Below the pieces are notes generated by a model, which did not search any database, had not been told where the DNA came from, and was given only the letters and a program-made list of their open reading frames with translations. A stretch of DNA of 64,000 bases, from the NCBI GenBank assembly GCA_017617995.1, contig JAFZVE010000073.1, forward strand, positions 1 to 64,000, in the 5' to 3' direction. This DNA is from Clostridiales bacterium. Lineage in GTDB: Bacteria; Bacillota; Clostridia; Saccharofermentanales; Saccharofermentanaceae. Of the stretch, positions 1 through 64,000 are shown in pieces. The translations under genes were made by a program, and so were the position numbers. How positions within the stretch are numbered: the stretch's first letter is position 1; each line of letters starts with the position of its first letter.

Positions 1-129
1 CGTCCGGATCGCCTGATAAAAGGTCTCCTGCGTCAGTTCCTCTGCCAGGTCAGCCTGATAGGTCAATGACAGAAGATACTTGTACACGGTCTTTGCGTGC
101 TGCTGATAGATTTCATCAAAAGACTGCAA
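1..129 (-). CDS. ECF (sigma-70 family) RNA polymerase sigma factor, N-terminal fragment cut by the window edge
   Basis: The 43 residues visible (SFDEIYQQHAKTVYKYLLSL, then ADLAEELTQETFYQAI) read as sigma region 2 of an extracytoplasmic-function sigma factor. The DxAEELTQETF segment is the family's core-binding hallmark. The start is a TTG at 129-127, placed by a strong AGGAGGTG ribosome site a few bases upstream. The rest of the gene, including region 4 and any anti-sigma partner, lies outside the window, so the regulon cannot be guessed. A TGTAACG/GCATAC pair upstream may be its own ECF-type promoter. The sigma-factor call is fairly sure; the subgroup is unknown. Confidence 0.8.
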   Translation of the reverse strand, partial: MQSFDEIYQQHAKTVYKYLLSLTYQADLAEELTQETFYQAIRT

Positions 130-157
130 CTTCTCACCTCCTTTGCTTCTCGTATGT

Positions 158-185
158 GTATGCAGAAAAATCAGGATTCGTTACA
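158..185 (-). promoter_or_regulatory. Possible ECF-type autoregulatory promoter of the sigma factor gene
   Basis: On the minus strand TGTAACG (185-179) is followed 15 bases later by GCATAC (163-158), just upstream of the AGGAGG/TTG start. Many ECF sigma genes are transcribed from a promoter with an AAC-containing -35 element that they recognise themselves. That this is such a promoter is inferred from position and the AAC core only. Confidence 0.35.
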
Positions 186-217
186 AGATTTCCGGTATTT
201 TTTCCAAAGATTCAAAA

Positions 218-246
218 GGGGCCGTCTTTTACTAAAAGACGCCCCC
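218..246 (-). terminator. Intrinsic terminator downstream of proS
   Basis: GGGGCC-GTCTTTT, loop ACT, AAAAGAC-GCCCCC forms a GC-rich stem. Read on the minus strand it is followed by CCCCTTTT. It lies 35 bases past the proS stop and separates proS from the sigma factor gene. Confidence 0.75.
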
Positions 247-280
247 TGCTATTTTCTTAAATAGTTATTGCGATATAAGA

Positions 281-1993
281 TCAAGCCTTAGCGGTCTCGA
301 TCTCCTTGAGTGCTGCTGCGATCGCTTCTTCAGCAGTCATCTCGATCACTTCGGAACCGGCACGGAGCTTGTACTCGACCTTGCCCTCTGCAGCCTTACG
401 GCCGACAGTGATACGAACCGGGATACCGATGAGGTCGGCATCCTTGAACTTAACGCCTGCACGCTCTTCACGGTCGTCGATCAGAACCTCGGCACCGGCC
501 TTCTCGAGAGCATCGTGGATTTCTTCCGCCATCTTCACGACGGTCTCATCCTGAGAGGTCGTCGGCACGACGATGACCTGATACGGAGCGACCGACATCG
601 GCCAGATGATACCGTTCTCATCGTAATGCTGCTCGATGATCGCAGCCAGTGTACGGGAAACACCGATACCGTAGCAGCCCATGATCATGGAGTTCTCTTT
701 ACCATCCTTGTCGAGGTAGATGCAGTGGAGTGCATCGGAGTACTTCGTGCCAAGCTTGAAGATGTGACCAACTTCGATACCACGGCACATCGCCAGAGGC
801 TTACCGCACTTCGGGCACGGATCACCTTCTACGGCGCAGCGGATATCGACAACACGGTCCGGAGTAAAGTCACGGCCGAAGTTTACATTCTTGAAGTGAT
901 AGTCGGTCTCATTCGCACCGACGATGAAGTTCTGCATCGCAGCAACCTCGAAATCCGCGATGACCTCGACCTTTTCCTTCAGTCCTACAGGACCGGCAAA
1001 ACCGACAGCCGCACCGGTGACACGCTCGACTTCTTCGAAGGAAGCAAGGTTCATCTCTGTTGCATCGAAGAGGTTGCCGAGCTTGGTCTCGTTGATCTCA
1101 CGATCGCCACGAACCATAACAGCGACGATCTTACCGTCGATGTTGTAAAGGATCGTCTTCGCAAATGCGGTCGGCTCGGAGTGCATAAACTCCATGAGCT
1201 CTTCGATAGTCTTTACGTGAGGTGTCTCGATCTTCTCGATCGGCAGCATCTCGAAGCCCTCAGCCTTCGGAAGTTCCGGGCACGGTGCTTTTTCTTCGTT
1301 AGCAGCATAATCACAATCCGGGCAGTAAGCGATCGCGTCTTCACCGACTGCGGACTTCACCATGAACTCCTGGGAACCGGAACCACCCATCGCGCCGGAA
1401 TCGGCATCAACGAGGATGTAGTCGAGGTTGCAGCGGTCGAAGATCTTGCAGTACGCTTCCTTCATGATGAGGTAGGACTTATCGAGACCGGCCTCGTCTA
1501 CGTCGAAACTGTAAGCATCCTTCATGACGAATTCACGGGAACGGACGACACCGAATCTCGGGCGCTTCTCGTCACGATACTTGTGCTGGATCTGGTAAAG
1601 GGTAACCGGCAGATTACGATAAGAACGGATCGTATCTCTAACGGCTTCGGTGAAAGGCTCCTCGTGCGTCGGACCGAGGCAGAACTGACGGCCGCCACGA
1701 TCCTTCAGACGGAACATCTCCGGACCGAACTTCTCCCAACGGCCGGAAGCCATGTAGGTCTCCGCCGGAAGAACAGCCGGCATGATGAGCTCCTGGGCAC
1801 CCGCGCGGTCCATCTCCTCGCGGACGATGGCCTCGACCTTACGGTATGCACGATAGCCCATCGGCATATATGAATAGATACCGGCAGCGGCCTTACGCAT
1901 CAGGCCGGCACGAAGCATGAGCTGATGGCTCACGATCTCGGCATCAGAAGGTACTTCTCTCTGGGTAGACATGAAAAGTTTAGATACTCGCAT
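281..1993 (-). CDS. proS: Prolyl-tRNA synthetase
   Basis: Class II aminoacyl-tRNA synthetase that charges tRNA-Pro in the cytoplasm. The 570-residue product matches the bacterial-type ProRS with the editing domain inserted between motifs 2 and 3. Visible signatures are [10 protein letters not shown] (about 106-115), motif 2 around [20 protein letters not shown] (about 144-163), a zinc-like CPDCDY segment, and motif 3 [13 protein letters not shown]. An upstream in-frame start (2044) would add 17 residues, but MRVSKLFMS at 1993 is preferred. It has a GAGGAA ribosome site and gives the usual length. It is monocistronic, with a consensus promoter upstream and a terminator downstream. No T-box is seen in the short leader. 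Confidence 0.97.
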
Positions 1994-2047
1994 GATTGAT
2001 TCCTCTTTCACCGCGCACATACGCGCATATAATAGATAGCACACAAA

Positions 2048-2076
2048 AGTATAATGATTTGAAGTCCTAATGTCAA
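2048..2076 (-). promoter_or_regulatory. Sigma-A promoter of proS
   Basis: On the minus strand TTGACA (2076-2071), a 17-base spacer and TATACT (2053-2048) form a near-consensus housekeeping promoter about 55 bases before the proS start. The leader is too short for a T-box. Confidence 0.85.
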
Positions 2077-2205
2077 TTTAGAAGCCTCCCGACTTTTCCC
2101 CTTCACGCCGTCTCTCCGTCTTCCGAATGTAGTAAAATAGTTACATGATACTTGCGGACAAGTGATTTCCCCAAGAAGGAGCATCCGTCCGGGAAAGAGG
2201 TTCCT

Positions 2206-3858
2206 ATGAGATACGATATCGTCATCGTCGGCGCCGGGATCGTAGGCACATCGATCGCCTACAACCTCGTCCCTTATGAGGTTTCCGTCGCCCTCCTCGA
2301 TAAGAATAACGATGTAGCCATGGGTGCGACCCGCGCCAACAGCGCAATCATCCATGCCGGCTATGACCCGAAGCCGGGAACTCTCATGGCGAAGCTCAAT
2401 GTCGAGGGCAACCGCCTCTGCGAGAAACTCTGCGAGGATCTGTCCGTTCCCTTCCGCCGCTGCGGTTCCCTGGTCCTTGCTTTCTCCGATGCGGAAAAAG
2501 CACTTCTCTCCGAACTTCTGGATCGTGGTATCAAAAACGGCGTTCCCGATATACGTATTCTCGATCAGGAGGAACTCCGCGCGATGGAGCCCGGCGTATC
2601 CGAAGAAGAGGTCGCTGCACTTTATGCTCCTTCCGCCGGCATCGTAAATCCCTGGGAGCTGTGTCTTGCGCAGGCCGAAGTTTTTGTAAGAAACGGCGGT
2701 GATATCTTCCTGAACGCGGAAGTCACGGTGATCCGTGAAAACGAAGATCCCGACTCTTCCGGCCGTTATACGATCGAAACGACACTGGACACTTTTGAAG
2801 CCGATAATGTGATCCTCGCCTGTGGCATCCATGCCGACACCGTACACGGACTTCTGGCCGCACCGGATTTTACGATCGTCCCTACCCGGGGCGAATACTT
2901 CCTTCTCGATAAGTCCGAAGGTTCCCGAGTCGACCATGTTATCTTCCAGTGTCCGAACGAGAAAGGAAAAGGCGTTCTCGTATCACCGACAGTGCACGGC
3001 AATCTCATCTGCGGACCGACCTCGGAAGTTCTGGAAAGCGGAAGCGAAGATACCGCCACCACATCGGAGAAGCTCTCTGAGATCAAGCAGAAAGCCGCGC
3101 TTTCCGTAAGCGGTATCTCATGGCGTGATAACGTCCGAAACTTCTCCGGCATCCGTGCCAATTCCGATCAGGACGATTTCATCATCCGCGAGATCCCCGG
3201 TAAAAAAGGCATCTTTGAAGCCGCCGGGATCAAGTCCCCGGGACTGGCGTGCAGTCCGGCCATCGGCCCGTATGTTGTCGAACTTCTAAAGAAAAGCGGC
3301 GTGAGTCTTTTCGAGAAAGGCGATGATATCGAACCAAACGGAGAACACTATCCGGGATATTATCTCAAAAGAAGCAAGGTTCATTTCCGGGACATGGATA
3401 ACAAGAAGCGCGAGATCCTTGTAAAAAGAGATCCGGCCTACGGGCGGATCGTATGCCGCTGCGAGGAAGTGACCGAGGGCGAGATCCGGGACGCACTATT
3501 AAGCCCCATCCCGCCTTATACGCTCGATGGCGTGAAGCGCCGTGTCGGATCCGGAATGGGCCGCTGTCAGGGTGGTTTCTGCGGGCCGAGAATCGTCGAG
3601 ATGATCCTTACCTACCAGAAAGAACAGCTCTCCCGTCTTGCCTCCATGAAGCTTCCGGAAGAAGACGCCAAGATGTTCTCGGGAGCCTTATCCGAGAAGG
3701 ACTTCCCACTTGATCCCAGGGAGATACACCTTCTCCTCCGTCAGGACGGAAACGGCTCGAATCTTTTCTTCCGACGTGAAGCAGAGGCCGATCCGGACGA
3801 TTCTCCGAAGGAAAACTCCGAAGAAGGCTCATCAACGGAAAAGGAGGGGGACGTATGA
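2206..3858 (+). CDS. GlpA/LhgO-like FAD-dependent oxidoreductase with C-terminal BFD-like [2Fe-2S] domain
   Basis: A 550-residue flavoprotein. The N-terminus has the dinucleotide-binding GxGxxG (IVIVGAGIVGTSIAYNL) of the DAO/GlpA family. The central part fits glycerol-3-phosphate or 2-hydroxyacid dehydrogenases. Near residue 410 a BFD-like [2Fe-2S] module follows, with paired cysteines in VCRCEEV and GRCQGGFC. The start ATG at 2206 has an AAAGAGG site. Its stop overlaps the next ATG by four bases, so the two products are probably made together as a complex. In Clostridia this pair is usually annotated as an anaerobic G3P dehydrogenase, but no glycerol genes are nearby. The substrate is therefore open. 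Confidence 0.88.
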   Translation: MRYDIVIVGAGIVGTSIAYNLVPYEVSVALLDKNNDVAMGATRANSAIIHAGYDPKPGTLMAKLNVEGNRLCEKLCEDLSVPFRRCGSLVLAFSDAEKALLSELLDRGIKNGVPDIRILDQEELRAMEPGVSEEEVAALYAPSAGIVNPWELCLAQAEVFVRNGGDIFLNAEVTVIRENEDPDSSGRYTIETTLDTFEADNVILACGIHADTVHGLLAAPDFTIVPTRGEYFLLDKSEGSRVDHVIFQCPNEKGKGVLVSPTVHGNLICGPTSEVLESGSEDTATTSEKLSEIKQKAALSVSGISWRDNVRNFSGIRANSDQDDFIIREIPGKKGIFEAAGIKSPGLACSPAIGPYVVELLKKSGVSLFEKGDDIEPNGEHYPGYYLKRSKVHFRDMDNKKREILVKRDPAYGRIVCRCEEVTEGEIRDALLSPIPPYTLDGVKRRVGSGMGRCQGGFCGPRIVEMILTYQKEQLSRLASMKLPEEDAKMFSGALSEKDFPLDPREIHLLLRQDGNGSNLFFRREAEADPDDSPKENSEEGSSTEKEGDV

Positions 3859-5396
3859 GAAACTACGATATCGTTGTCATCGGTGGTGGTCCAGCAGGTC
3901 TCGCTGCTGCCAAGAGTGCTTACGAAAACGGCTGCAGGTCCATCCTTCTGATCGAGCGTGACACCAAGCTCGGCGGTATTCTGAATCAGTGTATCCACAA
4001 CGGCTTCGGCCTCTCTCATTTCGGTGAGGAACTTACGGGACCCGAATACGCCCACCGCGCAATCGAAGAATTAAAGCGCGATGCGCCGGGAGTGGAGATC
4101 CTTCTCGACACCTTTGTCGCGGATTTCAAAACGGAAAAAGACGTGTACAATTTGGAATTAGACAAGTTCGAGAAAAAACGCATCAACACCATCTATGCCA
4201 TGAACAATAAAGACGGCTATTTCGAGATCACGGCGAAGGCCGTGATCCTCGCGATGGGGTGCCGTGAGAAAGCACGAGGCGCACTGGCCATTCCGGGCAC
4301 GAGACCGGCCGGCGTCATGACCGCAGGTCTTGCCCAGCATTATGTCAACATCGACGGCTATATGGTCGGTAGAAAGGTCGTCATCTTAGGTTCCGGTGAT
4401 ATCGGACTCATCATGGCACGCCGTATGGTCTTAGAGGGCGCCGAGGTGCTCGCCTGTATCGAGATCGCCCCGCAGCCGGGAGGCCTGGCCCGAAACATCA
4501 CACAATGTCTGCAAGACTATGGCATCCCGCTTTATCTTCGTCAAACCGTCACCGCGATCCACGGAAAAGACCGTCTCACCGGCATCACCGTGTCCGAGGT
4601 CGATGACAAATACACACCGATCCCCGGGACCGAGCGCGAGATCGAGTGCGATACACTCCTTCTCTCCTGTGGTCTGATCCCCGAGAACGAACTGTCGAGA
4701 AAGGCCGGTATTTCCATCAACCCGAAGACCGGTGGTCCTTTCTCCTCCTCTTCCCTCGAGACTTCTGCATCCGGTGTTTTCGCCTGCGGAAATGTCCTAC
4801 ACGTCCATGATCTGGCAGACAATGTAACGAAAGAATCCATCGCAGCCGGAAAGGCGGCCGCACTCTTTGCGGCAGGTCAGGCAGAGTCCACTTCTCAGGA
4901 AGCGATCGATAACCCGACCGTCTTCCCGGGAAAAGTCGTAAAACCGATCGATCCGGCTGCCGCCGAGGCGCTCGCACGAAGCGGGTCATCCGATACGGGA
5001 GATTCTCATCCCACTTCGGGGAGCGGCGCCGTTTCCGCCACAGCTGACGCAGATAAGGCCGTACGGCGTATGACCTGCATCATCTGTCCTCGTGGCTGCG
5101 ACCTCTGTGTCACACTGGGCGAGAACCCCGTTGTCTCCGGCAATTCCTGCCCGCGAGGCGAGGAATACGCCATCAACGAGATCACCCATCCCATGCGCAC
5201 GCTGACTACCACGATCCGTGTGCGGAAAGAAGATGGCACGATCGGTCGAATAAGTGTAAAATCAAAAAGTGAAATTCCGAAAGAAAGCATCCGCAAATGC
5301 GCTGATACGATCCATCACACCATCCTTACCGCCCCGGTCTCCGTCGGCGAAGAAGTAATACCCGGTATCGTAGCCACCAGCGCAATAGACAAGTAA
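3855..5396 (+). CDS. NAD(P)/FAD-dependent oxidoreductase fused to a C-terminal DUF1667 domain
   Basis: 513 residues. Residues 1 to about 360 form a two-dinucleotide flavoprotein: IVVIGGGPAGLAAAKSAYE at the N-terminus, a second VVILGSGDIGLIMARRMV, and a C-terminal ACGNVLHVHD FAD motif. After a Ser/Thr/Gly-rich linker (about 375-400) comes a cysteine-rich DUF1667 module with CIICPRGCDLC and GNSCPRGEEYA, followed by the SVGEEVIPGIVATS ending typical of that family. In many Firmicutes DUF1667 is a separate third gene of this operon, so here two genes appear fused. It overlaps the upstream flavoprotein by ATGA. An electron-transfer partner role is inferred. Confidence 0.9.
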   Translation: MRNYDIVVIGGGPAGLAAAKSAYENGCRSILLIERDTKLGGILNQCIHNGFGLSHFGEELTGPEYAHRAIEELKRDAPGVEILLDTFVADFKTEKDVYNLELDKFEKKRINTIYAMNNKDGYFEITAKAVILAMGCREKARGALAIPGTRPAGVMTAGLAQHYVNIDGYMVGRKVVILGSGDIGLIMARRMVLEGAEVLACIEIAPQPGGLARNITQCLQDYGIPLYLRQTVTAIHGKDRLTGITVSEVDDKYTPIPGTEREIECDTLLLSCGLIPENELSRKAGISINPKTGGPFSSSSLETSASGVFACGNVLHVHDLADNVTKESIAAGKAAALFAAGQAESTSQEAIDNPTVFPGKVVKPIDPAAAEALARSGSSDTGDSHPTSGSGAVSATADADKAVRRMTCIICPRGCDLCVTLGENPVVSGNSCPRGEEYAINEITHPMRTLTTTIRVRKEDGTIGRISVKSKSEIPKESIRKCADTIHHTILTAPVSVGEEVIPGIVATSAIDK

Positions 5397-5420
5397 GCGG
5401 CGAAGACGCATGGAGGGACG

Positions 5421-8153
5421 ATGAAACCAACCGAAACAGAAACAACGACGCTATCGATCAAGCAGAAAACTGCTATTTACCTGATTGCTGCCGCACTTAC
5501 CGTAGGTATCATCATCCCGATCTTTGCCATACTCGGACTGGCTCCTTTTGGCGAACGCGCCCTGATCTACAGTGACGGACAGCACCAGATGGTCGATCTC
5601 TTCGCCTGGTACAAGGATGTACTTGCCGGAAAAGCTTCCATAGACTTTTCCTTCTCGAAGTCTCTAGGCGGCAGCAACTTCGCAGTGTTTACCTACTACC
5701 TTTCCTCGCCGGTATCGCTATTGATCGTCTTCTTCAACAAAGCCCAGACATCGTTATTCATGAATGTCATTTTCTCGGTCAAAGCCATACTCGCATCCGT
5801 GTTCACGGTGTACTACCTTCTCCGTAAACACCGCACGCTCGACCGTTCTGCCATATGTGCCACGATCCTGCTTTCCGTTTCCTATGGTCTCGGTCATTTT
5901 CTTATCGCCCAGAGCAGTAACACCATGTGGCTCGATGGCGCCTACATGCTTCCTCTGATACTCGCGGGCTGCGAGAAGATCACCTCCGGAAAGAGAAGCA
6001 CATTATTCATCGTATCTTCCGCACTGGCGATCTGTTTTAACTGGTATTCCGGCATCGTCGACCTGATGTTCGCTTGTTTCTGGATGGTCTTCGATCTGAT
6101 CCGCCGGTATGTCTCCGGTATCGAGGTATCCTCCAAAGACAATCCCGATCCGAAGAGCAAAAGAAACCACATCCTCTTTACATTCGTTCATTTTGCCGTT
6201 TCCGGTATATGCGCCGTTTTGCTCTCCGCGGCCCTCCTTCTTCCGACGCTCATGATGCTGTCGGGCCGTTCTCACGGCAGCGGAGGACTTTCCCTTCTCA
6301 AGAACCTGAGCATGATCGGTTCTGTTACCGACGTAGTGGCAACATACTCTTTCGGCATGATCAGTGTAAAGGGCACCGCCAGTCTTTTTGCAGGAAGTTT
6401 TGCCCTCATCGGCACCATTCTTCTCTTTACGGCATCGACAAAAACCAGAAAAGAAAAACTCACCTACGGCGGTCTTCTTCTGTTTACTGTGCTCACCTAC
6501 GTTTGGCAGCCGCTGGTGGCTCTATTCTCTCTTCTGCGCATCGTCGAATCTTACTGGTACCGGTATTCGTATATCGGTTCCTTCGTTCTGATCTATCTGG
6601 CCGCAGAGTATTATCTGAGTAAAGAAAGGACGCAAACAAAAGCATCGCTCCCTCTTCTTTCCACCGGCGTGTATCTTCTTCTGGTCATTTTATTTTCCAA
6701 GATCACCCTCGACAAATCTTCCGACATCGTATTTGCTGCAATTATGAGAGATCTTTTCCATACCGGTCTGGACTTTGATACCGTCCCGATGTTATGTAAG
6801 CTCCTCTTCCCGTCACTTACCGTGATCGCGATGGCTCTGATTCTCCACTATGGAAAAAAGCCTGTCTTCCGGAATATCTTCTGCGGACTTCTCGCCGTCA
6901 TCGTTCTGGTCGATCTTGCGGCAGGACAGCTCTTCCTCGGGTGGTTTTACTCTCTGGATAACGGCGATGCCACCACGGAATATGCCAGAAATGAGCTGAC
7001 GCTTCTTAAAAACCTCCCGGAGGAGGATTCGTTCTACCGCGTTGTCCAGACCACCTACCACGGCATTCACAACGATCAGCCCGCCTCCTATAACGAGCCG
7101 ATGGCCTACCGTTTCCACTCCATCGCTTCTTTCGTATCAGATCCGGACGAAGACACGGTATTCTTCCTGGATCGGGGCGGCTACTGCGCGCATAGTGATA
7201 CCATCACCAACACGTCTTTCGAAAATCTCGCATTGGACAGTCTTCTCGGCGTCCGTTACGTGATCCTTCCGGCAGGTGACCCGAATACCACAGGGCTCAT
7301 CTACACAAGCGGATTAACCGGATTCAAAGACATCTACACGAATCCATACGCGCTGCCTGTTGCTTTTGTCTATGACGGAACCGGCTCCTATGAGAGTTCC
7401 TCCACTGCCCCTGTGCTTTACGTCAACGACCTTTACAGTCATCTTTCCGGGTACTCTGCAGACATGTTTGTCCCTGCTGACTACGAAGAGGCCGCTCAAG
7501 AAGAAGGGGCAAACACCTTTTTTGTTTCACTACCTGACGAGGTTTCCTCCGGGGACTATATCCTCTATGCGAACTTCCCCACCTCCACTTCCAAGATTGG
7601 CTCGAAGATTCTGAGAAATGACGAGATGTACACGGTTTACTCGTACTTTATGGCTCCGAAGCTCATCCGCGTATACACCGGCGACTGCGTCGCGGAGGGA
7701 AAAGTCAAGCTGCAGCTCGTTTTCAATGAATCCTCTGAGGAAACGGCAGACGAGACTCCCCAGGTCACAGACGTGCAGTTCTACTTCCTGGATCTTTCGA
7801 AACTGAAAGAAGTAACGGATTCACTCCGTGCGAATGCCTGCACAAATATGGAGCTTCGTGACAGATATGGACGATTTGAAGTCGAAGGAACAAGCGGACA
7901 GAGCCTTTTCACCTCAATTCCTGTAGAAAAGGGCTGGTCGGTCACACGAAACGGCAAGAAGATCGAGCCGGATCTTATAGGAAGCACGCTCTATTCCATT
8001 CCTCTTGAGAACGGAAAGAATGTCATCGAGATGCACTATGACGTCCCATATAAGAAAGCCGGAATCGCCATAAGTATATTCGGTCTACTGATGCTTGCCG
8101 GATTGATCGTTACCGAAGGACACTACAGAAGAAAAAAGGAAGCCGGAGCTTAA
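5421..8153 (+). CDS. YfhO family multi-spanning membrane protein
   Basis: A 910-residue integral membrane protein with a dozen or more hydrophobic segments. A first luminal-type loop holds the FGERALIYSDGQHQMVDLF motif characteristic of YfhO proteins. A long extracytoplasmic domain (about 500-870) precedes a final membrane helix and a basic tail. YfhO-type GT-C-like proteins glycosylate cell-envelope polymers such as lipoteichoic acid using lipid-linked sugars; that activity is known for the family and inferred here. GGAGGGACG precedes the ATG. It lies 24 bases after the oxidoreductase pair, so probably the same transcript. Its stop codon overlaps the convergent gene's stop. Confidence 0.88.
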   Translation: MKPTETETTTLSIKQKTAIYLIAAALTVGIIIPIFAILGLAPFGERALIYSDGQHQMVDLFAWYKDVLAGKASIDFSFSKSLGGSNFAVFTYYLSSPVSLLIVFFNKAQTSLFMNVIFSVKAILASVFTVYYLLRKHRTLDRSAICATILLSVSYGLGHFLIAQSSNTMWLDGAYMLPLILAGCEKITSGKRSTLFIVSSALAICFNWYSGIVDLMFACFWMVFDLIRRYVSGIEVSSKDNPDPKSKRNHILFTFVHFAVSGICAVLLSAALLLPTLMMLSGRSHGSGGLSLLKNLSMIGSVTDVVATYSFGMISVKGTASLFAGSFALIGTILLFTASTKTRKEKLTYGGLLLFTVLTYVWQPLVALFSLLRIVESYWYRYSYIGSFVLIYLAAEYYLSKERTQTKASLPLLSTGVYLLLVILFSKITLDKSSDIVFAAIMRDLFHTGLDFDTVPMLCKLLFPSLTVIAMALILHYGKKPVFRNIFCGLLAVIVLVDLAAGQLFLGWFYSLDNGDATTEYARNELTLLKNLPEEDSFYRVVQTTYHGIHNDQPASYNEPMAYRFHSIASFVSDPDEDTVFFLDRGGYCAHSDTITNTSFENLALDSLLGVRYVILPAGDPNTTGLIYTSGLTGFKDIYTNPYALPVAFVYDGTGSYESSSTAPVLYVNDLYSHLSGYSADMFVPADYEEAAQEEGANTFFVSLPDEVSSGDYILYANFPTSTSKIGSKILRNDEMYTVYSYFMAPKLIRVYTGDCVAEGKVKLQLVFNESSEETADETPQVTDVQFYFLDLSKLKEVTDSLRANACTNMELRDRYGRFEVEGTSGQSLFTSIPVEKGWSVTRNGKKIEPDLIGSTLYSIPLENGKNVIEMHYDVPYKKAGIAISIFGLLMLAGLIVTEGHYRRKKEAGA

Positions 8154-9457
8154 TACTGGAACGTCCAGTAGAATTCGTCGCGCTTACAGAAAGCATAGTT
8201 AAATTTGCTGTTGCCATCATAATTCTTCCCGCCGTTGTTCTGCGAGTCGAATTCTCCGATTGCCTGATACTTCAGCGCGAGTTCTTCATCCGTGAGCGTG
8301 ATTTTAGTGACCTCGTCCCACGAGAGCGTCGTTTCCATAGTCGGGAACGGATTACTGAATTCCTTATAGATCGGCGTTCCGTCCTCACGGAATTCGAGTT
8401 CTTCCGGCCATTCCTCTTCTTCCCCATGCACGACACTCTCACAGAGAACCGGGTGATAATCGCAGCTCGTGCTTAAGGAAGCCAGGATATCCCGCACGAA
8501 GCGGAAGGTAGATGCGTGATCCGGATGCCACTCGAATTCCGATGTGGTAAAGACCACATCAGGGCGGCATGTCCGGATGACATTCGTCAGATCCCCGAGG
8601 AAATGGTCGCGGCTGTATTTCCCGACTTCTCCCGTATCCAGAAGATGGTATTCATACATATTCATCTCCGGGTCTGCACGGGTGGACGTCATGTTGTTAT
8701 AGCCGAGGAAAATGTCTTCCGGGTTTTCCGCCAGATACAGGCTCTCGACGACCAGATCGCCGTAACCCATGACGTAGATATCCGTCTTGTCCACACCCAG
8801 AAGTTCCAGCGCACGTGTACTCTCCCGGAGACGGACGGTGCAAAGATCAATATCAAAGAAATCCCCGTTAGTCAGGAGCACCACCTTCACGATATCACCT
8901 CGTTTCAGGATCTGCTGGATCGAACCGGCAAACGCCAGGATCTCGTCATCCTCATGCGGAACGACGACCATAGAGATATGCTTCGAACTGGAAGTAATCG
9001 TGAAGCGGTCCAGAATCGGGCTTCCATCGCCGGGAAGATAGCGGAAAGAGACAGGGTTGAGCCCTTTATCCAGGAAGATCGTCTCCGTAACCGTTCCCTT
9101 TCCTTGCGGGTATTCGACCTGTTTAAAGAAGTGACCGTTGACGAACAGTCCGAGTAATACGGCCTCTCCGTCATTACTATAATCGATGGTAAGATCGTAG
9201 TATCCGCTCTGCGAAGCATCGTAGCGGAAAGATACTTCACTTTTTTCATTGTCGATTCCACTTACGGCCTTTCCCCCTCCAAAAGCATCGTTTTTAGAAA
9301 TGCCGGAGTGGGAAACCAGACAGTCCTCTGCCTCGATCGCAGTGGTCCCGGAAAAGACGGGCAGTTCTTTCTTCTTACAACCGGTAAAAGAAAAGGCCAG
9401 AGCCAGGCAGGCCAGAATAGGAAGGATCCTATTTTTGCGGAAGCAGATCGACATCAT
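8150..9457 (-). CDS. Lipoprotein with CBM6/35-like domain and PIG-L family deacetylase domain
   Basis: 435 residues. A signal peptide ends in the lipobox FTGC (Cys27), so the protein is probably anchored outside the membrane. Residues about 40-155 resemble a CBM6/CBM35 beta-sandwich (IEAEDC at the start, SGYYDLTIDYSNDGEA, then LDRFTI at the end). From about 165 a PIG-L domain begins with the metal-binding PHEDDE (His168, Asp170, Asp171) and later has EWHPDHAST. PIG-L enzymes are zinc N-acetylglucosamine deacetylases, so a surface amino-sugar deacetylase is inferred. The start is one of two tandem ATGs (9457 or 9454) behind GAGGTG. It overlaps the upstream gene by 29 bases. Confidence 0.85.
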   Translation of the reverse strand: MMSICFRKNRILPILACLALAFSFTGCKKKELPVFSGTTAIEAEDCLVSHSGISKNDAFGGGKAVSGIDNEKSEVSFRYDASQSGYYDLTIDYSNDGEAVLLGLFVNGHFFKQVEYPQGKGTVTETIFLDKGLNPVSFRYLPGDGSPILDRFTITSSSKHISMVVVPHEDDEILAFAGSIQQILKRGDIVKVVLLTNGDFFDIDLCTVRLRESTRALELLGVDKTDIYVMGYGDLVVESLYLAENPEDIFLGYNNMTSTRADPEMNMYEYHLLDTGEVGKYSRDHFLGDLTNVIRTCRPDVVFTTSEFEWHPDHASTFRFVRDILASLSTSCDYHPVLCESVVHGEEEEWPEELEFREDGTPIYKEFSNPFPTMETTLSWDEVTKITLTDEELALKYQAIGEFDSQNNGGKNYDGNSKFNYAFCKRDEFYWTFQY

Positions 9458-10421
9458 AGTTAAACACCTCATCACGCTGGAAACTCTCGCCGTTTCCGTC
9501 AAACGTTGTGATCGAATCTACCGTCTCCCCAACGATAGGTTCGCAGTAAGCTCTTCTGTCCTCATTATCCTCGAAAAACGTTATTTTTCCAAATACCACG
9601 TTATCTTTACAGATCCCTTCATGGGAGATTCCTTCCGGATAAAACTCGTACATGCCCAGTACACCGCCGTTATGGGCATATCCGTGCTCGGAAGCATACC
9701 CGTCGATCTCCACATAGCAGGAGAGGAGATCCGGATATCCGGCACCGCAGATCCCGCCCATGAACTGTTCGTCCTTTGTCTCTCTGTCCGTATCGATGCA
9801 AACAAGCGTAATGGTGATCTCGATGTTCTCGATCCGGCCATTTCCGTAACCGACTAAACCACCCACACCGAACATCCGGTCATGAGCACGAAGCATGACG
9901 CTGCCATCTACCTTACAGTCCGAGATCGTAGCCTGATCCATATAGCCGGCGATCGTACCGGCGAAGAACGGCGTATCCGACTCGGCAGTCACTTCGATAT
10001 TGGAGAACGTGAGGTTTCTTACCTGCCCGCCCTCAAGAGAATCGAAGAATCCGGTAAAGCCGGTCTCGTACTTCTTCATGTTACCGTCGTATGTGTCACG
10101 CACGGCACTTCCGGCTCCGGTGATGGAGAGATTGGAAATGGTGTACCCGTTTCCGTCCAGAACACCGGAGAAAGTAAACGGCGTCCAGCTCTGGCCAGAC
10201 ATATCGATATCTTTCGTCAGGACATATTTACCAGAAGGATCATCGCGCATGGCCTGAAGATCTTCCGGGCTGGAAACCTTCGTATACTTAATATGTGCGA
10301 TACGATCCGCCAGTCGAAGTTGCGAAAAAGAAAAAAAGAGCAGGAGTCCGAGCGCGACAAGAAAACATCCCATAAGGATCAGCGTTCTTGTATTCAAGCG
10401 CTTATGGACATCCTGCGTCAT
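9429..10421 (-). CDS. Membrane-anchored GLUG/right-handed beta-helix-like surface protein
   Basis: 330 residues with one N-terminal transmembrane anchor (about 14-33) and an extracytoplasmic repetitive region. That region holds SGVLDGNGYTISNLSI, GQVRNLTFSNI, ATISDCKVDGS and VGGLVGYGNGRIENIEI. These are GLUG-like and parallel beta-helix rungs found in surface and polysaccharide-binding proteins. It begins 9 bases after the citrate-synthase-like gene and has no clear Shine-Dalgarno sequence, so translation may be coupled. It overlaps the PIG-L lipoprotein gene downstream. No catalytic residues could be recognised; an envelope or glycan-binding role is a guess. Confidence 0.72.
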   Translation of the reverse strand: MTQDVHKRLNTRTLILMGCFLVALGLLLFFSFSQLRLADRIAHIKYTKVSSPEDLQAMRDDPSGKYVLTKDIDMSGQSWTPFTFSGVLDGNGYTISNLSITGAGSAVRDTYDGNMKKYETGFTGFFDSLEGGQVRNLTFSNIEVTAESDTPFFAGTIAGYMDQATISDCKVDGSVMLRAHDRMFGVGGLVGYGNGRIENIEITITLVCIDTDRETKDEQFMGGICGAGYPDLLSCYVEIDGYASEHGYAHNGGVLGMYEFYPEGISHEGICKDNVVFGKITFFEDNEDRRAYCEPIVGETVDSITTFDGNGESFQRDEVFNYDVDLLPQK

Positions 10422-10430
10422 TGGACAATA

Positions 10431-11828
10431 TTATACCTTCGGACGGGCTACTTTCTGATACACATCCGGCGCCGTTTCTTCAAAGAGATGCACCAGTTCC
10501 TCATCTGAGATTACGGTGACACGGCCGCCGGCGTACTGCTCGTCGATCCATTCCTTCATCTTCGCAATAAAGGGATCCTTCTTGCTGACAGCGCTCTCAC
10601 CGGCGAGTCGGTAGTAGTTGTTGATCCAGCATGCGATACCGGCCAGACCGGACACGTTGCTGACTGCGACAAGCGGCGGGCGATCAAGGAGAGCCTCGGT
10701 ATCGAAGATGTTATAGATCTCCGGATCTTTCAGGAGGCCATCGGCGTGGATACCTGCCTTGGTTACGTTGAAGTTCTTGCCGACAAAAGGTGTCATCGGC
10801 GGGAGCTCGTAGTGGGTCTCTCTGGAGATGTAATCGGCGATCTCCGTGATCACACGGGAATCCATGCCGTCGAGCGTACCGCGGAGCTGGGCATACTCGA
10901 AGACCATCGCCTCAAGCGGTACATTACCTGTTCTCTCACCGATGCCGAGGAGCGAGCAGTTTACGGCCTGTGCACCGTAGAGCCATGCTGTCGAAGCGTT
11001 TACGACGCCCTTGTAGAAGTCGTTGTGTCCATGCCACTCGAGCATCTCGCACGGCACACCCGCATAGTGCTGAAGACCATAGATGATACCCGAAACAGAT
11101 CTCGGAAGAGCAACGCCCGGGAACGGTACGCCGTAGCCCATCGTATCACAGGCACGGATCTTGACCGGAATACCGCTTTCTTCGGAAAGTCTCATCAGGG
11201 CCGTGGCAAACGGTACGACGAAGCCGTAGAAGTCGGCACGGGTGATGTCCTCGAAGTGGCAGCGCGGACGAAGTCCTGCGTCAATCGCGTCGGTCACGAT
11301 ACCGATGTATTTGTCGAGGGCCTGCTTACGGGTAAGACCCATCTTGTTGAAAATATGGTAGTCGGAGCAGGACACCAGAATACCTGTCTCCTTGATGCCG
11401 ATGTTGCGGACAAGCGCGAAGTCAGACTTGGTCGCACGGATCCAGGTCGTGATCTCCGGGAACTTATATCCGAGAGCCATACACTGCTCGAGAGCCTGAC
11501 GGTCTTTATCCGAATAGACGAAGAACTCGGTCTGGCGGATGATGCCCTTCGGACCGCCGAGGCGGTGCAGCATCTTATAGATCTCGACCATCTGCTCCGT
11601 GGTATACGGTGCACGGGACTGCTGTCCGTCACGGAAAGTCGTATCGGTGATATAGATATTCTCCGGCATGTTCATCGGAACTTTCCGGTAGTTGTAGGCG
11701 ATTTTCGGTACTTCGGCATACGGGAACAGTTCACGGAAAAGTTCCGGCTTCTCAACATCCTGCAGCGTATACTGATAAGGATCCTGTTCCAGAAGATTAC
11801 TCTTGTCACTCAGCGCGATATTTTTCAT
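10431..11828 (-). CDS. Re-citrate synthase / homocitrate synthase-like HMGL-family enzyme
   Basis: 465 residues of the DRE-TIM metallolyase superfamily. ITDTTFRDGQQ carries the metal-binding Asp and the general-base Arg. Further signatures are HFEDITRAD, KIRACDTMGYG and the metal-ligand histidines in LEWHGHNDF. The N-terminal extension (DPYQYTLQDVEKPELFRELF) and overall length recall the clostridial Re-citrate synthases described from Clostridium kluyveri. Those make citrate from acetyl-CoA and oxaloacetate to feed glutamate synthesis. A homocitrate or isopropylmalate-type activity cannot be excluded from sequence alone. It has a GAGGAA-type site and an upstream promoter, and is followed closely by the GLUG protein gene. 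Confidence 0.82.
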   Translation of the reverse strand: MKNIALSDKSNLLEQDPYQYTLQDVEKPELFRELFPYAEVPKIAYNYRKVPMNMPENIYITDTTFRDGQQSRAPYTTEQMVEIYKMLHRLGGPKGIIRQTEFFVYSDKDRQALEQCMALGYKFPEITTWIRATKSDFALVRNIGIKETGILVSCSDYHIFNKMGLTRKQALDKYIGIVTDAIDAGLRPRCHFEDITRADFYGFVVPFATALMRLSEESGIPVKIRACDTMGYGVPFPGVALPRSVSGIIYGLQHYAGVPCEMLEWHGHNDFYKGVVNASTAWLYGAQAVNCSLLGIGERTGNVPLEAMVFEYAQLRGTLDGMDSRVITEIADYISRETHYELPPMTPFVGKNFNVTKAGIHADGLLKDPEIYNIFDTEALLDRPPLVAVSNVSGLAGIACWINNYYRLAGESAVSKKDPFIAKMKEWIDEQYAGGRVTVISDEELVHLFEETAPDVYQKVARPKV

Positions 11829-11883
11829 GATTTGTTCCTCCTGCTTGCAAATTTTCGCTTTGCACGTCTTTGCGCATGTATAT

Positions 11884-11912
11884 AGTTAATAGGTTTCGAG
11901 AGCGCTTGTCAA
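11884..11912 (-). promoter_or_regulatory. Probable sigma-A promoter of the Re-citrate synthase-like gene
   Basis: A perfect TTGACA (11912-11907) on the minus strand is followed after 17 bases by TTAACT (11889-11884), a weak -10. It sits about 55 bases upstream of the ATG. Confidence 0.55.
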
Positions 11913-12067
11913 CGCTAATTTTCGTTTTTCTACTTTTTCATTCGGCTTTTGTGTTTTTGCAAGTTGATTTTATTCAAATTGCATGAATGGGTGATTTTCA
12001 TTTCCGAAAGCCCGCCTGCACCAGAGTTTATATCTCTGCGCCGCCGGGATGCTCACCCTTCTATCAA

Positions 12068-13096
12068 TCAGAAGAAGAGTCTTCCGGAACCGTGATCACG
12101 AAGAAGCGCCTGGATACGCTTCGGCATGATCGGATGCGAACTCAGAAGATTCACGAGGAATACGAAGAATCCGCGTGTCTCACGGCAGTGCTTGACGTAG
12201 TCCTCGATGTCAACCTTCTTATAGAGGTGCTTGCCGACGATGAGCGCGAGCATCGGCTCGATGCCGCTGACACCTACGAGATGCTGGGCGACGCGGTCAC
12301 AGCTGTACTCACGGGCACGCGACAGCGCATTGGAAAGGATCGGGATATAGTTCGCGAAAAGAATACTCATGTTATAGGAGAAAGTAGCATGACGAAGACG
12401 GATATGCGTCATCTCATGTCCGATGATGAACTTGATGCTGTTAAGATCATGGTGCTCGAGATAGGCTACCTCAAAGAGGTCCGTTAAAAGAACGATATAC
12501 TGTCTTCTCAGAATAAAGGTCGCAAATGCATTCATGACACCGTTTTCCTGCGTCAGGTAGATCTTCGGGACTTTCTTTAGGCCCAGTCTTCTTGCATAGT
12601 CCTCAACGACCTCATAGATCTCGGGGAAGTTCTTCTCCGTGATGCGGATGGCATTGGCACGATACTGCGCGTAGTACAGGTACACGGCAAAAAGCAGGAC
12701 AAAAGGAAGCGCGATCAGTATGAAGAGGACTTCGACATGTGCAGACGCCTCAGCCGGGATCCCCAGGATGAGCTGGTTGAACATCGCACCGGTCGTTCCC
12801 GTCAGGGGACCAATATCGAAGAAGGCAAGTATCGAGGCAACAACTGCAAATGCAATAACGAAAACGTTAAAGACCACCATCGCGGTGTAGATCGGCATCT
12901 CGGCCTTGTGGCGGAAGGAGCGGATCTCCTGCGCGGTAAAAGGCGGAAGCGGTCCGCTTGTCCTTGGTGTCGTCTGTGGCACAAAAGCCTGCGGCTGCGG
13001 TGCAAATGCCGAAGATTGCAGTGCAGGAGATGGCATCTCCGGGCCGCTTGGCTGTAGCGGTTGTCCCTCTGCGGGATTTATGTTGAAATCATCCAT
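12068..13096 (-). CDS. M48 family zinc metallopeptidase, membrane-bound
   Basis: 342 residues. A Pro/Gln/Ala-rich, probably disordered N-terminus (about 1-55) is followed by two transmembrane segments and the HExxH zinc site in IIGHEMTHIRLRH. The third-ligand Glu is likely in AREYSCDRVA. M48 proteases such as HtpX act in membrane protein quality control; that role is inferred here. The start MDDFNIN at 13096 is chosen over a longer frame to 13144, because a GGAT-type site precedes it and the extra residues look non-coding. It is divergent from the next operon. No clear terminator is seen downstream. Confidence 0.88.
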   Translation of the reverse strand: MDDFNINPAEGQPLQPSGPEMPSPALQSSAFAPQPQAFVPQTTPRTSGPLPPFTAQEIRSFRHKAEMPIYTAMVVFNVFVIAFAVVASILAFFDIGPLTGTTGAMFNQLILGIPAEASAHVEVLFILIALPFVLLFAVYLYYAQYRANAIRITEKNFPEIYEVVEDYARRLGLKKVPKIYLTQENGVMNAFATFILRRQYIVLLTDLFEVAYLEHHDLNSIKFIIGHEMTHIRLRHATFSYNMSILFANYIPILSNALSRAREYSCDRVAQHLVGVSGIEPMLALIVGKHLYKKVDIEDYVKHCRETRGFFVFLVNLLSSHPIMPKRIQALLRDHGSGRLFF

Positions 13097-13170
13097 TTTC
13101 TCAGATCCTGGTCCTCTCTTTATCAGACAGGTCGCTGAGGGCATTTACACAGCCGACCCGTACCTTAATA

Positions 13171-13179
13171 TGATATACT
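13171..13179 (+). promoter_or_regulatory. Extended -10 promoter of the membrane protein-nadE-rlmI operon
   Basis: TGATATACT is an extended -10 (TGn plus TATACT), about 110 bases before the first ATG. No good -35 hexamer is visible. Confidence 0.45.
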
Positions 13180-13288
13180 GATTAAGTACTTTTCACAAGG
13201 ACAAAGAAAAACAGAAACACGAACTAGGAAACCCTGACTTCCAGAAGCCCCGGCTTCTCTTCTCAGTGATTTCCCGGAAGGAACGGAT

Positions 13289-14389
13289 ATGAGTCAGACA
13301 TCTATTATCAAGAAAATCAATAACGCCAACAGAAGTGCCAAGATCATCGGCGGCCTGGTCTGTATCGTCTTCGCCATTTTGATTGCGATCGGTCTTCTGC
13401 CGCAGCACACGAAGTACTATCTGGCAAGCAAGAACGTCTTTGCCACGCCGACCGATTCGTACAAGAATGACCAGTTCTACCGTGGCAAGACCTACTCCAT
13501 CTATGACTGGTTCGCCGAGAACTCGGACGGCCGATTCTATCTGTGCCCGGCCGAAGACGAGGACGGTAACGATGCGTACCTCATCGTGTATATGCCGAAG
13601 AAGTTCGAATCGAAGGCGGATAAGGTCATGGAGCAGACGTGGGAATACCTCGAGACCGGGGATGAATCTCTTCTTAAGGAGAGCATCAACTGCCGGGGAT
13701 ATATCGACGATATCAATCCGAAGACCATGGTTTATCTGAACGAGTATTTCGATCTGGCGCAGGCTCCGGCTTCTGTCCGAAACCAGGTCGCCGACAAGAT
13801 GTTCGTCATGGTACCGATGCAGAAAGTCCTCTTGAGTGAAGCGAGTCTGTATATCTTCCTCGAGCTCGTACTGCTTGTCTGTGGTCTCGGACTCATCCTG
13901 ATGTCATTTAGTAAGAAGCACTTAAAGAAGATCGACAGCCGTCTCGCCAGAGAGTCTCTGACCTCTTCAGATCTTGATGCCGAGTTCCAAACGCCGCTTC
14001 TGCAGTTCGGCTCGATCTATGTTAGCGACAAGCATGTCGTCACCGCAACGATGACTCCGCAGATCCTGACGATCGCGGACGTAGTCTGGATGTATCCGAA
14101 CAAGGTCAACCAGGTCAACAGTAAGCCGATCCATCAGGCTGTATTCTTTACAAAGAATCACGAATGTCTCCGCTTCGTGGTGAAGGACGAGAATCAGGCC
14201 GAAGCGCTCTGTAGAGCCGTGCACGAGAAACAGCCTCGCGCCCTCTACGGATATGTGATCGAAAACTCGCAGATGTACTACAGTAATTTCGACGTTCTTG
14301 TGGATCAGGTGTATAACCAGGCCGGCTCTACGGAAACACCACCTGAAATGAACAACGCGAATGAAACGGATAAGGAGGAGCAGGTATGA
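13289..14389 (+). CDS. Uncharacterised two-helix membrane protein, first gene of the nadE operon
   Basis: 366 residues with transmembrane helices at about 19-38 and 188-208. A soluble domain lies between them, and after the second helix comes a C-terminal domain with alternating beta-like segments (FGSIYVSDKHVVTATMTPQI). The C-terminal part reminds me of the DUF6709 or PH-like class, but this is tentative. GGAAGG precedes the ATG. The stop overlaps the nadE start by ATGA, so the two are probably co-translated. I do not recognise a function. The coupling to an NAD synthetase with a defective glutaminase domain is the main clue to its role. Confidence 0.75.
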   Translation: MSQTSIIKKINNANRSAKIIGGLVCIVFAILIAIGLLPQHTKYYLASKNVFATPTDSYKNDQFYRGKTYSIYDWFAENSDGRFYLCPAEDEDGNDAYLIVYMPKKFESKADKVMEQTWEYLETGDESLLKESINCRGYIDDINPKTMVYLNEYFDLAQAPASVRNQVADKMFVMVPMQKVLLSEASLYIFLELVLLVCGLGLILMSFSKKHLKKIDSRLARESLTSSDLDAEFQTPLLQFGSIYVSDKHVVTATMTPQILTIADVVWMYPNKVNQVNSKPIHQAVFFTKNHECLRFVVKDENQAEALCRAVHEKQPRALYGYVIENSQMYYSNFDVLVDQVYNQAGSTETPPEMNNANETDKEEQV

Positions 14390-16314
14390 AGGACGGATTC
14401 TTACGAGTAGGAGCAGCTACCCCGAAGCTGCGCGTCGCCGATATTGACTACAACACAGATCAGATTATCGCTTGTGTCAACGGAGCGGACAAGGACTGTG
14501 CTCTCCTGGTTTTCCCGGAACTTTGTGTCACCGGCGCGACCTGCGGAGATCTCTTCCTGCAGGAGTCCTTCATCGACAAGGCCTGGGAAGCCCTCTACCG
14601 TATCGCCGAGGAGACATCCGACGCACCGCAGAGCTTCATCATCGGCCTCCCCGCCTATATCGAAGGCAAACTTCTCAACCTGGCTGTAGTCCTTCACCAG
14701 GGAATCGTACTCGGCTGTAATGTCAAGCTGACCCTGAGCGCGGAAGAATCCCGTTACTTCTCCCCTTACGAAGTAAACGGTTCCTTCTTTGACGAATACT
14801 TCGACGACGAGATCACCTTCGGTCAGCCGCTCTATTTCGGTGATAACGACCTCTTCTCCTTCGGCGTATTCTTCGACGAAGACCTGCGTGCACCGATCTC
14901 GGACGACGTCGATGCAGCGCTTTCGGGCTGTAACATCATGGCGATCCTCTCGTCCCGTCCCTACACGGTCGGAACCGCCGAGAAGACCAGAACCCTTCTC
15001 GCCGCGCAGAGCAGAAAGCTCCACGCCGCCTATATCTACGCAAATGCCGGTGTCGGCGAGTCGACCACGGACCAGATTTTCGCCGGGACAAACTACATCT
15101 ACGAAAACGGAAGAGAGCTAACGAGAAGCAGCGCTTTTGAAGCGGGAGCGATCTACACCGACATTGACCTCAAACTTCTGTCCGGAGAGCGTATGCGCGA
15201 CACTTCCTGGAGAACCGACTTCGCCAATAGTTCCGCAGATTCGGACTTCGACTTCATCAGCTTCGAGCAGGAGCTGAACCCCGAGCTTTCGCTCATCCGT
15301 CCCGTTCCGACGAATCCTTTCGTTCCGGAGAACAAGGACGAGATCGCCGAGCGCTGCGAGCAGATCCTCACCATGCAGGCGATGGGACTTGTCACCCGTA
15401 TGACACATGTCAACTGCAAAAAGGTCATCTTAGGCCTCTCGGGCGGACTTGACTCCACCCTCGCCTTCCTCGTCTGCGCACGGGCATTTGACATCATGGG
15501 CCTTCCGAAGGAAGACATCCACGCCATCACGATGCCCTGTTTCGGCACGACATCCCGTACCAAGAACAATTCCATCGAGCTCGCCAAGGCGTATGGTGCG
15601 AGAATCGACGAGATCTCCATCAAGGACAGCGTCACCCAGCACTTCAAGGACATCGGGCACGATATGGATAACCACAATGTCGCTTACGAGAATGCGCAGG
15701 CCAGAGAGCGTACCCAGCTCCTCATGGACCTCGGCAACGACGAAGGTTCCCTCGTTGTCGGTACCGGCGACCTCAGTGAACTCGCACTCGGCTGGGCGAC
15801 CTATAACGGCGACCATATGTCGATGTACGCCGTGAACGGTTCCGTGCCGAAAACTCTGATCCGCTACATCGTAGCATATGAGGCAGACCGCGTCAGTGAA
15901 TCGCAGCCGGAGCTCGCCGCCGTTCTCCGCGACATCCTGGATACACCGGTATCTCCGGAGCTTCTGCCCCCGTCCGAGGATGGCACCATCTCGCAGAAGA
16001 CCGAAGATCTCGTCGGACCGTATGAGCTCCACGACTTCTTCCTCTACTACTTCGTACGTCTCGGCTTCGCCCCGTCGAAGATCTACCGCATCGCGAAGAT
16101 CGCCTTCGCCGGTGCCTACGATGATCAGACGATCTACAAGTGGGAAGAGAATTTCCTGCGCCGCTTCATCAGCCAGCAGTTCAAGCGTTCCTGCCTGCCG
16201 GACGGTCCGAAGGTCGGTTCCGTGGACCTCTCTCCACGCGGTGATCTGAGACTTCCTTCCGATGCCACTTCGAAAGTATTTCTCGAAGAACTCCGGACGG
16301 TGCTCGACACATGA
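14386..16314 (+). CDS. nadE: NAD+ synthetase with degenerate (Cys-to-Asp) glutaminase domain
   Basis: 642 residues, the normal length for a glutamine-dependent NAD synthetase. An N-terminal nitrilase-type glutaminase (about 1-280) precedes a C-terminal ATP-pyrophosphatase synthetase. The synthetase part is intact: GLSGGLDST P-loop and GTGDLSELALGW. In the glutaminase domain Glu45 (FPELCVTG) and probably Lys114 remain. The nucleophile position, ICEDLW in normal enzymes, reads FFDEDLRAP, so Cys is replaced by Asp164 (codon 14875-14877). The enzyme probably cannot hydrolyse glutamine itself and would need free ammonia or another glutaminase. A complete-looking paralogue sits at 62250-64000. Both neighbours overlap it by 4 bases. 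Confidence 0.93.
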   Translation: MKDGFLRVGAATPKLRVADIDYNTDQIIACVNGADKDCALLVFPELCVTGATCGDLFLQESFIDKAWEALYRIAEETSDAPQSFIIGLPAYIEGKLLNLAVVLHQGIVLGCNVKLTLSAEESRYFSPYEVNGSFFDEYFDDEITFGQPLYFGDNDLFSFGVFFDEDLRAPISDDVDAALSGCNIMAILSSRPYTVGTAEKTRTLLAAQSRKLHAAYIYANAGVGESTTDQIFAGTNYIYENGRELTRSSAFEAGAIYTDIDLKLLSGERMRDTSWRTDFANSSADSDFDFISFEQELNPELSLIRPVPTNPFVPENKDEIAERCEQILTMQAMGLVTRMTHVNCKKVILGLSGGLDSTLAFLVCARAFDIMGLPKEDIHAITMPCFGTTSRTKNNSIELAKAYGARIDEISIKDSVTQHFKDIGHDMDNHNVAYENAQARERTQLLMDLGNDEGSLVVGTGDLSELALGWATYNGDHMSMYAVNGSVPKTLIRYIVAYEADRVSESQPELAAVLRDILDTPVSPELLPPSEDGTISQKTEDLVGPYELHDFFLYYFVRLGFAPSKIYRIAKIAFAGAYDDQTIYKWEENFLRRFISQQFKRSCLPDGPKVGSVDLSPRGDLRLPSDATSKVFLEELRTVLDT

Positions 16315-17573
16315 AACAGGAAAGAGCATTTGCCAGAGCAGTGGTAACCGAGAAAGCGGAGGGCGCCATCAAGCGCGGCCATCCGTGGGTATACGATACC
16401 GAGATCACAGAGTATAACGGCACCACCGCCAAGGACGGTGCTTTTCCCGAGGAAGTCGGGATCGAAAACGGCGCACTTGTCGATGTTTTCTCGAAGAAGA
16501 ACCGCTATCTCGGGACCGGTTTTCTCAGTAAAAACAGCAAGATCCGCATCCGGATCCTGAGCAACAACGCCAACGAAGCGTTTGGCGACACATTCTGGCA
16601 GCGCCGCGTCCGCTACGCGCTCGATATGAGAAGGACCGTGATGCAGGATGATTATTCATGCTGCCGCCTGATCTTCGGTGAAGCTGACGGCATCCCGGGC
16701 CTTACGGTCGACCGCTACGAGGATATTCTCAGTACCGAGGTCCTTTCCTACGGCACCGAGCAGGTCAAGGACGTCATCTATCGCGCACTCGTAGAGGAAC
16801 TTCAAAAGGACGGTATCACCGTCCGCGGCATCTTCGAAAGAAACGAAGCGAAGATCCGTGAACTCGAAGGACTCCCGCTCGAGAAAGGCTGGTATCAGGG
16901 CAATTTCGTCGGCACGCCCGACTCCGCGCGCGTCGAGATCTGCGAGAACGGCATCCGCTACACCGTCGATGTCGAGAACGGCCAGAAGACCGGCTTCTTT
17001 CTCGATCAGAAATATAACCGTCTCGCAGTCAGCAAACTCGCCCGTGGCATGAACGTCCTCGACTGCTTCACGCATACCGGCTCCTTCGCGCTGAATGCCG
17101 CCAAGGGCGGTGCCGCACACGTTACGGCTGTCGACGTCTCGCAGTTCGCCGTGGATACCGCAGCGGAAAATGCACGGATCAATGGTCTTTCGGACCGCAT
17201 GGATTTCGTATGTGCAGATGTCTTCGACCTGCTTCCGAAGCTCGCCGAAGAGCACGCAGACTATAACTTCATCATCCTGGATCCGCCGGCCTTCACCAAG
17301 AGCCGTAAGACCACGGATAACGCCAAGCGCGGCTATAAGGAGATCAATTACCGTGCCATGAAGATGCTGCCTCGTGGCGGCTATCTCGCCACCTGCTCGT
17401 GCTCGCACTTCATGCCAAATGAATTATTCAGAAAGATGCTTCTCGAGGCCGCACACGATGCCGGTGTCACACTTCGTCTCATCGAAGAACGACGGGCCGC
17501 ACCGGACCATCCGGTCGCGATGACGATTCCCGAGACCGACTATCTGAAGTTCTATCTTCTGCAGATTGTGTAA
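16311..17573 (+). CDS. RlmI/RlmK-like class I rRNA (cytosine-C5) methyltransferase
   Basis: 420 residues. An N-terminal PUA-like RNA-binding domain (AIKRGHPWVYDTEI, about 18-90) is followed by a linker and a Rossmann methyltransferase domain. The latter has SAM motif I NVLDCFTHTGSFALNAA, motif IV FIILDPPAFTKSR, and a Cys-containing motif TCSCSHFM as in m5C methyltransferases. The family methylates 23S rRNA, for example C1962 by E. coli RlmI. It overlaps the nadE stop by ATGA and is the last gene of the three-gene operon. The family is confident; the exact target nucleotide is inferred. Confidence 0.92.
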   Translation: MKQERAFARAVVTEKAEGAIKRGHPWVYDTEITEYNGTTAKDGAFPEEVGIENGALVDVFSKKNRYLGTGFLSKNSKIRIRILSNNANEAFGDTFWQRRVRYALDMRRTVMQDDYSCCRLIFGEADGIPGLTVDRYEDILSTEVLSYGTEQVKDVIYRALVEELQKDGITVRGIFERNEAKIRELEGLPLEKGWYQGNFVGTPDSARVEICENGIRYTVDVENGQKTGFFLDQKYNRLAVSKLARGMNVLDCFTHTGSFALNAAKGGAAHVTAVDVSQFAVDTAAENARINGLSDRMDFVCADVFDLLPKLAEEHADYNFIILDPPAFTKSRKTTDNAKRGYKEINYRAMKMLPRGGYLATCSCSHFMPNELFRKMLLEAAHDAGVTLRLIEERRAAPDHPVAMTIPETDYLKFYLLQIV

Positions 17574-17579
17574 AGACCG

Positions 17580-17610
17580 GATCAGCCCACTATCAGGCTA
17601 TCTCTTTTCT
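17580..17610 (+). terminator. Weak intrinsic terminator after the rlmI-like gene
   Basis: GAT(c)AGCC, loop, GGCTATC forms a 7-bp stem with one bulge, followed by TCTTTTCT. It lies in the 39-base gap between convergent genes. Confidence 0.4.
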
Positions 17611-17612
17611 CA

Positions 17613-20402
17613 TTAAGGTTTAAACTCCTCGAGGCTCTTAAGATACGTGAACTTGAGACTCTTGAGTTTAAGGCCCCGCTTTCCAAAATGCATGCGGAAT
17701 ACGGAGTGCTTCGCGATCAGGATACACTCCCCTTTCTGGGAAACATCCGCCCCTTCGGTACCCGTGAACGTAATGACACGGATCGGGATGCTCGTGTAGT
17801 AGAGTGTGACCGGAAGCTGTGCAAGAGCCGAGAGCTCGGACGACGCTACCATCTCACACTCATAGACGCCCGGACGGTCGCAGGTAATACCGAAGACGAA
17901 ATCCTTGCCCTCGGACGTATCCACATCTACATTGATCACCGGATCCTTATCGATCTCATAGTAGAGATCGACCTTCGCCTCGATCGTATCTTCCGAGAAC
18001 GGACAGTCGATGTGCTCGACCTCCGGCTTATCGCCCATGACCGCATCCATCGCCGGAGTATTCATCGCGAAATTCAGGATATTCCTTGCATTTCTCTGAA
18101 GCTCGGCACGCGTGATCAGATCGGCATTTCCGCTCTTGAGATTCTCATAGGTATCCGCCGCATCGAGGTCTCCCCTTTCAACGGACGAACACACCATGTA
18201 CACATCGCACTGGGCACGGGCCATCGCCGTATGGCTGCGAAGCGCGTGGTCAAATGGGTTTGCCGGAATGATATCAATGTAGGCCCACCAGTCAGTCATC
18301 AGGATGCCTGTATAGCCCCACTGCTCTCGAAGGATCGTCGTATTCAGCTCGTAGTTCGCCGTACCGAATGTCCCGTTGATCTTGTTATAGACGGACATGA
18401 CACTTCTGGCTTTTCCTTCCTTGATCGCGATCTCAAATCCTTTGAGATAGATCTCGCGGAGCGCACGCTCGGACACGATAGAGTCCATGAAGCGGCGGTT
18501 CGTCTCACGGTTATTGCAGCAGAAGTGCTTGATCGTCGCGGTCACACCGTGCTTCTCAAGTCCGCGGATCTGCGCGGACGCGATACGTCCGGTAAGAAGC
18601 GGATCCTCCGAGAAATACTCGAAGTTTCGGCCATTCAGCGGGTGACGGTGGATATTGATGCCCGGACCGAGTATCGTGTCGACTTCGTTACTGACCATCT
18701 CGATACCGAACCAGTCGAAGAGTTCTTCGTTCAGTTTTTCGTTAAATGTACATGCCAGACATGTGCCGTTTGGAAGCGAGAAGGCTTTCTTTCCGCTGTC
18801 GATACGCATGCCGGACGGACCGTCATCGGCACAGAGTGCCGGGATACCCATCTCACGAAGTTCTTTTGACACGCCGGCAAATGCGGCGGCCGTACCGGTC
18901 GTGACCTTCGGGCTGCCCATACCTTCCCCACGGATGATGAGCGTGAGATCCTCGTCCGGGATCTGCGCGATGAATTCATCCATTGTATTCTTTCCGAGTT
19001 TTACGTCTGCGAGTTTGATTCCTTTATCCCCTGTAAAAGCAATCTCCTCCGGAACTCTCTGAAGTCTGGTGTCGATATGCTCCACATCACGAAGCGGTAC
19101 CGGTTCGTACTTCCCACCGATCGTCAGCCGCTCGAAAGCCTGAAGCGGCTTTCCTGCCGACTCGAGCTGCTCGAGCATCGTGTCTTCCAAGATTTCGAAG
19201 GATCCGACTTCTTCGCAGGATGCGACATTCTCGCCCGCATAGAAGGTATATGTTCCCTTCGGAAGCACCCATCCGGTCTTACCCATGAGGCGGCCGTCAT
19301 CGTCGAAGGACGCCAGACGGTTCATGCCCGCATGAATGGTGATCTCCTCTTCCTGTCCGGGCGTAAGCTCGGAGGTTTTTCCGAAGTCGACCAGCACACG
19401 AGAAGACGTGGTGATGCGGTCCGAAGGAGTCTTCGCGAAGAGCATCACGGTCTTCTTGCCGTTATAACTTCCGATGTTCTTAACGGAAAGCTTCACACTG
19501 ACTTCAGACGGGACATCCCCTTCCTCAGCCTTAAAACTCTGCGGAACGATCTCAAACTTCGTATAGGATAGACCGTAGCCGAACGGGTACAGTACTTTTG
19601 ACGGAGCAAACGTAGAGAAGTAGCGATACCCGACGAATATATCCTCGGCGTAAAAATCTTTCGAGAGGTCTTCACCTCCGAAATTACTCGAAGACGGATA
19701 GTCGGCAAGATCTCTGGCGATCGTGTCCGTGAGGGCACCCGAAGGCGTGGCCTTTCCGGTCAGGATGTTCGCTGCGGCGGTACCGCCGATCATGCCGGCC
19801 TGCCAGACATAGAGCACGGCCGCCGGATCGTATTTCTCGACAAAAGCCATATCGATGATGTTACCGACATTCAGGACAACGATCGTCTTTTCAAAGGCCG
19901 CGCAGACCTTACGGAGCATCTCTTCTTCTCCGTCACTCAGGAAGAAAGCACCATTCTGCGCAGTATTGTCTCGGTCCTCGCCTGCGGTTCTCGCGATAAC
20001 GATCACCGCTGCATCATTTCTTCCGGCCGCCTCGCTAACCACATCATCGGCAAGAGGCATCTCTGGCTGCGACCAGTTCTCCTGTCCCCATCCGACACCC
20101 GGATCGACCGGATTCTTTTCTTCCCAATCCTCATAGATCTTGACGAGATCCTCATCCACTACGATCTCTTTTGCGTTCTGAAGGCCTTCGAGGATTGACA
20201 CGACGTGCTTGACATTGACCATGCCGCCCGAGCCTGTGCCGCTCTTATAGTAATTCTTCTGCATTCTTCCGAATACGGCCACCTTCGCTCCATCACGAAC
20301 AGGAAGTGCTTCGCGGTCGTTCTTCAGAAGGACCGAACCTTCCTCGGCTACACGGATCGCCGCATCTGTATATTTGTTCCAGTCAAGAATGTATTTCGTC
20401 AT
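17613..20402 (-). CDS. GH3 family beta-glucosidase with permuted domain order
   Basis: 929 residues, cytoplasmic (no signal peptide). The usual C-terminal GH3 domain comes first (about 15-290). A fibronectin-III-like segment (about 300-400) follows, then the TIM-barrel domain (about 450-760) with IKHFCCNNRETN and the nucleophile Asp704 in LMTDWWA. A C-terminal extension follows. This reversed order is known from beta-glucosidases of Ruminococcus albus and Butyrivibrio fibrisolvens. It probably splits imported cello-oligosaccharides or other beta-glucosides; the substrate is inferred. GGAGG precedes the ATG. It stands alone, divergent from a lipoprotein gene, with no sugar transporter adjacent. 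Confidence 0.93.
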   Translation of the reverse strand: MTKYILDWNKYTDAAIRVAEEGSVLLKNDREALPVRDGAKVAVFGRMQKNYYKSGTGSGGMVNVKHVVSILEGLQNAKEIVVDEDLVKIYEDWEEKNPVDPGVGWGQENWSQPEMPLADDVVSEAAGRNDAAVIVIARTAGEDRDNTAQNGAFFLSDGEEEMLRKVCAAFEKTIVVLNVGNIIDMAFVEKYDPAAVLYVWQAGMIGGTAAANILTGKATPSGALTDTIARDLADYPSSSNFGGEDLSKDFYAEDIFVGYRYFSTFAPSKVLYPFGYGLSYTKFEIVPQSFKAEEGDVPSEVSVKLSVKNIGSYNGKKTVMLFAKTPSDRITTSSRVLVDFGKTSELTPGQEEEITIHAGMNRLASFDDDGRLMGKTGWVLPKGTYTFYAGENVASCEEVGSFEILEDTMLEQLESAGKPLQAFERLTIGGKYEPVPLRDVEHIDTRLQRVPEEIAFTGDKGIKLADVKLGKNTMDEFIAQIPDEDLTLIIRGEGMGSPKVTTGTAAAFAGVSKELREMGIPALCADDGPSGMRIDSGKKAFSLPNGTCLACTFNEKLNEELFDWFGIEMVSNEVDTILGPGINIHRHPLNGRNFEYFSEDPLLTGRIASAQIRGLEKHGVTATIKHFCCNNRETNRRFMDSIVSERALREIYLKGFEIAIKEGKARSVMSVYNKINGTFGTANYELNTTILREQWGYTGILMTDWWAYIDIIPANPFDHALRSHTAMARAQCDVYMVCSSVERGDLDAADTYENLKSGNADLITRAELQRNARNILNFAMNTPAMDAVMGDKPEVEHIDCPFSEDTIEAKVDLYYEIDKDPVINVDVDTSEGKDFVFGITCDRPGVYECEMVASSELSALAQLPVTLYYTSIPIRVITFTGTEGADVSQKGECILIAKHSVFRMHFGKRGLKLKSLKFTYLKSLEEFKP

Positions 20403-20471
20403 AAGTAACCTCCAACATGGGGGATCCTCGCACAGTAACAGACGCCGCCGTACGATCGGATGTTACTACCA

Positions 20472-20501
20472 ATTCTATCATGAGTGAACACCTCACAACA
20501 A
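20472..20501 (-). promoter_or_regulatory. Candidate promoter of the GH3 gene
   Basis: On the minus strand TTGTTG (20501-20496), an 18-base spacer ending in TGA, and TAGAAT (20477-20472) give a plausible extended -10 promoter 70 bases before the ATG. The rest of the gap to 20626 shows nothing definite. Confidence 0.4.
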
Positions 20502-20626
20502 TCAGTTAATTTCGCCTCCATTCTTCAAGTCGTCCGCCCTCAATTTACCCCAGGCAAAAAAATAAACAAAAATAGTGACGAAATCATCCGGATGTTGATT
20601 AGTAGGGTGAAGGGAGTGTGAGAAAG

Positions 20627-21358
20627 ATGATGAACACAAAGAAAAACCATGTGACCCGGCCCATGCACAGCAGCAAAAAGAGTTCCCCCCTCTTTAGGTT
20701 TTTGGTGCTGCTGATGATCTGTCTGTTTATCGGACCGATTGCAGCATGCAAGAAAGACAATGAGGTCATATACTACTCCGATGCGACCGGTGTTACCTCC
20801 TGGCTCAACGATTCGACCAGGCCGGCGACGGAGGTTACCTACTGGCCCAATGACTCGACCTGGCCGGTGATGGACGATGTCGACGAACCAACGACTTTCA
20901 CCTCCTCTCCGGCATCACGGGAGCAGATCATATACTTCGCCGAAATCACTGAAGACCAGCTCTATGCGATCCAATCCCGGGTCGAGAACAAGATCAAAGA
21001 CCTCCTCTACAAGGATCCCGTCACATGCGATGGTATACTTGATGAGATCGAGTATGTCGGCTGCTTTTTTGTCCATTTTTCATATACCGAGCACACGCTG
21101 TATCCTGTGTACCGGATCCGCGAGCACAATAGTGACGGAGATTCTTCGAGCACCGAAGAATTCTATCTTACAGTCGGGATAAACAACCTCCGGTTCGACA
21201 CTTTCGATTCGTTTACTCTCGATGTATATCCGATCCTCCCATCCGGTTCAAAAAGAGGTGCAGAGTCCATCGATGAGATCCGATCGATCCTCGGACTGGG
21301 AGAAGATTTTTCCGAGAAAAATCCTGATGGCTCGTACGAAGAGATCCTTGCGGGATAA
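20627..21358 (+). CDS. Uncharacterised lipoprotein
   Basis: About 243 residues. A long basic N-terminus leads into a hydrophobic stretch ending in the lipobox PIAAC, so the protein is probably lipid-anchored outside the membrane. A short low-complexity spacer with a near-repeat (SWLNDSTRPATEVTYW and YWPNDSTWPVMDD) precedes a soluble domain that I do not recognise. GTG at 20618 is possible, but GGGAG lies better for the ATG at 20627. It is transcribed divergently from the GH3 gene and ends at a strong bidirectional hairpin. Lineage-restricted function is inferred from the lack of any recognisable family. Confidence 0.7.
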   Translation: MMNTKKNHVTRPMHSSKKSSPLFRFLVLLMICLFIGPIAACKKDNEVIYYSDATGVTSWLNDSTRPATEVTYWPNDSTWPVMDDVDEPTTFTSSPASREQIIYFAEITEDQLYAIQSRVENKIKDLLYKDPVTCDGILDEIEYVGCFFVHFSYTEHTLYPVYRIREHNSDGDSSSTEEFYLTVGINNLRFDTFDSFTLDVYPILPSGSKRGAESIDEIRSILGLGEDFSEKNPDGSYEEILAG

Positions 21359-21391
21359 AAGCAAAATCTGACAACGACGTTTAAAGAGAAG

Positions 21392-21457
21392 AAAAAGTTC
21401 TTTCGCCGTGCCTCCGCAGGACTTTCGTCCGAGGACAGCGCAAGAAAGAACTTTTTT
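21392..21457. terminator. Bidirectional terminator with branched inner hairpin
   Basis: AAAAAGTTCTTTC (21392-21404) pairs with GAAAGAACTTTTT (21444-21456). Inside it CCTC (21411-21414), GGAC (21419-21422), GTCC (21427-21430) and GAGG (21431-21434) form a nested stem. A/T tracts flank both sides, suiting termination of both converging genes. Confidence 0.75.
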
Positions 21458-21463
21458 CTTTTC

Positions 21464-22480
21464 TTAAGACTCGTTAACTAGTTTTCCCGTCATGTATACC
21501 GGGATGATCTCCAGACATTGTGCGCGAGGGAGTGCGTGGGTGACCTCATGTTCGAGATACTCTTCGTCATCGGTGAATTTCTTAACGAGAGCGGTACCGA
21601 TTCTCTTCGTTTTTTCCGGATCGTCTACAAGCGCGATTCGGCCGCGGACAACGACACTTCGGATATTTAAGGCCCATTCCCCTTCTTTACGGAATCCGTC
21701 GTCCATGACACAGAAGCTCACCTTATCACAGGCCTGGATCGAGTCGATCTTATGTCCTTCTTTCGCACCGTGAAAATAGATATGTCCGTCCTCTTCACAG
21801 TACCAGTGGTTCATCGGGATGCCGTACGGGTAACCAAGTTCGCCCAGGATCGACAGTACGCCGCGCTTGCTGTTCTTCAGGACCTCGATGCACTCTTCTT
21901 CCGTCAGCTGCTGCTTGATTCTGCGCATCGGACGAAAAGTCGGGATCCAGTATCTTTTCATCGTCGTTCCATCCACTTCGATGGTCTTTTCGAAGACGCC
22001 GCCGTTACTGAGGATCGCCTTCTCACTTCCGAGATTGTTTTCATCGCAGGTCACGAGCATCCGCTCTATGCCCATCTCTTTCGCCTTTAGGATATTCAGA
22101 CGGAGCATCTCCCTGGCATATCCTCTGCCACGCTCGGACGGACGTACGGAATACCCGCAGTGGCCACCCCAGGTCCCGAGGATCGGATGGTCGATATGGT
22201 GCCGCAGGTCGATGATCCCTACGAGCCGGTCATCACTTCTTCTGATGGCCAGAAACATGCTTGACGGCACGGTAGTTCCGACGGACTCACAGGTTTCCGT
22301 GCTTTTCCGAAGGAGACAGATTCTGATCCACTCTTCCGAAGAGGCAGCCGTATCCAGGGACAGACACCCTGCGAAGCGGTCTTCACTATCCGCGTCCGTC
22401 TCGAGGATCTCTGCGCGGAAATCCCAGATCTGGTCCGCATATTCTATTGTTGGTTCGATTAAGTAGATCTCATCTGCCAT
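21464..22480 (-). CDS. GNAT acetyltransferase fused to an FMN-binding split-barrel (PPOX/NimA-like) domain
   Basis: 338 residues. Residues 1 to about 180 are a GNAT acetyltransferase with the acetyl-CoA motif RPSERGRGYAREML. Residues about 185-338 are a pyridoxamine-phosphate-oxidase-like split barrel (RRIKQQLTEEECIEVL start, GVLSILGELGYPYGIPMN, then IYFHGAKEGHKID) as in NimA nitroimidazole-resistance or flavin-reductase-like proteins. The two domains are usually separate genes. The ATG has a GAGG site. An extended -10 promoter lies upstream and the shared bidirectional terminator downstream. Detoxification of a small molecule is a guess; the substrates are unknown. Confidence 0.88.
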   Translation of the reverse strand: MADEIYLIEPTIEYADQIWDFRAEILETDADSEDRFAGCLSLDTAASSEEWIRICLLRKSTETCESVGTTVPSSMFLAIRRSDDRLVGIIDLRHHIDHPILGTWGGHCGYSVRPSERGRGYAREMLRLNILKAKEMGIERMLVTCDENNLGSEKAILSNGGVFEKTIEVDGTTMKRYWIPTFRPMRRIKQQLTEEECIEVLKNSKRGVLSILGELGYPYGIPMNHWYCEEDGHIYFHGAKEGHKIDSIQACDKVSFCVMDDGFRKEGEWALNIRSVVVRGRIALVDDPEKTKRIGTALVKKFTDDEEYLEHEVTHALPRAQCLEIIPVYMTGKLVNES

Positions 22481-22526
22481 ATCCGTAGCCTCATTCGTCC
22501 TTCGTTTCGAAGGCTTATTTCCACAG

Positions 22527-22554
22527 ATTATAGCATGATTTTCTCTCCCGTCAC
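22527..22554 (-). promoter_or_regulatory. Extended -10 promoter of the GNAT-PPOX gene
   Basis: On the minus strand GTGACG (22554-22549), a 16-base spacer ending in TGC, and TATAAT (22532-22527) form a convincing promoter about 50 bases before the start. Confidence 0.65.
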
Positions 22555-22657
22555 TTCCTCAAAGAAAGGTGATTTTTAGTTCCTTTTATGGTATCCTTCT
22601 TCTAAGGAATATGCCCTTTTCGGAGCATAGGCATGAGTTGAAAAGGAAGGTAGAAGT

Positions 22658-24367
22658 ATGAAGAAGATAGTATCTGTTCTCCTGAGTGCGGCGATCGTGA
22701 TGTCGCTTACCGGCTGCACAAGCAAGGAAGAGACCACCAAGAAAAAAACCAAGAAAACAAAGAAGACCGAGGACACGGAAGATACCGAAGATCCGACTGA
22801 GGACCCTACAGAGGATCCGACTGAAGATCCGACCGAGGATCCGACATCCGACACTTCGGATGAGACCTCCGGAACCATCCCCGCAGACTCATCGGATTCC
22901 TCCGATACATCCGATTCGTCAAGCCCCGACCTCGCCCCTTCCCATACACTTGTTTTCGATGACACCCTCGAAGACCTCGGACTCTATTACCCTGACGAAT
23001 ACTGGGATTGGACGGTCTATCACCAGGATGGTGAAGAGGAAGTCAACTTCAAGTTCTCACGGATCGATGACCTGTACGTGACTGACCCCGATAAATACGG
23101 CTACCTGCAGAGTACTATCGACGATTATCAGATCGATAATCAGGAAGCCACCTTCAATGCATTTGATGCAGATAGTCAGACTTTCCTGTCCGACGCCAAG
23201 AGCGGCAAGAGCGTCGAGAATTCGTATTACGAATTCAGCACAGCGCTTTTCCGGGCGGATACACAGGTATTCTCCTATGCCATCACGGAGTCTTCTCTTC
23301 TGAACGAAGGACAGATTATGACCTTTAACATTATTTCCGATACCGGCGAATATATTTGGCAGCGCGATGTCGTGACCGATCCCGACGGACTTGCTTCTTA
23401 CGTCGAAGCACTCCTTTCCACATCAGGTGCTTCCGACGAGTATAACACCTGGGTTTCCGATGTCGTAACCAGCATCAAGCACGAAGAGCTCTCGTTCGTC
23501 ATGACCTATGATGCCATCGTACTTCTGACCACCAGCTGGAACCGTTGCGGTTACCAGACTTATAAGATCCCGGTCATCGGACACGAAGAGATCTTCAACA
23601 TGAATTACTTCGGTAAAACGCCTGCCGAGTATACACTCTACGGCGATAACAACGGTGATCTTACCTGGGACTTCGACGGAGACGGAAATCTCGATACTCT
23701 CCATGTCGAAGGAGAGTATCAGGACGGCACCGGTCTGGTGTTGACTATCGATTACAACGGAAAATCAATAACACGAAATGACGCCGAGAGTTCCTACTTC
23801 TCTATGATGTACTACATGGTCATGAAGACCAGAACCGGCTGCTACCTCTATGTTCACGAGATGGGAGAGGACGGCTATGAGGGCACGGATGTGTACATGT
23901 TGGATGGCGATATCTTTTCCTACTATGTGGGATGCTTCTGGGGAAACTTCCGCACACTCGGATTCATCAGCCCGATCGCATTTGAACTGGAACGTGACTT
24001 TGACGCGCTGGGTTCCGGCTGGTTCGTCAACGAATTCTACGTCGACTACGACGGCATGCCGGTCAGAGGCTACCAAATGTGGAACGGCTATGGCAATCCG
24101 GTGACCACTAAGGTCGACATCCCCGCCAAACTCGCCGACGAGTATACATATGACCCGACAGACGATTACACGATCCCCGCAAACACCAACCTCCGCGTCG
24201 CATTCTATGACAGGGAAACACACGAGATGGTCGTCCAGACGCTGAACGAAGACTCGGCCGACGATACCTACGTCGTACTCGATTTCAACATCGACGATGA
24301 CTGGAACATCACCGTCAACGGCACCAGCATCTACGACCTGTTCTACGGCATCCAGTTCTGGGGCTGA
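22658..24367 (+). CDS. Lipoprotein with Lys/Thr- and Asp-Pro-Thr-rich stalk and large unknown ectodomain
   Basis: 569 residues. A signal peptide ends in the lipobox SLTGC. After it come a Lys/Thr-rich segment (EETTKKKTKKTKKTED), tandem EDPT repeats, and a Ser/Asp-rich stretch to about residue 90. This looks like a stalk that holds the ectodomain away from the membrane. The folded part (about 100-569) is rich in Tyr, Asp and Trp and matches no family I know. An acidic DNNGDLTWDFDGDGNLD segment resembles a calcium-binding loop. AAGGAAGG precedes the ATG. The stalk start is nearly the same as that of the lipoprotein at 50983-52176, suggesting a shared anchoring module. Confidence 0.82.
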   Translation: MKKIVSVLLSAAIVMSLTGCTSKEETTKKKTKKTKKTEDTEDTEDPTEDPTEDPTEDPTEDPTSDTSDETSGTIPADSSDSSDTSDSSSPDLAPSHTLVFDDTLEDLGLYYPDEYWDWTVYHQDGEEEVNFKFSRIDDLYVTDPDKYGYLQSTIDDYQIDNQEATFNAFDADSQTFLSDAKSGKSVENSYYEFSTALFRADTQVFSYAITESSLLNEGQIMTFNIISDTGEYIWQRDVVTDPDGLASYVEALLSTSGASDEYNTWVSDVVTSIKHEELSFVMTYDAIVLLTTSWNRCGYQTYKIPVIGHEEIFNMNYFGKTPAEYTLYGDNNGDLTWDFDGDGNLDTLHVEGEYQDGTGLVLTIDYNGKSITRNDAESSYFSMMYYMVMKTRTGCYLYVHEMGEDGYEGTDVYMLDGDIFSYYVGCFWGNFRTLGFISPIAFELERDFDALGSGWFVNEFYVDYDGMPVRGYQMWNGYGNPVTTKVDIPAKLADEYTYDPTDDYTIPANTNLRVAFYDRETHEMVVQTLNEDSADDTYVVLDFNIDDDWNITVNGTSIYDLFYGIQFWG

Positions 24368-24405
24368 TCACCAAGCAAGACAAAAGAAATACGCAGATAA
24401 TACAT

Positions 24406-24430
24406 GAGCCGTACATTCGTTTCACGGCGC
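24406..24430. repeat. Isolated copy of the left arm of the neighbouring palindrome
   Basis: GAGCCGTACATTCGTTTC followed by ACGGCGC is repeated at 24524-24548 with a single A-to-G difference. Here no matching right arm follows, so it looks like a partial duplication of the palindromic element. Confidence 0.7.
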
Positions 24431-24521
24431 TAAAAGAAAAGACGAAACAAAGAAGCTCCATACAGTTCCTCTGAGCCACGTATAGTTCACGGATGCGATG
24501 TGAGTAAACCAAAGAAAACAA

Positions 24522-24607
24522 AAGAGCCGTACATTCGTTTCGCGGCGCGAGTTTTTTGCCTACGGCAAAAACTGTCTGAAGCGCCAAGGACCGAATGTAC
24601 GGCTCTT
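24522..24607. repeat. Long nested palindrome, probable bidirectional terminator or mobile palindromic element
   Basis: AGAGCCGTACATTCG near 24523-24537 pairs with CGAATGTACGGCTCT at 24592-24606. Within it GGCGC (24544-24548) pairs with GCGCC (24581-24585), and TTTTTGCC with GGCAAAAA across a TAC loop (24553-24571). It lies between converging genes, so it can end transcription from both sides. Confidence 0.75.
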
Positions 24608-24619
24608 GATTACTGTGTA

Positions 24620-26644
24620 TTACTTATTCGCGTACGCCCCGCTCACGAGCCTGAGATACGTTCTTCTCGTCATGAGATACGCAACTGTATAGACAACTGC
24701 AAACACAAGGATACAGCACCCGAGGATCAACAGGAATGACTTCGGTTCACATCCGCCGAACAGCTGCAGGATACGGTTGACCATCGGATAAGAGGCCATC
24801 GTATGGATCACGGCAACGAGAAGCGGCAGCAGGAACACGACCACGATCTGGGAATTGATCGAGCGCTTGATCTCTTTTCTCGTAAGACCTACCTTCCGCA
24901 TGATCGCGAAACGCTTACTGTCCTCGTAGCCCTGCAGGAGCTGGCTGAAGTACATATTGAGGATCGTGATCGTCAGGAACGCGATGCTTAAGAAGATACC
25001 GAGGAAGAAGAGTCCTCCGTAAAGACCAGTGATCTCATCGATGCTGGCGATACGGCTGTCTACAGACATATAATCGTACTCATCCCGATGGTTCTGAAGT
25101 TCATCGTAGAAACGGAGTTGCGTCTCACGATTCGAAGTGGTGTTGATGAGGACAAAGTCTCTGGCATCGTCATATTCCCGGATCGTCTGGCCAATATAGT
25201 TGCTGACCTCGGCCAGGGCATCGTCACTCGGTAAGACGAAGAAGTAAACACCCTCTACCAGAGAGATGCTGCCGCCATAGCTGATCTTCGGTGTCTTCGG
25301 GAACTCGACGATCGTATACGGATCCGATTCTCCATCCATCACCTGAAACTCCGCATCTGCAGTCCGGAAACGGATCTCCCCGCTCTGCATCTTCCCGCCA
25401 TTTGTCACGAGACCGACTTCGTTATCTGCAAGTGTCAGGTCAGTCCCGTTCGCAGCATTATATGTGTCGAGTGTCATCAGGAACACTTCACACGTTTCGA
25501 TTGCGGAATAGTTCGGATAAGTCGTGCAGTAGCCATTCCCGACGCCGGCAAATCCGTTATAGTAGCCATACTCCAGGAAGTTTTCGATCTCGATCCCGGC
25601 GGCTTCTGCTCCGGCTCTGAGCTTATCGACACGTGCCTTCTTGACGTCCTCTTCGGCTCTCGAGTCATATACGACATGGAAGTCCACCGGATACCAGTCT
25701 TCCGCCAGAGTACGGACGGTACTGTAGAGCGTGAGAACCGATGAAAGTGTGACCAGAACCATCGTCGCAAAGATACAGATCGTCGCAAGTGTCGCCGCGT
25801 TCTTACGCATGCGGTAGAGCATACCGGATACGGAGATGAAGTGGGACGTTTTATAGTAGTAGTTCTTGTTCTTCTTCAGCGTGTTAAGAAGCGTGATGCT
25901 TCCCGCCACGAAAAGCGCCAGAGTTCCGAGAATGACCAGGATTACCGCATAGAAAAAGAAGGAAAATGCTTTTACCGCGGACTGGGAACGGAATGACAGC
26001 CAGTAACCGCCACTTAAGAGGATCACGCCGGCGAGCGCCAGAAGCCAGTTTGACTTCGGCTTCTTCTCCCCTTTACTCTCTTCTTTCATGTACTCAAGTG
26101 TGTTGGAACGAAGGATGCCCAAAGCATTGATGAGGAAGAACAAGAAAAAGAATAATCCGAATACGGCGAGATTGACGAGCGCCGGGACAATCTCGATATC
26201 CCAGCCGAAATCCGCCTCGGCGTGATAGATCTTCAGGACGCCGAGCTGGACGACCTTCGAGAGCACGATACCGATGATGGTGCCGCAGATTCCGGAGATG
26301 AGGAACACGGCAAGATTCTCGAGGAACTGCACGCGGATGATGTGTTTCTTCTGCATGCCGAGGACACTGTAAAGACCAAGTTCTTTCTTTCTCTGCTTGA
26401 TGACGAAACGGCTGACACCGATCAGGAAGAAGAAGGACACATTATACATGACTAAGATGCCGAATCGCATGATCATCTGAAGTGAGTATCCGCCCTCGAT
26501 CGCTGCGATGACCGGATCCTGCGAGATCGCGAAGATCACGTAGGAGATCGTGATCATCATGATCGCCGAGATGATGTACGGAACATAAACTATCTTATTC
26601 TTGGCGAGTGAATTGCCCGCCAGGCTTCTATATATATTTCTCAT
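24620..26644 (-). CDS. BceB-like ABC transporter permease (FtsX family)
   Basis: 674 residues with about ten transmembrane helices: one at the N-terminus, FtsX-type groups at about 50-300, and a final group after residue 520. A large extracellular domain of roughly 200 residues (about 320-530) is the hallmark of Bce-type permeases. Known relatives bind antimicrobial peptides such as bacitracin, remove them from lipid II-cycle intermediates, and signal to an intramembrane-sensing kinase. The gene lies 17 bases downstream of its ATPase gene, with the matching kinase and regulator upstream. The specific peptide cannot be read from sequence. Confidence 0.92.
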   Translation of the reverse strand: MRNIYRSLAGNSLAKNKIVYVPYIISAIMMITISYVIFAISQDPVIAAIEGGYSLQMIMRFGILVMYNVSFFFLIGVSRFVIKQRKKELGLYSVLGMQKKHIIRVQFLENLAVFLISGICGTIIGIVLSKVVQLGVLKIYHAEADFGWDIEIVPALVNLAVFGLFFFLFFLINALGILRSNTLEYMKEESKGEKKPKSNWLLALAGVILLSGGYWLSFRSQSAVKAFSFFFYAVILVILGTLALFVAGSITLLNTLKKNKNYYYKTSHFISVSGMLYRMRKNAATLATICIFATMVLVTLSSVLTLYSTVRTLAEDWYPVDFHVVYDSRAEEDVKKARVDKLRAGAEAAGIEIENFLEYGYYNGFAGVGNGYCTTYPNYSAIETCEVFLMTLDTYNAANGTDLTLADNEVGLVTNGGKMQSGEIRFRTADAEFQVMDGESDPYTIVEFPKTPKISYGGSISLVEGVYFFVLPSDDALAEVSNYIGQTIREYDDARDFVLINTTSNRETQLRFYDELQNHRDEYDYMSVDSRIASIDEITGLYGGLFFLGIFLSIAFLTITILNMYFSQLLQGYEDSKRFAIMRKVGLTRKEIKRSINSQIVVVFLLPLLVAVIHTMASYPMVNRILQLFGGCEPKSFLLILGCCILVFAVVYTVAYLMTRRTYLRLVSGAYANK

Positions 26645-26661
26645 CGTGGTCTCCTCCGTCC

Positions 26662-27435
26662 TCAGTCATTTACGGCGCGGAAGCCATCGCCCATCAGGGC
26701 TGTCAGCGACTCGGAGATGCGTCTGTAGAATTCACTGTTGGACTCATTTCCACGATAGATCTGGTGATACACGATGCCATCCTTTATGAAGAGCACTCTT
26801 CCCGCAGTCGAAGCGGCCTTTACGGAGTGGGTAACCATCAGGATGGTCTGGCCTTCTTTATTGATGTTTGCGAATTGCTCAAGAAGTTCATCTGTCGAGC
26901 GCGAATCCAGCGCACCGGTCGGCTCGTCAGCCAAGACGATGTCCGGCTGCGTGATGATCGCTCTGGCGACCGCGACACGTTGCTTCTGACCACCGGAGAT
27001 CTCGTACGGGAACTTCTCGAGAAGCTCTGTGATACCGAGCTTGGCCGCGATGGGCTTGATGCGCGATTCCATCTCAGTGTGGTGCACGTCTGCAAGAACC
27101 AGCGGCAGATAGATGTTATCTCTTACAGAGAAATTATCGAGGAGATTAAACTCCTGGAATACAAAGCCAAGTCGTTCCCGGCGGAACTTCGCCAGTTCTT
27201 TCTCCTTTACGGAATTCATCTTTTTCCCGTCGAGTATGACCTCGCCCTCTGTGGGCTTATCAAGTGTCGCCAGGATATTCAGAAGGGTCGTCTTACCGGA
27301 ACCGGACTCGCCCATGATGGCAACATATTCGCCCTGTTCGACTGTCAGGTTTACATTCTGCAGCGCCACGACTTTGTTTCCCCCGAAACGCGTGGTGTAG
27401 ACTTTCTTCAGATTTTTAACCTCTAACATAGACAT
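26662..27435 (-). CDS. BceA-like ABC transporter ATP-binding protein
   Basis: 257 residues of the MacB/LolD/BceA type. Walker A is GESGSGKTT, the Q-loop VFQEFNLL, the signature ISGGQKQRVAVARA, Walker B IVLADEPTGALD, and the H-switch MVTHSVKAA. It powers the BceB-like permease encoded immediately downstream. The ATG at 27435 has GGAG nine bases upstream. The preceding intergenic region holds an inverted repeat that probably binds the adjacent response regulator, so expression is likely induced by cell-wall-active peptides. Confidence 0.95.
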   Translation of the reverse strand: MSMLEVKNLKKVYTTRFGGNKVVALQNVNLTVEQGEYVAIMGESGSGKTTLLNILATLDKPTEGEVILDGKKMNSVKEKELAKFRRERLGFVFQEFNLLDNFSVRDNIYLPLVLADVHHTEMESRIKPIAAKLGITELLEKFPYEISGGQKQRVAVARAIITQPDIVLADEPTGALDSRSTDELLEQFANINKEGQTILMVTHSVKAASTAGRVLFIKDGIVYHQIYRGNESNSEFYRRISESLTALMGDGFRAVND

Positions 27436-27509
27436 AGAAGTGTACTCCTCTCTTTTGCCATTTTACGATCCCATCTTATCGTTTCGGGGATAGCGCTGCC
27501 ATCGATGTG

Positions 27510-27547
27510 TCTTACATTATTTCACCGTATCTTACATTTTCGTAAGA
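27510..27547 (-). promoter_or_regulatory. Putative response-regulator operator upstream of the bceAB-like genes
   Basis: TCTTAC (27530-27535), 6 bases, GTAAGA (27542-27547) is a perfect inverted repeat. A third half-site TCTTAC starts at 27510, exactly 20 bases away, about two helical turns. It lies about 75-110 bases before the ATPase start, where Bce-type regulators usually bind. The binding itself is inferred. Confidence 0.6.
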
Positions 27548-27554
27548 TTGGAAA

Positions 27555-27580
27555 CGGATGCATCACATTATCTGCATCCG
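27555..27580 (-). terminator. Hairpin after the kinase gene cluster, possible weak terminator or attenuator
   Basis: CGGATGCA (27555-27562) and TGCATCCG (27573-27580) form a perfect 8-bp stem. Only a short T-tract follows on the minus strand. It lies between the sensor kinase stop and the operator, and may separate the two transcription units. Confidence 0.4.
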
Positions 27581-27622
27581 AACAACGCGCGAGAAAACGG
27601 AACCAGACAGTACTATCGGTTT

Positions 27623-28657
27623 TTATGCGTCCTTCTTCTTTCCGAATCTTACGGTTACCTTCGTGCCGCGCCCTACTTCGGAATCAAAGAGGACCTCCGC
27701 GGAGATCATGTCGGCCGCCTTCTTTACGAGGTACAGACCAAGGCCCGTGGACTTCTTCTCGTTATGTCCGTTATAGCCCGTATAGCCCTTCTCGAAGATA
27801 CGCGGCAGATCTTCCTTGGCGATACCGATACCCTCGTCCTCGATGACGAAGCCGTTCTCGAAGCCATAGAAATGCACGGTGCCGCTTTTCTGATACTTGA
27901 TTGCGTTGGAGATCAGCTGGCCTACGATAAAACCGAGCCATTTCTTATCCGTCGTAACCTCCAGTTCAAATGGCTGAAAATCCACCGCCAATCCCTTTGC
28001 CAGAAACATTGTCATCGCGCGCTTGATTTCACTTCTGACGACATCTTCAGCCTTCACTTTGGCAAAAGAAAGGTCATTGCTCTCGGAACCGAGACGCAGA
28101 TAGTTAAGCGCCATATCCGCGTAGTTCTCGACCTGAATAAGCTGCGAACGCAGGCGGCTCCCCGTCTCGGTATCTTCCATATTCTGGATGATGAGCGACA
28201 GCGCCGAGATCGGTGTCTTGATCTGATGGACCCACATCGTGTAGTAATCGAGCATGGCGTTATAGTTCGCCGAGTGCTCTTCCTGCTCTTTGGAAAGGGT
28301 GTCGGACAGTTTTATGAGAAGTGTGCGGTAATCTGCCTCGATCAGGTCGATCTTCTCCTCGAGATCCGGAACATCCTCGTTTTCCCGCAGGGCCTCTTTC
28401 GCCGAGAAAGATTCTGCGAGTGACTGTGGGAATTCGCGTCCACTTTTGAGCATCTGGTGTTTCGCTTCAAAAGCTCTGTAGCCGACGATGCCGAGGATAA
28501 CTCCGATCAGGAGGAGGATCACGCCCGAAAGAAGCGCCGGCATCAGTGATTTTCCATAGATCCAGCACACGAAAGCCGTGACAGCTACACAGACTATGCC
28601 GCATACGATCGCACTCACGCGGCTTCTCAGATAGGCCAGAAGCACTTTCTTATTCAA
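27623..28657 (-). CDS. BceS-like intramembrane-sensing histidine kinase
   Basis: 344 residues. Two closely spaced N-terminal transmembrane helices have almost no extracellular loop, as in kinases that sense through a Bce transporter rather than directly. The phosphoacceptor His is in WVHQIKTPISAL. The ATPase domain has N box QLISNAIKYQ, G1 EDEGIGI and G2 GLGLYLV. The start is a TTG at 28657 overlapping the end of the response regulator gene by 8 bases. The next in-frame ATG would delete the first membrane helix. Confidence 0.92.
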   Translation of the reverse strand: MNKKVLLAYLRSRVSAIVCGIVCVAVTAFVCWIYGKSLMPALLSGVILLLIGVILGIVGYRAFEAKHQMLKSGREFPQSLAESFSAKEALRENEDVPDLEEKIDLIEADYRTLLIKLSDTLSKEQEEHSANYNAMLDYYTMWVHQIKTPISALSLIIQNMEDTETGSRLRSQLIQVENYADMALNYLRLGSESNDLSFAKVKAEDVVRSEIKRAMTMFLAKGLAVDFQPFELEVTTDKKWLGFIVGQLISNAIKYQKSGTVHFYGFENGFVIEDEGIGIAKEDLPRIFEKGYTGYNGHNEKKSTGLGLYLVKKAADMISAEVLFDSEVGRGTKVTVRFGKKKDA

Positions 28658-29327
28658 TGATGTACCCCTGTCCTTTCTTCGTCGTGATGAAGTCCGGAAG
28701 GCCCGCTGTCTCGAGCTTTTTTCTCAGACGGTTGATGTTGACGGAGAGAGTATTCTCGTCTACGAAACAGTCGTCATCCCAGAGCTGCTGCATCAGTGTA
28801 TTTCGCGAAACGATCGTCCCCTTCGCCGTAAGAAGCGCCGACAGGATGCGGTTCTCATTCTTCGTCAGATCGAGTTTCTGTCCATTCACAGTGATCGTGG
28901 AATCCGAAGCATTATAGGCCGCGCCGCGATGCTCGATCACGTCGCTCTTTTCCTCGGTAAATGCATAGGCACGGCGAAGTACCGCCATGATTTTTGCCGT
29001 CAGGACATTAAAGTCGAAGGGCTTGGCGACGAAGTCATCCGCACCCATATTAATCGCGGTTACGAGGTTGATGTTATCCGATGCCGACGACAGGAAAATA
29101 ACCGGCACCTTCGACACTTCACGTATCTTCGCGCAACGGATAAAACCATTGGCGAAAGGAAGGCCGATATCCATCAGGATCAGGTGCGGTGCAAAGGTCT
29201 GGAACTCTCCGAGGATGTCCTCGAAATTCTCTGTAAGCTTGACCTCATAGCCCCAGCCGGTCATCATGGTCTTCAGTTCGGAAGCAATGGTGAAGTCGTC
29301 CTCCACCACCAGAATCTTATATTTCAT
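28650..29327 (-). CDS. BceR-like OmpR-family response regulator
   Basis: 225 residues. The receiver domain has the acidic pocket EDD at 9-11, phosphoacceptor Asp53 (LILMDIGLP) and Lys in VAKPF. The C-terminal winged helix ends with TLSVNINRLRKKLE and TKKGQGYIIE, as in OmpR/PhoB proteins. It is co-transcribed with the overlapping kinase gene. It probably activates the transporter genes through the inverted repeat at 27510-27547. A TGGTATAAT extended -10 lies upstream. Confidence 0.95.
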   Translation of the reverse strand: MKYKILVVEDDFTIASELKTMMTGWGYEVKLTENFEDILGEFQTFAPHLILMDIGLPFANGFIRCAKIREVSKVPVIFLSSASDNINLVTAINMGADDFVAKPFDFNVLTAKIMAVLRRAYAFTEEKSDVIEHRGAAYNASDSTITVNGQKLDLTKNENRILSALLTAKGTIVSRNTLMQQLWDDDCFVDENTLSVNINRLRKKLETAGLPDFITTKKGQGYIIE

Positions 29328-29359
29328 AGATCATACTCTCTTCTCATTTTCCTTTCGTT

Positions 29360-29368
29360 ATTATACCA
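29360..29368 (-). promoter_or_regulatory. Extended -10 promoter of the bceRS-like genes
   Basis: The minus strand reads TGGTATAAT (29368-29360), a TGn-extended consensus -10, about 33 bases before the regulator ATG. The -35 is poor. Confidence 0.55.
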
Positions 29369-29400
29369 TACTACGCCCCACACCCTACTGAAAAAGAAAA

Positions 29401-29420
29401 GGTCCGCATCGCTGCGGACC
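29401..29420 (-). terminator. Intrinsic terminator downstream of the 193-residue protein gene
   Basis: GGTCCGCA, loop, TGCGGACC is a perfect 8-bp GC-rich stem. On the minus strand TTTTCTTTTT follows. Confidence 0.85.
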
Positions 29421-29449
29421 CTCTCACAGAAGTCATAGTAATTCAGGAA

Positions 29450-30031
29450 TTATGCCCACGGATTCGCCTGATCCGGTACACGGATTCCTACGAGGATGAA
29501 CTGCTCCCACAGGAACCAGTCGCCCGTCGACGGCTTCGTACGAAGCTGGATCTGACGCGGACTATCGGCTCCGCCGGAATTCAGATTCAGAGTAATATAA
29601 CCCTGGCTGAAATTATCGCGGCTGTGTGCCAGTTCGTAGATCTCTACCGAATACGGACGCTGCGGCATATAGTTGTTTTGCGGTGTCGCACCTTTCAGGT
29701 AGGATCGCGGTACATAGTCCGCATCACGGAAGCGATCGGCGATAAACGAGATCTGCATCGGAGACAACGGCTGCGGTCCTTTAAGGAAGTTCAGCATCCT
29801 GATACTCTCCTCCTTGTTAGACGGCCATACACAGAGCGCTGCCACAGTCAGTGCCGCCACATCAAAAGGATCCTTCATCTTCGCTTCCGGAAGCGCCATC
29901 ATCTGCTCGAGTGTCTCCGGCATCTCCTGGAAAACCACTGTTTTTCTCTGGAGCTGTCCTCCACCATTTCCACCGCCAAAAGCATTTGCCGCACCGGATA
30001 CTGCATTCTGGATGTTATCAAATAATCCCAT
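29450..30031 (-). CDS. Uncharacterised protein, DUF6935-like
   Basis: 193 residues, no signal peptide or membrane helix. A Gly/Ala-rich N-terminus (GLFDNIQNAVSGAANAFGGG) precedes a compact domain. That domain starts ETLEQMMALPEAKMKDPFDVAALTV and ends LRTKPSTGDWFLWEQFILVG. The pattern resembles the family I recall as DUF6935 in Clostridia, though the label is tentative. GGAG precedes the ATG. It is 74 bases downstream of the zinc-ribbon protein gene and may share its transcript; a strong terminator follows. No function is known. Confidence 0.78.
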   Translation of the reverse strand: MGLFDNIQNAVSGAANAFGGGNGGGQLQRKTVVFQEMPETLEQMMALPEAKMKDPFDVAALTVAALCVWPSNKEESIRMLNFLKGPQPLSPMQISFIADRFRDADYVPRSYLKGATPQNNYMPQRPYSVEIYELAHSRDNFSQGYITLNLNSGGADSPRQIQLRTKPSTGDWFLWEQFILVGIRVPDQANPWA

Positions 30032-30105
30032 ATTCTATCTCTCCTTGTTGTTATTCTCTTTCACGGGAAGCATTGTTCCCGTTCTTTTCAACTACTATTG
30101 ACGGC

Positions 30106-31041
30106 TCAGTTCTTCGGTCCCTGATTCACGATACCGCCGTTATTGAGTTTCTCGTCCTTCCAAGATGATCTCTGTTTCGTAAAGAGTGCATCTGCTGCCG
30201 ACTGTGCTGCACTCGGGGCCGTAGCGGGAGAAGCTTCGCCCTCACCACCAAACTGGCCAGGTGCAAGAACGGGCGCCGAGGCTACACCTTCAACAGGCTG
30301 TGCCGGCTGGAACGGGGGCGGTTCCGGAAGTCTGTCTTCTGTCACTGCACCGACTACTGCTGCAGCAGGAGCTGCCGCGGCCACTGCCATCGGAGCTGCT
30401 GAACCTTCAAATGCCGGAGCTGCAGGAGCCTCAACAGGCGCATCAAATACAGGAGCAGCAGGCGCTTCTGCAACAGGCTCGACCGGCGCTTCTGCAACTG
30501 GTTCTACCGGTGTTTCAAAAGCCGGAGCTACAGGTGCTTCTACCGGTGCCGGATCGATCGAATCAGGCGTTTCAGCGCATACATCGCCCATGATCTGGTA
30601 CTGCTCTTCTACCGGTTCCGGCATAGCACTTGTCGGTGCATCCGGCATACCCGAAAGATCTCCCATTGCTGAGACAGGGGCGGGTTCCATTGTCTGCATA
30701 TCGGGAGCAGCGGGAGCTTCGAAAGCAGGTGCTTCAACCGGTGCAGCCGGTGCCTCAAAAGCAGGTGCTTCAACCGGGGCCTCAGCAACAGGCGCCTCGA
30801 AAGCAGGCGCGACCGGAGCTTCTACAGGAGCCTCGAAAGTTGGAGCTGCAGGCGCTTCTATCGGAGCGTCAAATGCAGGTGCAGCAGGCGCTTCAAAAGC
30901 CGGAGCCTCAACAGGTGCTTCCACAACCGGTGCAGCAGCTTCTACAACTGGAGCGGCAGCCGCATCAGCAAGCTTAAATCCGCAGCTCATGCAGAAAAGA
31001 TCACCTTCACGTACCGGGTTACCACAATTTGGACAGTTCAT
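30106..31041 (-). CDS. Zinc-ribbon protein with long Ala/Pro/Val/Glu low-complexity region
   Basis: 311 residues. The N-terminus is a zinc ribbon with Cys3, Cys6, Cys17 and Cys20 ([20 protein letters not shown]). About 200 residues of degenerate [12 protein letters not shown]-type repeats follow, probably an extended flexible rod. The C-terminus ends in a short charged patch ([15 protein letters not shown]). GGAGG precedes the ATG. Zinc-ribbon plus disordered-tail proteins are common in Clostridia and of unknown role. The repetitive DNA makes indels or assembly errors likely. A similar design is encoded at 61094-62230. Confidence 0.8.
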
Positions 31042-31137
31042 AAAAAATCCTCCTTTTCCTAACGGATTATGTTTTTTGTATTATTGTTTTTCTATCCGGT
31101 ACCGGATCAACGCCACCACAGTGTTTCCGGCACACAC

Positions 31138-31788
31138 TCACGAGAATACCGAGCACTCCATCTTCTTCATGAAAGCCAGATACTCCGATTTCAGCGCATC
31201 AGCATTCGGACCTTCCACAAAGGCATAGAATACCGAACTCCCGTCGATTGATGCGTAGACGCTAAAGATCATGAAATCAGTCTCACATGCATATGCGAAG
31301 TAATCGTTCTTGCTGACGAATTCATTCTTGATCTCTGCGCCGATGTCTTCGTTATTGGTGTAGGACTGCTTCCTTCCACTCATGATGCTGTCATAATAGC
31401 TCTGCGCCGCATCCTTGTTCTCAAACTCGACCACGAGCACTTCCATGTAGGCCACCGACCCACTTGCCTCGCTCTTCGGATCTGCCTTGAGATACTTAAA
31501 GACCGACTTCACCTTGCTTGTATCCACTACAGTATGAAATCCGAAGAAGTTGAAGTTTTTCGTTTTGACTTCCGTGTATACTCCCACGGCAAAATCACTT
31601 GCCACGTCTACGACCTTATACTTGGAGTCGACCATCTCGTCGTATTGTTCGTCCTCGGCTTTCTTGGCCGCGCACGTATCCTCCAGCGCATCCTTGACAT
31701 CGTCCACTTTTGAGCGGAAACCGCTCTTACAGGCACACAGCCCCAGCGCCATTACCGATACTATCAGAAAGGGAAGCACTCTCTTCAT
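31138..31788 (-). CDS. Uncharacterised lipoprotein
   Basis: 216 residues. A signal peptide ends in the lipobox GLCAC, so the protein is predicted to be lipid-anchored and exported. The rest is a mixed alpha/beta domain of about 180 residues with no recognised motif. Aromatic and acidic residues are frequent (NFNFFGFHTVVD). ATG at 31788 has GAGG six bases upstream and is preferred to the ATG at 31800. It lies 96 bases upstream of the zinc-ribbon gene on the same strand. Confidence 0.78.
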   Translation of the reverse strand: MKRVLPFLIVSVMALGLCACKSGFRSKVDDVKDALEDTCAAKKAEDEQYDEMVDSKYKVVDVASDFAVGVYTEVKTKNFNFFGFHTVVDTSKVKSVFKYLKADPKSEASGSVAYMEVLVVEFENKDAAQSYYDSIMSGRKQSYTNNEDIGAEIKNEFVSKNDYFAYACETDFMIFSVYASIDGSSVFYAFVEGPNADALKSEYLAFMKKMECSVFS

Positions 31789-31881
31789 GGTCAACCTCAT
31801 TAAGTATTCTCTATAAAATTTTATCTTTTTACGGCTGAAAAAACAAGAGAGTCCCCTTCTTTACACGGGCCCACTTCGACC

Positions 31882-32694
31882 TTAAAGAAACATGTCGCTT
31901 ATCATGGCACGCATCTCCTTCATATTCAACGTCGTCCCATCTCCTTCGAAGGTAAGCATCAGATTTTTCCCCGTATAGATTCCATTTCGCCGATAGATAT
32001 CGTTCTTCTCCAGAAACCTTTTCCGATAAACGGGGTCGTCCATCTTCCCGCAATGCTCGTGATATATCTCCCGCCTGTTCTTTTTATCCCAGAGCGTGAA
32101 GTCCGGAACCAGCACCGATCCGTCCGGGAATCTCAATTCCTGTTCGTATCTGTACGGTATCCCCATCTCCAGATATGTATCCGCAAAGAGGACTTCCGAT
32201 TTAGAGCGTACCATATCCCCTTTCTTTGTCGGATAGATCTTCTTTTCTGGAAAGGTCGAGCCCTGGGTATACGGAGCCTGTTCCCATAATCTTTCGCAGA
32301 CCTCATCCGAGACTAGAAGAGGCCGGATCAGTGCTTTTCGCGCATCGCACATATTTGTGAACAGTTTTTCCGGCGACTTACCGCTGATGCAATCAATATA
32401 AGCATTCAGCGAAATCAACTCGCGGGATGCTCGGAAAATGAAGCGTTCAAGATACGTCCTCGACGCCAGGGCTCTTGCCAGGGCCACTTCTTTTCGCGTG
32501 ATGTACTTCCGGCGCCCTGCAGTCTGTTCGGATACAAGATACATGAATATACCTTTTTTTCCATTGACTAACTCCAGATGACCATCGGGCCAATTGCCCG
32601 AATCACGCAAACTGTGCAGATCAGCTTCCGCCTTGGCAATTGTCCTTTCCAGAATGCTTTTTCTCTTCAATAGTGATTCTATAAATGTAAGCAT
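31882..32694 (-). CDS. PD-(D/E)XK nuclease-like protein
   Basis: 270 residues. The C-terminal third resembles the small PD-(D/E)XK nucleases found alone or on helicases: GDMVRSKSEVLFADTYLE (Glu167), VLVPDFTLWD (Asp198) and IYHEHCGKMDDPVY (Glu213). The last corresponds to the usual WEHLGMMD motif. The N-terminal part is helical and basic and may bind nucleic acid. GGGAGG precedes the ATG. It stands alone with no methylase or helicase nearby. Base use looks more A/T-rich than in neighbouring enzyme genes, which may point to transfer. A DNA-processing role is inferred only from motifs. Confidence 0.75.
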   Translation of the reverse strand: MLTFIESLLKRKSILERTIAKAEADLHSLRDSGNWPDGHLELVNGKKGIFMYLVSEQTAGRRKYITRKEVALARALASRTYLERFIFRASRELISLNAYIDCISGKSPEKLFTNMCDARKALIRPLLVSDEVCERLWEQAPYTQGSTFPEKKIYPTKKGDMVRSKSEVLFADTYLEMGIPYRYEQELRFPDGSVLVPDFTLWDKKNRREIYHEHCGKMDDPVYRKRFLEKNDIYRRNGIYTGKNLMLTFEGDGTTLNMKEMRAMISDMFL

Positions 32695-32926
32695 ATGAGC
32701 CTCCCTTTCGGGACGCGCCTGGTCGCTTCAAACTCATATCAAAACACAAACCGGTTTATCCGATCCTAAGCTACACGTGGCAGCAAAACAAAACATATCA
32801 TATGCGTGCGGCAGATCTTCCGCCGCCCCTAGCACGCCACTTTTTGCCTATGATACATCCTTTCCACATCGATATCAAGATGGAAAAGCAATCAGTATTT
32901 TCGCCCGAAACACCTATGTAGTCGAA
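32695..32926. other. Intergenic stretch without recognised gene
   Basis: The 232 bases between the nuclease-like gene and the hairpin array hold no convincing coding frame. A short imperfect stem (TTTCCA / TGGAAA near 32870-32886) is visible but not interpretable. Confidence 0.5.
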
Positions 32927-33128
32927 AGACAAGAGATACCTAGGTTTTCGCTTTGACCTCTTGTCTTCGTAGGAAGAATCAGACAAGAGGTTCCTCTGTT
33001 TTCACCTTGACCTCTTGTCTTTGCTAGAGAAATCAGACAAGAGGTTCCTCTGTTTTCGCTTTGACCTCTTGTCTTCGCCAGAGAAATCAGACAAGAGGTT
33101 CCTCTGTTTTCGCTTTGACCTCTTGTCT
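32927..33128. repeat. Four tandem 54-bp units, each a 40-bp inverted repeat
   Basis: Units start at 32927, 32981, 33035 and 33089, exactly 54 bp apart. Each begins AGACAAGAG and ends CTCTTGTCT; units 2-4 have a perfect 11-bp stem AGACAAGAGGT / ACCTCTTGTCT around an 18-base loop. Units 3 and 4 are identical over 40 bases, and unit 1 is the most diverged. Linkers of 14 bases are similar to each other. The array ends about 30 bases before the -10 of the next gene. Confidence 0.95.
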
Positions 33129-33158
33129 TTGTTTCTATGCCTTCGCCTCGCGATGGTG

Positions 33159-33164
33159 TAAAAT
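33159..33164 (+). promoter_or_regulatory. Candidate -10 of the 225-residue protein gene
   Basis: TAAAAT lies 27 bases before the ATG and just downstream of the hairpin array, with no good -35. Weak support. Confidence 0.35.
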
Positions 33165-33191
33165 GATAACATCACCCAAGGAGGTGCACTG

Positions 33192-33869
33192 ATGTTCTCG
33201 ATTTTCAAGAAAAACAAGCCCGACGACGAGCTGACCCGGATTTTCAAGGAGAAAGGGTTCTACTGCGACGAGTATGTGCAGGCCTTCATCCACAGCCGCA
33301 AGCACCTCAGTTCCGACGACCACTTCACCCTCTGCGAGCTCTACATCGAAATGGAGCGCTACAATGATGCGCAAAAAGAACTGCTCTCCGTTAAGCCCGG
33401 GTCCCTTCTGGACATCATCACCACCGGCCAGCTCGCGTTCTGTCAGATCGCGCTCTATATGGGTACCGGCGAATACGATGATGCGAAGGCCGTTTACGAG
33501 GATAAGGTCAAGTTCCTCGACACCTTCATGAAGAACCCCGTCCGATGCCGGATCGCCGGCGACTACTATTCCTATGCCGCGACGATCTGCGCCATGATCG
33601 GCGACGAGAAGAAGAAAGAGACCTATTTCGCCCGCATGCGTGAATGGTGCGACATCTACCCGAAGCACCGCATCCTTCTCGACATCACCGAGGTCGCCAC
33701 GCTCTACGCGAAGGCAGCAGCACTTGCGGGAGTCACCCCTGACGAAGCCAAGTCCGCCAAAGAAACCTGCCGCGACACCATCCTCAACTTCCAGGATTTC
33801 AATTATGAATGGGAGCGGGCGTACTATCTCAGGAAACTGGAACGGACGCAGCGATTGTATTTAGTATGA
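33192..33869 (+). CDS. Uncharacterised helical, TPR-like protein
   Basis: 225 residues, no signal or membrane segment. The sequence reads as paired amphipathic helices (HFTLCELYIEMERYNDAQKE, LAFCQIALYMGTGEYDDAKA), suggesting tetratricopeptide-like repeats. Such proteins usually act as protein-protein scaffolds. A strong AAGGAGGTG site fixes the ATG. The gene sits directly behind the four-hairpin array, which could be its control region. No partner is evident from context. Confidence 0.78.
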   Translation: MFSIFKKNKPDDELTRIFKEKGFYCDEYVQAFIHSRKHLSSDDHFTLCELYIEMERYNDAQKELLSVKPGSLLDIITTGQLAFCQIALYMGTGEYDDAKAVYEDKVKFLDTFMKNPVRCRIAGDYYSYAATICAMIGDEKKKETYFARMREWCDIYPKHRILLDITEVATLYAKAAALAGVTPDEAKSAKETCRDTILNFQDFNYEWERAYYLRKLERTQRLYLV

Positions 33870-33994
33870 ACCGCGTGATAAAATAGCATTAGAAGAACTC
33901 GGAAAAAGCATCAGGACATCGTAAAGCTTGTCATAAAACCGCAAGATATTTTCTATTACATTTTCTTGCCGGGAACTACAAGGATGGTGATAGT

Positions 33995-35050
33995 ATGAGT
34001 AACGGGAATCATACCGGTATCATTGTGGGCATCGTGCTGACTACACTGGCCTTGATCGTGGGTGCAAATATCGGGGTCGGATATTACATGCGCCACGCCA
34101 AAGTCGTGGATATGTATTATATTTTCAGTAACTCTTGTCCGAACCCGGTTGTGCTTCAGCTTGACATTGTAAACGGAGAACTAGTAACTAATGAAGCTGA
34201 TGTCCCGGAAACGGAATATCATGGACCTACTTATTGGGAGGGCTGGAAGAAGGCGCCTTTCGAAGAATCGTCCGTCAATACTACCCTGTGGGCGATCGAT
34301 ATCGCGCTCATCGGCGCAGGCATTTTCGCTTACATTCTTCTTCTCACTTTCGAAGAAGGCAACGCCGGAAAACTTCTGAAGATGTCCGGCCTGTTTGTCG
34401 CCTATGTCGTACTTGCGGGTGGCGTGGTCCTCGGCATATATAACTACTTTCTGCATAAGACATATACGGTGGAGAACCACCTGAATGCGCCGATCATCTA
34501 TCTCTATGACGATCAGTCGCGAGAAGTGACGGTCAAGCTGGATGTAAACGGCACACTGACCCACACCTATCCTTCCTACGATGCGGATGCAGGATGGACC
34601 GTGAAGACTTCACCGGACGGCACGCTGACCGACGGAAACGGCCGGCAGTACGAGTACCTCTTCTGGGAGGCAGATGCGGCGATGCCGATCGATCTCAGCA
34701 AAGGCTTCTGTGTAAAGGGCGAAGATACCGCTGATTTTCTGGAGGCAGCACTGTCCGATCTGGGACTTTCGGATACGGAGGCAAATACATTCATCATGTA
34801 CTGGCTGCCGCAGATGGAAGAGAATCCCTATAACGTGATCGTTTTCCAGACCACTACATATGAAGATACCGTCGTGCTCGACGTCGATCCGGCACCGGAT
34901 ACGGTCATCCGTGTGAATATGGCATACTTTGGGACTTCCGAATATGTGGAGATGCAACCGCAGGATCTAAAAAACATGAATCCGTCGCTGCAGGAACGCG
35001 AAGGACTTATACTCGTCGAGTGGGGCGGCGAGGAGATTGCGATGCCCTGA
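33995..35050 (+). CDS. Membrane protein with a recurrent KPVIYLYP-type C-terminal domain
   Basis: 351 residues. Three transmembrane helices lie at about 8-30, 95-116 and 130-152. The C-terminal domain (about 160-351) begins NAPIIYLYDD and includes GTLTDGNGRQYEYLFWEA, GFCVKGEDTADFLE and TFIMYWLPQMEENPYNVIVFQT. I recall this conserved uncharacterised domain from many anaerobes, usually starting KPVIYLYP and often on exported proteins. Here it is joined to a membrane anchor. GGTGAT precedes the ATG. It probably forms its own unit, ending at a bidirectional terminator. Function unknown. Confidence 0.8.
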   Translation: MSNGNHTGIIVGIVLTTLALIVGANIGVGYYMRHAKVVDMYYIFSNSCPNPVVLQLDIVNGELVTNEADVPETEYHGPTYWEGWKKAPFEESSVNTTLWAIDIALIGAGIFAYILLLTFEEGNAGKLLKMSGLFVAYVVLAGGVVLGIYNYFLHKTYTVENHLNAPIIYLYDDQSREVTVKLDVNGTLTHTYPSYDADAGWTVKTSPDGTLTDGNGRQYEYLFWEADAAMPIDLSKGFCVKGEDTADFLEAALSDLGLSDTEANTFIMYWLPQMEENPYNVIVFQTTTYEDTVVLDVDPAPDTVIRVNMAYFGTSEYVEMQPQDLKNMNPSLQEREGLILVEWGGEEIAMP

Positions 35051-35096
35051 TTCCGATAGGGTGCAGCTCTCTACCGAACACAGATAGAAGCAAACG

Positions 35097-35146
35097 AAAA
35101 GGGGCGTCTCTTCGTGATTCGAATCACTTTTGAGACAGCCCCTTTT
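35097..35146. terminator. Bidirectional terminator between the membrane protein gene and pheT
   Basis: AAAAGGGGC-GTCTC and GAGAC-A-GCCCCTTTT form the outer stem, with a perfect inner palindrome GTGATTCGAATCAC (35114-35127). T-tracts exist on both sides. Confidence 0.85.
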
Positions 35147-35195
35147 CAGTTAACGATCTTTATTTCAGGCAGTTTCAGAAAGTCCCTGAAGGCCA

Positions 35196-37613
35196 TTACG
35201 CACGAAGCGCAATTCCGTACTTCTCCTTAAGATTTCCGAGGATCGCCGAAACGAATCCGTCGATGACCTCCGGTTTGAACTCTTCATCCTTCGGTGTGAA
35301 AACAACTGAGAACGCGAGGCTCTTCTTGTTCTCACCAAGCTGCGCGCCCTCGTAGATATCGAAGAGGTCGATCTTCGTGATGTACTCACAGGAAGCGGCG
35401 ATCTCCTTTTCGACCTGTGCACAGGTGATGCTCTTGTCCATGACGAAGCAGAAATCACGCTTCTCTTCGAGGAACTTCGGCAGCGGGATAAACTTTCTCT
35501 CCTTGCCGTAGTACTGCGAAAGAACACGCAGATCGATCTCCGCCACATACGCCGAAACACGCATGTCGAGGTCATCGCAGATCTCGTAGAGGACCTGACC
35601 AAGGTAACCGACGGTCTCACCGTTACAGACTACCTTCGCAGTTCTTCCCGGATGCAGGAAGGTCTTCTCATCTTTCTCGTAATCGAACTTCACATCAAGT
35701 GCATCTGCGATCACGGAAACGAGTCCCTTCAGCGAATAGAAATCTTCGTCCTCGCCAAAAGCACCGATGCAGATCGTCTCGCGCTCATCCGGGTACTCGG
35801 TAAGAGGTAGCGCCTTAGGCAGGAACTTGTTGCCCATCTCGTAGATGCGGCCACTGAGAATGCCTCTCTTCTGGTTTCTCGCCATGGCCGTGATCATCTG
35901 CGGCGCGAGTGTCGTTCTCATCAGAGAAAGATCGATGTTGATCGGATTTAAGATCTTGATCGCGAATCTTTCCGGAGCCTCTTCCGGCAGTCTCAGCAGA
36001 TCGAAATCAGACGGCGAGAAGAATGAGTAGTGTACGCCTTCGCAAGCTCCTGCTGCGCAGAGTGCCTGCTTGATCTTGAGCTCCGATCTCTGCTTGAGGT
36101 TATTCCCTCCGGATGTGACTTGTGCAGTCGGGATGAAGGTCGGCGTGATGTGCTCATAGCCGTACATACGGATGACTTCTTCCGCGACATCCTGATAAGA
36201 CTCCATATCGACACGATAGCCCGGGATCGAGATCGTCAGCTCATCGCCGCAAAGCTCCGGCGCAAAGTTGAGATTACTAAGAATACGAACGATATCTTCA
36301 TCCGGAACCGTGATTCCGAGAACACCGTTGACCTGCTTGACGCTGACTGTCATCTTCTTCGGCTCGACGGAGTTACCTGTGTTGATGTCAAACTTCGTGG
36401 CACTCACCTTACCGCAGTTCAGCTCCTCCATCAGGTGCAGGGCACGCTTCATAGCCATAACGGTCGTGTACTCATCGACACCCTTTGAGAAGCGCATACT
36501 TGAGTCGGAAACCTGACCGAGTGCCTTAGAGCTCTTACGGATGTTATCGTGTGCGAACTTCGCCGCCTCGAACATCACTGCATTGGTCGTATCGAGGATC
36601 TCGGAATTGAGACCACCCATGATGCCCGCCAGTGCGACCGGCTTCTTGCCATCGCAGATCACGAGGTTCTCTGTAGTAAGAGCGAACTCTTTCTCATCGA
36701 GAGTGACGATCTTCTCTCCTTCCTCTGCACGACGGACATGGATCTCCGCTCCTTCGAGATACGAGAAATCAAAAGCATGCATCGGCTGACCGAGTTCCTT
36801 CAGGACATAGTTCGTGATATCAACGACATTGCTGATAGCGGAGCAGCCTACGAGCGCGAGACGGCGCTTCATCCAGGCCGGAGACGCCTCGATCTTAACG
36901 TCGGAAACATAGTGGCCGATATATCTCGGGCACAGATCCGGCGCGGAAACGCGGATATTGAACGGTACCGTTACCTCGGACTCGGTGTAATCGAGTGCCG
37001 GTTCCTTGACGGGCTTTCCGAGCACCGCTGCAACCTCACGGGCGATACCGAAGATGCTCTGACAGTCCGGACGGTTTGCTGTGATAGAAATATCGAAGAT
37101 ATAGTCATCAAGTCCGAGGATCGGCTTGACGTCCGCACCCGGAACACTATCTTCCGGCAGGACCAGAAGGCCGTTGTATCCTGCACCCGGGAACATGTCC
37201 TCAGTCACACCGATCTCGACGCCCGAGCAGAGCATACCATAGGAGTCGTAACCTCTGAGCTTGCCCTGACCGATCGTCATCAGCCCCTCGACGGTAACGT
37301 GGTCTTTCGCAGTCGCATATACCTGCGCGCCGATCAGTGCCAGCGCATACTTCCCACCGGCCGCAACATTATCCGCACCGCAGCAGATCTGAAGTACACC
37401 GTGCTCACCTGCATCTACCTGGCAGAGGTGAAGGTGTGTGCCCTCGATTCCTTCGCAGGTCTTCACTTCACCGACCACAACACCCGAGATGTCATGACCG
37501 ACCTCATATTTCTCCTCGACCTCGAAACCACACGAGAAGAGTTTCTCCTCGAGCTCGTCCGGTGTCACATCAATATCTACATAATCCTTAAGCCAACTAA
37601 GTGGAACTAACAT
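35196..37613 (-). CDS. pheT: Phenylalanyl-tRNA synthetase beta subunit
   Basis: 805 residues, the usual length for bacterial PheT. Domains in order: an N-terminal tRNA-binding OB fold (about 40-150), B3/B4 editing region, B5 domain (MESYQDVAEEVIRMYGYEHI near 480), catalytic-like core, and a C-terminal ferredoxin-fold anticodon-binding domain ending SAILGNLKEKYGI. It forms an alpha2beta2 enzyme with PheS, encoded 17 bases upstream. GGAGG precedes the ATG. Both genes are controlled by the T-box leader before pheS. Confidence 0.97.
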   Translation of the reverse strand: MLVPLSWLKDYVDIDVTPDELEEKLFSCGFEVEEKYEVGHDISGVVVGEVKTCEGIEGTHLHLCQVDAGEHGVLQICCGADNVAAGGKYALALIGAQVYATAKDHVTVEGLMTIGQGKLRGYDSYGMLCSGVEIGVTEDMFPGAGYNGLLVLPEDSVPGADVKPILGLDDYIFDISITANRPDCQSIFGIAREVAAVLGKPVKEPALDYTESEVTVPFNIRVSAPDLCPRYIGHYVSDVKIEASPAWMKRRLALVGCSAISNVVDITNYVLKELGQPMHAFDFSYLEGAEIHVRRAEEGEKIVTLDEKEFALTTENLVICDGKKPVALAGIMGGLNSEILDTTNAVMFEAAKFAHDNIRKSSKALGQVSDSSMRFSKGVDEYTTVMAMKRALHLMEELNCGKVSATKFDINTGNSVEPKKMTVSVKQVNGVLGITVPDEDIVRILSNLNFAPELCGDELTISIPGYRVDMESYQDVAEEVIRMYGYEHITPTFIPTAQVTSGGNNLKQRSELKIKQALCAAGACEGVHYSFFSPSDFDLLRLPEEAPERFAIKILNPINIDLSLMRTTLAPQMITAMARNQKRGILSGRIYEMGNKFLPKALPLTEYPDERETICIGAFGEDEDFYSLKGLVSVIADALDVKFDYEKDEKTFLHPGRTAKVVCNGETVGYLGQVLYEICDDLDMRVSAYVAEIDLRVLSQYYGKERKFIPLPKFLEEKRDFCFVMDKSITCAQVEKEIAASCEYITKIDLFDIYEGAQLGENKKSLAFSVVFTPKDEEFKPEVIDGFVSAILGNLKEKYGIALRA

Positions 37614-37630
37614 ATTTCTTTCCTCCTATC

Positions 37631-38674
37631 TCAATCGTCGATCTGATCGAGGACACGAAGGTCCGATTCGAAAAGCATCTTGATGTTGTTGATGCCGTAC
37701 TTGAGCATCGCGATACGGTCAATACCGATACCGAAGGCCAGACCCGAGTAGACATTACTGTCGATACCGCAGCCCTCGAGCACCTTCTTATTGACGACAC
37801 CTGCGCCAAGGACCTCGATCCAGCCGGTGCCCTTACAGAGTTTGCAGCCCTTGCCGCCACACTGGAAGCAGCTTACATCAACCTCAACAGAAGGCTCGGT
37901 GAACGGGAAGTACGAAGGACGAAGACGTGTTCTCGTCTCCTCGCCGAAGATCTTCTTTACGAATACGTCGAGCATACCCTGCAGATCGCAGAGCGTGATG
38001 CCCTTATCGACAACGAGTCCTTCCATCTGGGAGAACATCGGCGAATGCGTCGCATCATCGTCGGAGCGGAATACCTTACCGGGAGAGATGATCTTGATCG
38101 GCGGCTTCTGATTCTCCATGACATGGATCTGACCGGCGGATGTCTGTGTGCGCAGCAGGAACTCCGGACTTAAGTAGAACGTATCTTGCATATCGCGGGC
38201 CGGATGGTCCTGCGGGATATTGAGTGCCGTGAAGTTATAGTAATCGGTCTCGATCTCGTTACCCTCATAGATCGAGAAGCCCATCGAACCGAATATCTCG
38301 ACGATCTGGTTTCTTACCTGAGTATTCGGATGGAGCTTACCTCTCTTCTGTTTCTTCTCCGGGAGCGTCACATCGATCGCTTCTGCTTCATAGCGGGCCT
38401 TCTGCTCCTTCGCCTTAAACTCGGCATCGAGCGCGTCAAACTTCTCCTGCGCCCAGTTCTTGATCTCATTGACCATCTTGCCGTAGTCGGCCTTCTGCTC
38501 CTTCGGGATCTTGCCCATCTCCTTCATGAGGGATCCGATCTTACCTTCTTTGGCATCCATGACGCTCTTTCTGTACTCATAGACGCCCTTTGAGCTCGTA
38601 ATCGTGCCAAGGTCGCTCTCGATCTCACTTCGGATACCGGCCAGTTTCTCACTCAATTCACTCAGTTCAGCCAT
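37631..38674 (-). CDS. pheS: Phenylalanyl-tRNA synthetase alpha subunit
   Basis: 347 residues. An N-terminal coiled-coil arm (about 1-90) that contacts tRNA precedes the class II catalytic core. Visible motifs are [48 protein letters not shown], and motif 3 [17 protein letters not shown]. Four cysteines in [14 protein letters not shown] suggest a metal site common in Firmicute PheS. GGAGG precedes the ATG. It is the first gene of the pheST unit, behind a T-box. Confidence 0.98.
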
Positions 38675-38754
38675 GTTTTCCTCCTATGTTTTTGCTTTCG
38701 CAGTTCTAGCAGTCCATCCACCGCGCGCGTGCACGGCTTCTCGCCACAGGAATA

Positions 38755-39066
38755 CAAAAATCCCATGGCAACGTTTCCATTGCCATGGGACGAATTCGCG
38801 TTTATCTCGCACCTTCGCGGTACCACCCATGTTCAGATCCCTTCGGCAAAAGCACTGTCGCCGCTTCTTACCTTCTTGATCCGCACTCTCATCGCGCCTC
38901 TAATGCTGCGCCTGCATCTGCTTAATCACGGTCTTTCCGTCTTCGCCAGAAGCTCCGGTGTTGAAATTCATCTTCCGTTTTCTGTTATCGTGCTCTCAGC
39001 CGGTGACACGACTCTCTTCTCACAGGGTTTCAGAAGACTACTTACGCACCTTCATTGCATGGAAGA
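38755..39066 (-). ncRNA. T-box riboswitch leader of pheST (Phe-specific)
   Basis: On the minus strand the diagnostic T-box sequence GGGTGGTACCGCG occupies 38828-38816. A terminator hairpin follows, TCCCATGGCAA / TTGCCATGGGA (38790-38761), then TTTTTG. The upstream part folds as a stem I candidate with an AGTA motif. TTC followed by A (38965-38963) is a fitting Phe specifier codon. Uncharged tRNA-Phe would stabilise the antiterminator and turn on pheST. The 3' limit and specifier assignment are approximate. Confidence 0.9.
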
Positions 39067-39095
39067 ATTGTACCCTTGCCCTATCGAAAAGTCAA
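39067..39095 (-). promoter_or_regulatory. Sigma-A promoter of the pheST T-box transcript
   Basis: TTGACT (39095-39090), a 17-base spacer and TACAAT (39072-39067) on the minus strand. The -35 overlaps the stop codon of the upstream gene at 39092-39094. Confidence 0.85.
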
Positions 39096-41536
39096 GGATT
39101 TCGTTCATCTGCGACTTCTTCTGTAGGCAGAAGACTCGTCCTATCCCGCTCGAAACGACCTAAGTCATGTGTACAAGAACCTTCTGTTCTAACCCTTCTT
39201 CGGAACACCAGCGCATAAACGACGATACCTGCAATACTGATCATGCTGAGAATAAGACCGAGCAGCCACAGTACCGGTACTCGGAAACGAACATCTATCG
39301 TCCCTTTTGTGCCCTGTGCAAACGGTATTTGTATACGGTTATTGCTTCCGCTTTGATGCGATACCTCGGATCCTTTACCACTTTCCGGGTCTATCGATCT
39401 GACCTGATAATACCTGTAGTTGAATAACGGAAGTTCGATATATCCATCGGTTTCTGCCGAATACTCAAAACGCACATGATCCCCATCCTTCTCATAGCCG
39501 GATATGGAAACATCTCCATTCACCCACACCTTTCTCTCCGTATCAAAAGGATCTGTTCCTGAAAGAAGATATTCATTACTGTGACAATGATAGGAGATGA
39601 TATCGGATGGCGCATCAAAATTCACTTTCACAAAAGTCTGATACTGCAGGACAGCAAAAAGTGTTCCGATCAAGGCAAACAAAACGATAACTATACGGTT
39701 TATGCTTTCGGCACGCACGGATTTTGCCCTATCTTCACGAAGCATCTCACAAAGAGCCATCACGGCAAAAAGACCGGAAATCGTCAAGAAGCGCCATGGA
39801 TACTGTATGCTTGTTACCAGAGCTTTTAATCCGGGCACTTGCGCAATCTGGTCCCAGGGAAAATAAGCGGAACTAAAAACAACACCAAGAAGTGCGAATC
39901 CGGAATAGCAGAGGATCGGGCCTTTTCCTCCACGACTCCTCTCACCATCTCGTTTCTCTCGTTCATGGGATGCCCGATTCCATAAGTAGAACAACACGGC
40001 AAAAAGAATGATGACGATCGGAATAGCGCCGAAGTGATATACATCCTGCACATCCGCCGTCCCATCCGGAAACAGAATCGACAGAAGTTTTATACCATGT
40101 TGATTGAGGGAAAGATCCGAACTGTTATCCGTAACAAGCAGTTTATCTTGCAGGATCACATCAAGAAACGGAACCAGAAAATGAAGATTCACCAGAATGA
40201 CTGCCGCCGCCGAGCAGATCAGTGCCACAATTCGTTTCGCGACAAAAGTTTTCCTTGCTTCCACCAGGAAGAAAAGAGTCATGACCAGGCCAACCACTTC
40301 AAGGGAGATAATATGGGTATTGATCACTCCGGAAAAACCGATCACAAACATCAGCATTGATTTGAAGTATTCATCTTTATATAGCAGATAGACTGCGTAT
40401 GCCAGGAACGGCAGAAATGCCATCGCACAGTATTCCCCGACCGCCGCACGTTTGTATACATTGATGATGCGGTAGAAAAGGAAGATGTATACGATACTGC
40501 CTGTTAATCCGGCTCTTCGGCCAAAGATACGACTGAAACAGAAGTACGCGGAAAAGGTGGTCAGGAAGTTGATCACAAGCACAAATCCCTGATAACAGAC
40601 ACCCATTCTCACACCGGCAATATTCGCCAGCGCAGGCAAATAAAGAAGGAGATCTCCATAACATGCGCCAACCAAATATCCGTAGTCGTTATACCAGATT
40701 CTCTGAAGCTTGACCCATGGGATTCCCCGGAGAATCCCGTCCCGGATACCGAATACCCTGAGTATATGAAAGGAGATGTCATCCCCGCAACGGAGGTAAT
40801 CAGACGGAATCAGAACCGGAAGTGAAACCAGAAGCGCCGATGCACAAAGAACGATATATGCTCGTCTGTTTTCCCGGAAGTATAGGAAAAAGTAAAGAAA
40901 GATATCCAGGACACATGTCAAAAGAAGCCAGATCACTCCTGTTGAGAGTAGCCTTGCAGAAAAAGGCGCCTCAAGAACGACCTCGCGCAGTTCAATATGG
41001 TCGATCCGAAAACCATCCTTCTCCTGACAAAGGAACCCTATCTGCAGATCATCCGTTCCATCCGGAAGTGTAATTCCGACTTCTGTATTGTTGTTGCGGG
41101 GATCCGGATTGACCTGTTTATCCGTATCGAGGACGCCGGAATCGGAGAGAGTCCGGGAAAAGAGAAAGACTTTATTCTCTTTTCCGTGGCACAAGTATTC
41201 TACCGAAAGAAGATAACTCCCACTTTCCAGCGATATCGGATCTGATAGTACAACGTCAGCATCGTTTTTGAGGACGAATACTCCTGCATTCTGCGTGTCC
41301 GGGTTCTCATCGGAAAGACTCGAAGAACCGGCTCCGGTCACGAACTGAAAATCGTCTTTCCCAAACACACGCATATATTCCCGGGACTCACCAGAACGAT
41401 TGTGGTCAATAATCACAGTGGCGAAAAGGATCAAGAGCACAGCTAATTCAATAAAAAGAATCAGGCAAAAAGCTTTCTTTGCTCTTTGTTTGGGATCCAT
41501 ACTTTGATGCGTTGTCCGTATATCCCTTTCGATCAT
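39092..41536 (-). CDS. Large multi-spanning membrane protein, GT-C glycosyltransferase-like
   Basis: About 814 residues. An N-terminal helix is followed by an extracytoplasmic beta-rich domain (about 45-185), then a dozen or so transmembrane helices (about 190-660). One loop, SDYLRCGDDISFHILRVFGI, recalls the acidic first-loop motif of GT-C enzymes. A second extracytoplasmic beta domain and last helix precede a charged tail. It may transfer lipid-linked sugars to envelope polymers; this rests on topology, not clear homology. ATG at 41536 with GGAG six bases upstream is preferred over 41551. The pheST promoter overlaps its stop. Confidence 0.8.
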   Translation of the reverse strand: MIERDIRTTHQSMDPKQRAKKAFCLILFIELAVLLILFATVIIDHNRSGESREYMRVFGKDDFQFVTGAGSSSLSDENPDTQNAGVFVLKNDADVVLSDPISLESGSYLLSVEYLCHGKENKVFLFSRTLSDSGVLDTDKQVNPDPRNNNTEVGITLPDGTDDLQIGFLCQEKDGFRIDHIELREVVLEAPFSARLLSTGVIWLLLTCVLDIFLYFFLYFRENRRAYIVLCASALLVSLPVLIPSDYLRCGDDISFHILRVFGIRDGILRGIPWVKLQRIWYNDYGYLVGACYGDLLLYLPALANIAGVRMGVCYQGFVLVINFLTTFSAYFCFSRIFGRRAGLTGSIVYIFLFYRIINVYKRAAVGEYCAMAFLPFLAYAVYLLYKDEYFKSMLMFVIGFSGVINTHIISLEVVGLVMTLFFLVEARKTFVAKRIVALICSAAAVILVNLHFLVPFLDVILQDKLLVTDNSSDLSLNQHGIKLLSILFPDGTADVQDVYHFGAIPIVIILFAVLFYLWNRASHEREKRDGERSRGGKGPILCYSGFALLGVVFSSAYFPWDQIAQVPGLKALVTSIQYPWRFLTISGLFAVMALCEMLREDRAKSVRAESINRIVIVLFALIGTLFAVLQYQTFVKVNFDAPSDIISYHCHSNEYLLSGTDPFDTERKVWVNGDVSISGYEKDGDHVRFEYSAETDGYIELPLFNYRYYQVRSIDPESGKGSEVSHQSGSNNRIQIPFAQGTKGTIDVRFRVPVLWLLGLILSMISIAGIVVYALVFRRRVRTEGSCTHDLGRFERDRTSLLPTEEVADERNP

Positions 41537-41611
41537 ATCACACTCCATCATTCCCCATCCCGGGGAAACTTCTCTTCATACACTCGATATTATACCCGGA
41601 ACCGATCGCTC

Positions 41612-42664
41612 TCACTCGATCACGGAGACGATATTTCCGTTGCTGTCTCGGATCTCGGTCTTATGGACCCGGATCACGATCGGCATGGTCTTCATGACAT
41701 ACTGCCCCACATGCGGCGGCACCTTTGCAAGTTCTTCCTGTGTACGGGAAGGCAGATAAAGGATCGCGAAGTCTTCCTGCTTCCCGAGTCCCGGCTTTTC
41801 TCTTGCTTCAAAAGCGATCTGGATATCGGGACACTGCAGAAGGAGTTTTCTTTCTTTCGAGAGGCGGGCCTTCAGCATGCGCATGATCTTCGTTACATAC
41901 CCGGCGCCCATGGAGATCACCGCGACCGGGATCCCGTTATGGTCAAGGACATCGAAAGTTACATCATCCACGTAAAGGAATCCGGTAGAAGAACCGTCCT
42001 GTTCGATCCCTGCGTCGAGTGTGGCCTTGAATGCAGGCTTATTGAGGAAGCTGTCACGCTCGAGTACGGCGATCCCCAGAGGATCGATCGTGCGGTACAG
42101 CTGAAGGAAGCTCTTCCCGTTCCAGAGCATCATGGCATCGAGTTCGTCCATCGTCAGCGCGATGATCTCGATAAAGTCGACGTGTCCGTTCGGCGTGTCC
42201 ATGCTGCCCAGCTGCGGATCCGTATCAAATCCGAGTGCGACAAGTTTTGTATCCTGCTCGAGTGCGATCGGACCGTTGCAATCCATATGCTCCCCGGCTG
42301 CGAACACGTTTCCGCTTTTAAACACATAGCGTGCCAGATTCTGAAGAAGGTTGATCGGCCATATCGGCGGCTTCTCATCCCCTTCTCTCTTCAGACGGAA
42401 CGTCAGTTCGAAGCCCCATCCGCTCAGTTCTTTGTTCTCGCTTTCCTTCTCATAAAGCTCGGAGAAACCGCACGTGACATAGTGCCAATGCGGGATCTGT
42501 TCGTCACTACTAAAGACCACGACACGATCGAGCGGATCCTTGCCGCCAAGACGGTACGGGACCACCGTCCCGAAGGTCTCGCAGTTCATCTGCGGGTAGA
42601 CTTTCTGGCACTGGTCCAGGATCGCCTGAAAACCCAAATCATTCACCATCTTATTGTCACTCAT
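41612..42664 (-). CDS. Suppressor-of-fused (SUFU) domain protein
   Basis: 350 residues, cytoplasmic. Residues about 45-200 carry the bacterial SUFU-domain pattern: VVVFSSDEQIPHWHYVTCGFS, SGWGFELTFRL, then WPINLLQNLARYVF and GEHMDCNGPI. In bacteria such proteins (for example YqcF-like) often act as immunity proteins to polymorphic toxins, but no toxin gene is adjacent. The C-terminal part (about 235-350) is unrecognised and may be a second domain. GGAGG fixes the ATG. It lies 18 bases downstream of the serine hydrolase gene, so the two are probably co-transcribed. Confidence 0.85.
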   Translation of the reverse strand: MSDNKMVNDLGFQAILDQCQKVYPQMNCETFGTVVPYRLGGKDPLDRVVVFSSDEQIPHWHYVTCGFSELYEKESENKELSGWGFELTFRLKREGDEKPPIWPINLLQNLARYVFKSGNVFAAGEHMDCNGPIALEQDTKLVALGFDTDPQLGSMDTPNGHVDFIEIIALTMDELDAMMLWNGKSFLQLYRTIDPLGIAVLERDSFLNKPAFKATLDAGIEQDGSSTGFLYVDDVTFDVLDHNGIPVAVISMGAGYVTKIMRMLKARLSKERKLLLQCPDIQIAFEAREKPGLGKQEDFAILYLPSRTQEELAKVPPHVGQYVMKTMPIVIRVHKTEIRDSNGNIVSVIE

Positions 42665-42682
42665 CTCGCACCTCCTGTTTTT

Positions 42683-43573
42683 TCAGATACCGAGGATATG
42701 CTTCTCCATACTTTCGAGAAGTTCGTGCGAATCGTCCCTTATATCACTCAGATACGAGACCAGGATTCCCTCTTTCGTAAGGATATAGCACTTCTGCTTC
42801 CACTTTCCGTTGAAACTGAATCCGCTTCTATATTTCCAGATGAAGAACCCGTATCCGCCCTCGCGGTTCATCTGCTGGATCGAGGTCGCCATCTTCACAT
42901 ACTCTTCCGAGAGGATCCGCCTGCACGTCTCATTTCCGGCCGCATCTTTACTTTTGAACACGCCGCCATGATAGAAAAGAAGACCGATCTTACTTAGATC
43001 CGAGACCGTAAGTTTCATGCCCGAGGCACCGTAGAAGTAACCTTCCGGAGAGCGTATATACTCATACTTCTCGATGCCGAGCGGCGCGAAAAGTCTTTCT
43101 TCGAGAAATACACCGACGTCGCGGCCGATCGCGTTCTGTAGTGCCACGCCGACCAGATAGGCGCTGATGTTACTATAGTTGAAACTTGGCGTCTCCGGAG
43201 ACTCGAGTTTGCATGCCAGAGAGAAAGCTAGCCAGTCCTCGCCCTCCGGCCGGAACGGCAGTCCCTCAACAGATAGTGTCATGAGTCTTCGGACCGAGAT
43301 CTTTTCGAAATCCGCCTTGTTCTCTTCCGTCATCTTCTCCACATATTCCTTCGAAATATACTCGAGGATACAGCGGTCAAGATCGATCAGGCCTTCGTCA
43401 TAGGCGATTCCGACAGCGGCCGACAGGACCGACTTCGTGATCGAATAGAGCTCATGGATGTTTTCCGTCGTGTCGCCGAAGCTGTGCGTCAGTACACTGT
43501 TTTCATACACTTCGACGCCGTGCACCTTCCAGCCGTTATCGACGATATCTTTTCTAAAAGCCTCAAAATCCAT
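42683..43573 (-). CDS. Serine hydrolase of the beta-lactamase/penicillin-binding (class C-like) family
   Basis: 296 residues. The catalytic SxxK is Ser44-Ile-Thr-Lys47 (LYSITKSVLSA). A YSN motif follows in TPSFNYSNISA and a possible third motif in FYHGGVF. Length and motifs match the soluble beta-lactamase-like serine hydrolases rather than true resistance enzymes. There is no signal peptide, so it is probably cytoplasmic. GGAG precedes the ATG. The SUFU-domain gene follows at once. The natural substrate, an ester or peptide amide, is not known. Confidence 0.88.
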   Translation of the reverse strand: MDFEAFRKDIVDNGWKVHGVEVYENSVLTHSFGDTTENIHELYSITKSVLSAAVGIAYDEGLIDLDRCILEYISKEYVEKMTEENKADFEKISVRRLMTLSVEGLPFRPEGEDWLAFSLACKLESPETPSFNYSNISAYLVGVALQNAIGRDVGVFLEERLFAPLGIEKYEYIRSPEGYFYGASGMKLTVSDLSKIGLLFYHGGVFKSKDAAGNETCRRILSEEYVKMATSIQQMNREGGYGFFIWKYRSGFSFNGKWKQKCYILTKEGILVSYLSDIRDDSHELLESMEKHILGI

Positions 43574-43613
43574 AAGGTTACTCCATCTTCATGTTATGCA
43601 TCGAGATCCGTTT

Positions 43614-44051
43614 CTACTCTATTTTCATATTAAAGGCAGTCTTGTCACTATCGCTATATCCGGCATTTGCATAAAATCGCAGCGTAGATTCTCTCTTTGA
43701 ACCGGTCATCAGCATGATCTTATAGCAGTTCATCGAGACCGCGATTTCCTTGGCATAATTGAGGCACGAAGTCGCATAGCCTTTCCCACGGTAGTCCGCA
43801 TGTGTCACGACATTTTCGACCAGCGCATAGGGCCGCACATTATGTGTCAGATTCGGAACGATCAGACAAACACAGGAGGAAACGATCTTTCCGTCGATCT
43901 CACAGACCACGATGTGATAGTTCTCATCGGACATGATTTTCTCCCACGTCTCCCGAAGATGGTCATTCTTTTCCGGGATGCTCTCCTCATGAAGATGAAG
44001 ATACAGTTCTAAAAGTCCATCGAGATCTTGTGCATTGGCTTCACGTATCAT
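43614..44051 (-). CDS. GNAT family N-acetyltransferase
   Basis: 145 residues, a single compact GNAT domain. It starts MIREANAQDLDGLLELYLHLHEE, has the acetyl-CoA-binding VVTHADYRGKGYATSCLNYA, and ends with the beta-bulge segment LRFYANAGY. It would transfer acetyl from acetyl-CoA to an unknown amine. GGAG lies eight bases before the ATG. It is 40 bases upstream of the serine hydrolase gene and possibly in the same transcript. Confidence 0.9.
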   Translation of the reverse strand: MIREANAQDLDGLLELYLHLHEESIPEKNDHLRETWEKIMSDENYHIVVCEIDGKIVSSCVCLIVPNLTHNVRPYALVENVVTHADYRGKGYATSCLNYAKEIAVSMNCYKIMLMTGSKRESTLRFYANAGYSDSDKTAFNMKIE

Positions 44052-44129
44052 ATTGTTTCTCCATTGATTCTCTTTCGGTCGTATTTTCCGTCCGGATCTT
44101 TTCCCGGATTTCTCATCATCTTCTCTTTA

Positions 44130-44624
44130 TTATCTGCCCGCGGATCGGATGGAGTCGATAAACCCACCTAACCGCGACTCGTTCTCACTCGCCATTTTCT
44201 TATTGTTCCGATCCGAAAGTCCCACCGTGTGCTTTATAGACGGTAGCTTCTCTTTTAGGATCTTGAGGCATTTGTCGCAGTTGCCAGGTCCGCCCGCGGC
44301 AAAAGCAAAGGCGCCGATGACTTTCTCGGGTGTTTTCAGATCGGAGAGGAACTGATTCATCGCCATGCTCGGCTTCCCGGCCCATACCGGAGTTCCGAGA
44401 ATGATCGCATCGTACTCCGACGTGTCGCAGGTATATGGCTGAAGCTCCGTCCCCTTACTCTTCGTCGCGCCCGCACCTCCGTGCAGGAACTTAAGAAGTC
44501 CCTTCTTCGGGATATCCTTGACCGGAATAAGTGCCATCACGTCCGCACCAAGTGCCGTCGCGACCTTCTCTGCCGCATTTTTCGTGTTTCCTTCGAGTGA
44601 ATAATAAACAACCAGAGTTTTCAT
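44130..44624 (-). CDS. Flavodoxin-like protein
   Basis: 164 residues. The FMN phosphate-binding loop is YYSLEGNTKNAAEKV near the N-terminus, followed by AIILGTPVWAGKPS and FAFAAGGPGNCDKC, typical of the flavodoxin/NAD(P)H-quinone-reductase-like group. The cysteines in the last segment are characteristic of one clostridial subgroup. It probably carries electrons in the cytoplasm; partners are unknown. ATG at 44624 is chosen over 44648 because GGAGG lies eight bases before it and the MKTLVVYYS start fits the family. Confidence 0.9.
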   Translation of the reverse strand: MKTLVVYYSLEGNTKNAAEKVATALGADVMALIPVKDIPKKGLLKFLHGGAGATKSKGTELQPYTCDTSEYDAIILGTPVWAGKPSMAMNQFLSDLKTPEKVIGAFAFAAGGPGNCDKCLKILKEKLPSIKHTVGLSDRNNKKMASENESRLGGFIDSIRSAGR

Positions 44625-44672
44625 AGCACGTCCCTCCTGCTTTTTCATTATAGCAGACCTGTGCCACAGCTC

Positions 44673-45209
44673 CTACTTCGTCTTCTCCTCCTGCGGGAAA
44701 AGCCCTTTGGCCTTACGGAGCGAAAATCCCAGCATCCCGCCGAGCACGCCGCACGAGAGCACCTCTCCGCCCAGGATCGACAGGAAGATAAGCGGAAAAG
44801 CCATATCGTCTACAGCATATGCATACTTCAGGACAAACGGCACGATCAGGGTATTGGCCACGATCGGCGGAATCGTCCCGAAGATCGGATTTCTCTTTCT
44901 CAGAATATACGTACCGACCGCACCCAGAAGGGTCGCGATACTTCCGAAGATCACATCCCAGATGACACCGCCGCCCAGTATATTTCCCAGCAGACACCCG
45001 ACAAAAAGCCCGGGAATGGCCGCCGGCGTGAAGATCGGCAGGATCGTCAGCGCCTCCGCGATACGAACCTGCACCGCGCCGAAAGAGATCGGCGCGAAAA
45101 CAAACGTCAGCGCGACATACATCGCCGCGATGATACCCGCCTGCGCCGTCAATTTCAGCTTATCCTGAGCCTGCTTCCTGCTGTCCTTCAGGCTGTTCAT
45201 GTCACTCAT
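44673..45209 (-). CDS. queT: QueT family transporter (queuosine-precursor type)
   Basis: 178 residues with five or six transmembrane helices. The N-terminal AGIIAAMYVALTFVFAPISF and FGAVQVRIAEALTILP are hallmarks of QueT proteins. These are thought to be substrate-binding (S) components of energy-coupling-factor transporters for queuosine precursors such as preQ1. That specificity is family knowledge, not shown here. No preQ1 riboswitch is visible: only 31 bases separate it from argC upstream. The shared ECF energising module is not in the window. Confidence 0.9.
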   Translation of the reverse strand: MSDMNSLKDSRKQAQDKLKLTAQAGIIAAMYVALTFVFAPISFGAVQVRIAEALTILPIFTPAAIPGLFVGCLLGNILGGGVIWDVIFGSIATLLGAVGTYILRKRNPIFGTIPPIVANTLIVPFVLKYAYAVDDMAFPLIFLSILGGEVLSCGVLGGMLGFSLRKAKGLFPQEEKTK

Positions 45210-45240
45210 AGATTCAGACCCTTTGCTTTCTCTCTCGAAA

Positions 45241-46194
45241 TTACAGATTCAGTCCCTTTGCTTCTTCGCAACCGAGGCGGAGGTTCATGCACTGGATCGC
45301 CGCGCCGGAAGCGCCTTTACCGAGGTTGTCAAACTGCGAGGAAACCACGATCCTTTCTTCGTTTCCGGTGACATAGATCTTCATGCCGTCCCAGCCGGAG
45401 AGCATGTTTCCGGCGAGGAATCCGCCGGCTGCCGTCTCATCATCTGCTTCCGCTACTCTTATGAACTTCTTCCCAGCGTAATACTCGCGGAAGAACTCAA
45501 GGAGTTCGGCCGGTGTCATCTTCTTGCTGAGCATGTCTGCATAAAGCTGCACCGAAACGACCATACCGCTGTAGTAATCGTCGATGATGGGCGAGAACAG
45601 CGGCGTTCTCGCAAGACCCGTGATGGCCTTCATCTCCTTGAGATGCTTGTGCTGCTGGGTAAGCGCATACTCACGTCCGGACGAGAACTCGTTCGGACGG
45701 TCTTCGCTCTCGTAGACCGCGATGGTCTTCTTGCCCGCTCCGGAATATCCCGATAACGCAAAAGCACTGACCGGGTAATCAGACGGAAGTATGCCGCCTG
45801 CGATCAATGGGTACACCAGGCCGATAAAGCCCGAAGCATAGCAGCCCGGAACCGCGATTCTGTTTCCTTTTTTGATCGCTTCAAGATGCGCATCGGAGAG
45901 CTCCGGGAAACCATACGCCCAGCCCGCTTCCGTTCTGTGCGCGGTCGATGCGTCGATGATTACGGTGTGATCGTTATCGGGATCGATGAGACTCACGGCT
46001 TCTCGGGATGCCACATCCGGCAGACACAGGAACGTGATGTCCGAAGAGTTGATGAACTTTCTTCTCTCCACCGGATCTTTTCTCAGTTCCGAATCGATCT
46101 TTAAGATCTCGATATCGTCTCTGCCCTGGAATCTCTCGAAGATCCGAAGACCAGTGGTACCTTCACTTCCATCGATAAATACTTTCGTTTTCAT
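45241..46194 (-). CDS. argC: N-acetyl-gamma-glutamyl-phosphate reductase, type 2
   Basis: 317 residues. It reduces N-acetylglutamyl phosphate with NADPH in arginine synthesis. The shorter length and FIDGSEGTTGLRIFERF nucleotide-binding start are typical of the type 2 (AGPR2) family. The catalytic Cys is in VPGCYASGF, and SGYSGAGKKT follows. ATG at 46194 has GAGGG seven bases upstream and is preferred to 46200. No other arginine genes are adjacent, so the pathway genes must be scattered. It may be co-transcribed with queT. Confidence 0.93.
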   Translation of the reverse strand: MKTKVFIDGSEGTTGLRIFERFQGRDDIEILKIDSELRKDPVERRKFINSSDITFLCLPDVASREAVSLIDPDNDHTVIIDASTAHRTEAGWAYGFPELSDAHLEAIKKGNRIAVPGCYASGFIGLVYPLIAGGILPSDYPVSAFALSGYSGAGKKTIAVYESEDRPNEFSSGREYALTQQHKHLKEMKAITGLARTPLFSPIIDDYYSGMVVSVQLYADMLSKKMTPAELLEFFREYYAGKKFIRVAEADDETAAGGFLAGNMLSGWDGMKIYVTGNEERIVVSSQFDNLGKGASGAAIQCMNLRLGCEEAKGLNL

Positions 46195-46256
46195 TTCCAT
46201 GCCCTCTCTATCCTTTGATTCTTAATCAATCCTTTGTTTTTTCCGATATCGCGTAT

Positions 46257-46868
46257 TCACTTCACACTCTTTAAGTACGCCAGTATCGTCTCCACGGCGC
46301 CGTCCACATCCACCAGATCAGAGTGCACACAGAGGTGATACGTACTGCTGTTGCCCCATTTTCCATTCGTGTAGTGATTATAGTAGTTCGCCCGTGCGGC
46401 GTTCATGTCATTGATATATCTCGCCATCTGCTCGTCGGTATAGTCTGCCTTCTCGACTGCGACCTTCCGCTTCCGCTTGATCTTATACGGCATGCTCGCC
46501 GCAATAAAGATGTTGATGCTGCCTTCGTTTCGGAGAACAAAGTCCGCACACCGTCCTACGATCACGCACGGTCCTTGGGCCGCTAAGTCCTTGATGACCT
46601 TACACTGCTGGAGATAGATCGCATCTGAGAAGTCCGGCGTATAGGACAGCGAGAAGAAAGGCATACGGCTTCTCCCCTTTTCAGAGATCCGGTGCGCACC
46701 CTCTTCGTTTCTCTTGATGAGATTCTCATCGAGTCCGCCCTGTTCGGCCGCGAGTGTGATAAGCTCGCTGTCATAGAAAGGCACGCCCAGTCTCTCGGCA
46801 AGTTTCATGCCGATCTCATGTCCGCCGGAACCGAATTCCCGTCCGATTGTAATCACATGACTATTCAT
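46257..46868 (-). CDS. Cytidylate kinase-like family protein
   Basis: 203 residues. ITIGREFGSGGHEIGMKLAERLGVPFYD is the P-loop-like start of the cytidylate-kinase-like family, and VIVGRCADFVL follows. The usual P-loop Lys-Ser/Thr is modified (GSGGHEI), as is common in this subgroup. A nucleotide-dependent phosphotransfer is likely, but true CMP kinase activity is uncertain because housekeeping cmk normally differs. GGAGG precedes the ATG. It lies 31 bases downstream of the DASS-like permease gene and may be co-transcribed with it. Confidence 0.9.
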   Translation of the reverse strand: MNSHVITIGREFGSGGHEIGMKLAERLGVPFYDSELITLAAEQGGLDENLIKRNEEGAHRISEKGRSRMPFFSLSYTPDFSDAIYLQQCKVIKDLAAQGPCVIVGRCADFVLRNEGSINIFIAASMPYKIKRKRKVAVEKADYTDEQMARYINDMNAARANYYNHYTNGKWGNSSTYHLCVHSDLVDVDGAVETILAYLKSVK

Positions 46869-46899
46869 ACGTTACCCTCCAGATGTATATTTTATCAGA

Positions 46900-48066
46900 T
46901 TAGCGGAAGAAGAACCACGCCGCCGCTCCCATCACCACGAGGAAAAGAAGATTCATCAGGGCAAAGAGCACCAGATACTTCTTCGTGTGCCCCGGACGCA
47001 GCGTCCGATAGTGGCTGAATGTGATCAGGCTCGCCAGAGAGGAGATCAAGGTTCCTGTACCGCCGATATTGACGCCCAGCAGAAGTTCTCTGTAGTTTCC
47101 CGTAAACTTTGACAGCAGAATCGCCGACGGGACATTACTTATGACCTGGCAGGACCCGATACTTACCAGAAGCGGGCTTCTCCCGAGAAGGCCTCCGACA
47201 AAATCCTGCACCGCACTGATCCTCGCCATATTTCCAGAGAAAACGAAGAAGAGCGCGAACGTCGCCAGAAGACCCCAGTCCACCTCACCAAAAGCTCTTC
47301 GGTCCGCAAAGGCCATGATTGCCGGGATAACAAGAAGTCCGGCCCAGTAAGGTATCAGACGGAAGACGATGAGAAGCGAGAATGCAAAGAGCGTCAGATA
47401 CAGGGCCGCTCTTTTTCTATTGAGTTCCTGACCCGAGTCGTCTCTGATGACCAATTCTGTCCGCGGAAGCAGGAAGCACATCCCGGTAAGCATCGCGATC
47501 GCAAGGAGAAACGGCGGAAACATGATCTTCATGAACTCCGCTGTCGGGATAGCAAAATAAGAGTACAGATAGAGATTCTGCGGATTGCCGAAAGGCGTCA
47601 GCATACCGCCTAGGTTGGCGGATATATTCTGCAGGATGAAGATATATGCCATCTTCTCCTCGTTCTTCGTAACGGAAAGGGCGAAATACCCGAGCGGCAG
47701 GAAGGTGATCAGCGCCATATCGTTGGCGATCAGCATCGAGCCGATGAACGTAATATATACGAGGGCGAGCGCCAGAAGCCTTAGGTTACCGGTCGTGACA
47801 ACGATACGCTGAGCCACGATCCCGAAGAAACGGATATCCTTGAGCGCACAGATCACTAAAAGAGTAAGAAAGAGGCATGTCAGCGTGCGAAGGTCGAAGT
47901 ATCCGAAGTATGTCTTATCCGGCGGAACAAAGAAAGATGTTACGACAGCAAGAAGCGCCGCGATACACATCACGGTGTTTTTCTTGAAGAAAGCCACAGC
48001 ACGGCCAGGCACACGGTTCGACGCCGTTTTCTTCTTCTGATCGCTGATGCCGGTCTCCTGCTCCAA
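46900..48066 (-). CDS. DASS/ArsB superfamily permease (SLC13-like anion transporter)
   Basis: 388 residues with about ten transmembrane helices. Two related segments are typical of the ion-transporter superfamily: ANLGGMLTPFGNPQNLYLY in the middle and LGVNIGGTGTLISSLASLI near the C-terminus. These resemble the substrate and sodium sites of SLC13/CitM/ArsB proteins. The ion is not decidable. The start is TTG at 48066 with GGAG six bases upstream. A TGCTATAAT promoter lies further upstream. The cytidylate-kinase-like gene follows at 31 bases. Confidence 0.88.
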   Translation of the reverse strand: MEQETGISDQKKKTASNRVPGRAVAFFKKNTVMCIAALLAVVTSFFVPPDKTYFGYFDLRTLTCLFLTLLVICALKDIRFFGIVAQRIVVTTGNLRLLALALVYITFIGSMLIANDMALITFLPLGYFALSVTKNEEKMAYIFILQNISANLGGMLTPFGNPQNLYLYSYFAIPTAEFMKIMFPPFLLAIAMLTGMCFLLPRTELVIRDDSGQELNRKRAALYLTLFAFSLLIVFRLIPYWAGLLVIPAIMAFADRRAFGEVDWGLLATFALFFVFSGNMARISAVQDFVGGLLGRSPLLVSIGSCQVISNVPSAILLSKFTGNYRELLLGVNIGGTGTLISSLASLITFSHYRTLRPGHTKKYLVLFALMNLLFLVVMGAAAWFFFR

Positions 48067-48125
48067 GGTCCTCTCCTGCTCCTGTCTTCTTCCGTTTTTT
48101 CCAAGCGTATCCCACGCACCGCGCT

Positions 48126-48134
48126 ATTATAGCA
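48126..48134 (-). promoter_or_regulatory. Extended -10 promoter of the DASS-like permease gene
   Basis: TGCTATAAT on the minus strand (48134-48126) is a consensus extended -10, about 60 bases before the TTG start. No clear -35 is seen. Confidence 0.6.
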
Positions 48135-48252
48135 CACACTTTTGCAACTGCATCATCTCCGGATTACGGCATATCCGCCAACATTTCGGCACCGGAATTG
48201 CCTCTCCGTTGCCTATTTGCTACTGTAGTAATCTACAAAGCAGAAAAAGAAA

Positions 48253-48280
48253 GGAGCCGTTCCTCATCGGGAACAGCTCC
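48253..48280 (-). terminator. Terminator downstream of the DUF4230 gene
   Basis: GGAGC-c-GTTCC, loop, GGAAC-a-GCTCC forms a 10-bp stem with one mismatch. On the minus strand TTTCTTTTTC follows. A second, smaller stem (GGCGAA / TTCGCC, 48305-48324) precedes it. Confidence 0.75.
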
Positions 48281-48339
48281 TCACTTTCTAATGCGGAGGT
48301 GGTAGGCGAAGCATCAGGTTCGCCGCCGCACAGAATATC

Positions 48340-49059
48340 TCAGAGTGCTACTGAGTCGACAAACACGACCTTGTACTCGCTGTGGATCTTCGCGAGTGCC
48401 TTGATGATGATCTCCTTCATGTGCTCCTCGGCCTTCTCATAGATACCGTTATCAATCGCTGCCTGGAGCTGCTGTGCCTTGATCTCGGACAGACGGACGC
48501 TGACCTCGTCTGCACGGATCGGGTTAAAAAGATTGTTGTCCTGGACGCATGTTACATTCTCCTGCGGGAGATTGTTGTCCACGATCGGATTCTTCGGAAG
48601 CTGGATGTAGATCTCCTTCTTCTGGTTATTCACGACCGTCTTCACCTGACGAAGATCGTAGCCGACTTTGATCGTGCCGGAGTAGAGGATCTCGATCTCG
48701 TGCTGTGTGCCCCAGATATCCATGTCCGTATACGGAACCTGGATCGAATCTACTACCGAAACCCGGCCTGCGTATTCCTGCGAGTAGGTCATCAGTTCGG
48801 AGATCTCGTTGAGCTGGCTCATCACATTCTCATTCGTAACGATAATGCCGTGGAACTTCTCTTCCTCTGCGATGATCGCCTCTCTCGACCCGGAATTCTT
48901 GACCTTGGAGGATCCGAAAGGATTCCAGCCGAGCACCATTATCGCGATGGCCAGTACACCGACTCCCGCCAGCACACCAACCAGAAAATTACCTGCTCTT
49001 CTGAAGAAACTCTTCTTCCGCGGGACTCTTACACCGTTAATCACATCATAATCTCTCAT
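48340..49059 (-). CDS. DUF4230 domain membrane-anchored protein
   Basis: 239 residues. A short cytoplasmic basic N-terminus (VRVPRKKSFFRR) leads into one transmembrane helix (about 25-46). The extracytoplasmic DUF4230 domain follows; LYSGTIKVGYDLRQVK, EIYIQLPKNPIVDNNL and the helical C-terminus AAIDNGIYEKAEEHMKEII are typical. The family is widespread and of unknown function, often in envelope-associated contexts. An AGGAGG-like site precedes the ATG. It is divergent from the XRE regulator gene and stands alone, ending at a clear terminator. Confidence 0.9.
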   Translation of the reverse strand: MRDYDVINGVRVPRKKSFFRRAGNFLVGVLAGVGVLAIAIMVLGWNPFGSSKVKNSGSREAIIAEEEKFHGIIVTNENVMSQLNEISELMTYSQEYAGRVSVVDSIQVPYTDMDIWGTQHEIEILYSGTIKVGYDLRQVKTVVNNQKKEIYIQLPKNPIVDNNLPQENVTCVQDNNLFNPIRADEVSVRLSEIKAQQLQAAIDNGIYEKAEEHMKEIIIKALAKIHSEYKVVFVDSVAL

Positions 49060-49222
49060 AAGCGTAACCTCCTTTATTTAGGACTCGCGCTCACTCAGTA
49101 GCACTTCTTCGTTCACGCGTCTATCAATGACTCACTTTCTCTCACTATAATGATAATCGAAGAACTCATCTGAAATCATCTCGATTTTTTAAACATTTTT
49201 CGTAAAATCCGTGACGAAATCT

Positions 49223-49250
49223 TTGATTTGTTCTGACTATAGTTTATAAT
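49223..49250 (+). promoter_or_regulatory. Sigma-A promoter of the XRE regulator gene
   Basis: TTGATT (49223-49228), a 16-base spacer and TATAAT (49245-49250), 87 bases before the ATG. Confidence 0.6.
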
Positions 49251-49336
49251 CAACGGTGTCAAGTAAAAAACGGTGCAGAATTACTTTTACATGCATCTAA
49301 TTTGCTTTGAACTTCAAAATAAAGTGGGACAGGAAA

Positions 49337-49834
49337 ATGGGAAGAAAGTCAACGAAAGAAAACAAGAACATCTACCAGATCAGTCGTGAAGCGCAGAACC
49401 TTACTCGTGACGCTGCTTCGGAGAAGCTCCAGTACATCTCGGCCGACCGTATCGAGAAGATCGAGAATGAGAAGACACTCCCGCATCCGGAAGAGATCCT
49501 CGCCATGGCCGATGTCTACAAGAATCCTTCTCTTTGCAATTACTTCTGCTCTCACGAGTGCCCGATCGGCCAGGAATACGTACCTGAGGTAGTGCCGAAG
49601 GAATTATCCCAGATCACACTCGAGATGATCGCGACACTCAATTCTATAGATAAGAACAAGAACCGCCTCATCGAGATCACCGTAGACGGTAAGATTGCCC
49701 CGAGTGAGCTTCCGGACTTCATCGAGATCAAGAATGAGCTCGACAAGATGGCACTCACCATCGACTCCCTGAGACTCTGGATCGACAATGCCATCGCCGA
49801 CGGCCAGCTCAACAAAGAAGATTTCAAGTCATAA
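49337..49834 (+). CDS. XRE family helix-turn-helix regulator
   Basis: 165 residues. The N-terminal Cro/cI-type helix-turn-helix spans about 12-65 (QISREAQNLTRDAASEKL, ISADRIEKIENEK, then PHPEEILAMADVY). A Cys-containing link (CNYFCSHECPIGQEY) could bind metal. The C-terminal helical part (about 90-165) may dimerise. ATG at 49337 has GGGACAGGA upstream; a TTG at 49307 has no ribosome site and is rejected. A strong terminator follows. Its targets are unknown; the divergent DUF4230 gene and the downstream PIN-like gene are the nearest candidates. Confidence 0.85.
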   Translation: MGRKSTKENKNIYQISREAQNLTRDAASEKLQYISADRIEKIENEKTLPHPEEILAMADVYKNPSLCNYFCSHECPIGQEYVPEVVPKELSQITLEMIATLNSIDKNKNRLIEITVDGKIAPSELPDFIEIKNELDKMALTIDSLRLWIDNAIADGQLNKEDFKS

Positions 49835-49858
49835 TCTTCCTGACACACGAAAAGAAGC

Positions 49859-49894
49859 GAGCCCGCATGTCTCACTCATGCGGGCTCTTTTTTT
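49859..49894 (+). terminator. Strong intrinsic terminator after the XRE gene
   Basis: GAGCCCGCATG, loop TCTCACT, CATGCGGGCTC is a perfect 11-bp stem (49859-49887) followed by seven further T residues. The stop codon of a small minus-strand gene lies in its right arm. Confidence 0.95.
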
Positions 49895-50040
49895 GAAAGT
49901 GGGGGGGTGTTGTTTTCCTTTCCGACCCATCGCCCTCGGAAGGTCGACCGGTCTTCCAGGCCGAGTTTTTCGCTCAATTGCGGGAAGTTCTTCATCTCGT
50001 TATACAAACGGATCATTTGAAGCCTTTTGTCTACATCCAT
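49876..50040 (-). CDS. Small 54-residue protein of unknown function
   Basis: ATG at 50040 behind AAGGGAAG (seven-base spacing) opens a 54-codon frame ending with TGA inside the neighbouring terminator stem. The product begins MDVDKRLQMIRLYNEMKNFP and continues QLSEKLGLEDRSTFRGRW before a polar tail. The charged, leucine-spaced helices and the GLEDRSTFRG segment resemble small proteins I recall from other Clostridia, but no family name comes to mind. It was found by translating the minus strand of an apparent gap. It is probably real given the ribosome site and amino-acid pattern; expression is unproven. Confidence 0.6.
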   Translation of the reverse strand: MDVDKRLQMIRLYNEMKNFPQLSEKLGLEDRSTFRGRWVGKENNTPPLSKKEPA

Positions 50041-50345
50041 GCGGTCACTTCCCTTTTTTGCTTCAGTTTCTTGCTTTTCTTTTCTACGACATCATTGTAG
50101 CGCTATGATCCGGTAAGAAACACGGGAAGAACAGGCGAATATTCCACTCTATTTCCGCTCCGGCAGCAAAATAGAATGAAAGGAACATATTTGATGCACT
50201 CCCTATCAGACTGTACTTTAAAATCGTCGTCATACCCGATTGAATAAAAGTAAAAAGTGATAAAATGAAAGCATCTGAAATACATGGGCACGATTTCCCA
50301 CCCAGGCGGTCTCGGGGTGCCCACATCTGACGAGGAGGAAAACCT
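50041..50345 (+). other. Intergenic stretch; only a weak promoter candidate seen
   Basis: No coding frame is convincing in these 305 bases. TTGAAT (50240-50245) and TAAAAT (50261-50266), with a short 15-base spacer, could be the promoter of the gene at 50346. Confidence 0.4.
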
Positions 50346-50978
50346 ATGAAGTACGTACTGATCTCACTTTCCGAAAGCAGCAAAATTGATTTCTCCGGTG
50401 TGGAGAAGCTCGGCAAGACAGACCATCTGGTCTTTGTGTATATCAAGGGCAAGAAGACCCTCCCTGCGGGCGTGAAGGCGGCACTCGAGGAGGCCAAGGC
50501 AGAGATCGAGTACTTCGAGATCGGTGCAAGTTCCGAAGTATGGCTCGCGATGTCGTATCTGATCGGATACCATACGGCAAGTAAGCACGAGACCATCGTG
50601 ATCACGGGTGATAAGAGTAAACTCCCGTCGAAGATCGTAAAGGATGCCAAAGTATACAGTGCTTTGCGAGCGGTAGTAGGCGGAGCGTCTACCTCCTCAA
50701 GCAAGTCCGCAGCCAAGACCACCAAGAAGGCCACAAGCAGTAAGACTTCGACCGCCAAGAAGACGACAACAGCAAAGAAAACGTCAACAGCCAAGAAGTC
50801 AACCACGACCAAGAAAGCCTCCACCACCAAGAGTACAGCGAAAAAGGCCACGACCAAGAAGACCTCAGCGAAGAAGAAAAACGTAGACGTGGGCGATATC
50901 ATCACATCGCTTAGTAAGGGGGATACGAAGAGCGCGTCCAAGCAGTTAAGCGATCTGGCCGGTCAGTTCTTCAAGTAA
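50346..50978 (+). CDS. PIN-like domain protein with Lys/Thr/Ser/Ala-rich histone-H1-like tail
   Basis: 210 residues. Residues 1 to about 110 read as a PIN-like alpha/beta fold: IDFSGVEKLGKTDHLVFVYI, IEYFEIGASSEVWLAMSYLIGY, then IVITGDKSKLPSKI. This matches the layout of PIN-like putative RNases, although the catalytic acids are uncertain. Residues about 113-175 are almost only Lys, Thr, Ser and Ala (AKKTTTAKKTSTAKK pattern), like histone H1 or bacterial Hc1-type tails. A short ordered C-terminus follows (DVGDIITSLSKGD). GGAGG precedes the ATG. Nucleic-acid binding is inferred. Confidence 0.78.
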   Translation: MKYVLISLSESSKIDFSGVEKLGKTDHLVFVYIKGKKTLPAGVKAALEEAKAEIEYFEIGASSEVWLAMSYLIGYHTASKHETIVITGDKSKLPSKIVKDAKVYSALRAVVGGASTSSSKSAAKTTKKATSSKTSTAKKTTTAKKTSTAKKSTTTKKASTTKSTAKKATTKKTSAKKKNVDVGDIITSLSKGDTKSASKQLSDLAGQFFK

Positions 50979-50982
50979 CGGC

Positions 50983-52176
50983 TCAGCCGTCTTTCCTCGG
51001 ATAATAGAACTTGGCGGCCTCGACCTCCGGGAACGTCGAGTAGAGCGCATATGCAGCCACGAGGCCATCGGCCACTTCCATCTGGACGATCATGTACCCT
51101 TCGTCATCCTCGTAGTAGAAGACCAGAGTCCTCTCGTCGTCTTTGGCCTGCAGGATCGTCGCACCTTTGACGTAGCGGGTATTCTCGAAGACGCCGTTAA
51201 AGACGTATTTGTCATCGACGGCGTCATACTCGATCGAGCCGTCGAGGCCGGTCTTATCATAGTAATGACCAAGCCAACCCTCCATGCTGTCCTTATCGGG
51301 GGTCGTTAACTCCGGCATAGTCGGCGCCGCCACAAGGAGTGCCATCACGTCGGTACCATCGGGACTATAGATCACGTAGTCCTGAAGATAGTCGCCGTCT
51401 TTATCCCGGAGAAGATTGCCGACGCGGCCGAGCGCATAGCCCGGGAATTCGTTCATCGGTGTATTGGGAAGATACAAGATCAGCTCGTCCGGATCCGAGA
51501 AACCATAGGGCTCCACAAAGGACACGTGCTGCTTCTGCCCATATTCTTCCGTATCGTAAGCATCAAATTCTTCCCATCCGATATCGGTGATATGTGCGGA
51601 ATAACTATACTCATTCACACGAGTAAATCCGTCATAGGTTCCACTGAAATCACACATCATGACCTGTTCAACCGGTCCTGCTGATGTATCCTCAACAAAA
51701 GCCGTCTTATATTGTCCTTCAAAAGTCCCGTCCTCCTCATAGAAAGAAACCATGAGGCTCCACGTGGAGTTTTCCGGGGCACAGAACGTAAACATGATAT
51801 CCGGGATCCTGAATCCGTCATCCTCGAAGAACCGCATCGCATCTTCTTCGAAGTCGAAGGTCGGGTTCGGCACCATCTCCGATGTGCGTGACGGAGTCGT
51901 GTCCGTCGGATCCGTATCCGTCGGATCCGTATCCGTGGGCTCTGTATCCGTGGGCTCCGTATCGGTCGGCGTAGCGGTCGTGTCTGTCGGTTCGTCCGTA
52001 CTCTCCGAGGGTTCGCCCGTCTCACTCGTCGGGTCGTCCTCCGGATCCGTCGTATCCTCGGTCTTTGTTGTCTTCTTTGCCTTCTTTTTCTTCTTCGTCG
52101 TTTCCTCTGCCTTCGAGCAGGAGGTCATCAGCATCCCCGCGGCAAGTATCACCGCTACGCAAGCACTTCTCTTCAT
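50983..52176 (-). CDS. Lipoprotein with Lys/Thr stalk and Thr-Asp-Pro repeats
   Basis: 397 residues. A signal peptide ends in the lipobox LMTSC. A Lys/Thr segment (EETTKKKKKAKKTTKTED) and then tandem PTDTEPTDTDPTDT repeats to about residue 95 form a probable stalk. The ectodomain (about 105-397) is acidic and Tyr-rich and matches no known family. The first 40 mature residues closely resemble the lipoprotein at 22658-24367, but the ectodomains differ. GGAAG precedes the ATG. It ends only four bases from the convergent PIN-like gene. The repeat-coding DNA (15-bp units near 51900-51970) is prone to length change. Confidence 0.82.
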   Translation of the reverse strand: MKRSACVAVILAAGMLMTSCSKAEETTKKKKKAKKTTKTEDTTDPEDDPTSETGEPSESTDEPTDTTATPTDTEPTDTEPTDTDPTDTDPTDTTPSRTSEMVPNPTFDFEEDAMRFFEDDGFRIPDIMFTFCAPENSTWSLMVSFYEEDGTFEGQYKTAFVEDTSAGPVEQVMMCDFSGTYDGFTRVNEYSYSAHITDIGWEEFDAYDTEEYGQKQHVSFVEPYGFSDPDELILYLPNTPMNEFPGYALGRVGNLLRDKDGDYLQDYVIYSPDGTDVMALLVAAPTMPELTTPDKDSMEGWLGHYYDKTGLDGSIEYDAVDDKYVFNGVFENTRYVKGATILQAKDDERTLVFYYEDDEGYMIVQMEVADGLVAAYALYSTFPEVEAAKFYYPRKDG

Positions 52177-52224
52177 TTTCTCTTCCTTATTCCTTCAGAT
52201 CTTTTCTTTTTTCTCTTTTTCCCT

Positions 52225-54165
52225 TCAGTTCTTCCCTTCAAACAGGTCAAGATTCGTTTCCAGTTGTTTCCGCACTTTCTCTGTTATCGTGATCTCGTCA
52301 TTTCCATCCTTTTCTGACTCCGGAAGAAGATCGTAGGACACCAGATCCTCATGCACATAGGTCTTGTTCCTCAGTGCTTTTGCCAACTTCTTTCCTTGAC
52401 CCTCGCCCTTTTCCATCGCTTCCCGGAACAATCTCTTCATGGTCTCATCCGGATCGATGTAGCCAATGATCCGGGTGTATATATCCCATCTCATATGCTC
52501 GGCGATCTGCCAGTCCTGATCCTTGAGGTGTTTCCCCTCCGGGTCACCATATTCTTTCCGAAGCACAGCCAGCTTGTACCTCAGGCTCAGCGTCCTGGCA
52601 TATACAGACCGGCGGCTGTACTCGCTGTTACAGTAGTCCTGCCATGGAGTTTCCCTGGCAGTCTCCCCCTTCTCTTCTGCCTTTGCCACTTTCTCTTTCT
52701 GGCGCTGTTCATGCACGGCGATGCTAGCCGTTTCGAACTCAGACATCGAGCTGAACTCCCGGCTGTATACCTTCTCGAAGTTTCCGGAGAACAGGATATG
52801 GCGGAGCGAATCGCGCTTGAGCATCTTCTCCTCAATACGGGACGCATCTACCATGATCTCATATCCGACCGCTGCGTCCGCCTCCTCCGACACGGCTGCG
52901 CGCTGTCTTTCATGATCAAGCCGGATCGCGAGAGTCACGTTTCGGATGTCATCTCCGGTATTAACATACGCATAAGTAAAAGAAGATATGGCCTCAGACA
53001 CGGAATCGGGAAGGACTTCATCCAGCGCGACGTTTTCCAGATAAGTAATCGAATAGACGGCATCACCCCAGTGCCGGTATGGTTTATTGAACACGATGCT
53101 CGGCATCTGCGCCTGAAGCTTCGCGAGATTTTCCCCTTCGTCAAGAACCGTCAGAGACAGCGAATAACCGGGCATCTGCGTGAGCGGCAGGATCGTTCTT
53201 ATCATCTCGATGCTGCGGGCGTTGACACCGGCGATGAGCACCTCCGCCTTCTTCATTCCGTCGCGCTCGATATGGACATGCTTCAGGAAAGAATGCCGCC
53301 AGAGTATATGGTAAACAGCATTCTCCTCCGTACGTACAAAATTCACCACCACGTCTGCGTCGTGATCTCCGAGTTTTCTGGAAACATAGTCATCGCATAG
53401 TGCCCACGGCGTCTCTGTCAGTTCCACGAAGAAGTGGATCTTGCGGCACTTGTCGACCATCCCCTCGTCAAAAGCATCCTCGAGCTGCTTGAGGTTATCC
53501 TCGTCATCACGCCCGAAGATATAGACATTGATTTCTCCGGAATGCTTAACCAGATTGTGGATCATGAGCGGGAGTGAGGTTTTCATGACCATTCCTCCGA
53601 TCTCCTCGATTTCGCTCTTGGAAGACTCGGGTACTTCTTCATGAGCCAGAAAGACGATATTGGCTTTGTTCCCGAAGTCTCTATCAACGCTTCGTGCGAT
53701 AGAAGCGGTCTTCTCATTGAATTCCGGGAAAACGAATGTAGGCTCATTTCGGTTGAAGAAGAGCTTGATTCTTTGCAGCGGACCATCGAAGAATGTCATG
53801 ATCCATCCGAATGAAAACAGTGCAACAGAAATACTCACCAGCACACGAACAATGGCAAAAGCACTGGTAAGTTCTTCACTTCCCGGATAGATGACCTTCT
53901 CATATGCTTCGATGGAGAATACATTGAACGTGCGGATCACGGCGGTAAGTACACTCTCGAGGATATGAAGGAAACGCCCGTCTACTGTTACTTCCTTATA
54001 GAGTTCATGCGGCAACCACAGGAACCAGCTTGCCAGAAGCTCGATGGCTACTGCCTTTATGTAGTCTGTGCGCGTACGTTTCTTCCTTGAAATCAGATAG
54101 ATGACTCCAATAAGAAATACGGCTGATCCGATTATCAGCGCCATATGCCAGATTATCGATTCCAT
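52225..54165 (-). CDS. Membrane protein with tandem Rossmann-like domains and RyR-like C-terminus
   Basis: 646 residues. Hydrophobic helices lie at about 5-25, 38-56 and 100-125. A cytoplasmic region follows with a Rossmann-like start (PTFVFPEFNEKTASIARSV, then NIVFLAHEEV). A second such segment comes near 300 (AEVLIAGVNARSIEMIRTIL), resembling TrkA-N/RCK units. The C-terminus has WQIAEHMRWDIYTRIIGYI and YVHEDLVSYDLLPESEKD, close to the RyR-domain pattern. RyR and RCK-like modules bind nucleotides or gate ion fluxes in other proteins, so a ligand-sensing membrane role is inferred. GGAGA precedes the ATG. No close relative is recognised. Confidence 0.78.
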   Translation of the reverse strand: MESIIWHMALIIGSAVFLIGVIYLISRKKRTRTDYIKAVAIELLASWFLWLPHELYKEVTVDGRFLHILESVLTAVIRTFNVFSIEAYEKVIYPGSEELTSAFAIVRVLVSISVALFSFGWIMTFFDGPLQRIKLFFNRNEPTFVFPEFNEKTASIARSVDRDFGNKANIVFLAHEEVPESSKSEIEEIGGMVMKTSLPLMIHNLVKHSGEINVYIFGRDDEDNLKQLEDAFDEGMVDKCRKIHFFVELTETPWALCDDYVSRKLGDHDADVVVNFVRTEENAVYHILWRHSFLKHVHIERDGMKKAEVLIAGVNARSIEMIRTILPLTQMPGYSLSLTVLDEGENLAKLQAQMPSIVFNKPYRHWGDAVYSITYLENVALDEVLPDSVSEAISSFTYAYVNTGDDIRNVTLAIRLDHERQRAAVSEEADAAVGYEIMVDASRIEEKMLKRDSLRHILFSGNFEKVYSREFSSMSEFETASIAVHEQRQKEKVAKAEEKGETARETPWQDYCNSEYSRRSVYARTLSLRYKLAVLRKEYGDPEGKHLKDQDWQIAEHMRWDIYTRIIGYIDPDETMKRLFREAMEKGEGQGKKLAKALRNKTYVHEDLVSYDLLPESEKDGNDEITITEKVRKQLETNLDLFEGKN

Positions 54166-54248
54166 ACCTTACTCTCCCGAGGTTACTGCAGAAGCTGTGA
54201 TCATCAATATCGGTACGCCGTCAGCAAATACGGCAAATATCACAAAAC

Positions 54249-54257
54249 ATTATAACA
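54249..54257 (-). promoter_or_regulatory. Extended -10 promoter of the Rossmann-RyR membrane protein gene
   Basis: TGTTATAAT on the minus strand (54257-54249), about 85 bases before the ATG and just after the stop of the small membrane protein gene. Confidence 0.5.
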
Positions 54258-54259
54258 TA

Positions 54260-54508
54260 TCAACCCGAGATCCATGCCCAGAGTTTGCCAAACAGAAAAA
54301 CACTCAGCGCGATCACGCCGACACATACAGCAATCACGAAAAGGATATAGAGTATGGTAATAACAGCGACACCGAGGTTCGTCGGGACAGGTGCTTTTGC
54401 CGGATCGACACCACTGACAAGCGGCTTCTTCTCTTCTGTTTCCCGGGGCACCGCCGTCGCTTCCGTTTTCTCAGAAGCATTATTCATTTTCTCTGGTTCT
54501 TCGCTCAT
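54260..54508 (-). CDS. Small single-helix membrane protein at the end of the Lnr-like cluster
   Basis: 82 residues. A charged, Glu/Lys/Pro-rich cytoplasmic half (about 1-42) precedes one or two hydrophobic stretches (GVAVITILYILFVIAVCVGV and then IALSVFLFGKLWAW), so it is a tail-anchored or hairpin membrane protein. The ATG overlaps the stop of the response regulator gene by 4 bases, implying coupled expression. It may be an accessory of the kinase or exporter, but no family is recognised. Confidence 0.72.
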   Translation of the reverse strand: MSEEPEKMNNASEKTEATAVPRETEEKKPLVSGVDPAKAPVPTNLGVAVITILYILFVIAVCVGVIALSVFLFGKLWAWISG

Positions 54509-55131
54509 ATCTTGATCCTCTGGTAGTAGAAGCAGGCAAGCTGCGTACGGTCACGAAGGTCGAGTTTACTTAAGACGGAGCTGATCATGTTCCGGACTGT
54601 GCCCTCGCCGAGGAATATCTTCTGCGCGATCTCCTTATTCGAGAGGCCCTCCGCCACGAGTTCCACGACTTCTCTTTCCTTCGGGGTAATATCGAAGTCT
54701 TCCCAGCGGAAAGATTCGCTGCGGTTAAGAAGATCCGGCAGACGCTCGACGATCTTACCGCCGAATACGGTCTGTCCTTCTGCTACCGCGTGTACCGCCG
54801 CGGCGATCGAAGCGCAGTCCTGCTTCAGGATATAGCCCTTTGCGCCGACCTTCAGGGCGCGGTTGATGTATTCGTCATCGAGAAAAGTCGTCAGAAGGAT
54901 AACCTTCGCCTGCGGATCGATCTTCAGGATCTCCGCCGTCGCATCGAGCCCGTCGGTGTCTTCCATACGGATGTCCGAGAGAACCACATCCGGCTTCACG
55001 GACGGATAGGCCTCTATGGCTTCGCGGCCGCTGCCACACATACTGGCGACCTCGATCTCCGCATCCTGCTCGAGGATGATCTTAAGAGACTGGTTTACGA
55101 GTGGATCGTCGTCCACGATCATGATCTTCAT
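54505..55131 (-). CDS. LnrK/YfiK-like NarL-family response regulator
   Basis: 208 residues. Receiver domain with DDD at 7-9 and phosphoacceptor Asp53 (VVLSDIRMEDTDG), Thr and Lys in LLTTF and ILKQD. A LuxR/NarL helix-turn-helix follows (LTPKEREVVELVAEGLSNKEIA type, read as ITPKEREVVELVAEGLSNKE). It pairs with the overlapping kinase gene upstream and probably controls the ABC exporter genes of the same cluster. Confidence 0.94.
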   Translation of the reverse strand: MKIMIVDDDPLVNQSLKIILEQDAEIEVASMCGSGREAIEAYPSVKPDVVLSDIRMEDTDGLDATAEILKIDPQAKVILLTTFLDDEYINRALKVGAKGYILKQDCASIAAAVHAVAEGQTVFGGKIVERLPDLLNRSESFRWEDFDITPKEREVVELVAEGLSNKEIAQKIFLGEGTVRNMISSVLSKLDLRDRTQLACFYYQRIKI

Positions 55132-56369
55132 TTCTTCTCCTCCTTGGCGGGCAGGTCTCTTCGCGGGATCGTTACCGTGATATGGAAACCATCCTCGCCA
55201 CCGCGGATCGACGTACGTCCGCCGCAGGAAACCGCCCTCGAATTTATATTATACAGCCCGATACCATGTTCCCCCTCAAGCGCCGCGAAATCCGACGGCC
55301 GCGAGAGTTCCATGGGTTCACATTTTCCGTTATCCGATACGAGGATCCTCCAGAACGTCACGTTCTCGACGACCTCGAGACGGACCTTGTCGCCTTTGCT
55401 GTGCTTGGCGATATTCGTGACACCTTCCTTAAAGATGCCGAGGATCGCGCTCTTGACGTCATTGGGAACCGGCGACTCGATCGAAGTACTGACGGTCACG
55501 TCGAAGCGTTCTTTCAGAGCGGAAGCGATCTCGTGAATACCGATCGAAAGGTCGATAGAATCGTCATGCAGTTCGTGCACACTTCTGCGGATATTCGTCA
55601 TCGCCTCATTGACCGTACTGTTTACCGATTCAAGAAGCGGCCGGGTCTTCTCATCTTTATTGATGACCGAGATCGCCTGCAGCTGCACGACCGCGCGCGT
55701 CAGCATATGGCCGACGTTATCGTGGATCTCCCGGGCGATACGGTTCCTCTCCTGGAGCGTCGCATTTCGCACCTGCATATCCAGATTATTCGCGATCTCG
55801 TTCTTGAGCCGCAGAGACTGCTGCGCGTCATAGCGGACACTGTCGAACTTATCCGTGAGGAATTTCTCACTTCCATGCATGAAGAGCGTCTTGACCGACA
55901 TGAGGAGCGCCGCGAGCACCAGGACGATCATGTACGAACGAAGAGACAATATCGCGGCGGCGATCAGAAGAAGCACTTTCATCCACAGCGCCCGCTGCGA
56001 AGAGAGAGACCAGTCCGGATTCTTTGCGGCTTTCTCGATGTAGAACTTACCGATAAGATCCTCCATCTTCTTGTCCGAGAAGATCCCGTACACGGAGGCC
56101 GGAAGCGCCGTTACGGTTTCCGGAACGACAAACGTAAGCGCAGCCGTAACGAGAAGCAGGCCTGCGCTCACGTATTGATTCCGGATTACTTCCGTAGTTA
56201 GGCAAACGATCACGATCAGAAGGATACTTGCTATCGTGAATTCGTTCTTCTGAAGGAGGCTCTTCCCGTCCGATGATGTCCCGAACAGCAGGAAAAGCGC
56301 TGTCACCGAAAGCCCCATGATGATGATTTTGTCGATCAACCGATATACCATAGAGACATTATAACGCAT
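55128..56369 (-). CDS. LnrJ/YfiJ-like sensor histidine kinase (HisKA_3 type)
   Basis: About 413 residues. The N-terminal half has several transmembrane helices (about 15-160) without a large extracellular domain. The dimerisation/phosphoacceptor box is RIAREIHDNVGHMLTRAV. The ATPase domain contains GVTNIAKHSKGDKV (N box) and GEHGIGLYNINSRA (G box). NarL-partner kinases of this form often sense membrane stress. The start is uncertain: ATG at 56369 has a weak GAGAAG site, while GTG at 56378 is an alternative. It overlaps the regulator gene by ATGA. Confidence 0.92.
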   Translation of the reverse strand: MRYNVSMVYRLIDKIIIMGLSVTALFLLFGTSSDGKSLLQKNEFTIASILLIVIVCLTTEVIRNQYVSAGLLLVTAALTFVVPETVTALPASVYGIFSDKKMEDLIGKFYIEKAAKNPDWSLSSQRALWMKVLLLIAAAILSLRSYMIVLVLAALLMSVKTLFMHGSEKFLTDKFDSVRYDAQQSLRLKNEIANNLDMQVRNATLQERNRIAREIHDNVGHMLTRAVVQLQAISVINKDEKTRPLLESVNSTVNEAMTNIRRSVHELHDDSIDLSIGIHEIASALKERFDVTVSTSIESPVPNDVKSAILGIFKEGVTNIAKHSKGDKVRLEVVENVTFWRILVSDNGKCEPMELSRPSDFAALEGEHGIGLYNINSRAVSCGGRTSIRGGEDGFHITVTIPRRDLPAKEEKK

Positions 56370-56426
56370 TGTCGACACTTCTCATATGAGACAAGATCCG
56401 CGACAGAAAGAAAAAGTGTCTCCTGA

Positions 56427-57635
56427 TCAGGCGGCCTTGCCCTGTCTCACCTTCTTGATGATCATGGAGATCATGATGAACACCAGTCCGAAGAGGATCT
56501 GCACACCGAGAGAGGCAAAGATGTTTCCTACGCTGAAGGTGTAGTTCATGCCCGAGCCGGCATAGATCGTATTCAGTACTTTTCCGGACCAGAAGAACGG
56601 CAGGAAGTGAGCGAATGTCTGTACGCTGCTGCTCATGAGATAGAACGGGACGAAGATACCGCACAGGAAGCTCATGGACAGTCCGACCGAGTTGCAGATG
56701 AGGCTCAGTGTACCGTTGTTCAGGCGGAAGGACGAGACCAGAAGTGTGAATCCGCAGATGTAGAACGTGGTCGTGATCAGGTTCAGGACAGCGACCCAGC
56801 CGTACTTGCTCATCATGTCGGAGGATCCGGCATATACGAAGCCGAAGATCGTATAGATAATGACCAGGAAAGCGGCGCAGGTCATCAGTCCGCCCATCTG
56901 TGCCCATGTCTTCTTTCCGGGACGGATCGGAGACGCATCGATACGCTGCGCGATCTCCTTTCTGTTTCCGGCGATGATCACTGCCGCGACTGACATGCCG
57001 AGTACCCAGAGGCAGACGAAGCAGAAGTAATTCAGGATCATGTAGGTCGCATATTCACGCGCATCCGTGTGGAGCGACTCTTTCTTCTCGGTCACGACTC
57101 CGAAGGTCACCTCCGAGATCGTCGTCGACAGTGCTTTTCCCACGGAAGAAGCGGACTCCATACCCATCGCGCGATAGTTCCTGTAGATGTTCACGAAAGA
57201 ATCGATATCGTTGACGAAGCTGAAGGTCTTGCCGGAGATCTGGCTGTGCGAAGAGTAGGTCAGCTCGACTTTCTCACCGGCGTCGATCCTCGCCTGGAAG
57301 TTCTCCGGGACTTCGATATAGAAATCCGCGATGGAGAAATACAGGATGTCATTGATGGACTCCTCGGAAGATGTGGTATCTTCCTCCACGGAACCGTAGG
57401 ACTCGATGAGTTTTCTGACACCGTTGCTGAGCTCGCTTCCGTCGTTATCGCGGAAGATCACGACGAGGTTCTTATAGTCAGCGCTTTTTTCTTCCGCGCT
57501 CGCCTCGTTCTTATCGATGATATACGGGGCGGAGATGATCATGGAGACAGCGTAGACGACCATGATGATGACCGCGATGGTAACCGAGATGCGGTTAGCC
57601 TTGACGAGTTTGAAGAAATTCTTATACAGCTGCAT
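56427..57635 (-). CDS. ABC-2 type exporter permease (second)
   Basis: 402 residues. An N-terminal helix (about 17-37) is followed by an extracytoplasmic region (about 40-180) and five further membrane helices ending at about 395, the ABC-2/YhgE-like topology. The LnrN/YfiN permease of Bacillus linearmycin resistance has the same layout and position. AAGGAG precedes the ATG. The start overlaps the end of the first permease gene by 14 bases. The two permeases probably form a heterodimer with the ATPase; the exported compound is unknown. Confidence 0.9.
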   Translation of the reverse strand: MQLYKNFFKLVKANRISVTIAVIIMVVYAVSMIISAPYIIDKNEASAEEKSADYKNLVVIFRDNDGSELSNGVRKLIESYGSVEEDTTSSEESINDILYFSIADFYIEVPENFQARIDAGEKVELTYSSHSQISGKTFSFVNDIDSFVNIYRNYRAMGMESASSVGKALSTTISEVTFGVVTEKKESLHTDAREYATYMILNYFCFVCLWVLGMSVAAVIIAGNRKEIAQRIDASPIRPGKKTWAQMGGLMTCAAFLVIIYTIFGFVYAGSSDMMSKYGWVAVLNLITTTFYICGFTLLVSSFRLNNGTLSLICNSVGLSMSFLCGIFVPFYLMSSSVQTFAHFLPFFWSGKVLNTIYAGSGMNYTFSVGNIFASLGVQILFGLVFIMISMIIKKVRQGKAA

Positions 57636-58878
57636 ACTTTTCTCTCCTTAACTTGAGGATCGCGACCACAAGGAAACCCACTGTGGCGATGGCGATCTTG
57701 ATCATGTTCATCCAGAATGCCCGGAGCGTCGGGTAGTTGACCAGGCGGAAGAACGCGAAGTTCATGATGGTGGCCGGATTGATCCGGTTTATGATCGGGC
57801 AGTATTTCTCGAGAAGTCCGGGAAGCTGGACGATCATCTCGCCGCTCAGGAAGACCGAGAGCATAACGATCGCCGTGGCCTTGTTATCGCGCTGGTTCTC
57901 ATCGCCCTTGGTAAAGAGACCGAAGAGGCTCCCGAGGCTCATGGAGAAGAGATTGCCGACCAGAACGAACAGCAGGATCTGCGGGAGGCGGTTCCCGACC
58001 GGGATCTGGAAGAACGCGCGTAGCGCGAACAGATGGAAGAATGTGATGGCGCATGCGATCACGTATCTGGCCATGAATGCCGACAGCAGGATCTGCGACT
58101 TCTTCTTCGGGGATACGCTCGTTCTCATGCCGTATCCGCTCAGGTTGCCCTGGATATCAAATACCGTGTGGATCCCGGATGTTACGTTGAAGAACATGCC
58201 CATGACGATCGTGCTGTAGAAGTACCAGGCATATACGTTGGCCGAGCTCCCGTCCTCGCCGAGATAAGTGCTCTTCGGCTTCATGACCGAGATCTGGTCT
58301 GCGATACTGTTCATCACGGCTTCGAGCTTGTCCGGTGCCGTCACCGCCGCATCCTTCATGATCGTGTAGTTCCTACGGTAGGACTCGACGATCGACCTGG
58401 CGACCATCAGAGTGGTCATGTTCGCATTGTCTCCGACCTTGACCTCGATGCATTCTTTCGCACCATCCACCATAAAGAGCACTTCGATCTCTTTGTCGAG
58501 GATCTTCTTCTCTGCATCCGCCTGGGAATCCGTCCGGATCAGTTCCACGACCGCATGGTTATAGCCCATGTTGCTGTTTCTGACTGTCTCGGCATCCGCG
58601 AGGTTGGTTAGTACGTTTTCAAATTCTCCGGCAAAAGCATCTGCCGCACTGTATTCTTCGCCTGTTCCGGCCTGATCTGCGCGGATCACGTCTTCATTCG
58701 AAGCAGTTGTGTCTACACGGATCACCGCGCTCTTTACCGGCTGGAAGTCCACTTCGCCTTTGGCCGGCCCCATGAAAGTCACGTTGAAGCAGATCATCAG
58801 GAGGAGCGGAAAGGCCAGTGACCAGAAGAGGTAACCCTTGTCGCGCAAAGTCTTGCGCAAATAATAAGTAAACATCAT
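57622..58878 (-). CDS. ABC-2 type exporter permease (first)
   Basis: 418 residues. An N-terminal helix (about 15-35), a soluble extracytoplasmic region (about 40-210) and a C-terminal group of five or six helices match the ABC-2 family. ANVYAWYFYSTIVMGMFFNV and LFVLVGNLFSMSLGSLFGLF are typical segments. GGAGG fixes the ATG, 16 bases after the ATPase gene. It is related in layout to the second permease, as expected for LnrM/LnrN-type pairs. Confidence 0.9.
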   Translation of the reverse strand: MMFTYYLRKTLRDKGYLFWSLAFPLLLMICFNVTFMGPAKGEVDFQPVKSAVIRVDTTASNEDVIRADQAGTGEEYSAADAFAGEFENVLTNLADAETVRNSNMGYNHAVVELIRTDSQADAEKKILDKEIEVLFMVDGAKECIEVKVGDNANMTTLMVARSIVESYRRNYTIMKDAAVTAPDKLEAVMNSIADQISVMKPKSTYLGEDGSSANVYAWYFYSTIVMGMFFNVTSGIHTVFDIQGNLSGYGMRTSVSPKKKSQILLSAFMARYVIACAITFFHLFALRAFFQIPVGNRLPQILLFVLVGNLFSMSLGSLFGLFTKGDENQRDNKATAIVMLSVFLSGEMIVQLPGLLEKYCPIINRINPATIMNFAFFRLVNYPTLRAFWMNMIKIAIATVGFLVVAILKLRREKYAAV

Positions 58879-58894
58879 GTTCGGTTCCTCCCTC

Positions 58895-59833
58895 TTAATC
58901 GTCTCTCAGTTCTTTACCCGTAAGTTCGAGGAAAACATCGTTCAGGGTGGGTTGCTCGGAGTAGACGTTCTTCATGCGGTAGCCCTTCTCCTCGAGGAGC
59001 TTGATGACTCCGACTACGTTGTTGCCCTTGCCGGCCTCGATCTTTAAGTGCTTGCCGTCATAGTCGACGCTGAAGATGTTATCGAGTCTTCTGAGTCTGT
59101 CGAGATCGTCGTCCGAGATGCCCTTGGCCTCGATCTTGATCATCTCGCTCTTCTTGATCATGCTCTTGAGTTCATCTACGGAACCCTCGGCGATCAGCTG
59201 TCCCTTGTCGATGATGATGATGCGGTCTGCCAGCTGCTCGACTTCTTCCATGTAGTGCGAGGTGTAGATGATCGTCGCGCCGTCCTGTCTCAGCTTCTCG
59301 ATCCCCTCGAGGATCTTGTTACGGCTCTGCGGGTCGACCGCGACAGTCGGCTCATCGAAGAAGATGATCTTCGGCTTATGTGCGATTCCGCATGCGATAT
59401 TGAGTCTTCTCTTAAGACCGCCGGAGAGCTTCTTCGGACGGAATTTCTTAAACTCTTCGAGCCCTACGAAGTCGATCGCTTCCTGTACAAGCTTTTTTCT
59501 CTCAGCCTTATCGGTCACATACAGTCCGCAGAAGAAATCGATGTTCTCATAAACCGTAAGTTCTTCAAAAACGGAGACTTCCTGAGGTACCACGCCAATC
59601 TGACTCTTCAGGTCGTAGGACTTCGGTGTCATTTCCTTGCCCATGATCGTGATCGTTCCCTTGTCGAATTCCAGAAGGGACAGGATGCAGTTGATGGTCG
59701 TCGACTTACCGCTGCCGTTCGGGCCCAGAAGTCCGAGGATCTCGCCCTCGTTGACCGACATGCTGAAGTTGTCCACGGCGATCAGTTCTTTATAACGCTT
59801 CACAAGTCCATCTACCTTAATAATCTCACTCAT
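58895..59833 (-). CDS. ABC transporter ATP-binding protein (LnrL/DrrA-like)
   Basis: 312 residues of the CcmA/DrrA drug-exporter ATPase group. Walker A GPNGSGKSTT, signature LSGGLKRRLNIA, Walker B KIIFFDEPTVAVDP and H-switch YTSHYMEEVEQL are all present. A C-terminal regulatory extension (about 215-312) is also typical. ATG at 59833 with an AGG site gives the expected MSEIIKVDGLVKRY start; an ATG at 59902 would add a basic, unlikely extension. It leads a cluster with two permeases and a NarL-type two-component system, the composition of Bacillus lnrJKLMN. Confidence 0.95.
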   Translation of the reverse strand: MSEIIKVDGLVKRYKELIAVDNFSMSVNEGEILGLLGPNGSGKSTTINCILSLLEFDKGTITIMGKEMTPKSYDLKSQIGVVPQEVSVFEELTVYENIDFFCGLYVTDKAERKKLVQEAIDFVGLEEFKKFRPKKLSGGLKRRLNIACGIAHKPKIIFFDEPTVAVDPQSRNKILEGIEKLRQDGATIIYTSHYMEEVEQLADRIIIIDKGQLIAEGSVDELKSMIKKSEMIKIEAKGISDDDLDRLRRLDNIFSVDYDGKHLKIEAGKGNNVVGVIKLLEEKGYRMKNVYSEQPTLNDVFLELTGKELRDD

Positions 59834-60020
59834 TTTCTTAACCTCGCTTTTCTTCACGAATGTTCTTGTGTTTTTGTCTCGGGGCTTGCCCGCTCTCTTC
59901 ATGACACCATTATTCCATTCTTCGTTTCCCGGCGTTAGTGAACTCCATCACTTCCCGACATGACAAATGTCATTTCCTGATTTCACGGTAGAAGAGTTTT
60001 CTCTCCGCAAACGCAAAAAC

Positions 60021-60046
60021 GCCGCAGAACGGCTTCATTCTGCGGC
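60021..60046 (-). terminator. Probable terminator of the AraC-GGDEF gene
   Basis: GCCGCAGAA, loop, TTCTGCGGC is a perfect 9-bp stem. On the minus strand GTTTTTG follows. Confidence 0.7.
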
Positions 60047-60081
60047 ATTTAGTGACGGAACGGCAAGTTTTACTCCAACGG

Positions 60082-60900
60082 TTATTCTTTTTTCGGAGGA
60101 TACTTGATTCCTTCGAGCGCTTCCCAAAGTGCGGTAAAAAGCTCGTTATACTTGACGGTCTTCCGACCCAGGCGCACGATGCAGCCATAGAGGGACAGCG
60201 GGATGTCACGTCCTTCGAACGAGATACATTCCCCGTTTCTGGCAAGCACCCGCTCCATCTTCGCTCCCGCCGCAGCCTCATCCGGGCTACTGGTCAGAAG
60301 CACGAACTCATCGCCGCCGATGCGGAACACGATGTCGTCCTCCTCCGCGACAGCTTCGAGGCGGCGCATCGACTCCAGGATCGCCAGATCTCCGGCCTTA
60401 CGGGAGATCTCGTTGATCGGGATGAGATTCCGGATATCGGCGCACACGAACCAGCAGTCGCGGCGTGTCTGGAACAGATCATAGAGGTTACTGATATCGA
60501 ATTTGGTTGTCATAAGATCATCTCCTTCATTCATCTCCAAGGATGTATTCATCCTCGGGAAAAGCTCTGGAGACCGTTTGTTACTGCGGTACTCCGAGGG
60601 CAGTTGATGCCACACCTGCCGGAACGCCCGTGAGAAGGCTTCATTACTCGAATAGCCGTACATGACCGCGATGTCCAGGACACTTAGGTCCGACCGCTCG
60701 ACAAGTGCTTTGCCCGCATGTGTCATACGCCGCCGGATCAGGTAATCCCGAACCGAGATGTGATAGACGCAGCGGAACAGTTTTTCGAGAGAAGAACGAG
60801 AGCAGTAGCAGGCAGAAGCGATGTCCTCGGTATGGATATCTTCAGTGATATGCTGTTCCATATATTCCAGAACATTGGCCAGAAGCGCGAGCTTACTCAT
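60082..60900 (-). CDS. AraC-type DNA-binding domain fused to a GGDEF domain
   Basis: 272 residues. Residues about 8-107 form two AraC helix-turn-helix motifs (IASACYCSRSSLEKLFRCVY and LDIAVMYGYSSNEAFSRAFR). After a linker, residues about 135-265 form a short GGDEF-like domain with the intact Gly195-Gly-Asp-Glu-Phe199 (FRIGGDEFVLL). The preceding substrate-binding pattern is altered: the usual DxDxFKxINDxxGH reads DIRNLIPINEISRKAGD. It may therefore bind GTP or c-di-GMP rather than make it. AGGAGG precedes the ATG. It is divergent from the zinc-ribbon gene. A regulator sensing a nucleotide is inferred. Confidence 0.88.
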   Translation of the reverse strand: MSKLALLANVLEYMEQHITEDIHTEDIASACYCSRSSLEKLFRCVYHISVRDYLIRRRMTHAGKALVERSDLSVLDIAVMYGYSSNEAFSRAFRQVWHQLPSEYRSNKRSPELFPRMNTSLEMNEGDDLMTTKFDISNLYDLFQTRRDCWFVCADIRNLIPINEISRKAGDLAILESMRRLEAVAEEDDIVFRIGGDEFVLLTSSPDEAAAGAKMERVLARNGECISFEGRDIPLSLYGCIVRLGRKTVKYNELFTALWEALEGIKYPPKKE

Positions 60901-60935
60901 ACATCCTCCTTCGAAATGAGATCGATCTTGATTTC

Positions 60936-60944
60936 AGTATAGCA
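60936..60944 (-). promoter_or_regulatory. Extended -10 promoter of the AraC-GGDEF gene
   Basis: TGCTATACT on the minus strand (60944-60936), about 36 bases before the ATG. Confidence 0.5.
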
Positions 60945-61006
60945 GACCGCGCAAAAAGCACTTGATATTTTCAGCACAAAACGTCACCCGCCGTGTGCGT
61001 GCTTTT

Positions 61007-61015
61007 TGCTATAAT
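61007..61015 (+). promoter_or_regulatory. Extended -10 promoter of the zinc-ribbon protein gene
   Basis: TGCTATAAT (61007-61015), about 80 bases before the ATG; the -35 region is G/C-rich and unconvincing. Confidence 0.55.
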
Positions 61016-61093
61016 ATATCTATAACTACGCACGAAAAGCGGCCCGGGATCCTTCCCGCGAGCCGATCCATTCCCGAACTTACGAGGTGCAAT

Positions 61094-62230
61094 ATGGCTG
61101 AGATGAAGTGTCCTCTTTGCAGCGCCGATATGGCATTTGACGATTTCACCCACGCATGGCTCTGCCCGGCATGCGGAAAAAGTATAGCGGAGAAAAAAGA
61201 AGTTACCGAGGTGCCGGTAGTTGCGCCTGCGCCGATTGTCAAACCGGAACCGAAGGCGGAGACACCACCTCCGGCAAAACCTGTTGCTGTCGCCACACCG
61301 GTCGTTTCCGTCCCCAAGGCCCCGCCCGCTCAGGTCGTGAAATCCCCGGCACCGGAAGCCAAACCAGTTGCCTCCGCATCTGCGCCGATCAACATTCCGT
61401 CCTCGGACAGGCCGGGAGCCGCGGAAATACAGGAGGCTTACACAGCCATCCAGAGCGGGCAGTTCGAGTCCGCCCTCAAGATTCTTTCCGGCCTGAAGAA
61501 AAGAAAGATTCAGATCGCAAGATCTACGATCCTTACTCTTTTCTGCGGTTATAGAGTTACCTCGACAGAGGAACTTCTTAAGAAGATATCCGGAAGTGCC
61601 ATGAACCTGAAGAAGTTCACAGAGCGATCAGAATGGAAAGATATCACAGCCGCACTTCCCTCGAGCCGTCGTGAATATGTCTCGGACATCATCGAATACT
61701 GCGTGATCGGCATCGAGCTTTCCGGTGATGCAAAGAAGATCATCCAGAGTTCCCGGCGCGCGCCCTCTTCACGTCCTTCCACATTCTCACAGATGGACAA
61801 AGAAGAGATCCACAACGAGCAGCGAGTGAAAAACATGGAGCGCAGCAAGCAGATCGAACAGATGTCCGTTGAGGAGATCGCCGAGGATTATGACAGCAGG
61901 CATCCGGATTACAGCGAGCCTATACGTGATAGAACTTCCATCCTCGGGCTCGCCCTCGACATCATTGATCTGGTCATGGATGACGGACCTACGAGGTCTC
62001 CTCGCCCGATCGCTTATCTGGGAAACTCGGAATATAATCCGAGCAAAGTACCGGCTCCTTCCAAACGCGTCGTGAACAGTAAGCCGTCGTCCACATCCAT
62101 CGTCGATGCACTCCTAAAACTCGAAAAACTCGGACTTAAGCGCGAAGAACTGCTCTCTCGTCAGACCGCACTTCTCGCTACGATCAACCATCTCGAGCAG
62201 AGCATCCTGACCGACCCGGGAAGAAAATAA
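61094..62230 (+). CDS. Zinc-ribbon protein with Pro/Ala/Val linker and unknown C-terminal domain
   Basis: 378 residues. The N-terminal ribbon has Cys6, Cys9, Cys24 and Cys27 (KCPLCSADM, LCPACGKS). A Pro/Ala/Val/Lys-rich linker runs to about residue 105. The rest is mostly helical, including a TPR-like AYTAIQSGQFESALKILSGLKK near 115 and a long charged helix (NEQRVKNMERSKQIEQMSVE). The ATG at 61094 has GAGGTG upstream; an earlier in-frame start at 60962 would run through the promoter and is rejected. No function is known. Its layout parallels the protein at 30106-31041. Confidence 0.83.
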   Translation: MAEMKCPLCSADMAFDDFTHAWLCPACGKSIAEKKEVTEVPVVAPAPIVKPEPKAETPPPAKPVAVATPVVSVPKAPPAQVVKSPAPEAKPVASASAPINIPSSDRPGAAEIQEAYTAIQSGQFESALKILSGLKKRKIQIARSTILTLFCGYRVTSTEELLKKISGSAMNLKKFTERSEWKDITAALPSSRREYVSDIIEYCVIGIELSGDAKKIIQSSRRAPSSRPSTFSQMDKEEIHNEQRVKNMERSKQIEQMSVEEIAEDYDSRHPDYSEPIRDRTSILGLALDIIDLVMDDGPTRSPRPIAYLGNSEYNPSKVPAPSKRVVNSKPSSTSIVDALLKLEKLGLKREELLSRQTALLATINHLEQSILTDPGRK

Positions 62231-62249
62231 ACGCAGAGATCCGGGCTCG

Positions 62250-64000
62250 TTATCCCCGATCCAGATCTTCGAGCCACAGTGCGACCTTTGCATCACTCGG
62301 CATACGCCAGTCCCCTCTCGGCGACAGAGAAACCGAACCGACCTTCGGGCCATCCGGCAGGCAGCTTCTCTTGAACTGCTGTGTGAAGAAGCGCCGGAAG
62401 AATTTCCGCGCTGCCTCGACTACGTCCTCTTTCGCAAGTTCCGGGTAGGCATAGAGCGCATAGGCCGCCGAGCGTGCCGGCTCGAAACCGTATCGGAGAG
62501 TATAGTACAGGAAGAAATCGTTAAGATCGTACTTTCCGATCTTCTCCTCGGTCTTCTGTGCAATCGCCCCGTCCTCACTCGGTGTCAGTTCCGGTGTGAT
62601 CGGCGTATCGCAGATGGAGAAGATCACCTCTTTCAGTTCCTCATTTCCGCAGATCATGGCATATGACCTGCAGATATACTGGACCAGGGTCTTCGGCACA
62701 GAAGCATTCACCGCGTACATGGACATGTGGTCACCGTTATACGTACACCACCCGAGCGCAAGCTCAGAGAGATCACCCGTTCCGACCACAAGACCGTTCT
62801 TCATGTTCGCCGCATCCATCAGGATATAGGTACGCATCCTCGCCTGCGCGTTTTCATAGGTCACATCGCCCTCACCCTGATATGCCAATTCATGCCCGAG
62901 CTGGGAAAGATGCAGGTTTACCCCTTCCCCGATCGCAACTTCATAGGACTCATCCGCCAGCAGATGCAACAGTTTCCAAGCATTCCCCAGCGTATGCTCC
63001 GTCGTATTTCCTTCACTTGGAAGCGTATACCCGATGATATGGATATCCGGAACGATTTTCTTCGCCTCGGCACACACGAGCAGCGCCAGCGTCGAGTCCA
63101 GTCCTCCGGAGATGCCGATCACCAGATTCTTGATCCTCGTTGCCCGGACGCGTGTCGCCAGACCATTGGCCTGGATCTGCAGGATATTTCTGCACCGCTC
63201 ATCTCGCGCATGTTTACCCGCGGGCACGAAAGGATTTCTCGCGATCGGGTAATCGTACTTCTTCATGATCTCCGCCATGCCGGAGATATCGGTCTCGTCG
63301 GTCTCAGCAGCCTTCATACGTACCGGCACTCTTCTGTAATTCCCGGCAAAATCATTATCGAAAGTATTCTGTTTCCTTCGATCGTGCATGATCGGTCCCA
63401 GATCGACAAGTGTCTTCTCCACATGCGGATACGACGGGAAAAGCACTTCCGCCAGGAGTTTACCGCTCTGTGCGAGGATCGTATGTCCCGAGAAGACCAG
63501 ATCCGTACTGCTTTCGCCTGTTCCGGAAGAAACATAGATATAGGCACAGTAGCACGCTCCGCTCTGCTGGCTCACGAGCGATCTCCGGTACTCCTGTTTG
63601 CCGATCAGTTCATCGGATGCCGAAAGATTCGCGATGATGTTCGCGCCGGCCAGCGCCGCATGTGTGCTCGGTTTATCCGGGATCCACAGATCCTCGCAGA
63701 TCTCTACGCCCAGGACGGCACCGGTCACCGGATCCTCCGGAAGGATATCCACACCAAACGGCACCGTCATCTCGACCGGGAAGATCGTATTCTTGTCACC
63801 ACAGAGCGTGACACTCTTTCCTCTTACTTCCTTACCGGAAGCGAACCAGCGGCATTCGTAGAATTCCGAATAATTCGGAATATACGACTTCGGGATCAGT
63901 GCCTTGACCACACCCTCCGACAGGACGGCCGCGCAGTTATATAATTTGTTCCCGTATCGCAGAGGCACACCGACCAGTGCCGTCACACCTGTATCCGCCG
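62250..64000 (-). CDS. nadE: Glutamine-dependent NAD+ synthetase, intact glutaminase domain (5' end beyond the window)
   Basis: At least 583 residues; the frame stays open to the right edge, so the N-terminus is missing. The visible nitrilase-like glutaminase has the catalytic Lys in LIPKSYIPNYSEFY and the nucleophile Cys in GVEICEDLWIP (codon 63698-63696). The synthetase domain has GISGGLDSTLALLV and GTGDLSELALGW. It amidates nicotinate adenine dinucleotide using glutamine, the last step of NAD synthesis. Unlike the paralogue at 14386-16314 all visible key residues are present, so this is probably the housekeeping enzyme. A GTG near 63984 is not the start, because homology continues upstream of it. 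Confidence 0.95.
   Translation of the reverse strand, partial: ADTGVTALVGVPLRYGNKLYNCAAVLSEGVVKALIPKSYIPNYSEFYECRWFASGKEVRGKSVTLCGDKNTIFPVEMTVPFGVDILPEDPVTGAVLGVEICEDLWIPDKPSTHAALAGANIIANLSASDELIGKQEYRRSLVSQQSGACYCAYIYVSSGTGESSTDLVFSGHTILAQSGKLLAEVLFPSYPHVEKTLVDLGPIMHDRRKQNTFDNDFAGNYRRVPVRMKAAETDETDISGMAEIMKKYDYPIARNPFVPAGKHARDERCRNILQIQANGLATRVRATRIKNLVIGISGGLDSTLALLVCAEAKKIVPDIHIIGYTLPSEGNTTEHTLGNAWKLLHLLADESYEVAIGEGVNLHLSQLGHELAYQGEGDVTYENAQARMRTYILMDAANMKNGLVVGTGDLSELALGWCTYNGDHMSMYAVNASVPKTLVQYICRSYAMICGNEELKEVIFSICDTPITPELTPSEDGAIAQKTEEKIGKYDLNDFFLYYTLRYGFEPARSAAYALYAYPELAKEDVVEAARKFFRRFFTQQFKRSCLPDGPKVGSVSLSPRGDWRMPSDAKVALWLEDLDRG

Follow-up and report, generated by a model that had tools for sequence, protein, structure and literature searches.

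A two-domain NAD synthetase with an inactivated glutaminase domain, predicted to be ammonia-dependent, in a genus of Clostridia

The locus and its two-domain NAD synthetase

The window analysed here is a stretch of 64,000 nucleotides at the start of a contig from a Clostridiales genome, and it holds two genes of the NAD synthetase NadE (Table 1). The first encodes a protein that lacks the nucleophile Cys of the glutaminase domain (hereafter Cys-less NadE). The NF002730 NAD(+) synthase profile matches its residues 2-640 with 725.9 bits (cut-off 473). Judged by this match, the protein is a member of the two-domain NAD(+) synthase family and is of the octameric NadE-Gln type by descent. Its closest solved relative, both by sequence and by predicted fold, is NadE of Mycobacterium tuberculosis (Mtb), and 6ofc was the top structural match of its model (Z 45.1, 595 aligned residues, rmsd 2.4). 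The alignment showed that the synthetase residues Asp497, Arg576 and Lys644 (Mtb numbering) are retained. An earlier note, made from the letters of the window, had described the synthetase motifs as conserved, and this was borne out: 102 of 110 near-invariant synthetase columns are kept (in 95% or more of the orthologues) and two are lost.

Table 1. Features of the two NadE loci in the window, with Mtb numbering for equivalent residues
Feature	Position	Strand	Basis or remark
DUF6709 protein (membrane), 4-base overlap with start of Cys-less gene	13289..14389	+	PF20456
Cys-less two-domain NAD synthetase (pseudo-glutaminase + synthetase), 642 aa	14386..16314	+	NF002730, PF00795 + PF02540, fold match 6ofc
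Pseudo-glutaminase (nitrilase-fold) domain, ~residues 3-262	14392..15171	+	PF00795 residues 10-265, pLDDT, dN/dS
Glu45 = Mtb Glu52 (triad), kept in all readable orthologues	14518..14520	+	alignment
Ala51 replacing Mtb Tyr58 (constriction 1)	14536..14538	+	alignment; role from PMC6946656
Lys114 = Mtb Lys121 (triad), kept in all readable orthologues	14725..14727	+	alignment
YRE-loop 4-residue deletion, ~residues 119 to 121, all readable orthologues	14740..14748	+	alignment
Asp164 (GAC) replacing nucleophile Mtb Cys176	14875..14877	+	alignment with Mtb NadE structures
Arg168 replacing Mtb Phe180 (glutamine-pocket residue; Trp in intact relatives)	14887..14889	+	alignment
Arg191 replacing Mtb Ser203 (Ser in all intact relatives but one)	14956..14958	+	alignment
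Synthetase (N-type ATP pyrophosphatase) domain, ~residues 320-636	15343..16293	+	PF02540 94.5 bits
ATP pyrophosphatase signature SGGLDST, residues 352-358	15439..15459	+	sequence
RlmI-like SAM methyltransferase, 4-base overlap with end of Cys-less gene	16311..17573	+	conserved neighbour in the genus
Intact (Cys-containing) NadE-Gln paralogue, cut by window end	62250..64000	-	full gene contig C36 62250-64226, 658 aa

The three genes between 13289 and 17573 look operon-like, with short overlaps at both junctions. The DUF6709 gene lies upstream of Cys-less nadE in almost every genome of the genus, and the RlmI-like gene is its conserved downstream neighbour; this set was not found around NadE at the sister-genus loci examined. 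DUF6709 evolves much faster than the neighbouring genes. Searching the window with Rfam gave no match, and with it no known riboswitch near either NadE copy. Three further genes of the window, all on the reverse strand, were noted. The GH3 glycosidase at 17613-20402 has its catalytic domains swapped, with Glyco_hydro_3_C first and Glyco_hydro_3 second. At 21464-22480, a GNAT acetyltransferase is fused to a pyridoxamine-phosphate-oxidase-like domain that resembles Nim nitroimidazole reductases and scores below the curated Nim cut-off. The isopropylmalate/homocitrate synthase-like protein at 10431-11828 stays well under all curated cut-offs (best 145.9 vs 462.9 bits), and it shows 95-97% identity between species of the genus.

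A lost glutamine pocket in a constrained domain

The earlier note had read the nucleophile Cys as replaced and had proposed an alignment with structural NadE homologues. This alignment confirmed the replacement, placing Asp164 exactly on Cys176 of the M. tuberculosis NadE structures, which include C176A mutants. The aligned lesion is larger than the earlier note reported; Tyr58, four residues of the YRE loop, Phe/Trp180, Ser203 and Lys209 are also gone. The position of Tyr58 is occupied by A, C, K or S within the genus and by Tyr in all intact relatives but one, and position 209 is Thr in the Cys-less protein and Lys in relatives. The YRE loop is Tyr127-Glu132 in M. tuberculosis, and this loop and several of the lost pocket residues hold glutamine, make up the main constriction and link the two active sites (PMC6946656). 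The loop is unambiguously shorter by four residues, although the exact placement of the gap is ambiguous. Along the ammonia tunnel, Asp497 and Lys644 are aligned as kept and the entrance residues Tyr58 and Phe130 as lost.

A nearby Cys serving as substitute nucleophile, which the earlier note had named as evidence against its claim, was looked for in the orthologues and not found. Cys47, Cys111, Cys152 and Cys182 each lack a counterpart in one orthologue or more; Cys38 and Cys53 are found in intact enzymes too. Among the Cys-less orthologues there is no clade-invariant Cys beyond the family-wide ones.

Outside the pocket the glutaminase domain is conserved. Intact relatives have 46 near-invariant columns in this domain; 27 of them are kept, and 14 are lost throughout the tested orthologues, every one of these in a pocket segment (Mtb 58, 125-131 and 174-213). 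Median dN/dS was 0.077 for the dead glutaminase domain vs 0.078 for the synthetase domain. The glutaminase/synthetase dN ratio was 1.67 in the Cys-less clade vs 1.94 and 1.73 in intact groups, and the corresponding divergence ratio was 1.76 for Cys-less proteins, 2.00 for an intact sister genus and 1.60 for second copies. The AlphaFold monomer model has a confident nitrilase fold, most pLDDT values in the dead domain being 84-98, and it retains the strand 158-163 and the helix 164-168 that flank the old nucleophile. As modelled, then, the dead domain is folded, and its rates indicate that it is under purifying selection and is not decaying. A relaxed domain was rejected because intact enzymes evolve at similar rates and with similar dN/dS.

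Origin, distribution and the accessory second copy

The Cys-less orthologue is present in all 23 genomes of the genus, with 77-93% identity. In one of them (G020) the two parts of the gene lie in different frames, with the break near position 164, leaving 22 readable orthologues. Position 164 is Asp in 13 and His in nine of these and Cys in none, and the loop deletion is found in all 22. Since the Cys is missing in every readable orthologue, from separate genomes, chance or an error of sequencing or assembly is excluded. The sister genera have one orthologue each, which is intact in all examined. In a tree of 170 proteins, the Cys-less proteins form one clade with support 100 inside the family's own NadE, and the glutaminase would therefore most simply have been lost once, in the ancestor of the genus. 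The difference between Asp and His at position 164 is one change on this tree. By its placement, Cys-less nadE is the vertically inherited gene of the family. Three family members match public records by exact protein (Clostridiales RGIG5067 from roe deer rumen, Mageeibacillus UBA3708 and Saccharofermentans RUI031), which marks the family as a lineage of Clostridia of the rumen and gut type.

Two other clostridial proteins have lost the Cys. L100 is a sole NadE with Cys to Gly in which Tyr58, Trp180, Ser203 and Lys209 are lost too, and L094 is a sole NadE with Cys to Ser and Glu177 to Asn that keeps most of the pocket. Because both are placed elsewhere in the tree, three losses are needed, and on this tree the Cys has been lost three times independently, in the genus clade, in L100 and in L094. 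L100 and L094 are each from a single metagenome-assembled genome on a long branch and are weaker evidence than the genus. We also scanned 391 genomes of the class for E-I-x-E-D-x-W with the Cys changed to any codon that does not start with T. This pattern scan found one further NadE (L189), in the unrelated clostridial genome G167, with Cys to Gly in EIGEDLW; it is the only NadE match there and was left out of the count for an upstream in-frame TAA. Three sister-genus genomes (G061, G071 and G110) are without two-domain NadE and have a match of ~250 aa resembling single-domain NadE, which, judged from its sequence, looks like a different route to ammonia use.

The intact copy, which the earlier note saw incomplete since the gene continues past the window end to contig position 64226, has another history. 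It is about 42-45% identical to the Cys-less copy and lies on a separate long branch of the tree. The earlier note had also suggested searching genomes for co-occurring intact and Cys-less NadE, and we found both in 17 of 23 genomes. The intact copy is absent from the other six, four of which are at least 94% complete. Within the Cys-less clade, presence of the second copy requires five changes on the tree. On the window's contig, the intact gene belongs to an accessory segment of ~10 kb (60082-69974) that also encodes a GNAT/DUF4298 protein, a GH114 protein, a Sel1-repeat protein and an AraC-GGDEF protein. In G010 the genes that flank this segment (contig 58895-59902 and 70293-71717) are adjacent, so that the segment is cleanly absent from the syntenic place. 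The window genome does have two copies, as the earlier note said, but its label of a second NAD synthetase misleads when applied to the Cys-less gene, which is the vertical one; the intact gene is accessory. The second copy of G014 (L030, intact type) has an in-frame TAA, and this genome may also rely on its Cys-less copy.

In G001, G008, G010 and G021 (94, 99, 95 and 95% complete), no full NadE other than the Cys-less protein was found. A hidden second NAD synthetase was searched for in three ways, with the PF02540 profile, the Cys-less protein and the intact copy as queries, and only the Cys-less gene scored at the level of NadE; other PF02540 matches in these genomes reached 20-30 bits and are probably other ATP pyrophosphatases. 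The genomes of this study are mostly metagenome-assembled, and absence of the second copy rests on completeness estimates and on synteny in one genome. A change of pathway that makes NadE dispensable was rejected, because nadD is above its curated cut-off in all four genomes and genes for the precursor of nicotinic acid adenine dinucleotide (NaAD) are present (nadC and NAPRTase in G008 and G010, nadC in G021, NAPRTase in G001). With these genes and no other NadE, the single-copy species should make NaAD and need the Cys-less protein to convert it to NAD.

Predicted ammonia dependence, alternatives and known systems

We consider it likely that the Cys-less protein, which would descend from octameric glutamine-dependent NadE, depends obligately on ammonia for NAD+ synthesis, with the pseudo-glutaminase as the structural core of the oligomer. 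The synthetase domain would adenylate NaAD with ATP, and the adenylated intermediate would be amidated with ammonia taken from solution. The N-terminal domain would neither hydrolyse nor hold glutamine; it would be retained most likely as the central core of the octamer, where it would also line some of the route towards the synthetase site. Among the options raised in the earlier note, free ammonia as substrate has the best support, and we infer ammonia as donor, the octamer and the structural role of the domain. Single-copy species have no NadE glutaminase, so free ammonia would be the simplest nitrogen source. Two-domain NadE is known to accept free ammonia as a substrate (PMC6946656), and human NADSYN1 C175Y, changed at the same residue, retains near-wild-type ammonia-dependent activity and has lost glutamine use (PMC10866660). 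The synthetase units of the NadE-Gln octamer are carried on a core built from glutaminase tetramers in two layers (PMC6946656), which would account for the retention of the dead domain. Affinity for ammonia is low in intact two-domain enzymes (Km ~42 mM for the human enzyme, PMC6946656), and therefore high ammonia in the habitat or compensating changes in the enzyme would be needed.

A purely structural role gives no explanation for the retention of Glu45 and Lys114, and this is the main reason for keeping another reading, in which the pocket is repurposed as an ammonium-entry or regulatory-ligand site made of Glu45, Lys114, Glu/Asp165 and the new Asp/His164. Such a refitted pocket (Glu165 in this protein) would capture ammonium or sense a ligand, feeding or gating the synthetase domain, and the enzyme would work with ammonia at lower levels than a usual two-domain NadE needs. 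None of the 22 readable orthologues has a change at Glu45 or Lys114, in contrast to the free variation of neighbouring pocket residues, and position 164 is restricted to Asp or His. However, this restriction may be inheritance from a single change, and Glu and Lys may be retained for folding; we regard the repurposed pocket, and equally the predicted gain at low ammonia, as possible but rather improbable.

It is less probable still that the Cys-less protein is a regulatory or scaffold subunit, which modulates intact NadE in hetero-oligomers. The two copies do occur together in most genomes of the genus, ~40-50 kb apart in G000, G007, G013 and G018. However, they are separate lineages with less than half of their residues identical, the synthetase residues of the Cys-less copy are conserved as in an active enzyme, and since six genomes, including the four nearly complete ones, have no intact copy, regulation or scaffolding of the active paralogue, another suggestion of the earlier note, cannot be the general role. 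A stand-alone glutaminase, a nitrilase-like C-N hydrolase that pairs with the Cys-less protein and feeds ammonia to the synthetase site, is a slim prospect: NAD synthetases of types C and R have their glutaminase as a separate subunit (PMC3376133) and most genomes of the genus have one or two stand-alone CN_hydrolases, but none of these genes adjoins nadE, they are found both with and without intact NadE, and the docking place for a glutaminase is already occupied by the fused dead domain. That the Cys-less gene is a paralogue in decay, being lost since the intact copy was gained, is hardly credible, because in spite of the second copy in most genomes and the split gene of G020, its frame is open at full length in nearly all species, dN/dS is ~0.08 in both domains and it is the sole copy in several species.

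NAD synthetases are classified as fused (F), clustered (C), remote (R) or none (N), and the characterised F enzymes all use glutamine (PMC3376133). The preferred ammonia-dependent enzyme does not fit simply into one type. Type N, with the synthetase domain alone, is refuted by the PF00795 fold, which is present and confidently modelled. The name 'glutamine-dependent NAD synthetase' should not be given either, because the nucleophile and the pocket, two defining features of the class, are gone from the sequence. The protein should be regarded as F type by descent and architecture that is predicted to behave like N. We found no earlier report of a natural two-domain NadE with a dead glutaminase in the open-access literature. 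A natural two-domain NadE with a dead but constrained domain as sole synthetase would bridge the glutamine-using and ammonia-using types, and presence of a glutaminase domain would be no predictor of the nitrogen donor. It would also be a natural test of the roles of the glutaminase domain besides hydrolysis.

Compared with M. tuberculosis NadE (NadE1-Gln, type F; 3DLA/6OFC), the Cys-less protein has the same domain order, length, fold, synthetase residues and Glu and Lys of the triad, but it is without the nucleophile Cys, its YRE loop is four residues shorter, and the pocket aromatics and Ser are lost. With NadE-NH3 (type N; NadE of E. coli or B. subtilis) it shares the predicted chemistry, in which free ammonia is the donor; unlike this type, it keeps a full-length, constrained glutaminase-fold domain and belongs to the two-domain family by sequence. 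NADSYN1 C175Y and Mtb C176A have lost the nucleophile in the same type of enzyme, but they are single-change disease or laboratory mutants, whereas the loss in Cys-less NadE is natural, genus-wide and affects multiple residues. Human carbamoyl phosphate synthetase 1 (CPS1), of the urea cycle, is an amidotransferase that retains an inactive glutaminase domain (Cys to Ser294) and takes free ammonia (PMC4655335). Cys-less NadE would be a bacterial parallel to CPS1, with a different class of glutaminase and a different synthetase, so the likeness is an analogy of strategy and not homology.

What the first reader, a model, noticed from the sequence alone, without database searches (positions are those of the whole stretch)
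32927..33128. Exact 54-bp tandem array of four 40-bp hairpins upstream of an unknown gene
Four units spaced exactly 54 bp each carry the inverted repeat AGACAAGAGGT / ACCTCTTGTCT. They are nearly identical, with similar 14-bp linkers, and stop about 30 bases before the -10 region of the 225-residue protein gene. This could be an operator array, a minisatellite of palindromes, or a transcribed structured RNA. It fits no known element I can name.
Basis: seen in the sequence. Interest (0 to 1): 0.7.

Follow-up and report, generated by a model that had tools for sequence, protein, structure and literature searches.

The report
Tandem 54-bp terminator-like palindrome array
This is one of at least four similar arrays of repeated DNA hairpins scattered between genes in this gut-type Clostridia genome and two close relatives, usually just after the ends of genes, so it is a dispersed REP-like repeat family (probably backup transcription stop signals and a landing site for mobile DNA), not a private switch for the gene beside it.

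Summary
In detail: four 40-bp palindromes (32927-33128) spaced exactly 54 bp, with 7 of 8 arms exact. The gene-specific-operator reading fails the finder's own test. The same 54-bp unit forms three more arrays in this genome, next to unrelated genes, and about 18 in two congeneric genomes. Most of the 23 genus genomes lack it.

Arrays usually lie after gene 3' ends or between convergent genes. One strand carries hairpin, GAAAA loop and a T-rich tail, pointing the way the upstream gene is read in 7 of 8 informative loci. I file it as a RAYT-independent, REP-like family of tandemly amplified, terminator-like palindromes. Terminator or insulator function is likely but untested, and weakest for the window array, which lies between divergent genes and has poor T-tails.

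Two surprises. (1) The palindrome core is shared by all loci of a genome but differs between genomes (ACAAGAG / TCAAGAG / GCAAGAG), while loops and linkers are only about half identical. That suggests inter-locus exchange or a co-evolving trans-acting factor. (2) In one relative an IS110-family element sits in at least two, probably three, arrays, and its predicted bridge-RNA guides match the repeat. New variant of a known kind; interest about 0.5.

The parts
32927..32966 (-). palindrome 1 (one arm with a mismatch, AGACAAGAGAT); unit strand is minus
32981..33020 (-). palindrome 2
33035..33074 (-). palindrome 3
33089..33128 (-). palindrome 4
32914..33129 (-). whole array as four 54-nt units (hairpin, GAAAA loop, T-rich linker on the minus strand)
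   Evidence: covariance-model matches at 32914-32967, 32968-33021, 33022-33075, 33076-33129, 38.9 to 57.3 bits
33192..33869 (+). neighbouring 225-aa gene, unknown function; not the specific partner of the array
33159..33164 (+). TAAAAT, -10-like box of the 225-aa gene, 30 bp after the array
   Evidence: by eye
31882..32694 (-). neighbouring 270-aa gene, divergent from the 225-aa gene; member of a multicopy family of the genus; arrays also lie upstream of its closest relatives in G019 and G015

Best explanation
The feature is one member of a lineage-restricted, dispersed family of tandem palindrome arrays (period 54 bp, inverted arms NCAHGAG and CTCDTGN, 34 bp from CAHGAG start to CTCDTG end). 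Each unit is built like an intrinsic terminator on one strand: hairpin, A-rich loop, then a T-rich linker. The arrays change size by gain or loss of units near gene 3' ends and are kept similar by turnover within arrays and exchange between loci. Their most likely job is to end or insulate transcription (stop read-through and antisense transcription) in a REP/BIME-like way; they also serve as landing sites for an IS110-family element in a relative. In the window the array is an atypical member: it sits between two divergent genes, its T-tails are poor, and it may now only insulate the two promoters or be a relic of an arrangement like that in G015, where a gene ends just before it. Shown: array, dispersal, conserved spacing, location and strand bias, copy-number difference, IS insertions. 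Inferred: termination or insulation as function.
For: Four arrays in this genome, seven in G015, about eleven loci in G019, beside unrelated genes. The palindrome core with its spacing has 24 exact matches in own-genome arrays and only one outside, itself a terminator-like hairpin. Spacing: 34 nt in 116 of 136 units, period 54 in 85 of 108 steps. On the unit strand the 20-nt linker holds more T than A (6.8 against 4.7, p = 0.0015) and more TTTT than AAAA (0.36 against 0.11, p = 0.0045). Arrays often start within 35 bp of a stop codon (L018 33, L089 25, L093 16, L100 7, L102 26 bp), and in L018 and L100 the first hairpin runs straight into T7 or T6. One unit in G017 against six in G015 at the same site with conserved flanks.
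Against: No expression data. The window array has no TTTT in its linkers, is not called by the terminator scan and lies between divergent genes. At C53 and in L091 an ordinary terminator already precedes the array. Loops of about 18 nt are long for intrinsic terminators. Stem changes show no G-U over A-C excess. Only 7 of 8 informative loci show the strand bias.
Confidence: 0.5

Rival explanations
1. The arms are half-sites of a sequence-specific trans-acting factor (DNA-binding protein or recombinase) that acts on all arrays of a genome; its specificity has shifted between species and the arrays have followed.
For: Base -1/34 of the core is uniform across loci inside a genome and different between genomes: G000 A-T 24 of 25 type-A units in four arrays, G015 left T in 42 of 42 in seven arrays, G019 type A mostly G-C. 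Between-array identity in one genome is 0.98-1.00 in the core against 0.50-0.63 in the rest for type A. At the variable core position T/C and A/G combine independently (Fisher p = 1.0), as expected for two recognised motifs rather than a paired stem.
Against: Units do move between loci (window and C53 linkers 0.78 identical in G000; G019 pfkB and blaI share a block), so part of the uniformity is shared descent. No candidate factor was found. The core CANGAG was required when units were collected.
Confidence: 0.22
2. A selfish or neutral minisatellite: palindromes expand by slippage and spread by recombination, are tolerated only where they do no harm (3' ends, convergent gaps), and have no function.
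For: Restricted to a few species of the genus, copy-number difference, 108-bp super-periods, inter-locus exchange.
Against: Conserved core, arm spacing and loop GAAAA despite diverged flanks; strand bias of tails; Y-type units identical between G000 and G019 over more than 70 bp at blaI.
Confidence: 0.18
3. A structured RNA acting as RNA (3'-UTR stabiliser, sRNA or protein sponge).
For: Stable fold, z = -4.3; sense polarity downstream of genes.
Against: No excess of G-U over A-C changes that would mark one strand as the RNA (core 17 against 11, equal at the most variable position), and T/C against A/G there are independent. No Rfam match.
Confidence: 0.08
4. A gene-specific operator array for the 225-aa gene, as first proposed.
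For: The array ends 30 bp before its -10-like box; the G019 orthologue also has an array with the same boundary.
Against: Same unit at many unrelated loci; homologues in other genus genomes lack a comparable array; G015 has the array beside the 270-aa relative although the 225-aa gene was not found there.
Confidence: 0.02

Closest known systems
REP elements and BIMEs (GTAG/CGTC-tagged palindromes, RAYT-associated; PMC3733652, PMC2817692)
   Same: Extragenic palindromes, near gene ends, clustered in regular arrays, species-specific subfamilies, targets of IS110-type elements (PMC1525189)
   Different: No GTAG/CGTC tag, no Y1/RAYT transposase in this genome, exact 54-bp head-to-tail period, few loci, T-rich tail
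Intrinsic (Rho-independent) terminators
   Same: Hairpin followed by a T-rich stretch at gene ends, right after the stop codon at some loci
   Different: 4-9 tandem copies with a shared core at unrelated genes; long loops; many tails weak
DNA uptake sequences as inverted-repeat terminators with dialects (Neisseriaceae, PMC3630211)
   Same: Genome-specific short core in inverted pairs near gene ends; dialects differ between species
   Different: The core occurs essentially only in arrays here, not scattered in hundreds to thousands of copies
TIGR arrays (PMC12045711) and CRISPR
   Same: Regular tandem arrays; TIGR has a stem-loop variant
   Different: Units nearly identical within an array, no variable spacers, no Nop-domain protein in three genomes

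Membership tests
REP/BIME (classical) | Extragenic palindrome present at many loci of the genome, often clustered | tested here: met
   four arrays in this genome, about 25 arm-matched units; low copy number for a REP family
REP/BIME (classical) | Conserved GTAG or CGTC tag at one end | tested here: not met
   position profile shows no such tag
REP/BIME (classical) | Associated RAYT (Y1_Tnp) transposase | tested here: not met
   no PF01797 match in this 89% complete genome; controls positive; CGTC REPs also lack one (PMC3733652)
REP/BIME (classical) | Target of IS110-type insertion sequences | tested here: met
   in relative G019, junctions in array units and matching predicted guides; not seen in the window genome
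Intrinsic terminator | Hairpin followed directly by a T-run | tested here: inconclusive
   met in L018, L100 and others, not in the window array
Intrinsic terminator | Sense orientation at gene 3' ends | tested here: met
   7 of 8 codirectional loci, about 9 convergent; the window locus itself is divergent
Intrinsic terminator | Stops transcription | not testable with these tools
   needs RNA data
Structured RNA | Covariation with G-U preference on one strand; known family | tested here: not met
   pairs covary at -1/34 but no G-U preference; no Rfam match
TIGR/CRISPR guide array | Variable spacers and an effector gene | tested here: not met
   units nearly identical; no Nop domain; cas genes not searched
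DNA uptake sequence | Scattered in high copy through the genome | tested here: not met
   core 8-mer absent from the window outside the array; spaced core almost confined to arrays
Gene-specific operator | Restricted to the regulated gene or regulon and conserved with it | tested here: not met

The most novel reading that the evidence does not exclude
The arrays are multi-site targets of a still unknown trans-acting recogniser whose specificity drifts between species, so that every array in a genome carries the same 'dialect' of a 7-bp inverted core while the rest of each array drifts freely: a bacterial analogue of satellite and binding-protein co-evolution.
Probability: 0.22. Interest if true: 0.75.

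Novelty: new variant of a known kind. Interest (0 to 1): 0.48.

Why it matters
It documents REP-like tandem palindrome arrays without a RAYT or GTAG tag in rumen-type Clostridia, with terminator polarity, copy-number change at a shared site and a genome-specific core. It also gives a predicted, naturally programmed IS110 bridge RNA that matches the repeat. If a co-evolving recogniser exists, it would explain how bacterial repeat families keep a shared identity; that is directly testable by pull-down.

Tried and rejected
RNA wobble asymmetry, which looked promising at first, disappeared when counted. RAYT/Y1 transposase: none in the window's genome. Nop/TIGR: none. The 270-aa gene as dedicated partner: rejected, since its family is multicopy in genomes without arrays. 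DNA-uptake-like signal: rejected. One search used a wrong gap (20 instead of 22) and was repeated. One search failed on a wrong frame. IS110 by PF02371 was not found in G019; the contigs seen stop inside the element, and its C-terminus was identified by tblastn against annotated IS110 transposases. Literature searches for a described 54-bp hairpin array in Clostridia found none.

Full report
Observation. The array is exactly as described: four 40-bp palindromes, 54-bp period, 14-bp linkers, 7 of 8 arms exact. It is the strongest tandem repeat in the window, and its minus strand folds far better than shuffles. It lies between two divergent genes: the 225-aa gene (+) and a 270-aa gene (-) that the finder did not mention. 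Neither has a Pfam or NCBIfam match.

It is a dispersed family. A DNA search of the window's own 2.78-Mb assembly found two further arrays, both with the 54-bp period. A covariance model built from 35 units found four arrays in this genome (C36 = window, C53, C34, C49), seven in G015 and about eleven loci in G019 (counts per locus are mine, after joining contigs split by an insertion sequence). Other genus members gave none or one to three units, and a search of 115 family genomes added one further hit. G019 is very probably MAG RGIG7868 from water-buffalo reticulum: its contig C57 has the length of JAFZLF010000053.1 and holds the window orthologue. The first-look filter scored at most 150 candidates per genome, so weak arrays can be missed, and all these genomes are draft assemblies.

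Anatomy of the unit. Over 136 units, the distance from the start of CAHGAG to the end of CTCDTG is 34 bp in 116 and 33 in 19; the step is 54 bp in 85 of 108 cases. The consensus on the unit strand is NCAHGAGGTTT-nnn-CGAAAA-nnGnn-AAACCTCDTGN, followed by a linker with a T-rich stretch. Collection of units required most of CANGAG/CTCNTG, so the conservation of those letters is partly built in. Positions -1, 34 and 2, the loop GAAAA and the T-rich linker were not required in that step, although they contributed to the covariance model used to find the loci.

Location and polarity. Neighbours are unrelated: TIGR00266/rsmE-like, a zinc-ribbon protein/blaI-like, aconitase, pfkB, GNAT, a histidine kinase, AI-2E transporter and others (rsmE and blaI are named from sequence by eye). 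Gene calls are from a simple codon score plus Pfam, so the counts are approximate. About nine of 20 independent loci are convergent, and two are divergent (the window with its G019 orthologue, and L099). Of eight loci with both neighbours in one direction, seven have the unit strand in that direction; the exception, L107, is a single unit. Linkers are T-rich on the unit strand (p = 0.0015) and TTTT is commoner than AAAA (p = 0.0045), over 28 arrays that are not all independent. Several arrays begin within 35 bp of a stop codon, and at C34 and L100 the first unit then looks like a textbook terminator. At C53 and L091 an ordinary terminator already precedes the array (by eye). The window array has no TTTT linker and is not called by the scanner.

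Evolution. At one site G017 has one unit and G015 six, with conserved flanks, so arrays expand or contract in place. The window array starts at the same position in G019, but with different arms (AGACAAGAGG against AGTCGTGAGG). G015 has an array upstream of the closest relative of the 270-aa gene, there between codirectional genes. At blaI, two Y-type units are identical in G000 and G019 over more than 70 bp, with two extra units in G019, and the last A-type unit of G000 is a hybrid whose right arm (CTCTTGC) is the G019 type. The window and C53 arrays share linkers (0.78) that the C53 orthologue in G019 lacks (0.17), so units move between loci.

A genome-specific core. In type-A units position -1/34 is A-T at all four loci of this genome (24 of 25 units), T on the left at all seven loci of G015, and mostly G-C in G019. 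Core identity between arrays of one genome is 0.98-1.00 for type A, against 0.50-0.63 for the rest of the unit. Two explanations remain: exchange between loci followed by drift of the unconstrained parts, or a trans-acting factor that reads the core. In the Y class, T/C on the left and A/G on the right combine independently (p = 1.0), which speaks against selection for RNA pairing at that position and fits two separately recognised motifs.

An IS110 element follows the repeat. In G019, three right junctions (L095, L096, L103) and three left junctions (L032, L097, L102) of one element abut array units. Synteny with G000 joins L103 with L032 (rsmE) and L097 with L096 (blaI); L102 with L095 is by elimination. 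The C-terminal 36 residues match annotated IS110 transposases at up to 69%. The target core reads as CT, the core used for IS621 guides in PMC11208160. The left non-coding end contains TGCCGACCT and, after a small hairpin, TTGCAAGAGG within a closed outer stem (-15.6 kcal/mol). These equal the expected left and right target guides for GTGCCGACCT|CTTGCA, following the guide rules in PMC11208160. L097 and L102 match the left guide fully, L032 only in part. This is a prediction. IS110-type elements landing in REPs are known (PMC1525189, PMC11208160), which makes the arrays functionally REP-like.

Verdict. The best reading is a REP-like, RAYT-independent family of tandem terminator-like palindromes; it is not a classical REP, because the tag and the transposase were tested and not met. 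Terminator or insulator function is probable for the family, less so for the window array itself. The open and interesting part is why the core is uniform within, and different between, genomes.

Noticed in passing
L095:1-141, L096:1-141, L103:1-248, L032:7637-7836, L097:1-133, L102:1-133 (G019): Ends of an IS110-family element inserted in hairpin arms; its non-coding end carries predicted bridge-RNA target guides (TGCCGACCT, TTGCAAGAGG) matching the array unit. The complete element was not seen in the assembly.
   Followed up: partly
window 31882-32694 (minus) and about 200 bp upstream: 270-aa protein family with 1-8 matches per genome in 22 of 23 genus genomes, possibly PD-(D/E)XK nuclease-like by eye, no Pfam or NCBIfam match; its leader region is strongly conserved between G000 and G019.
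   Followed up: partly
L018:3990-4100 and L096:165-270 (blaI locus): Two Y-type units are identical over more than 70 non-coding bp between two species whose 225-aa orthologues are 86% identical.
   Followed up: partly
L033:3750-4148: 108-bp super-period (two alternating unit types), suggesting block duplication.
   Followed up: no
window 30106-31041 (minus): Zinc-ribbon protein with a long Ala/Pro/Glu-rich repeat tail ([11 protein letters not shown]...), giving several 21-36 bp tandem repeats.
   Followed up: no
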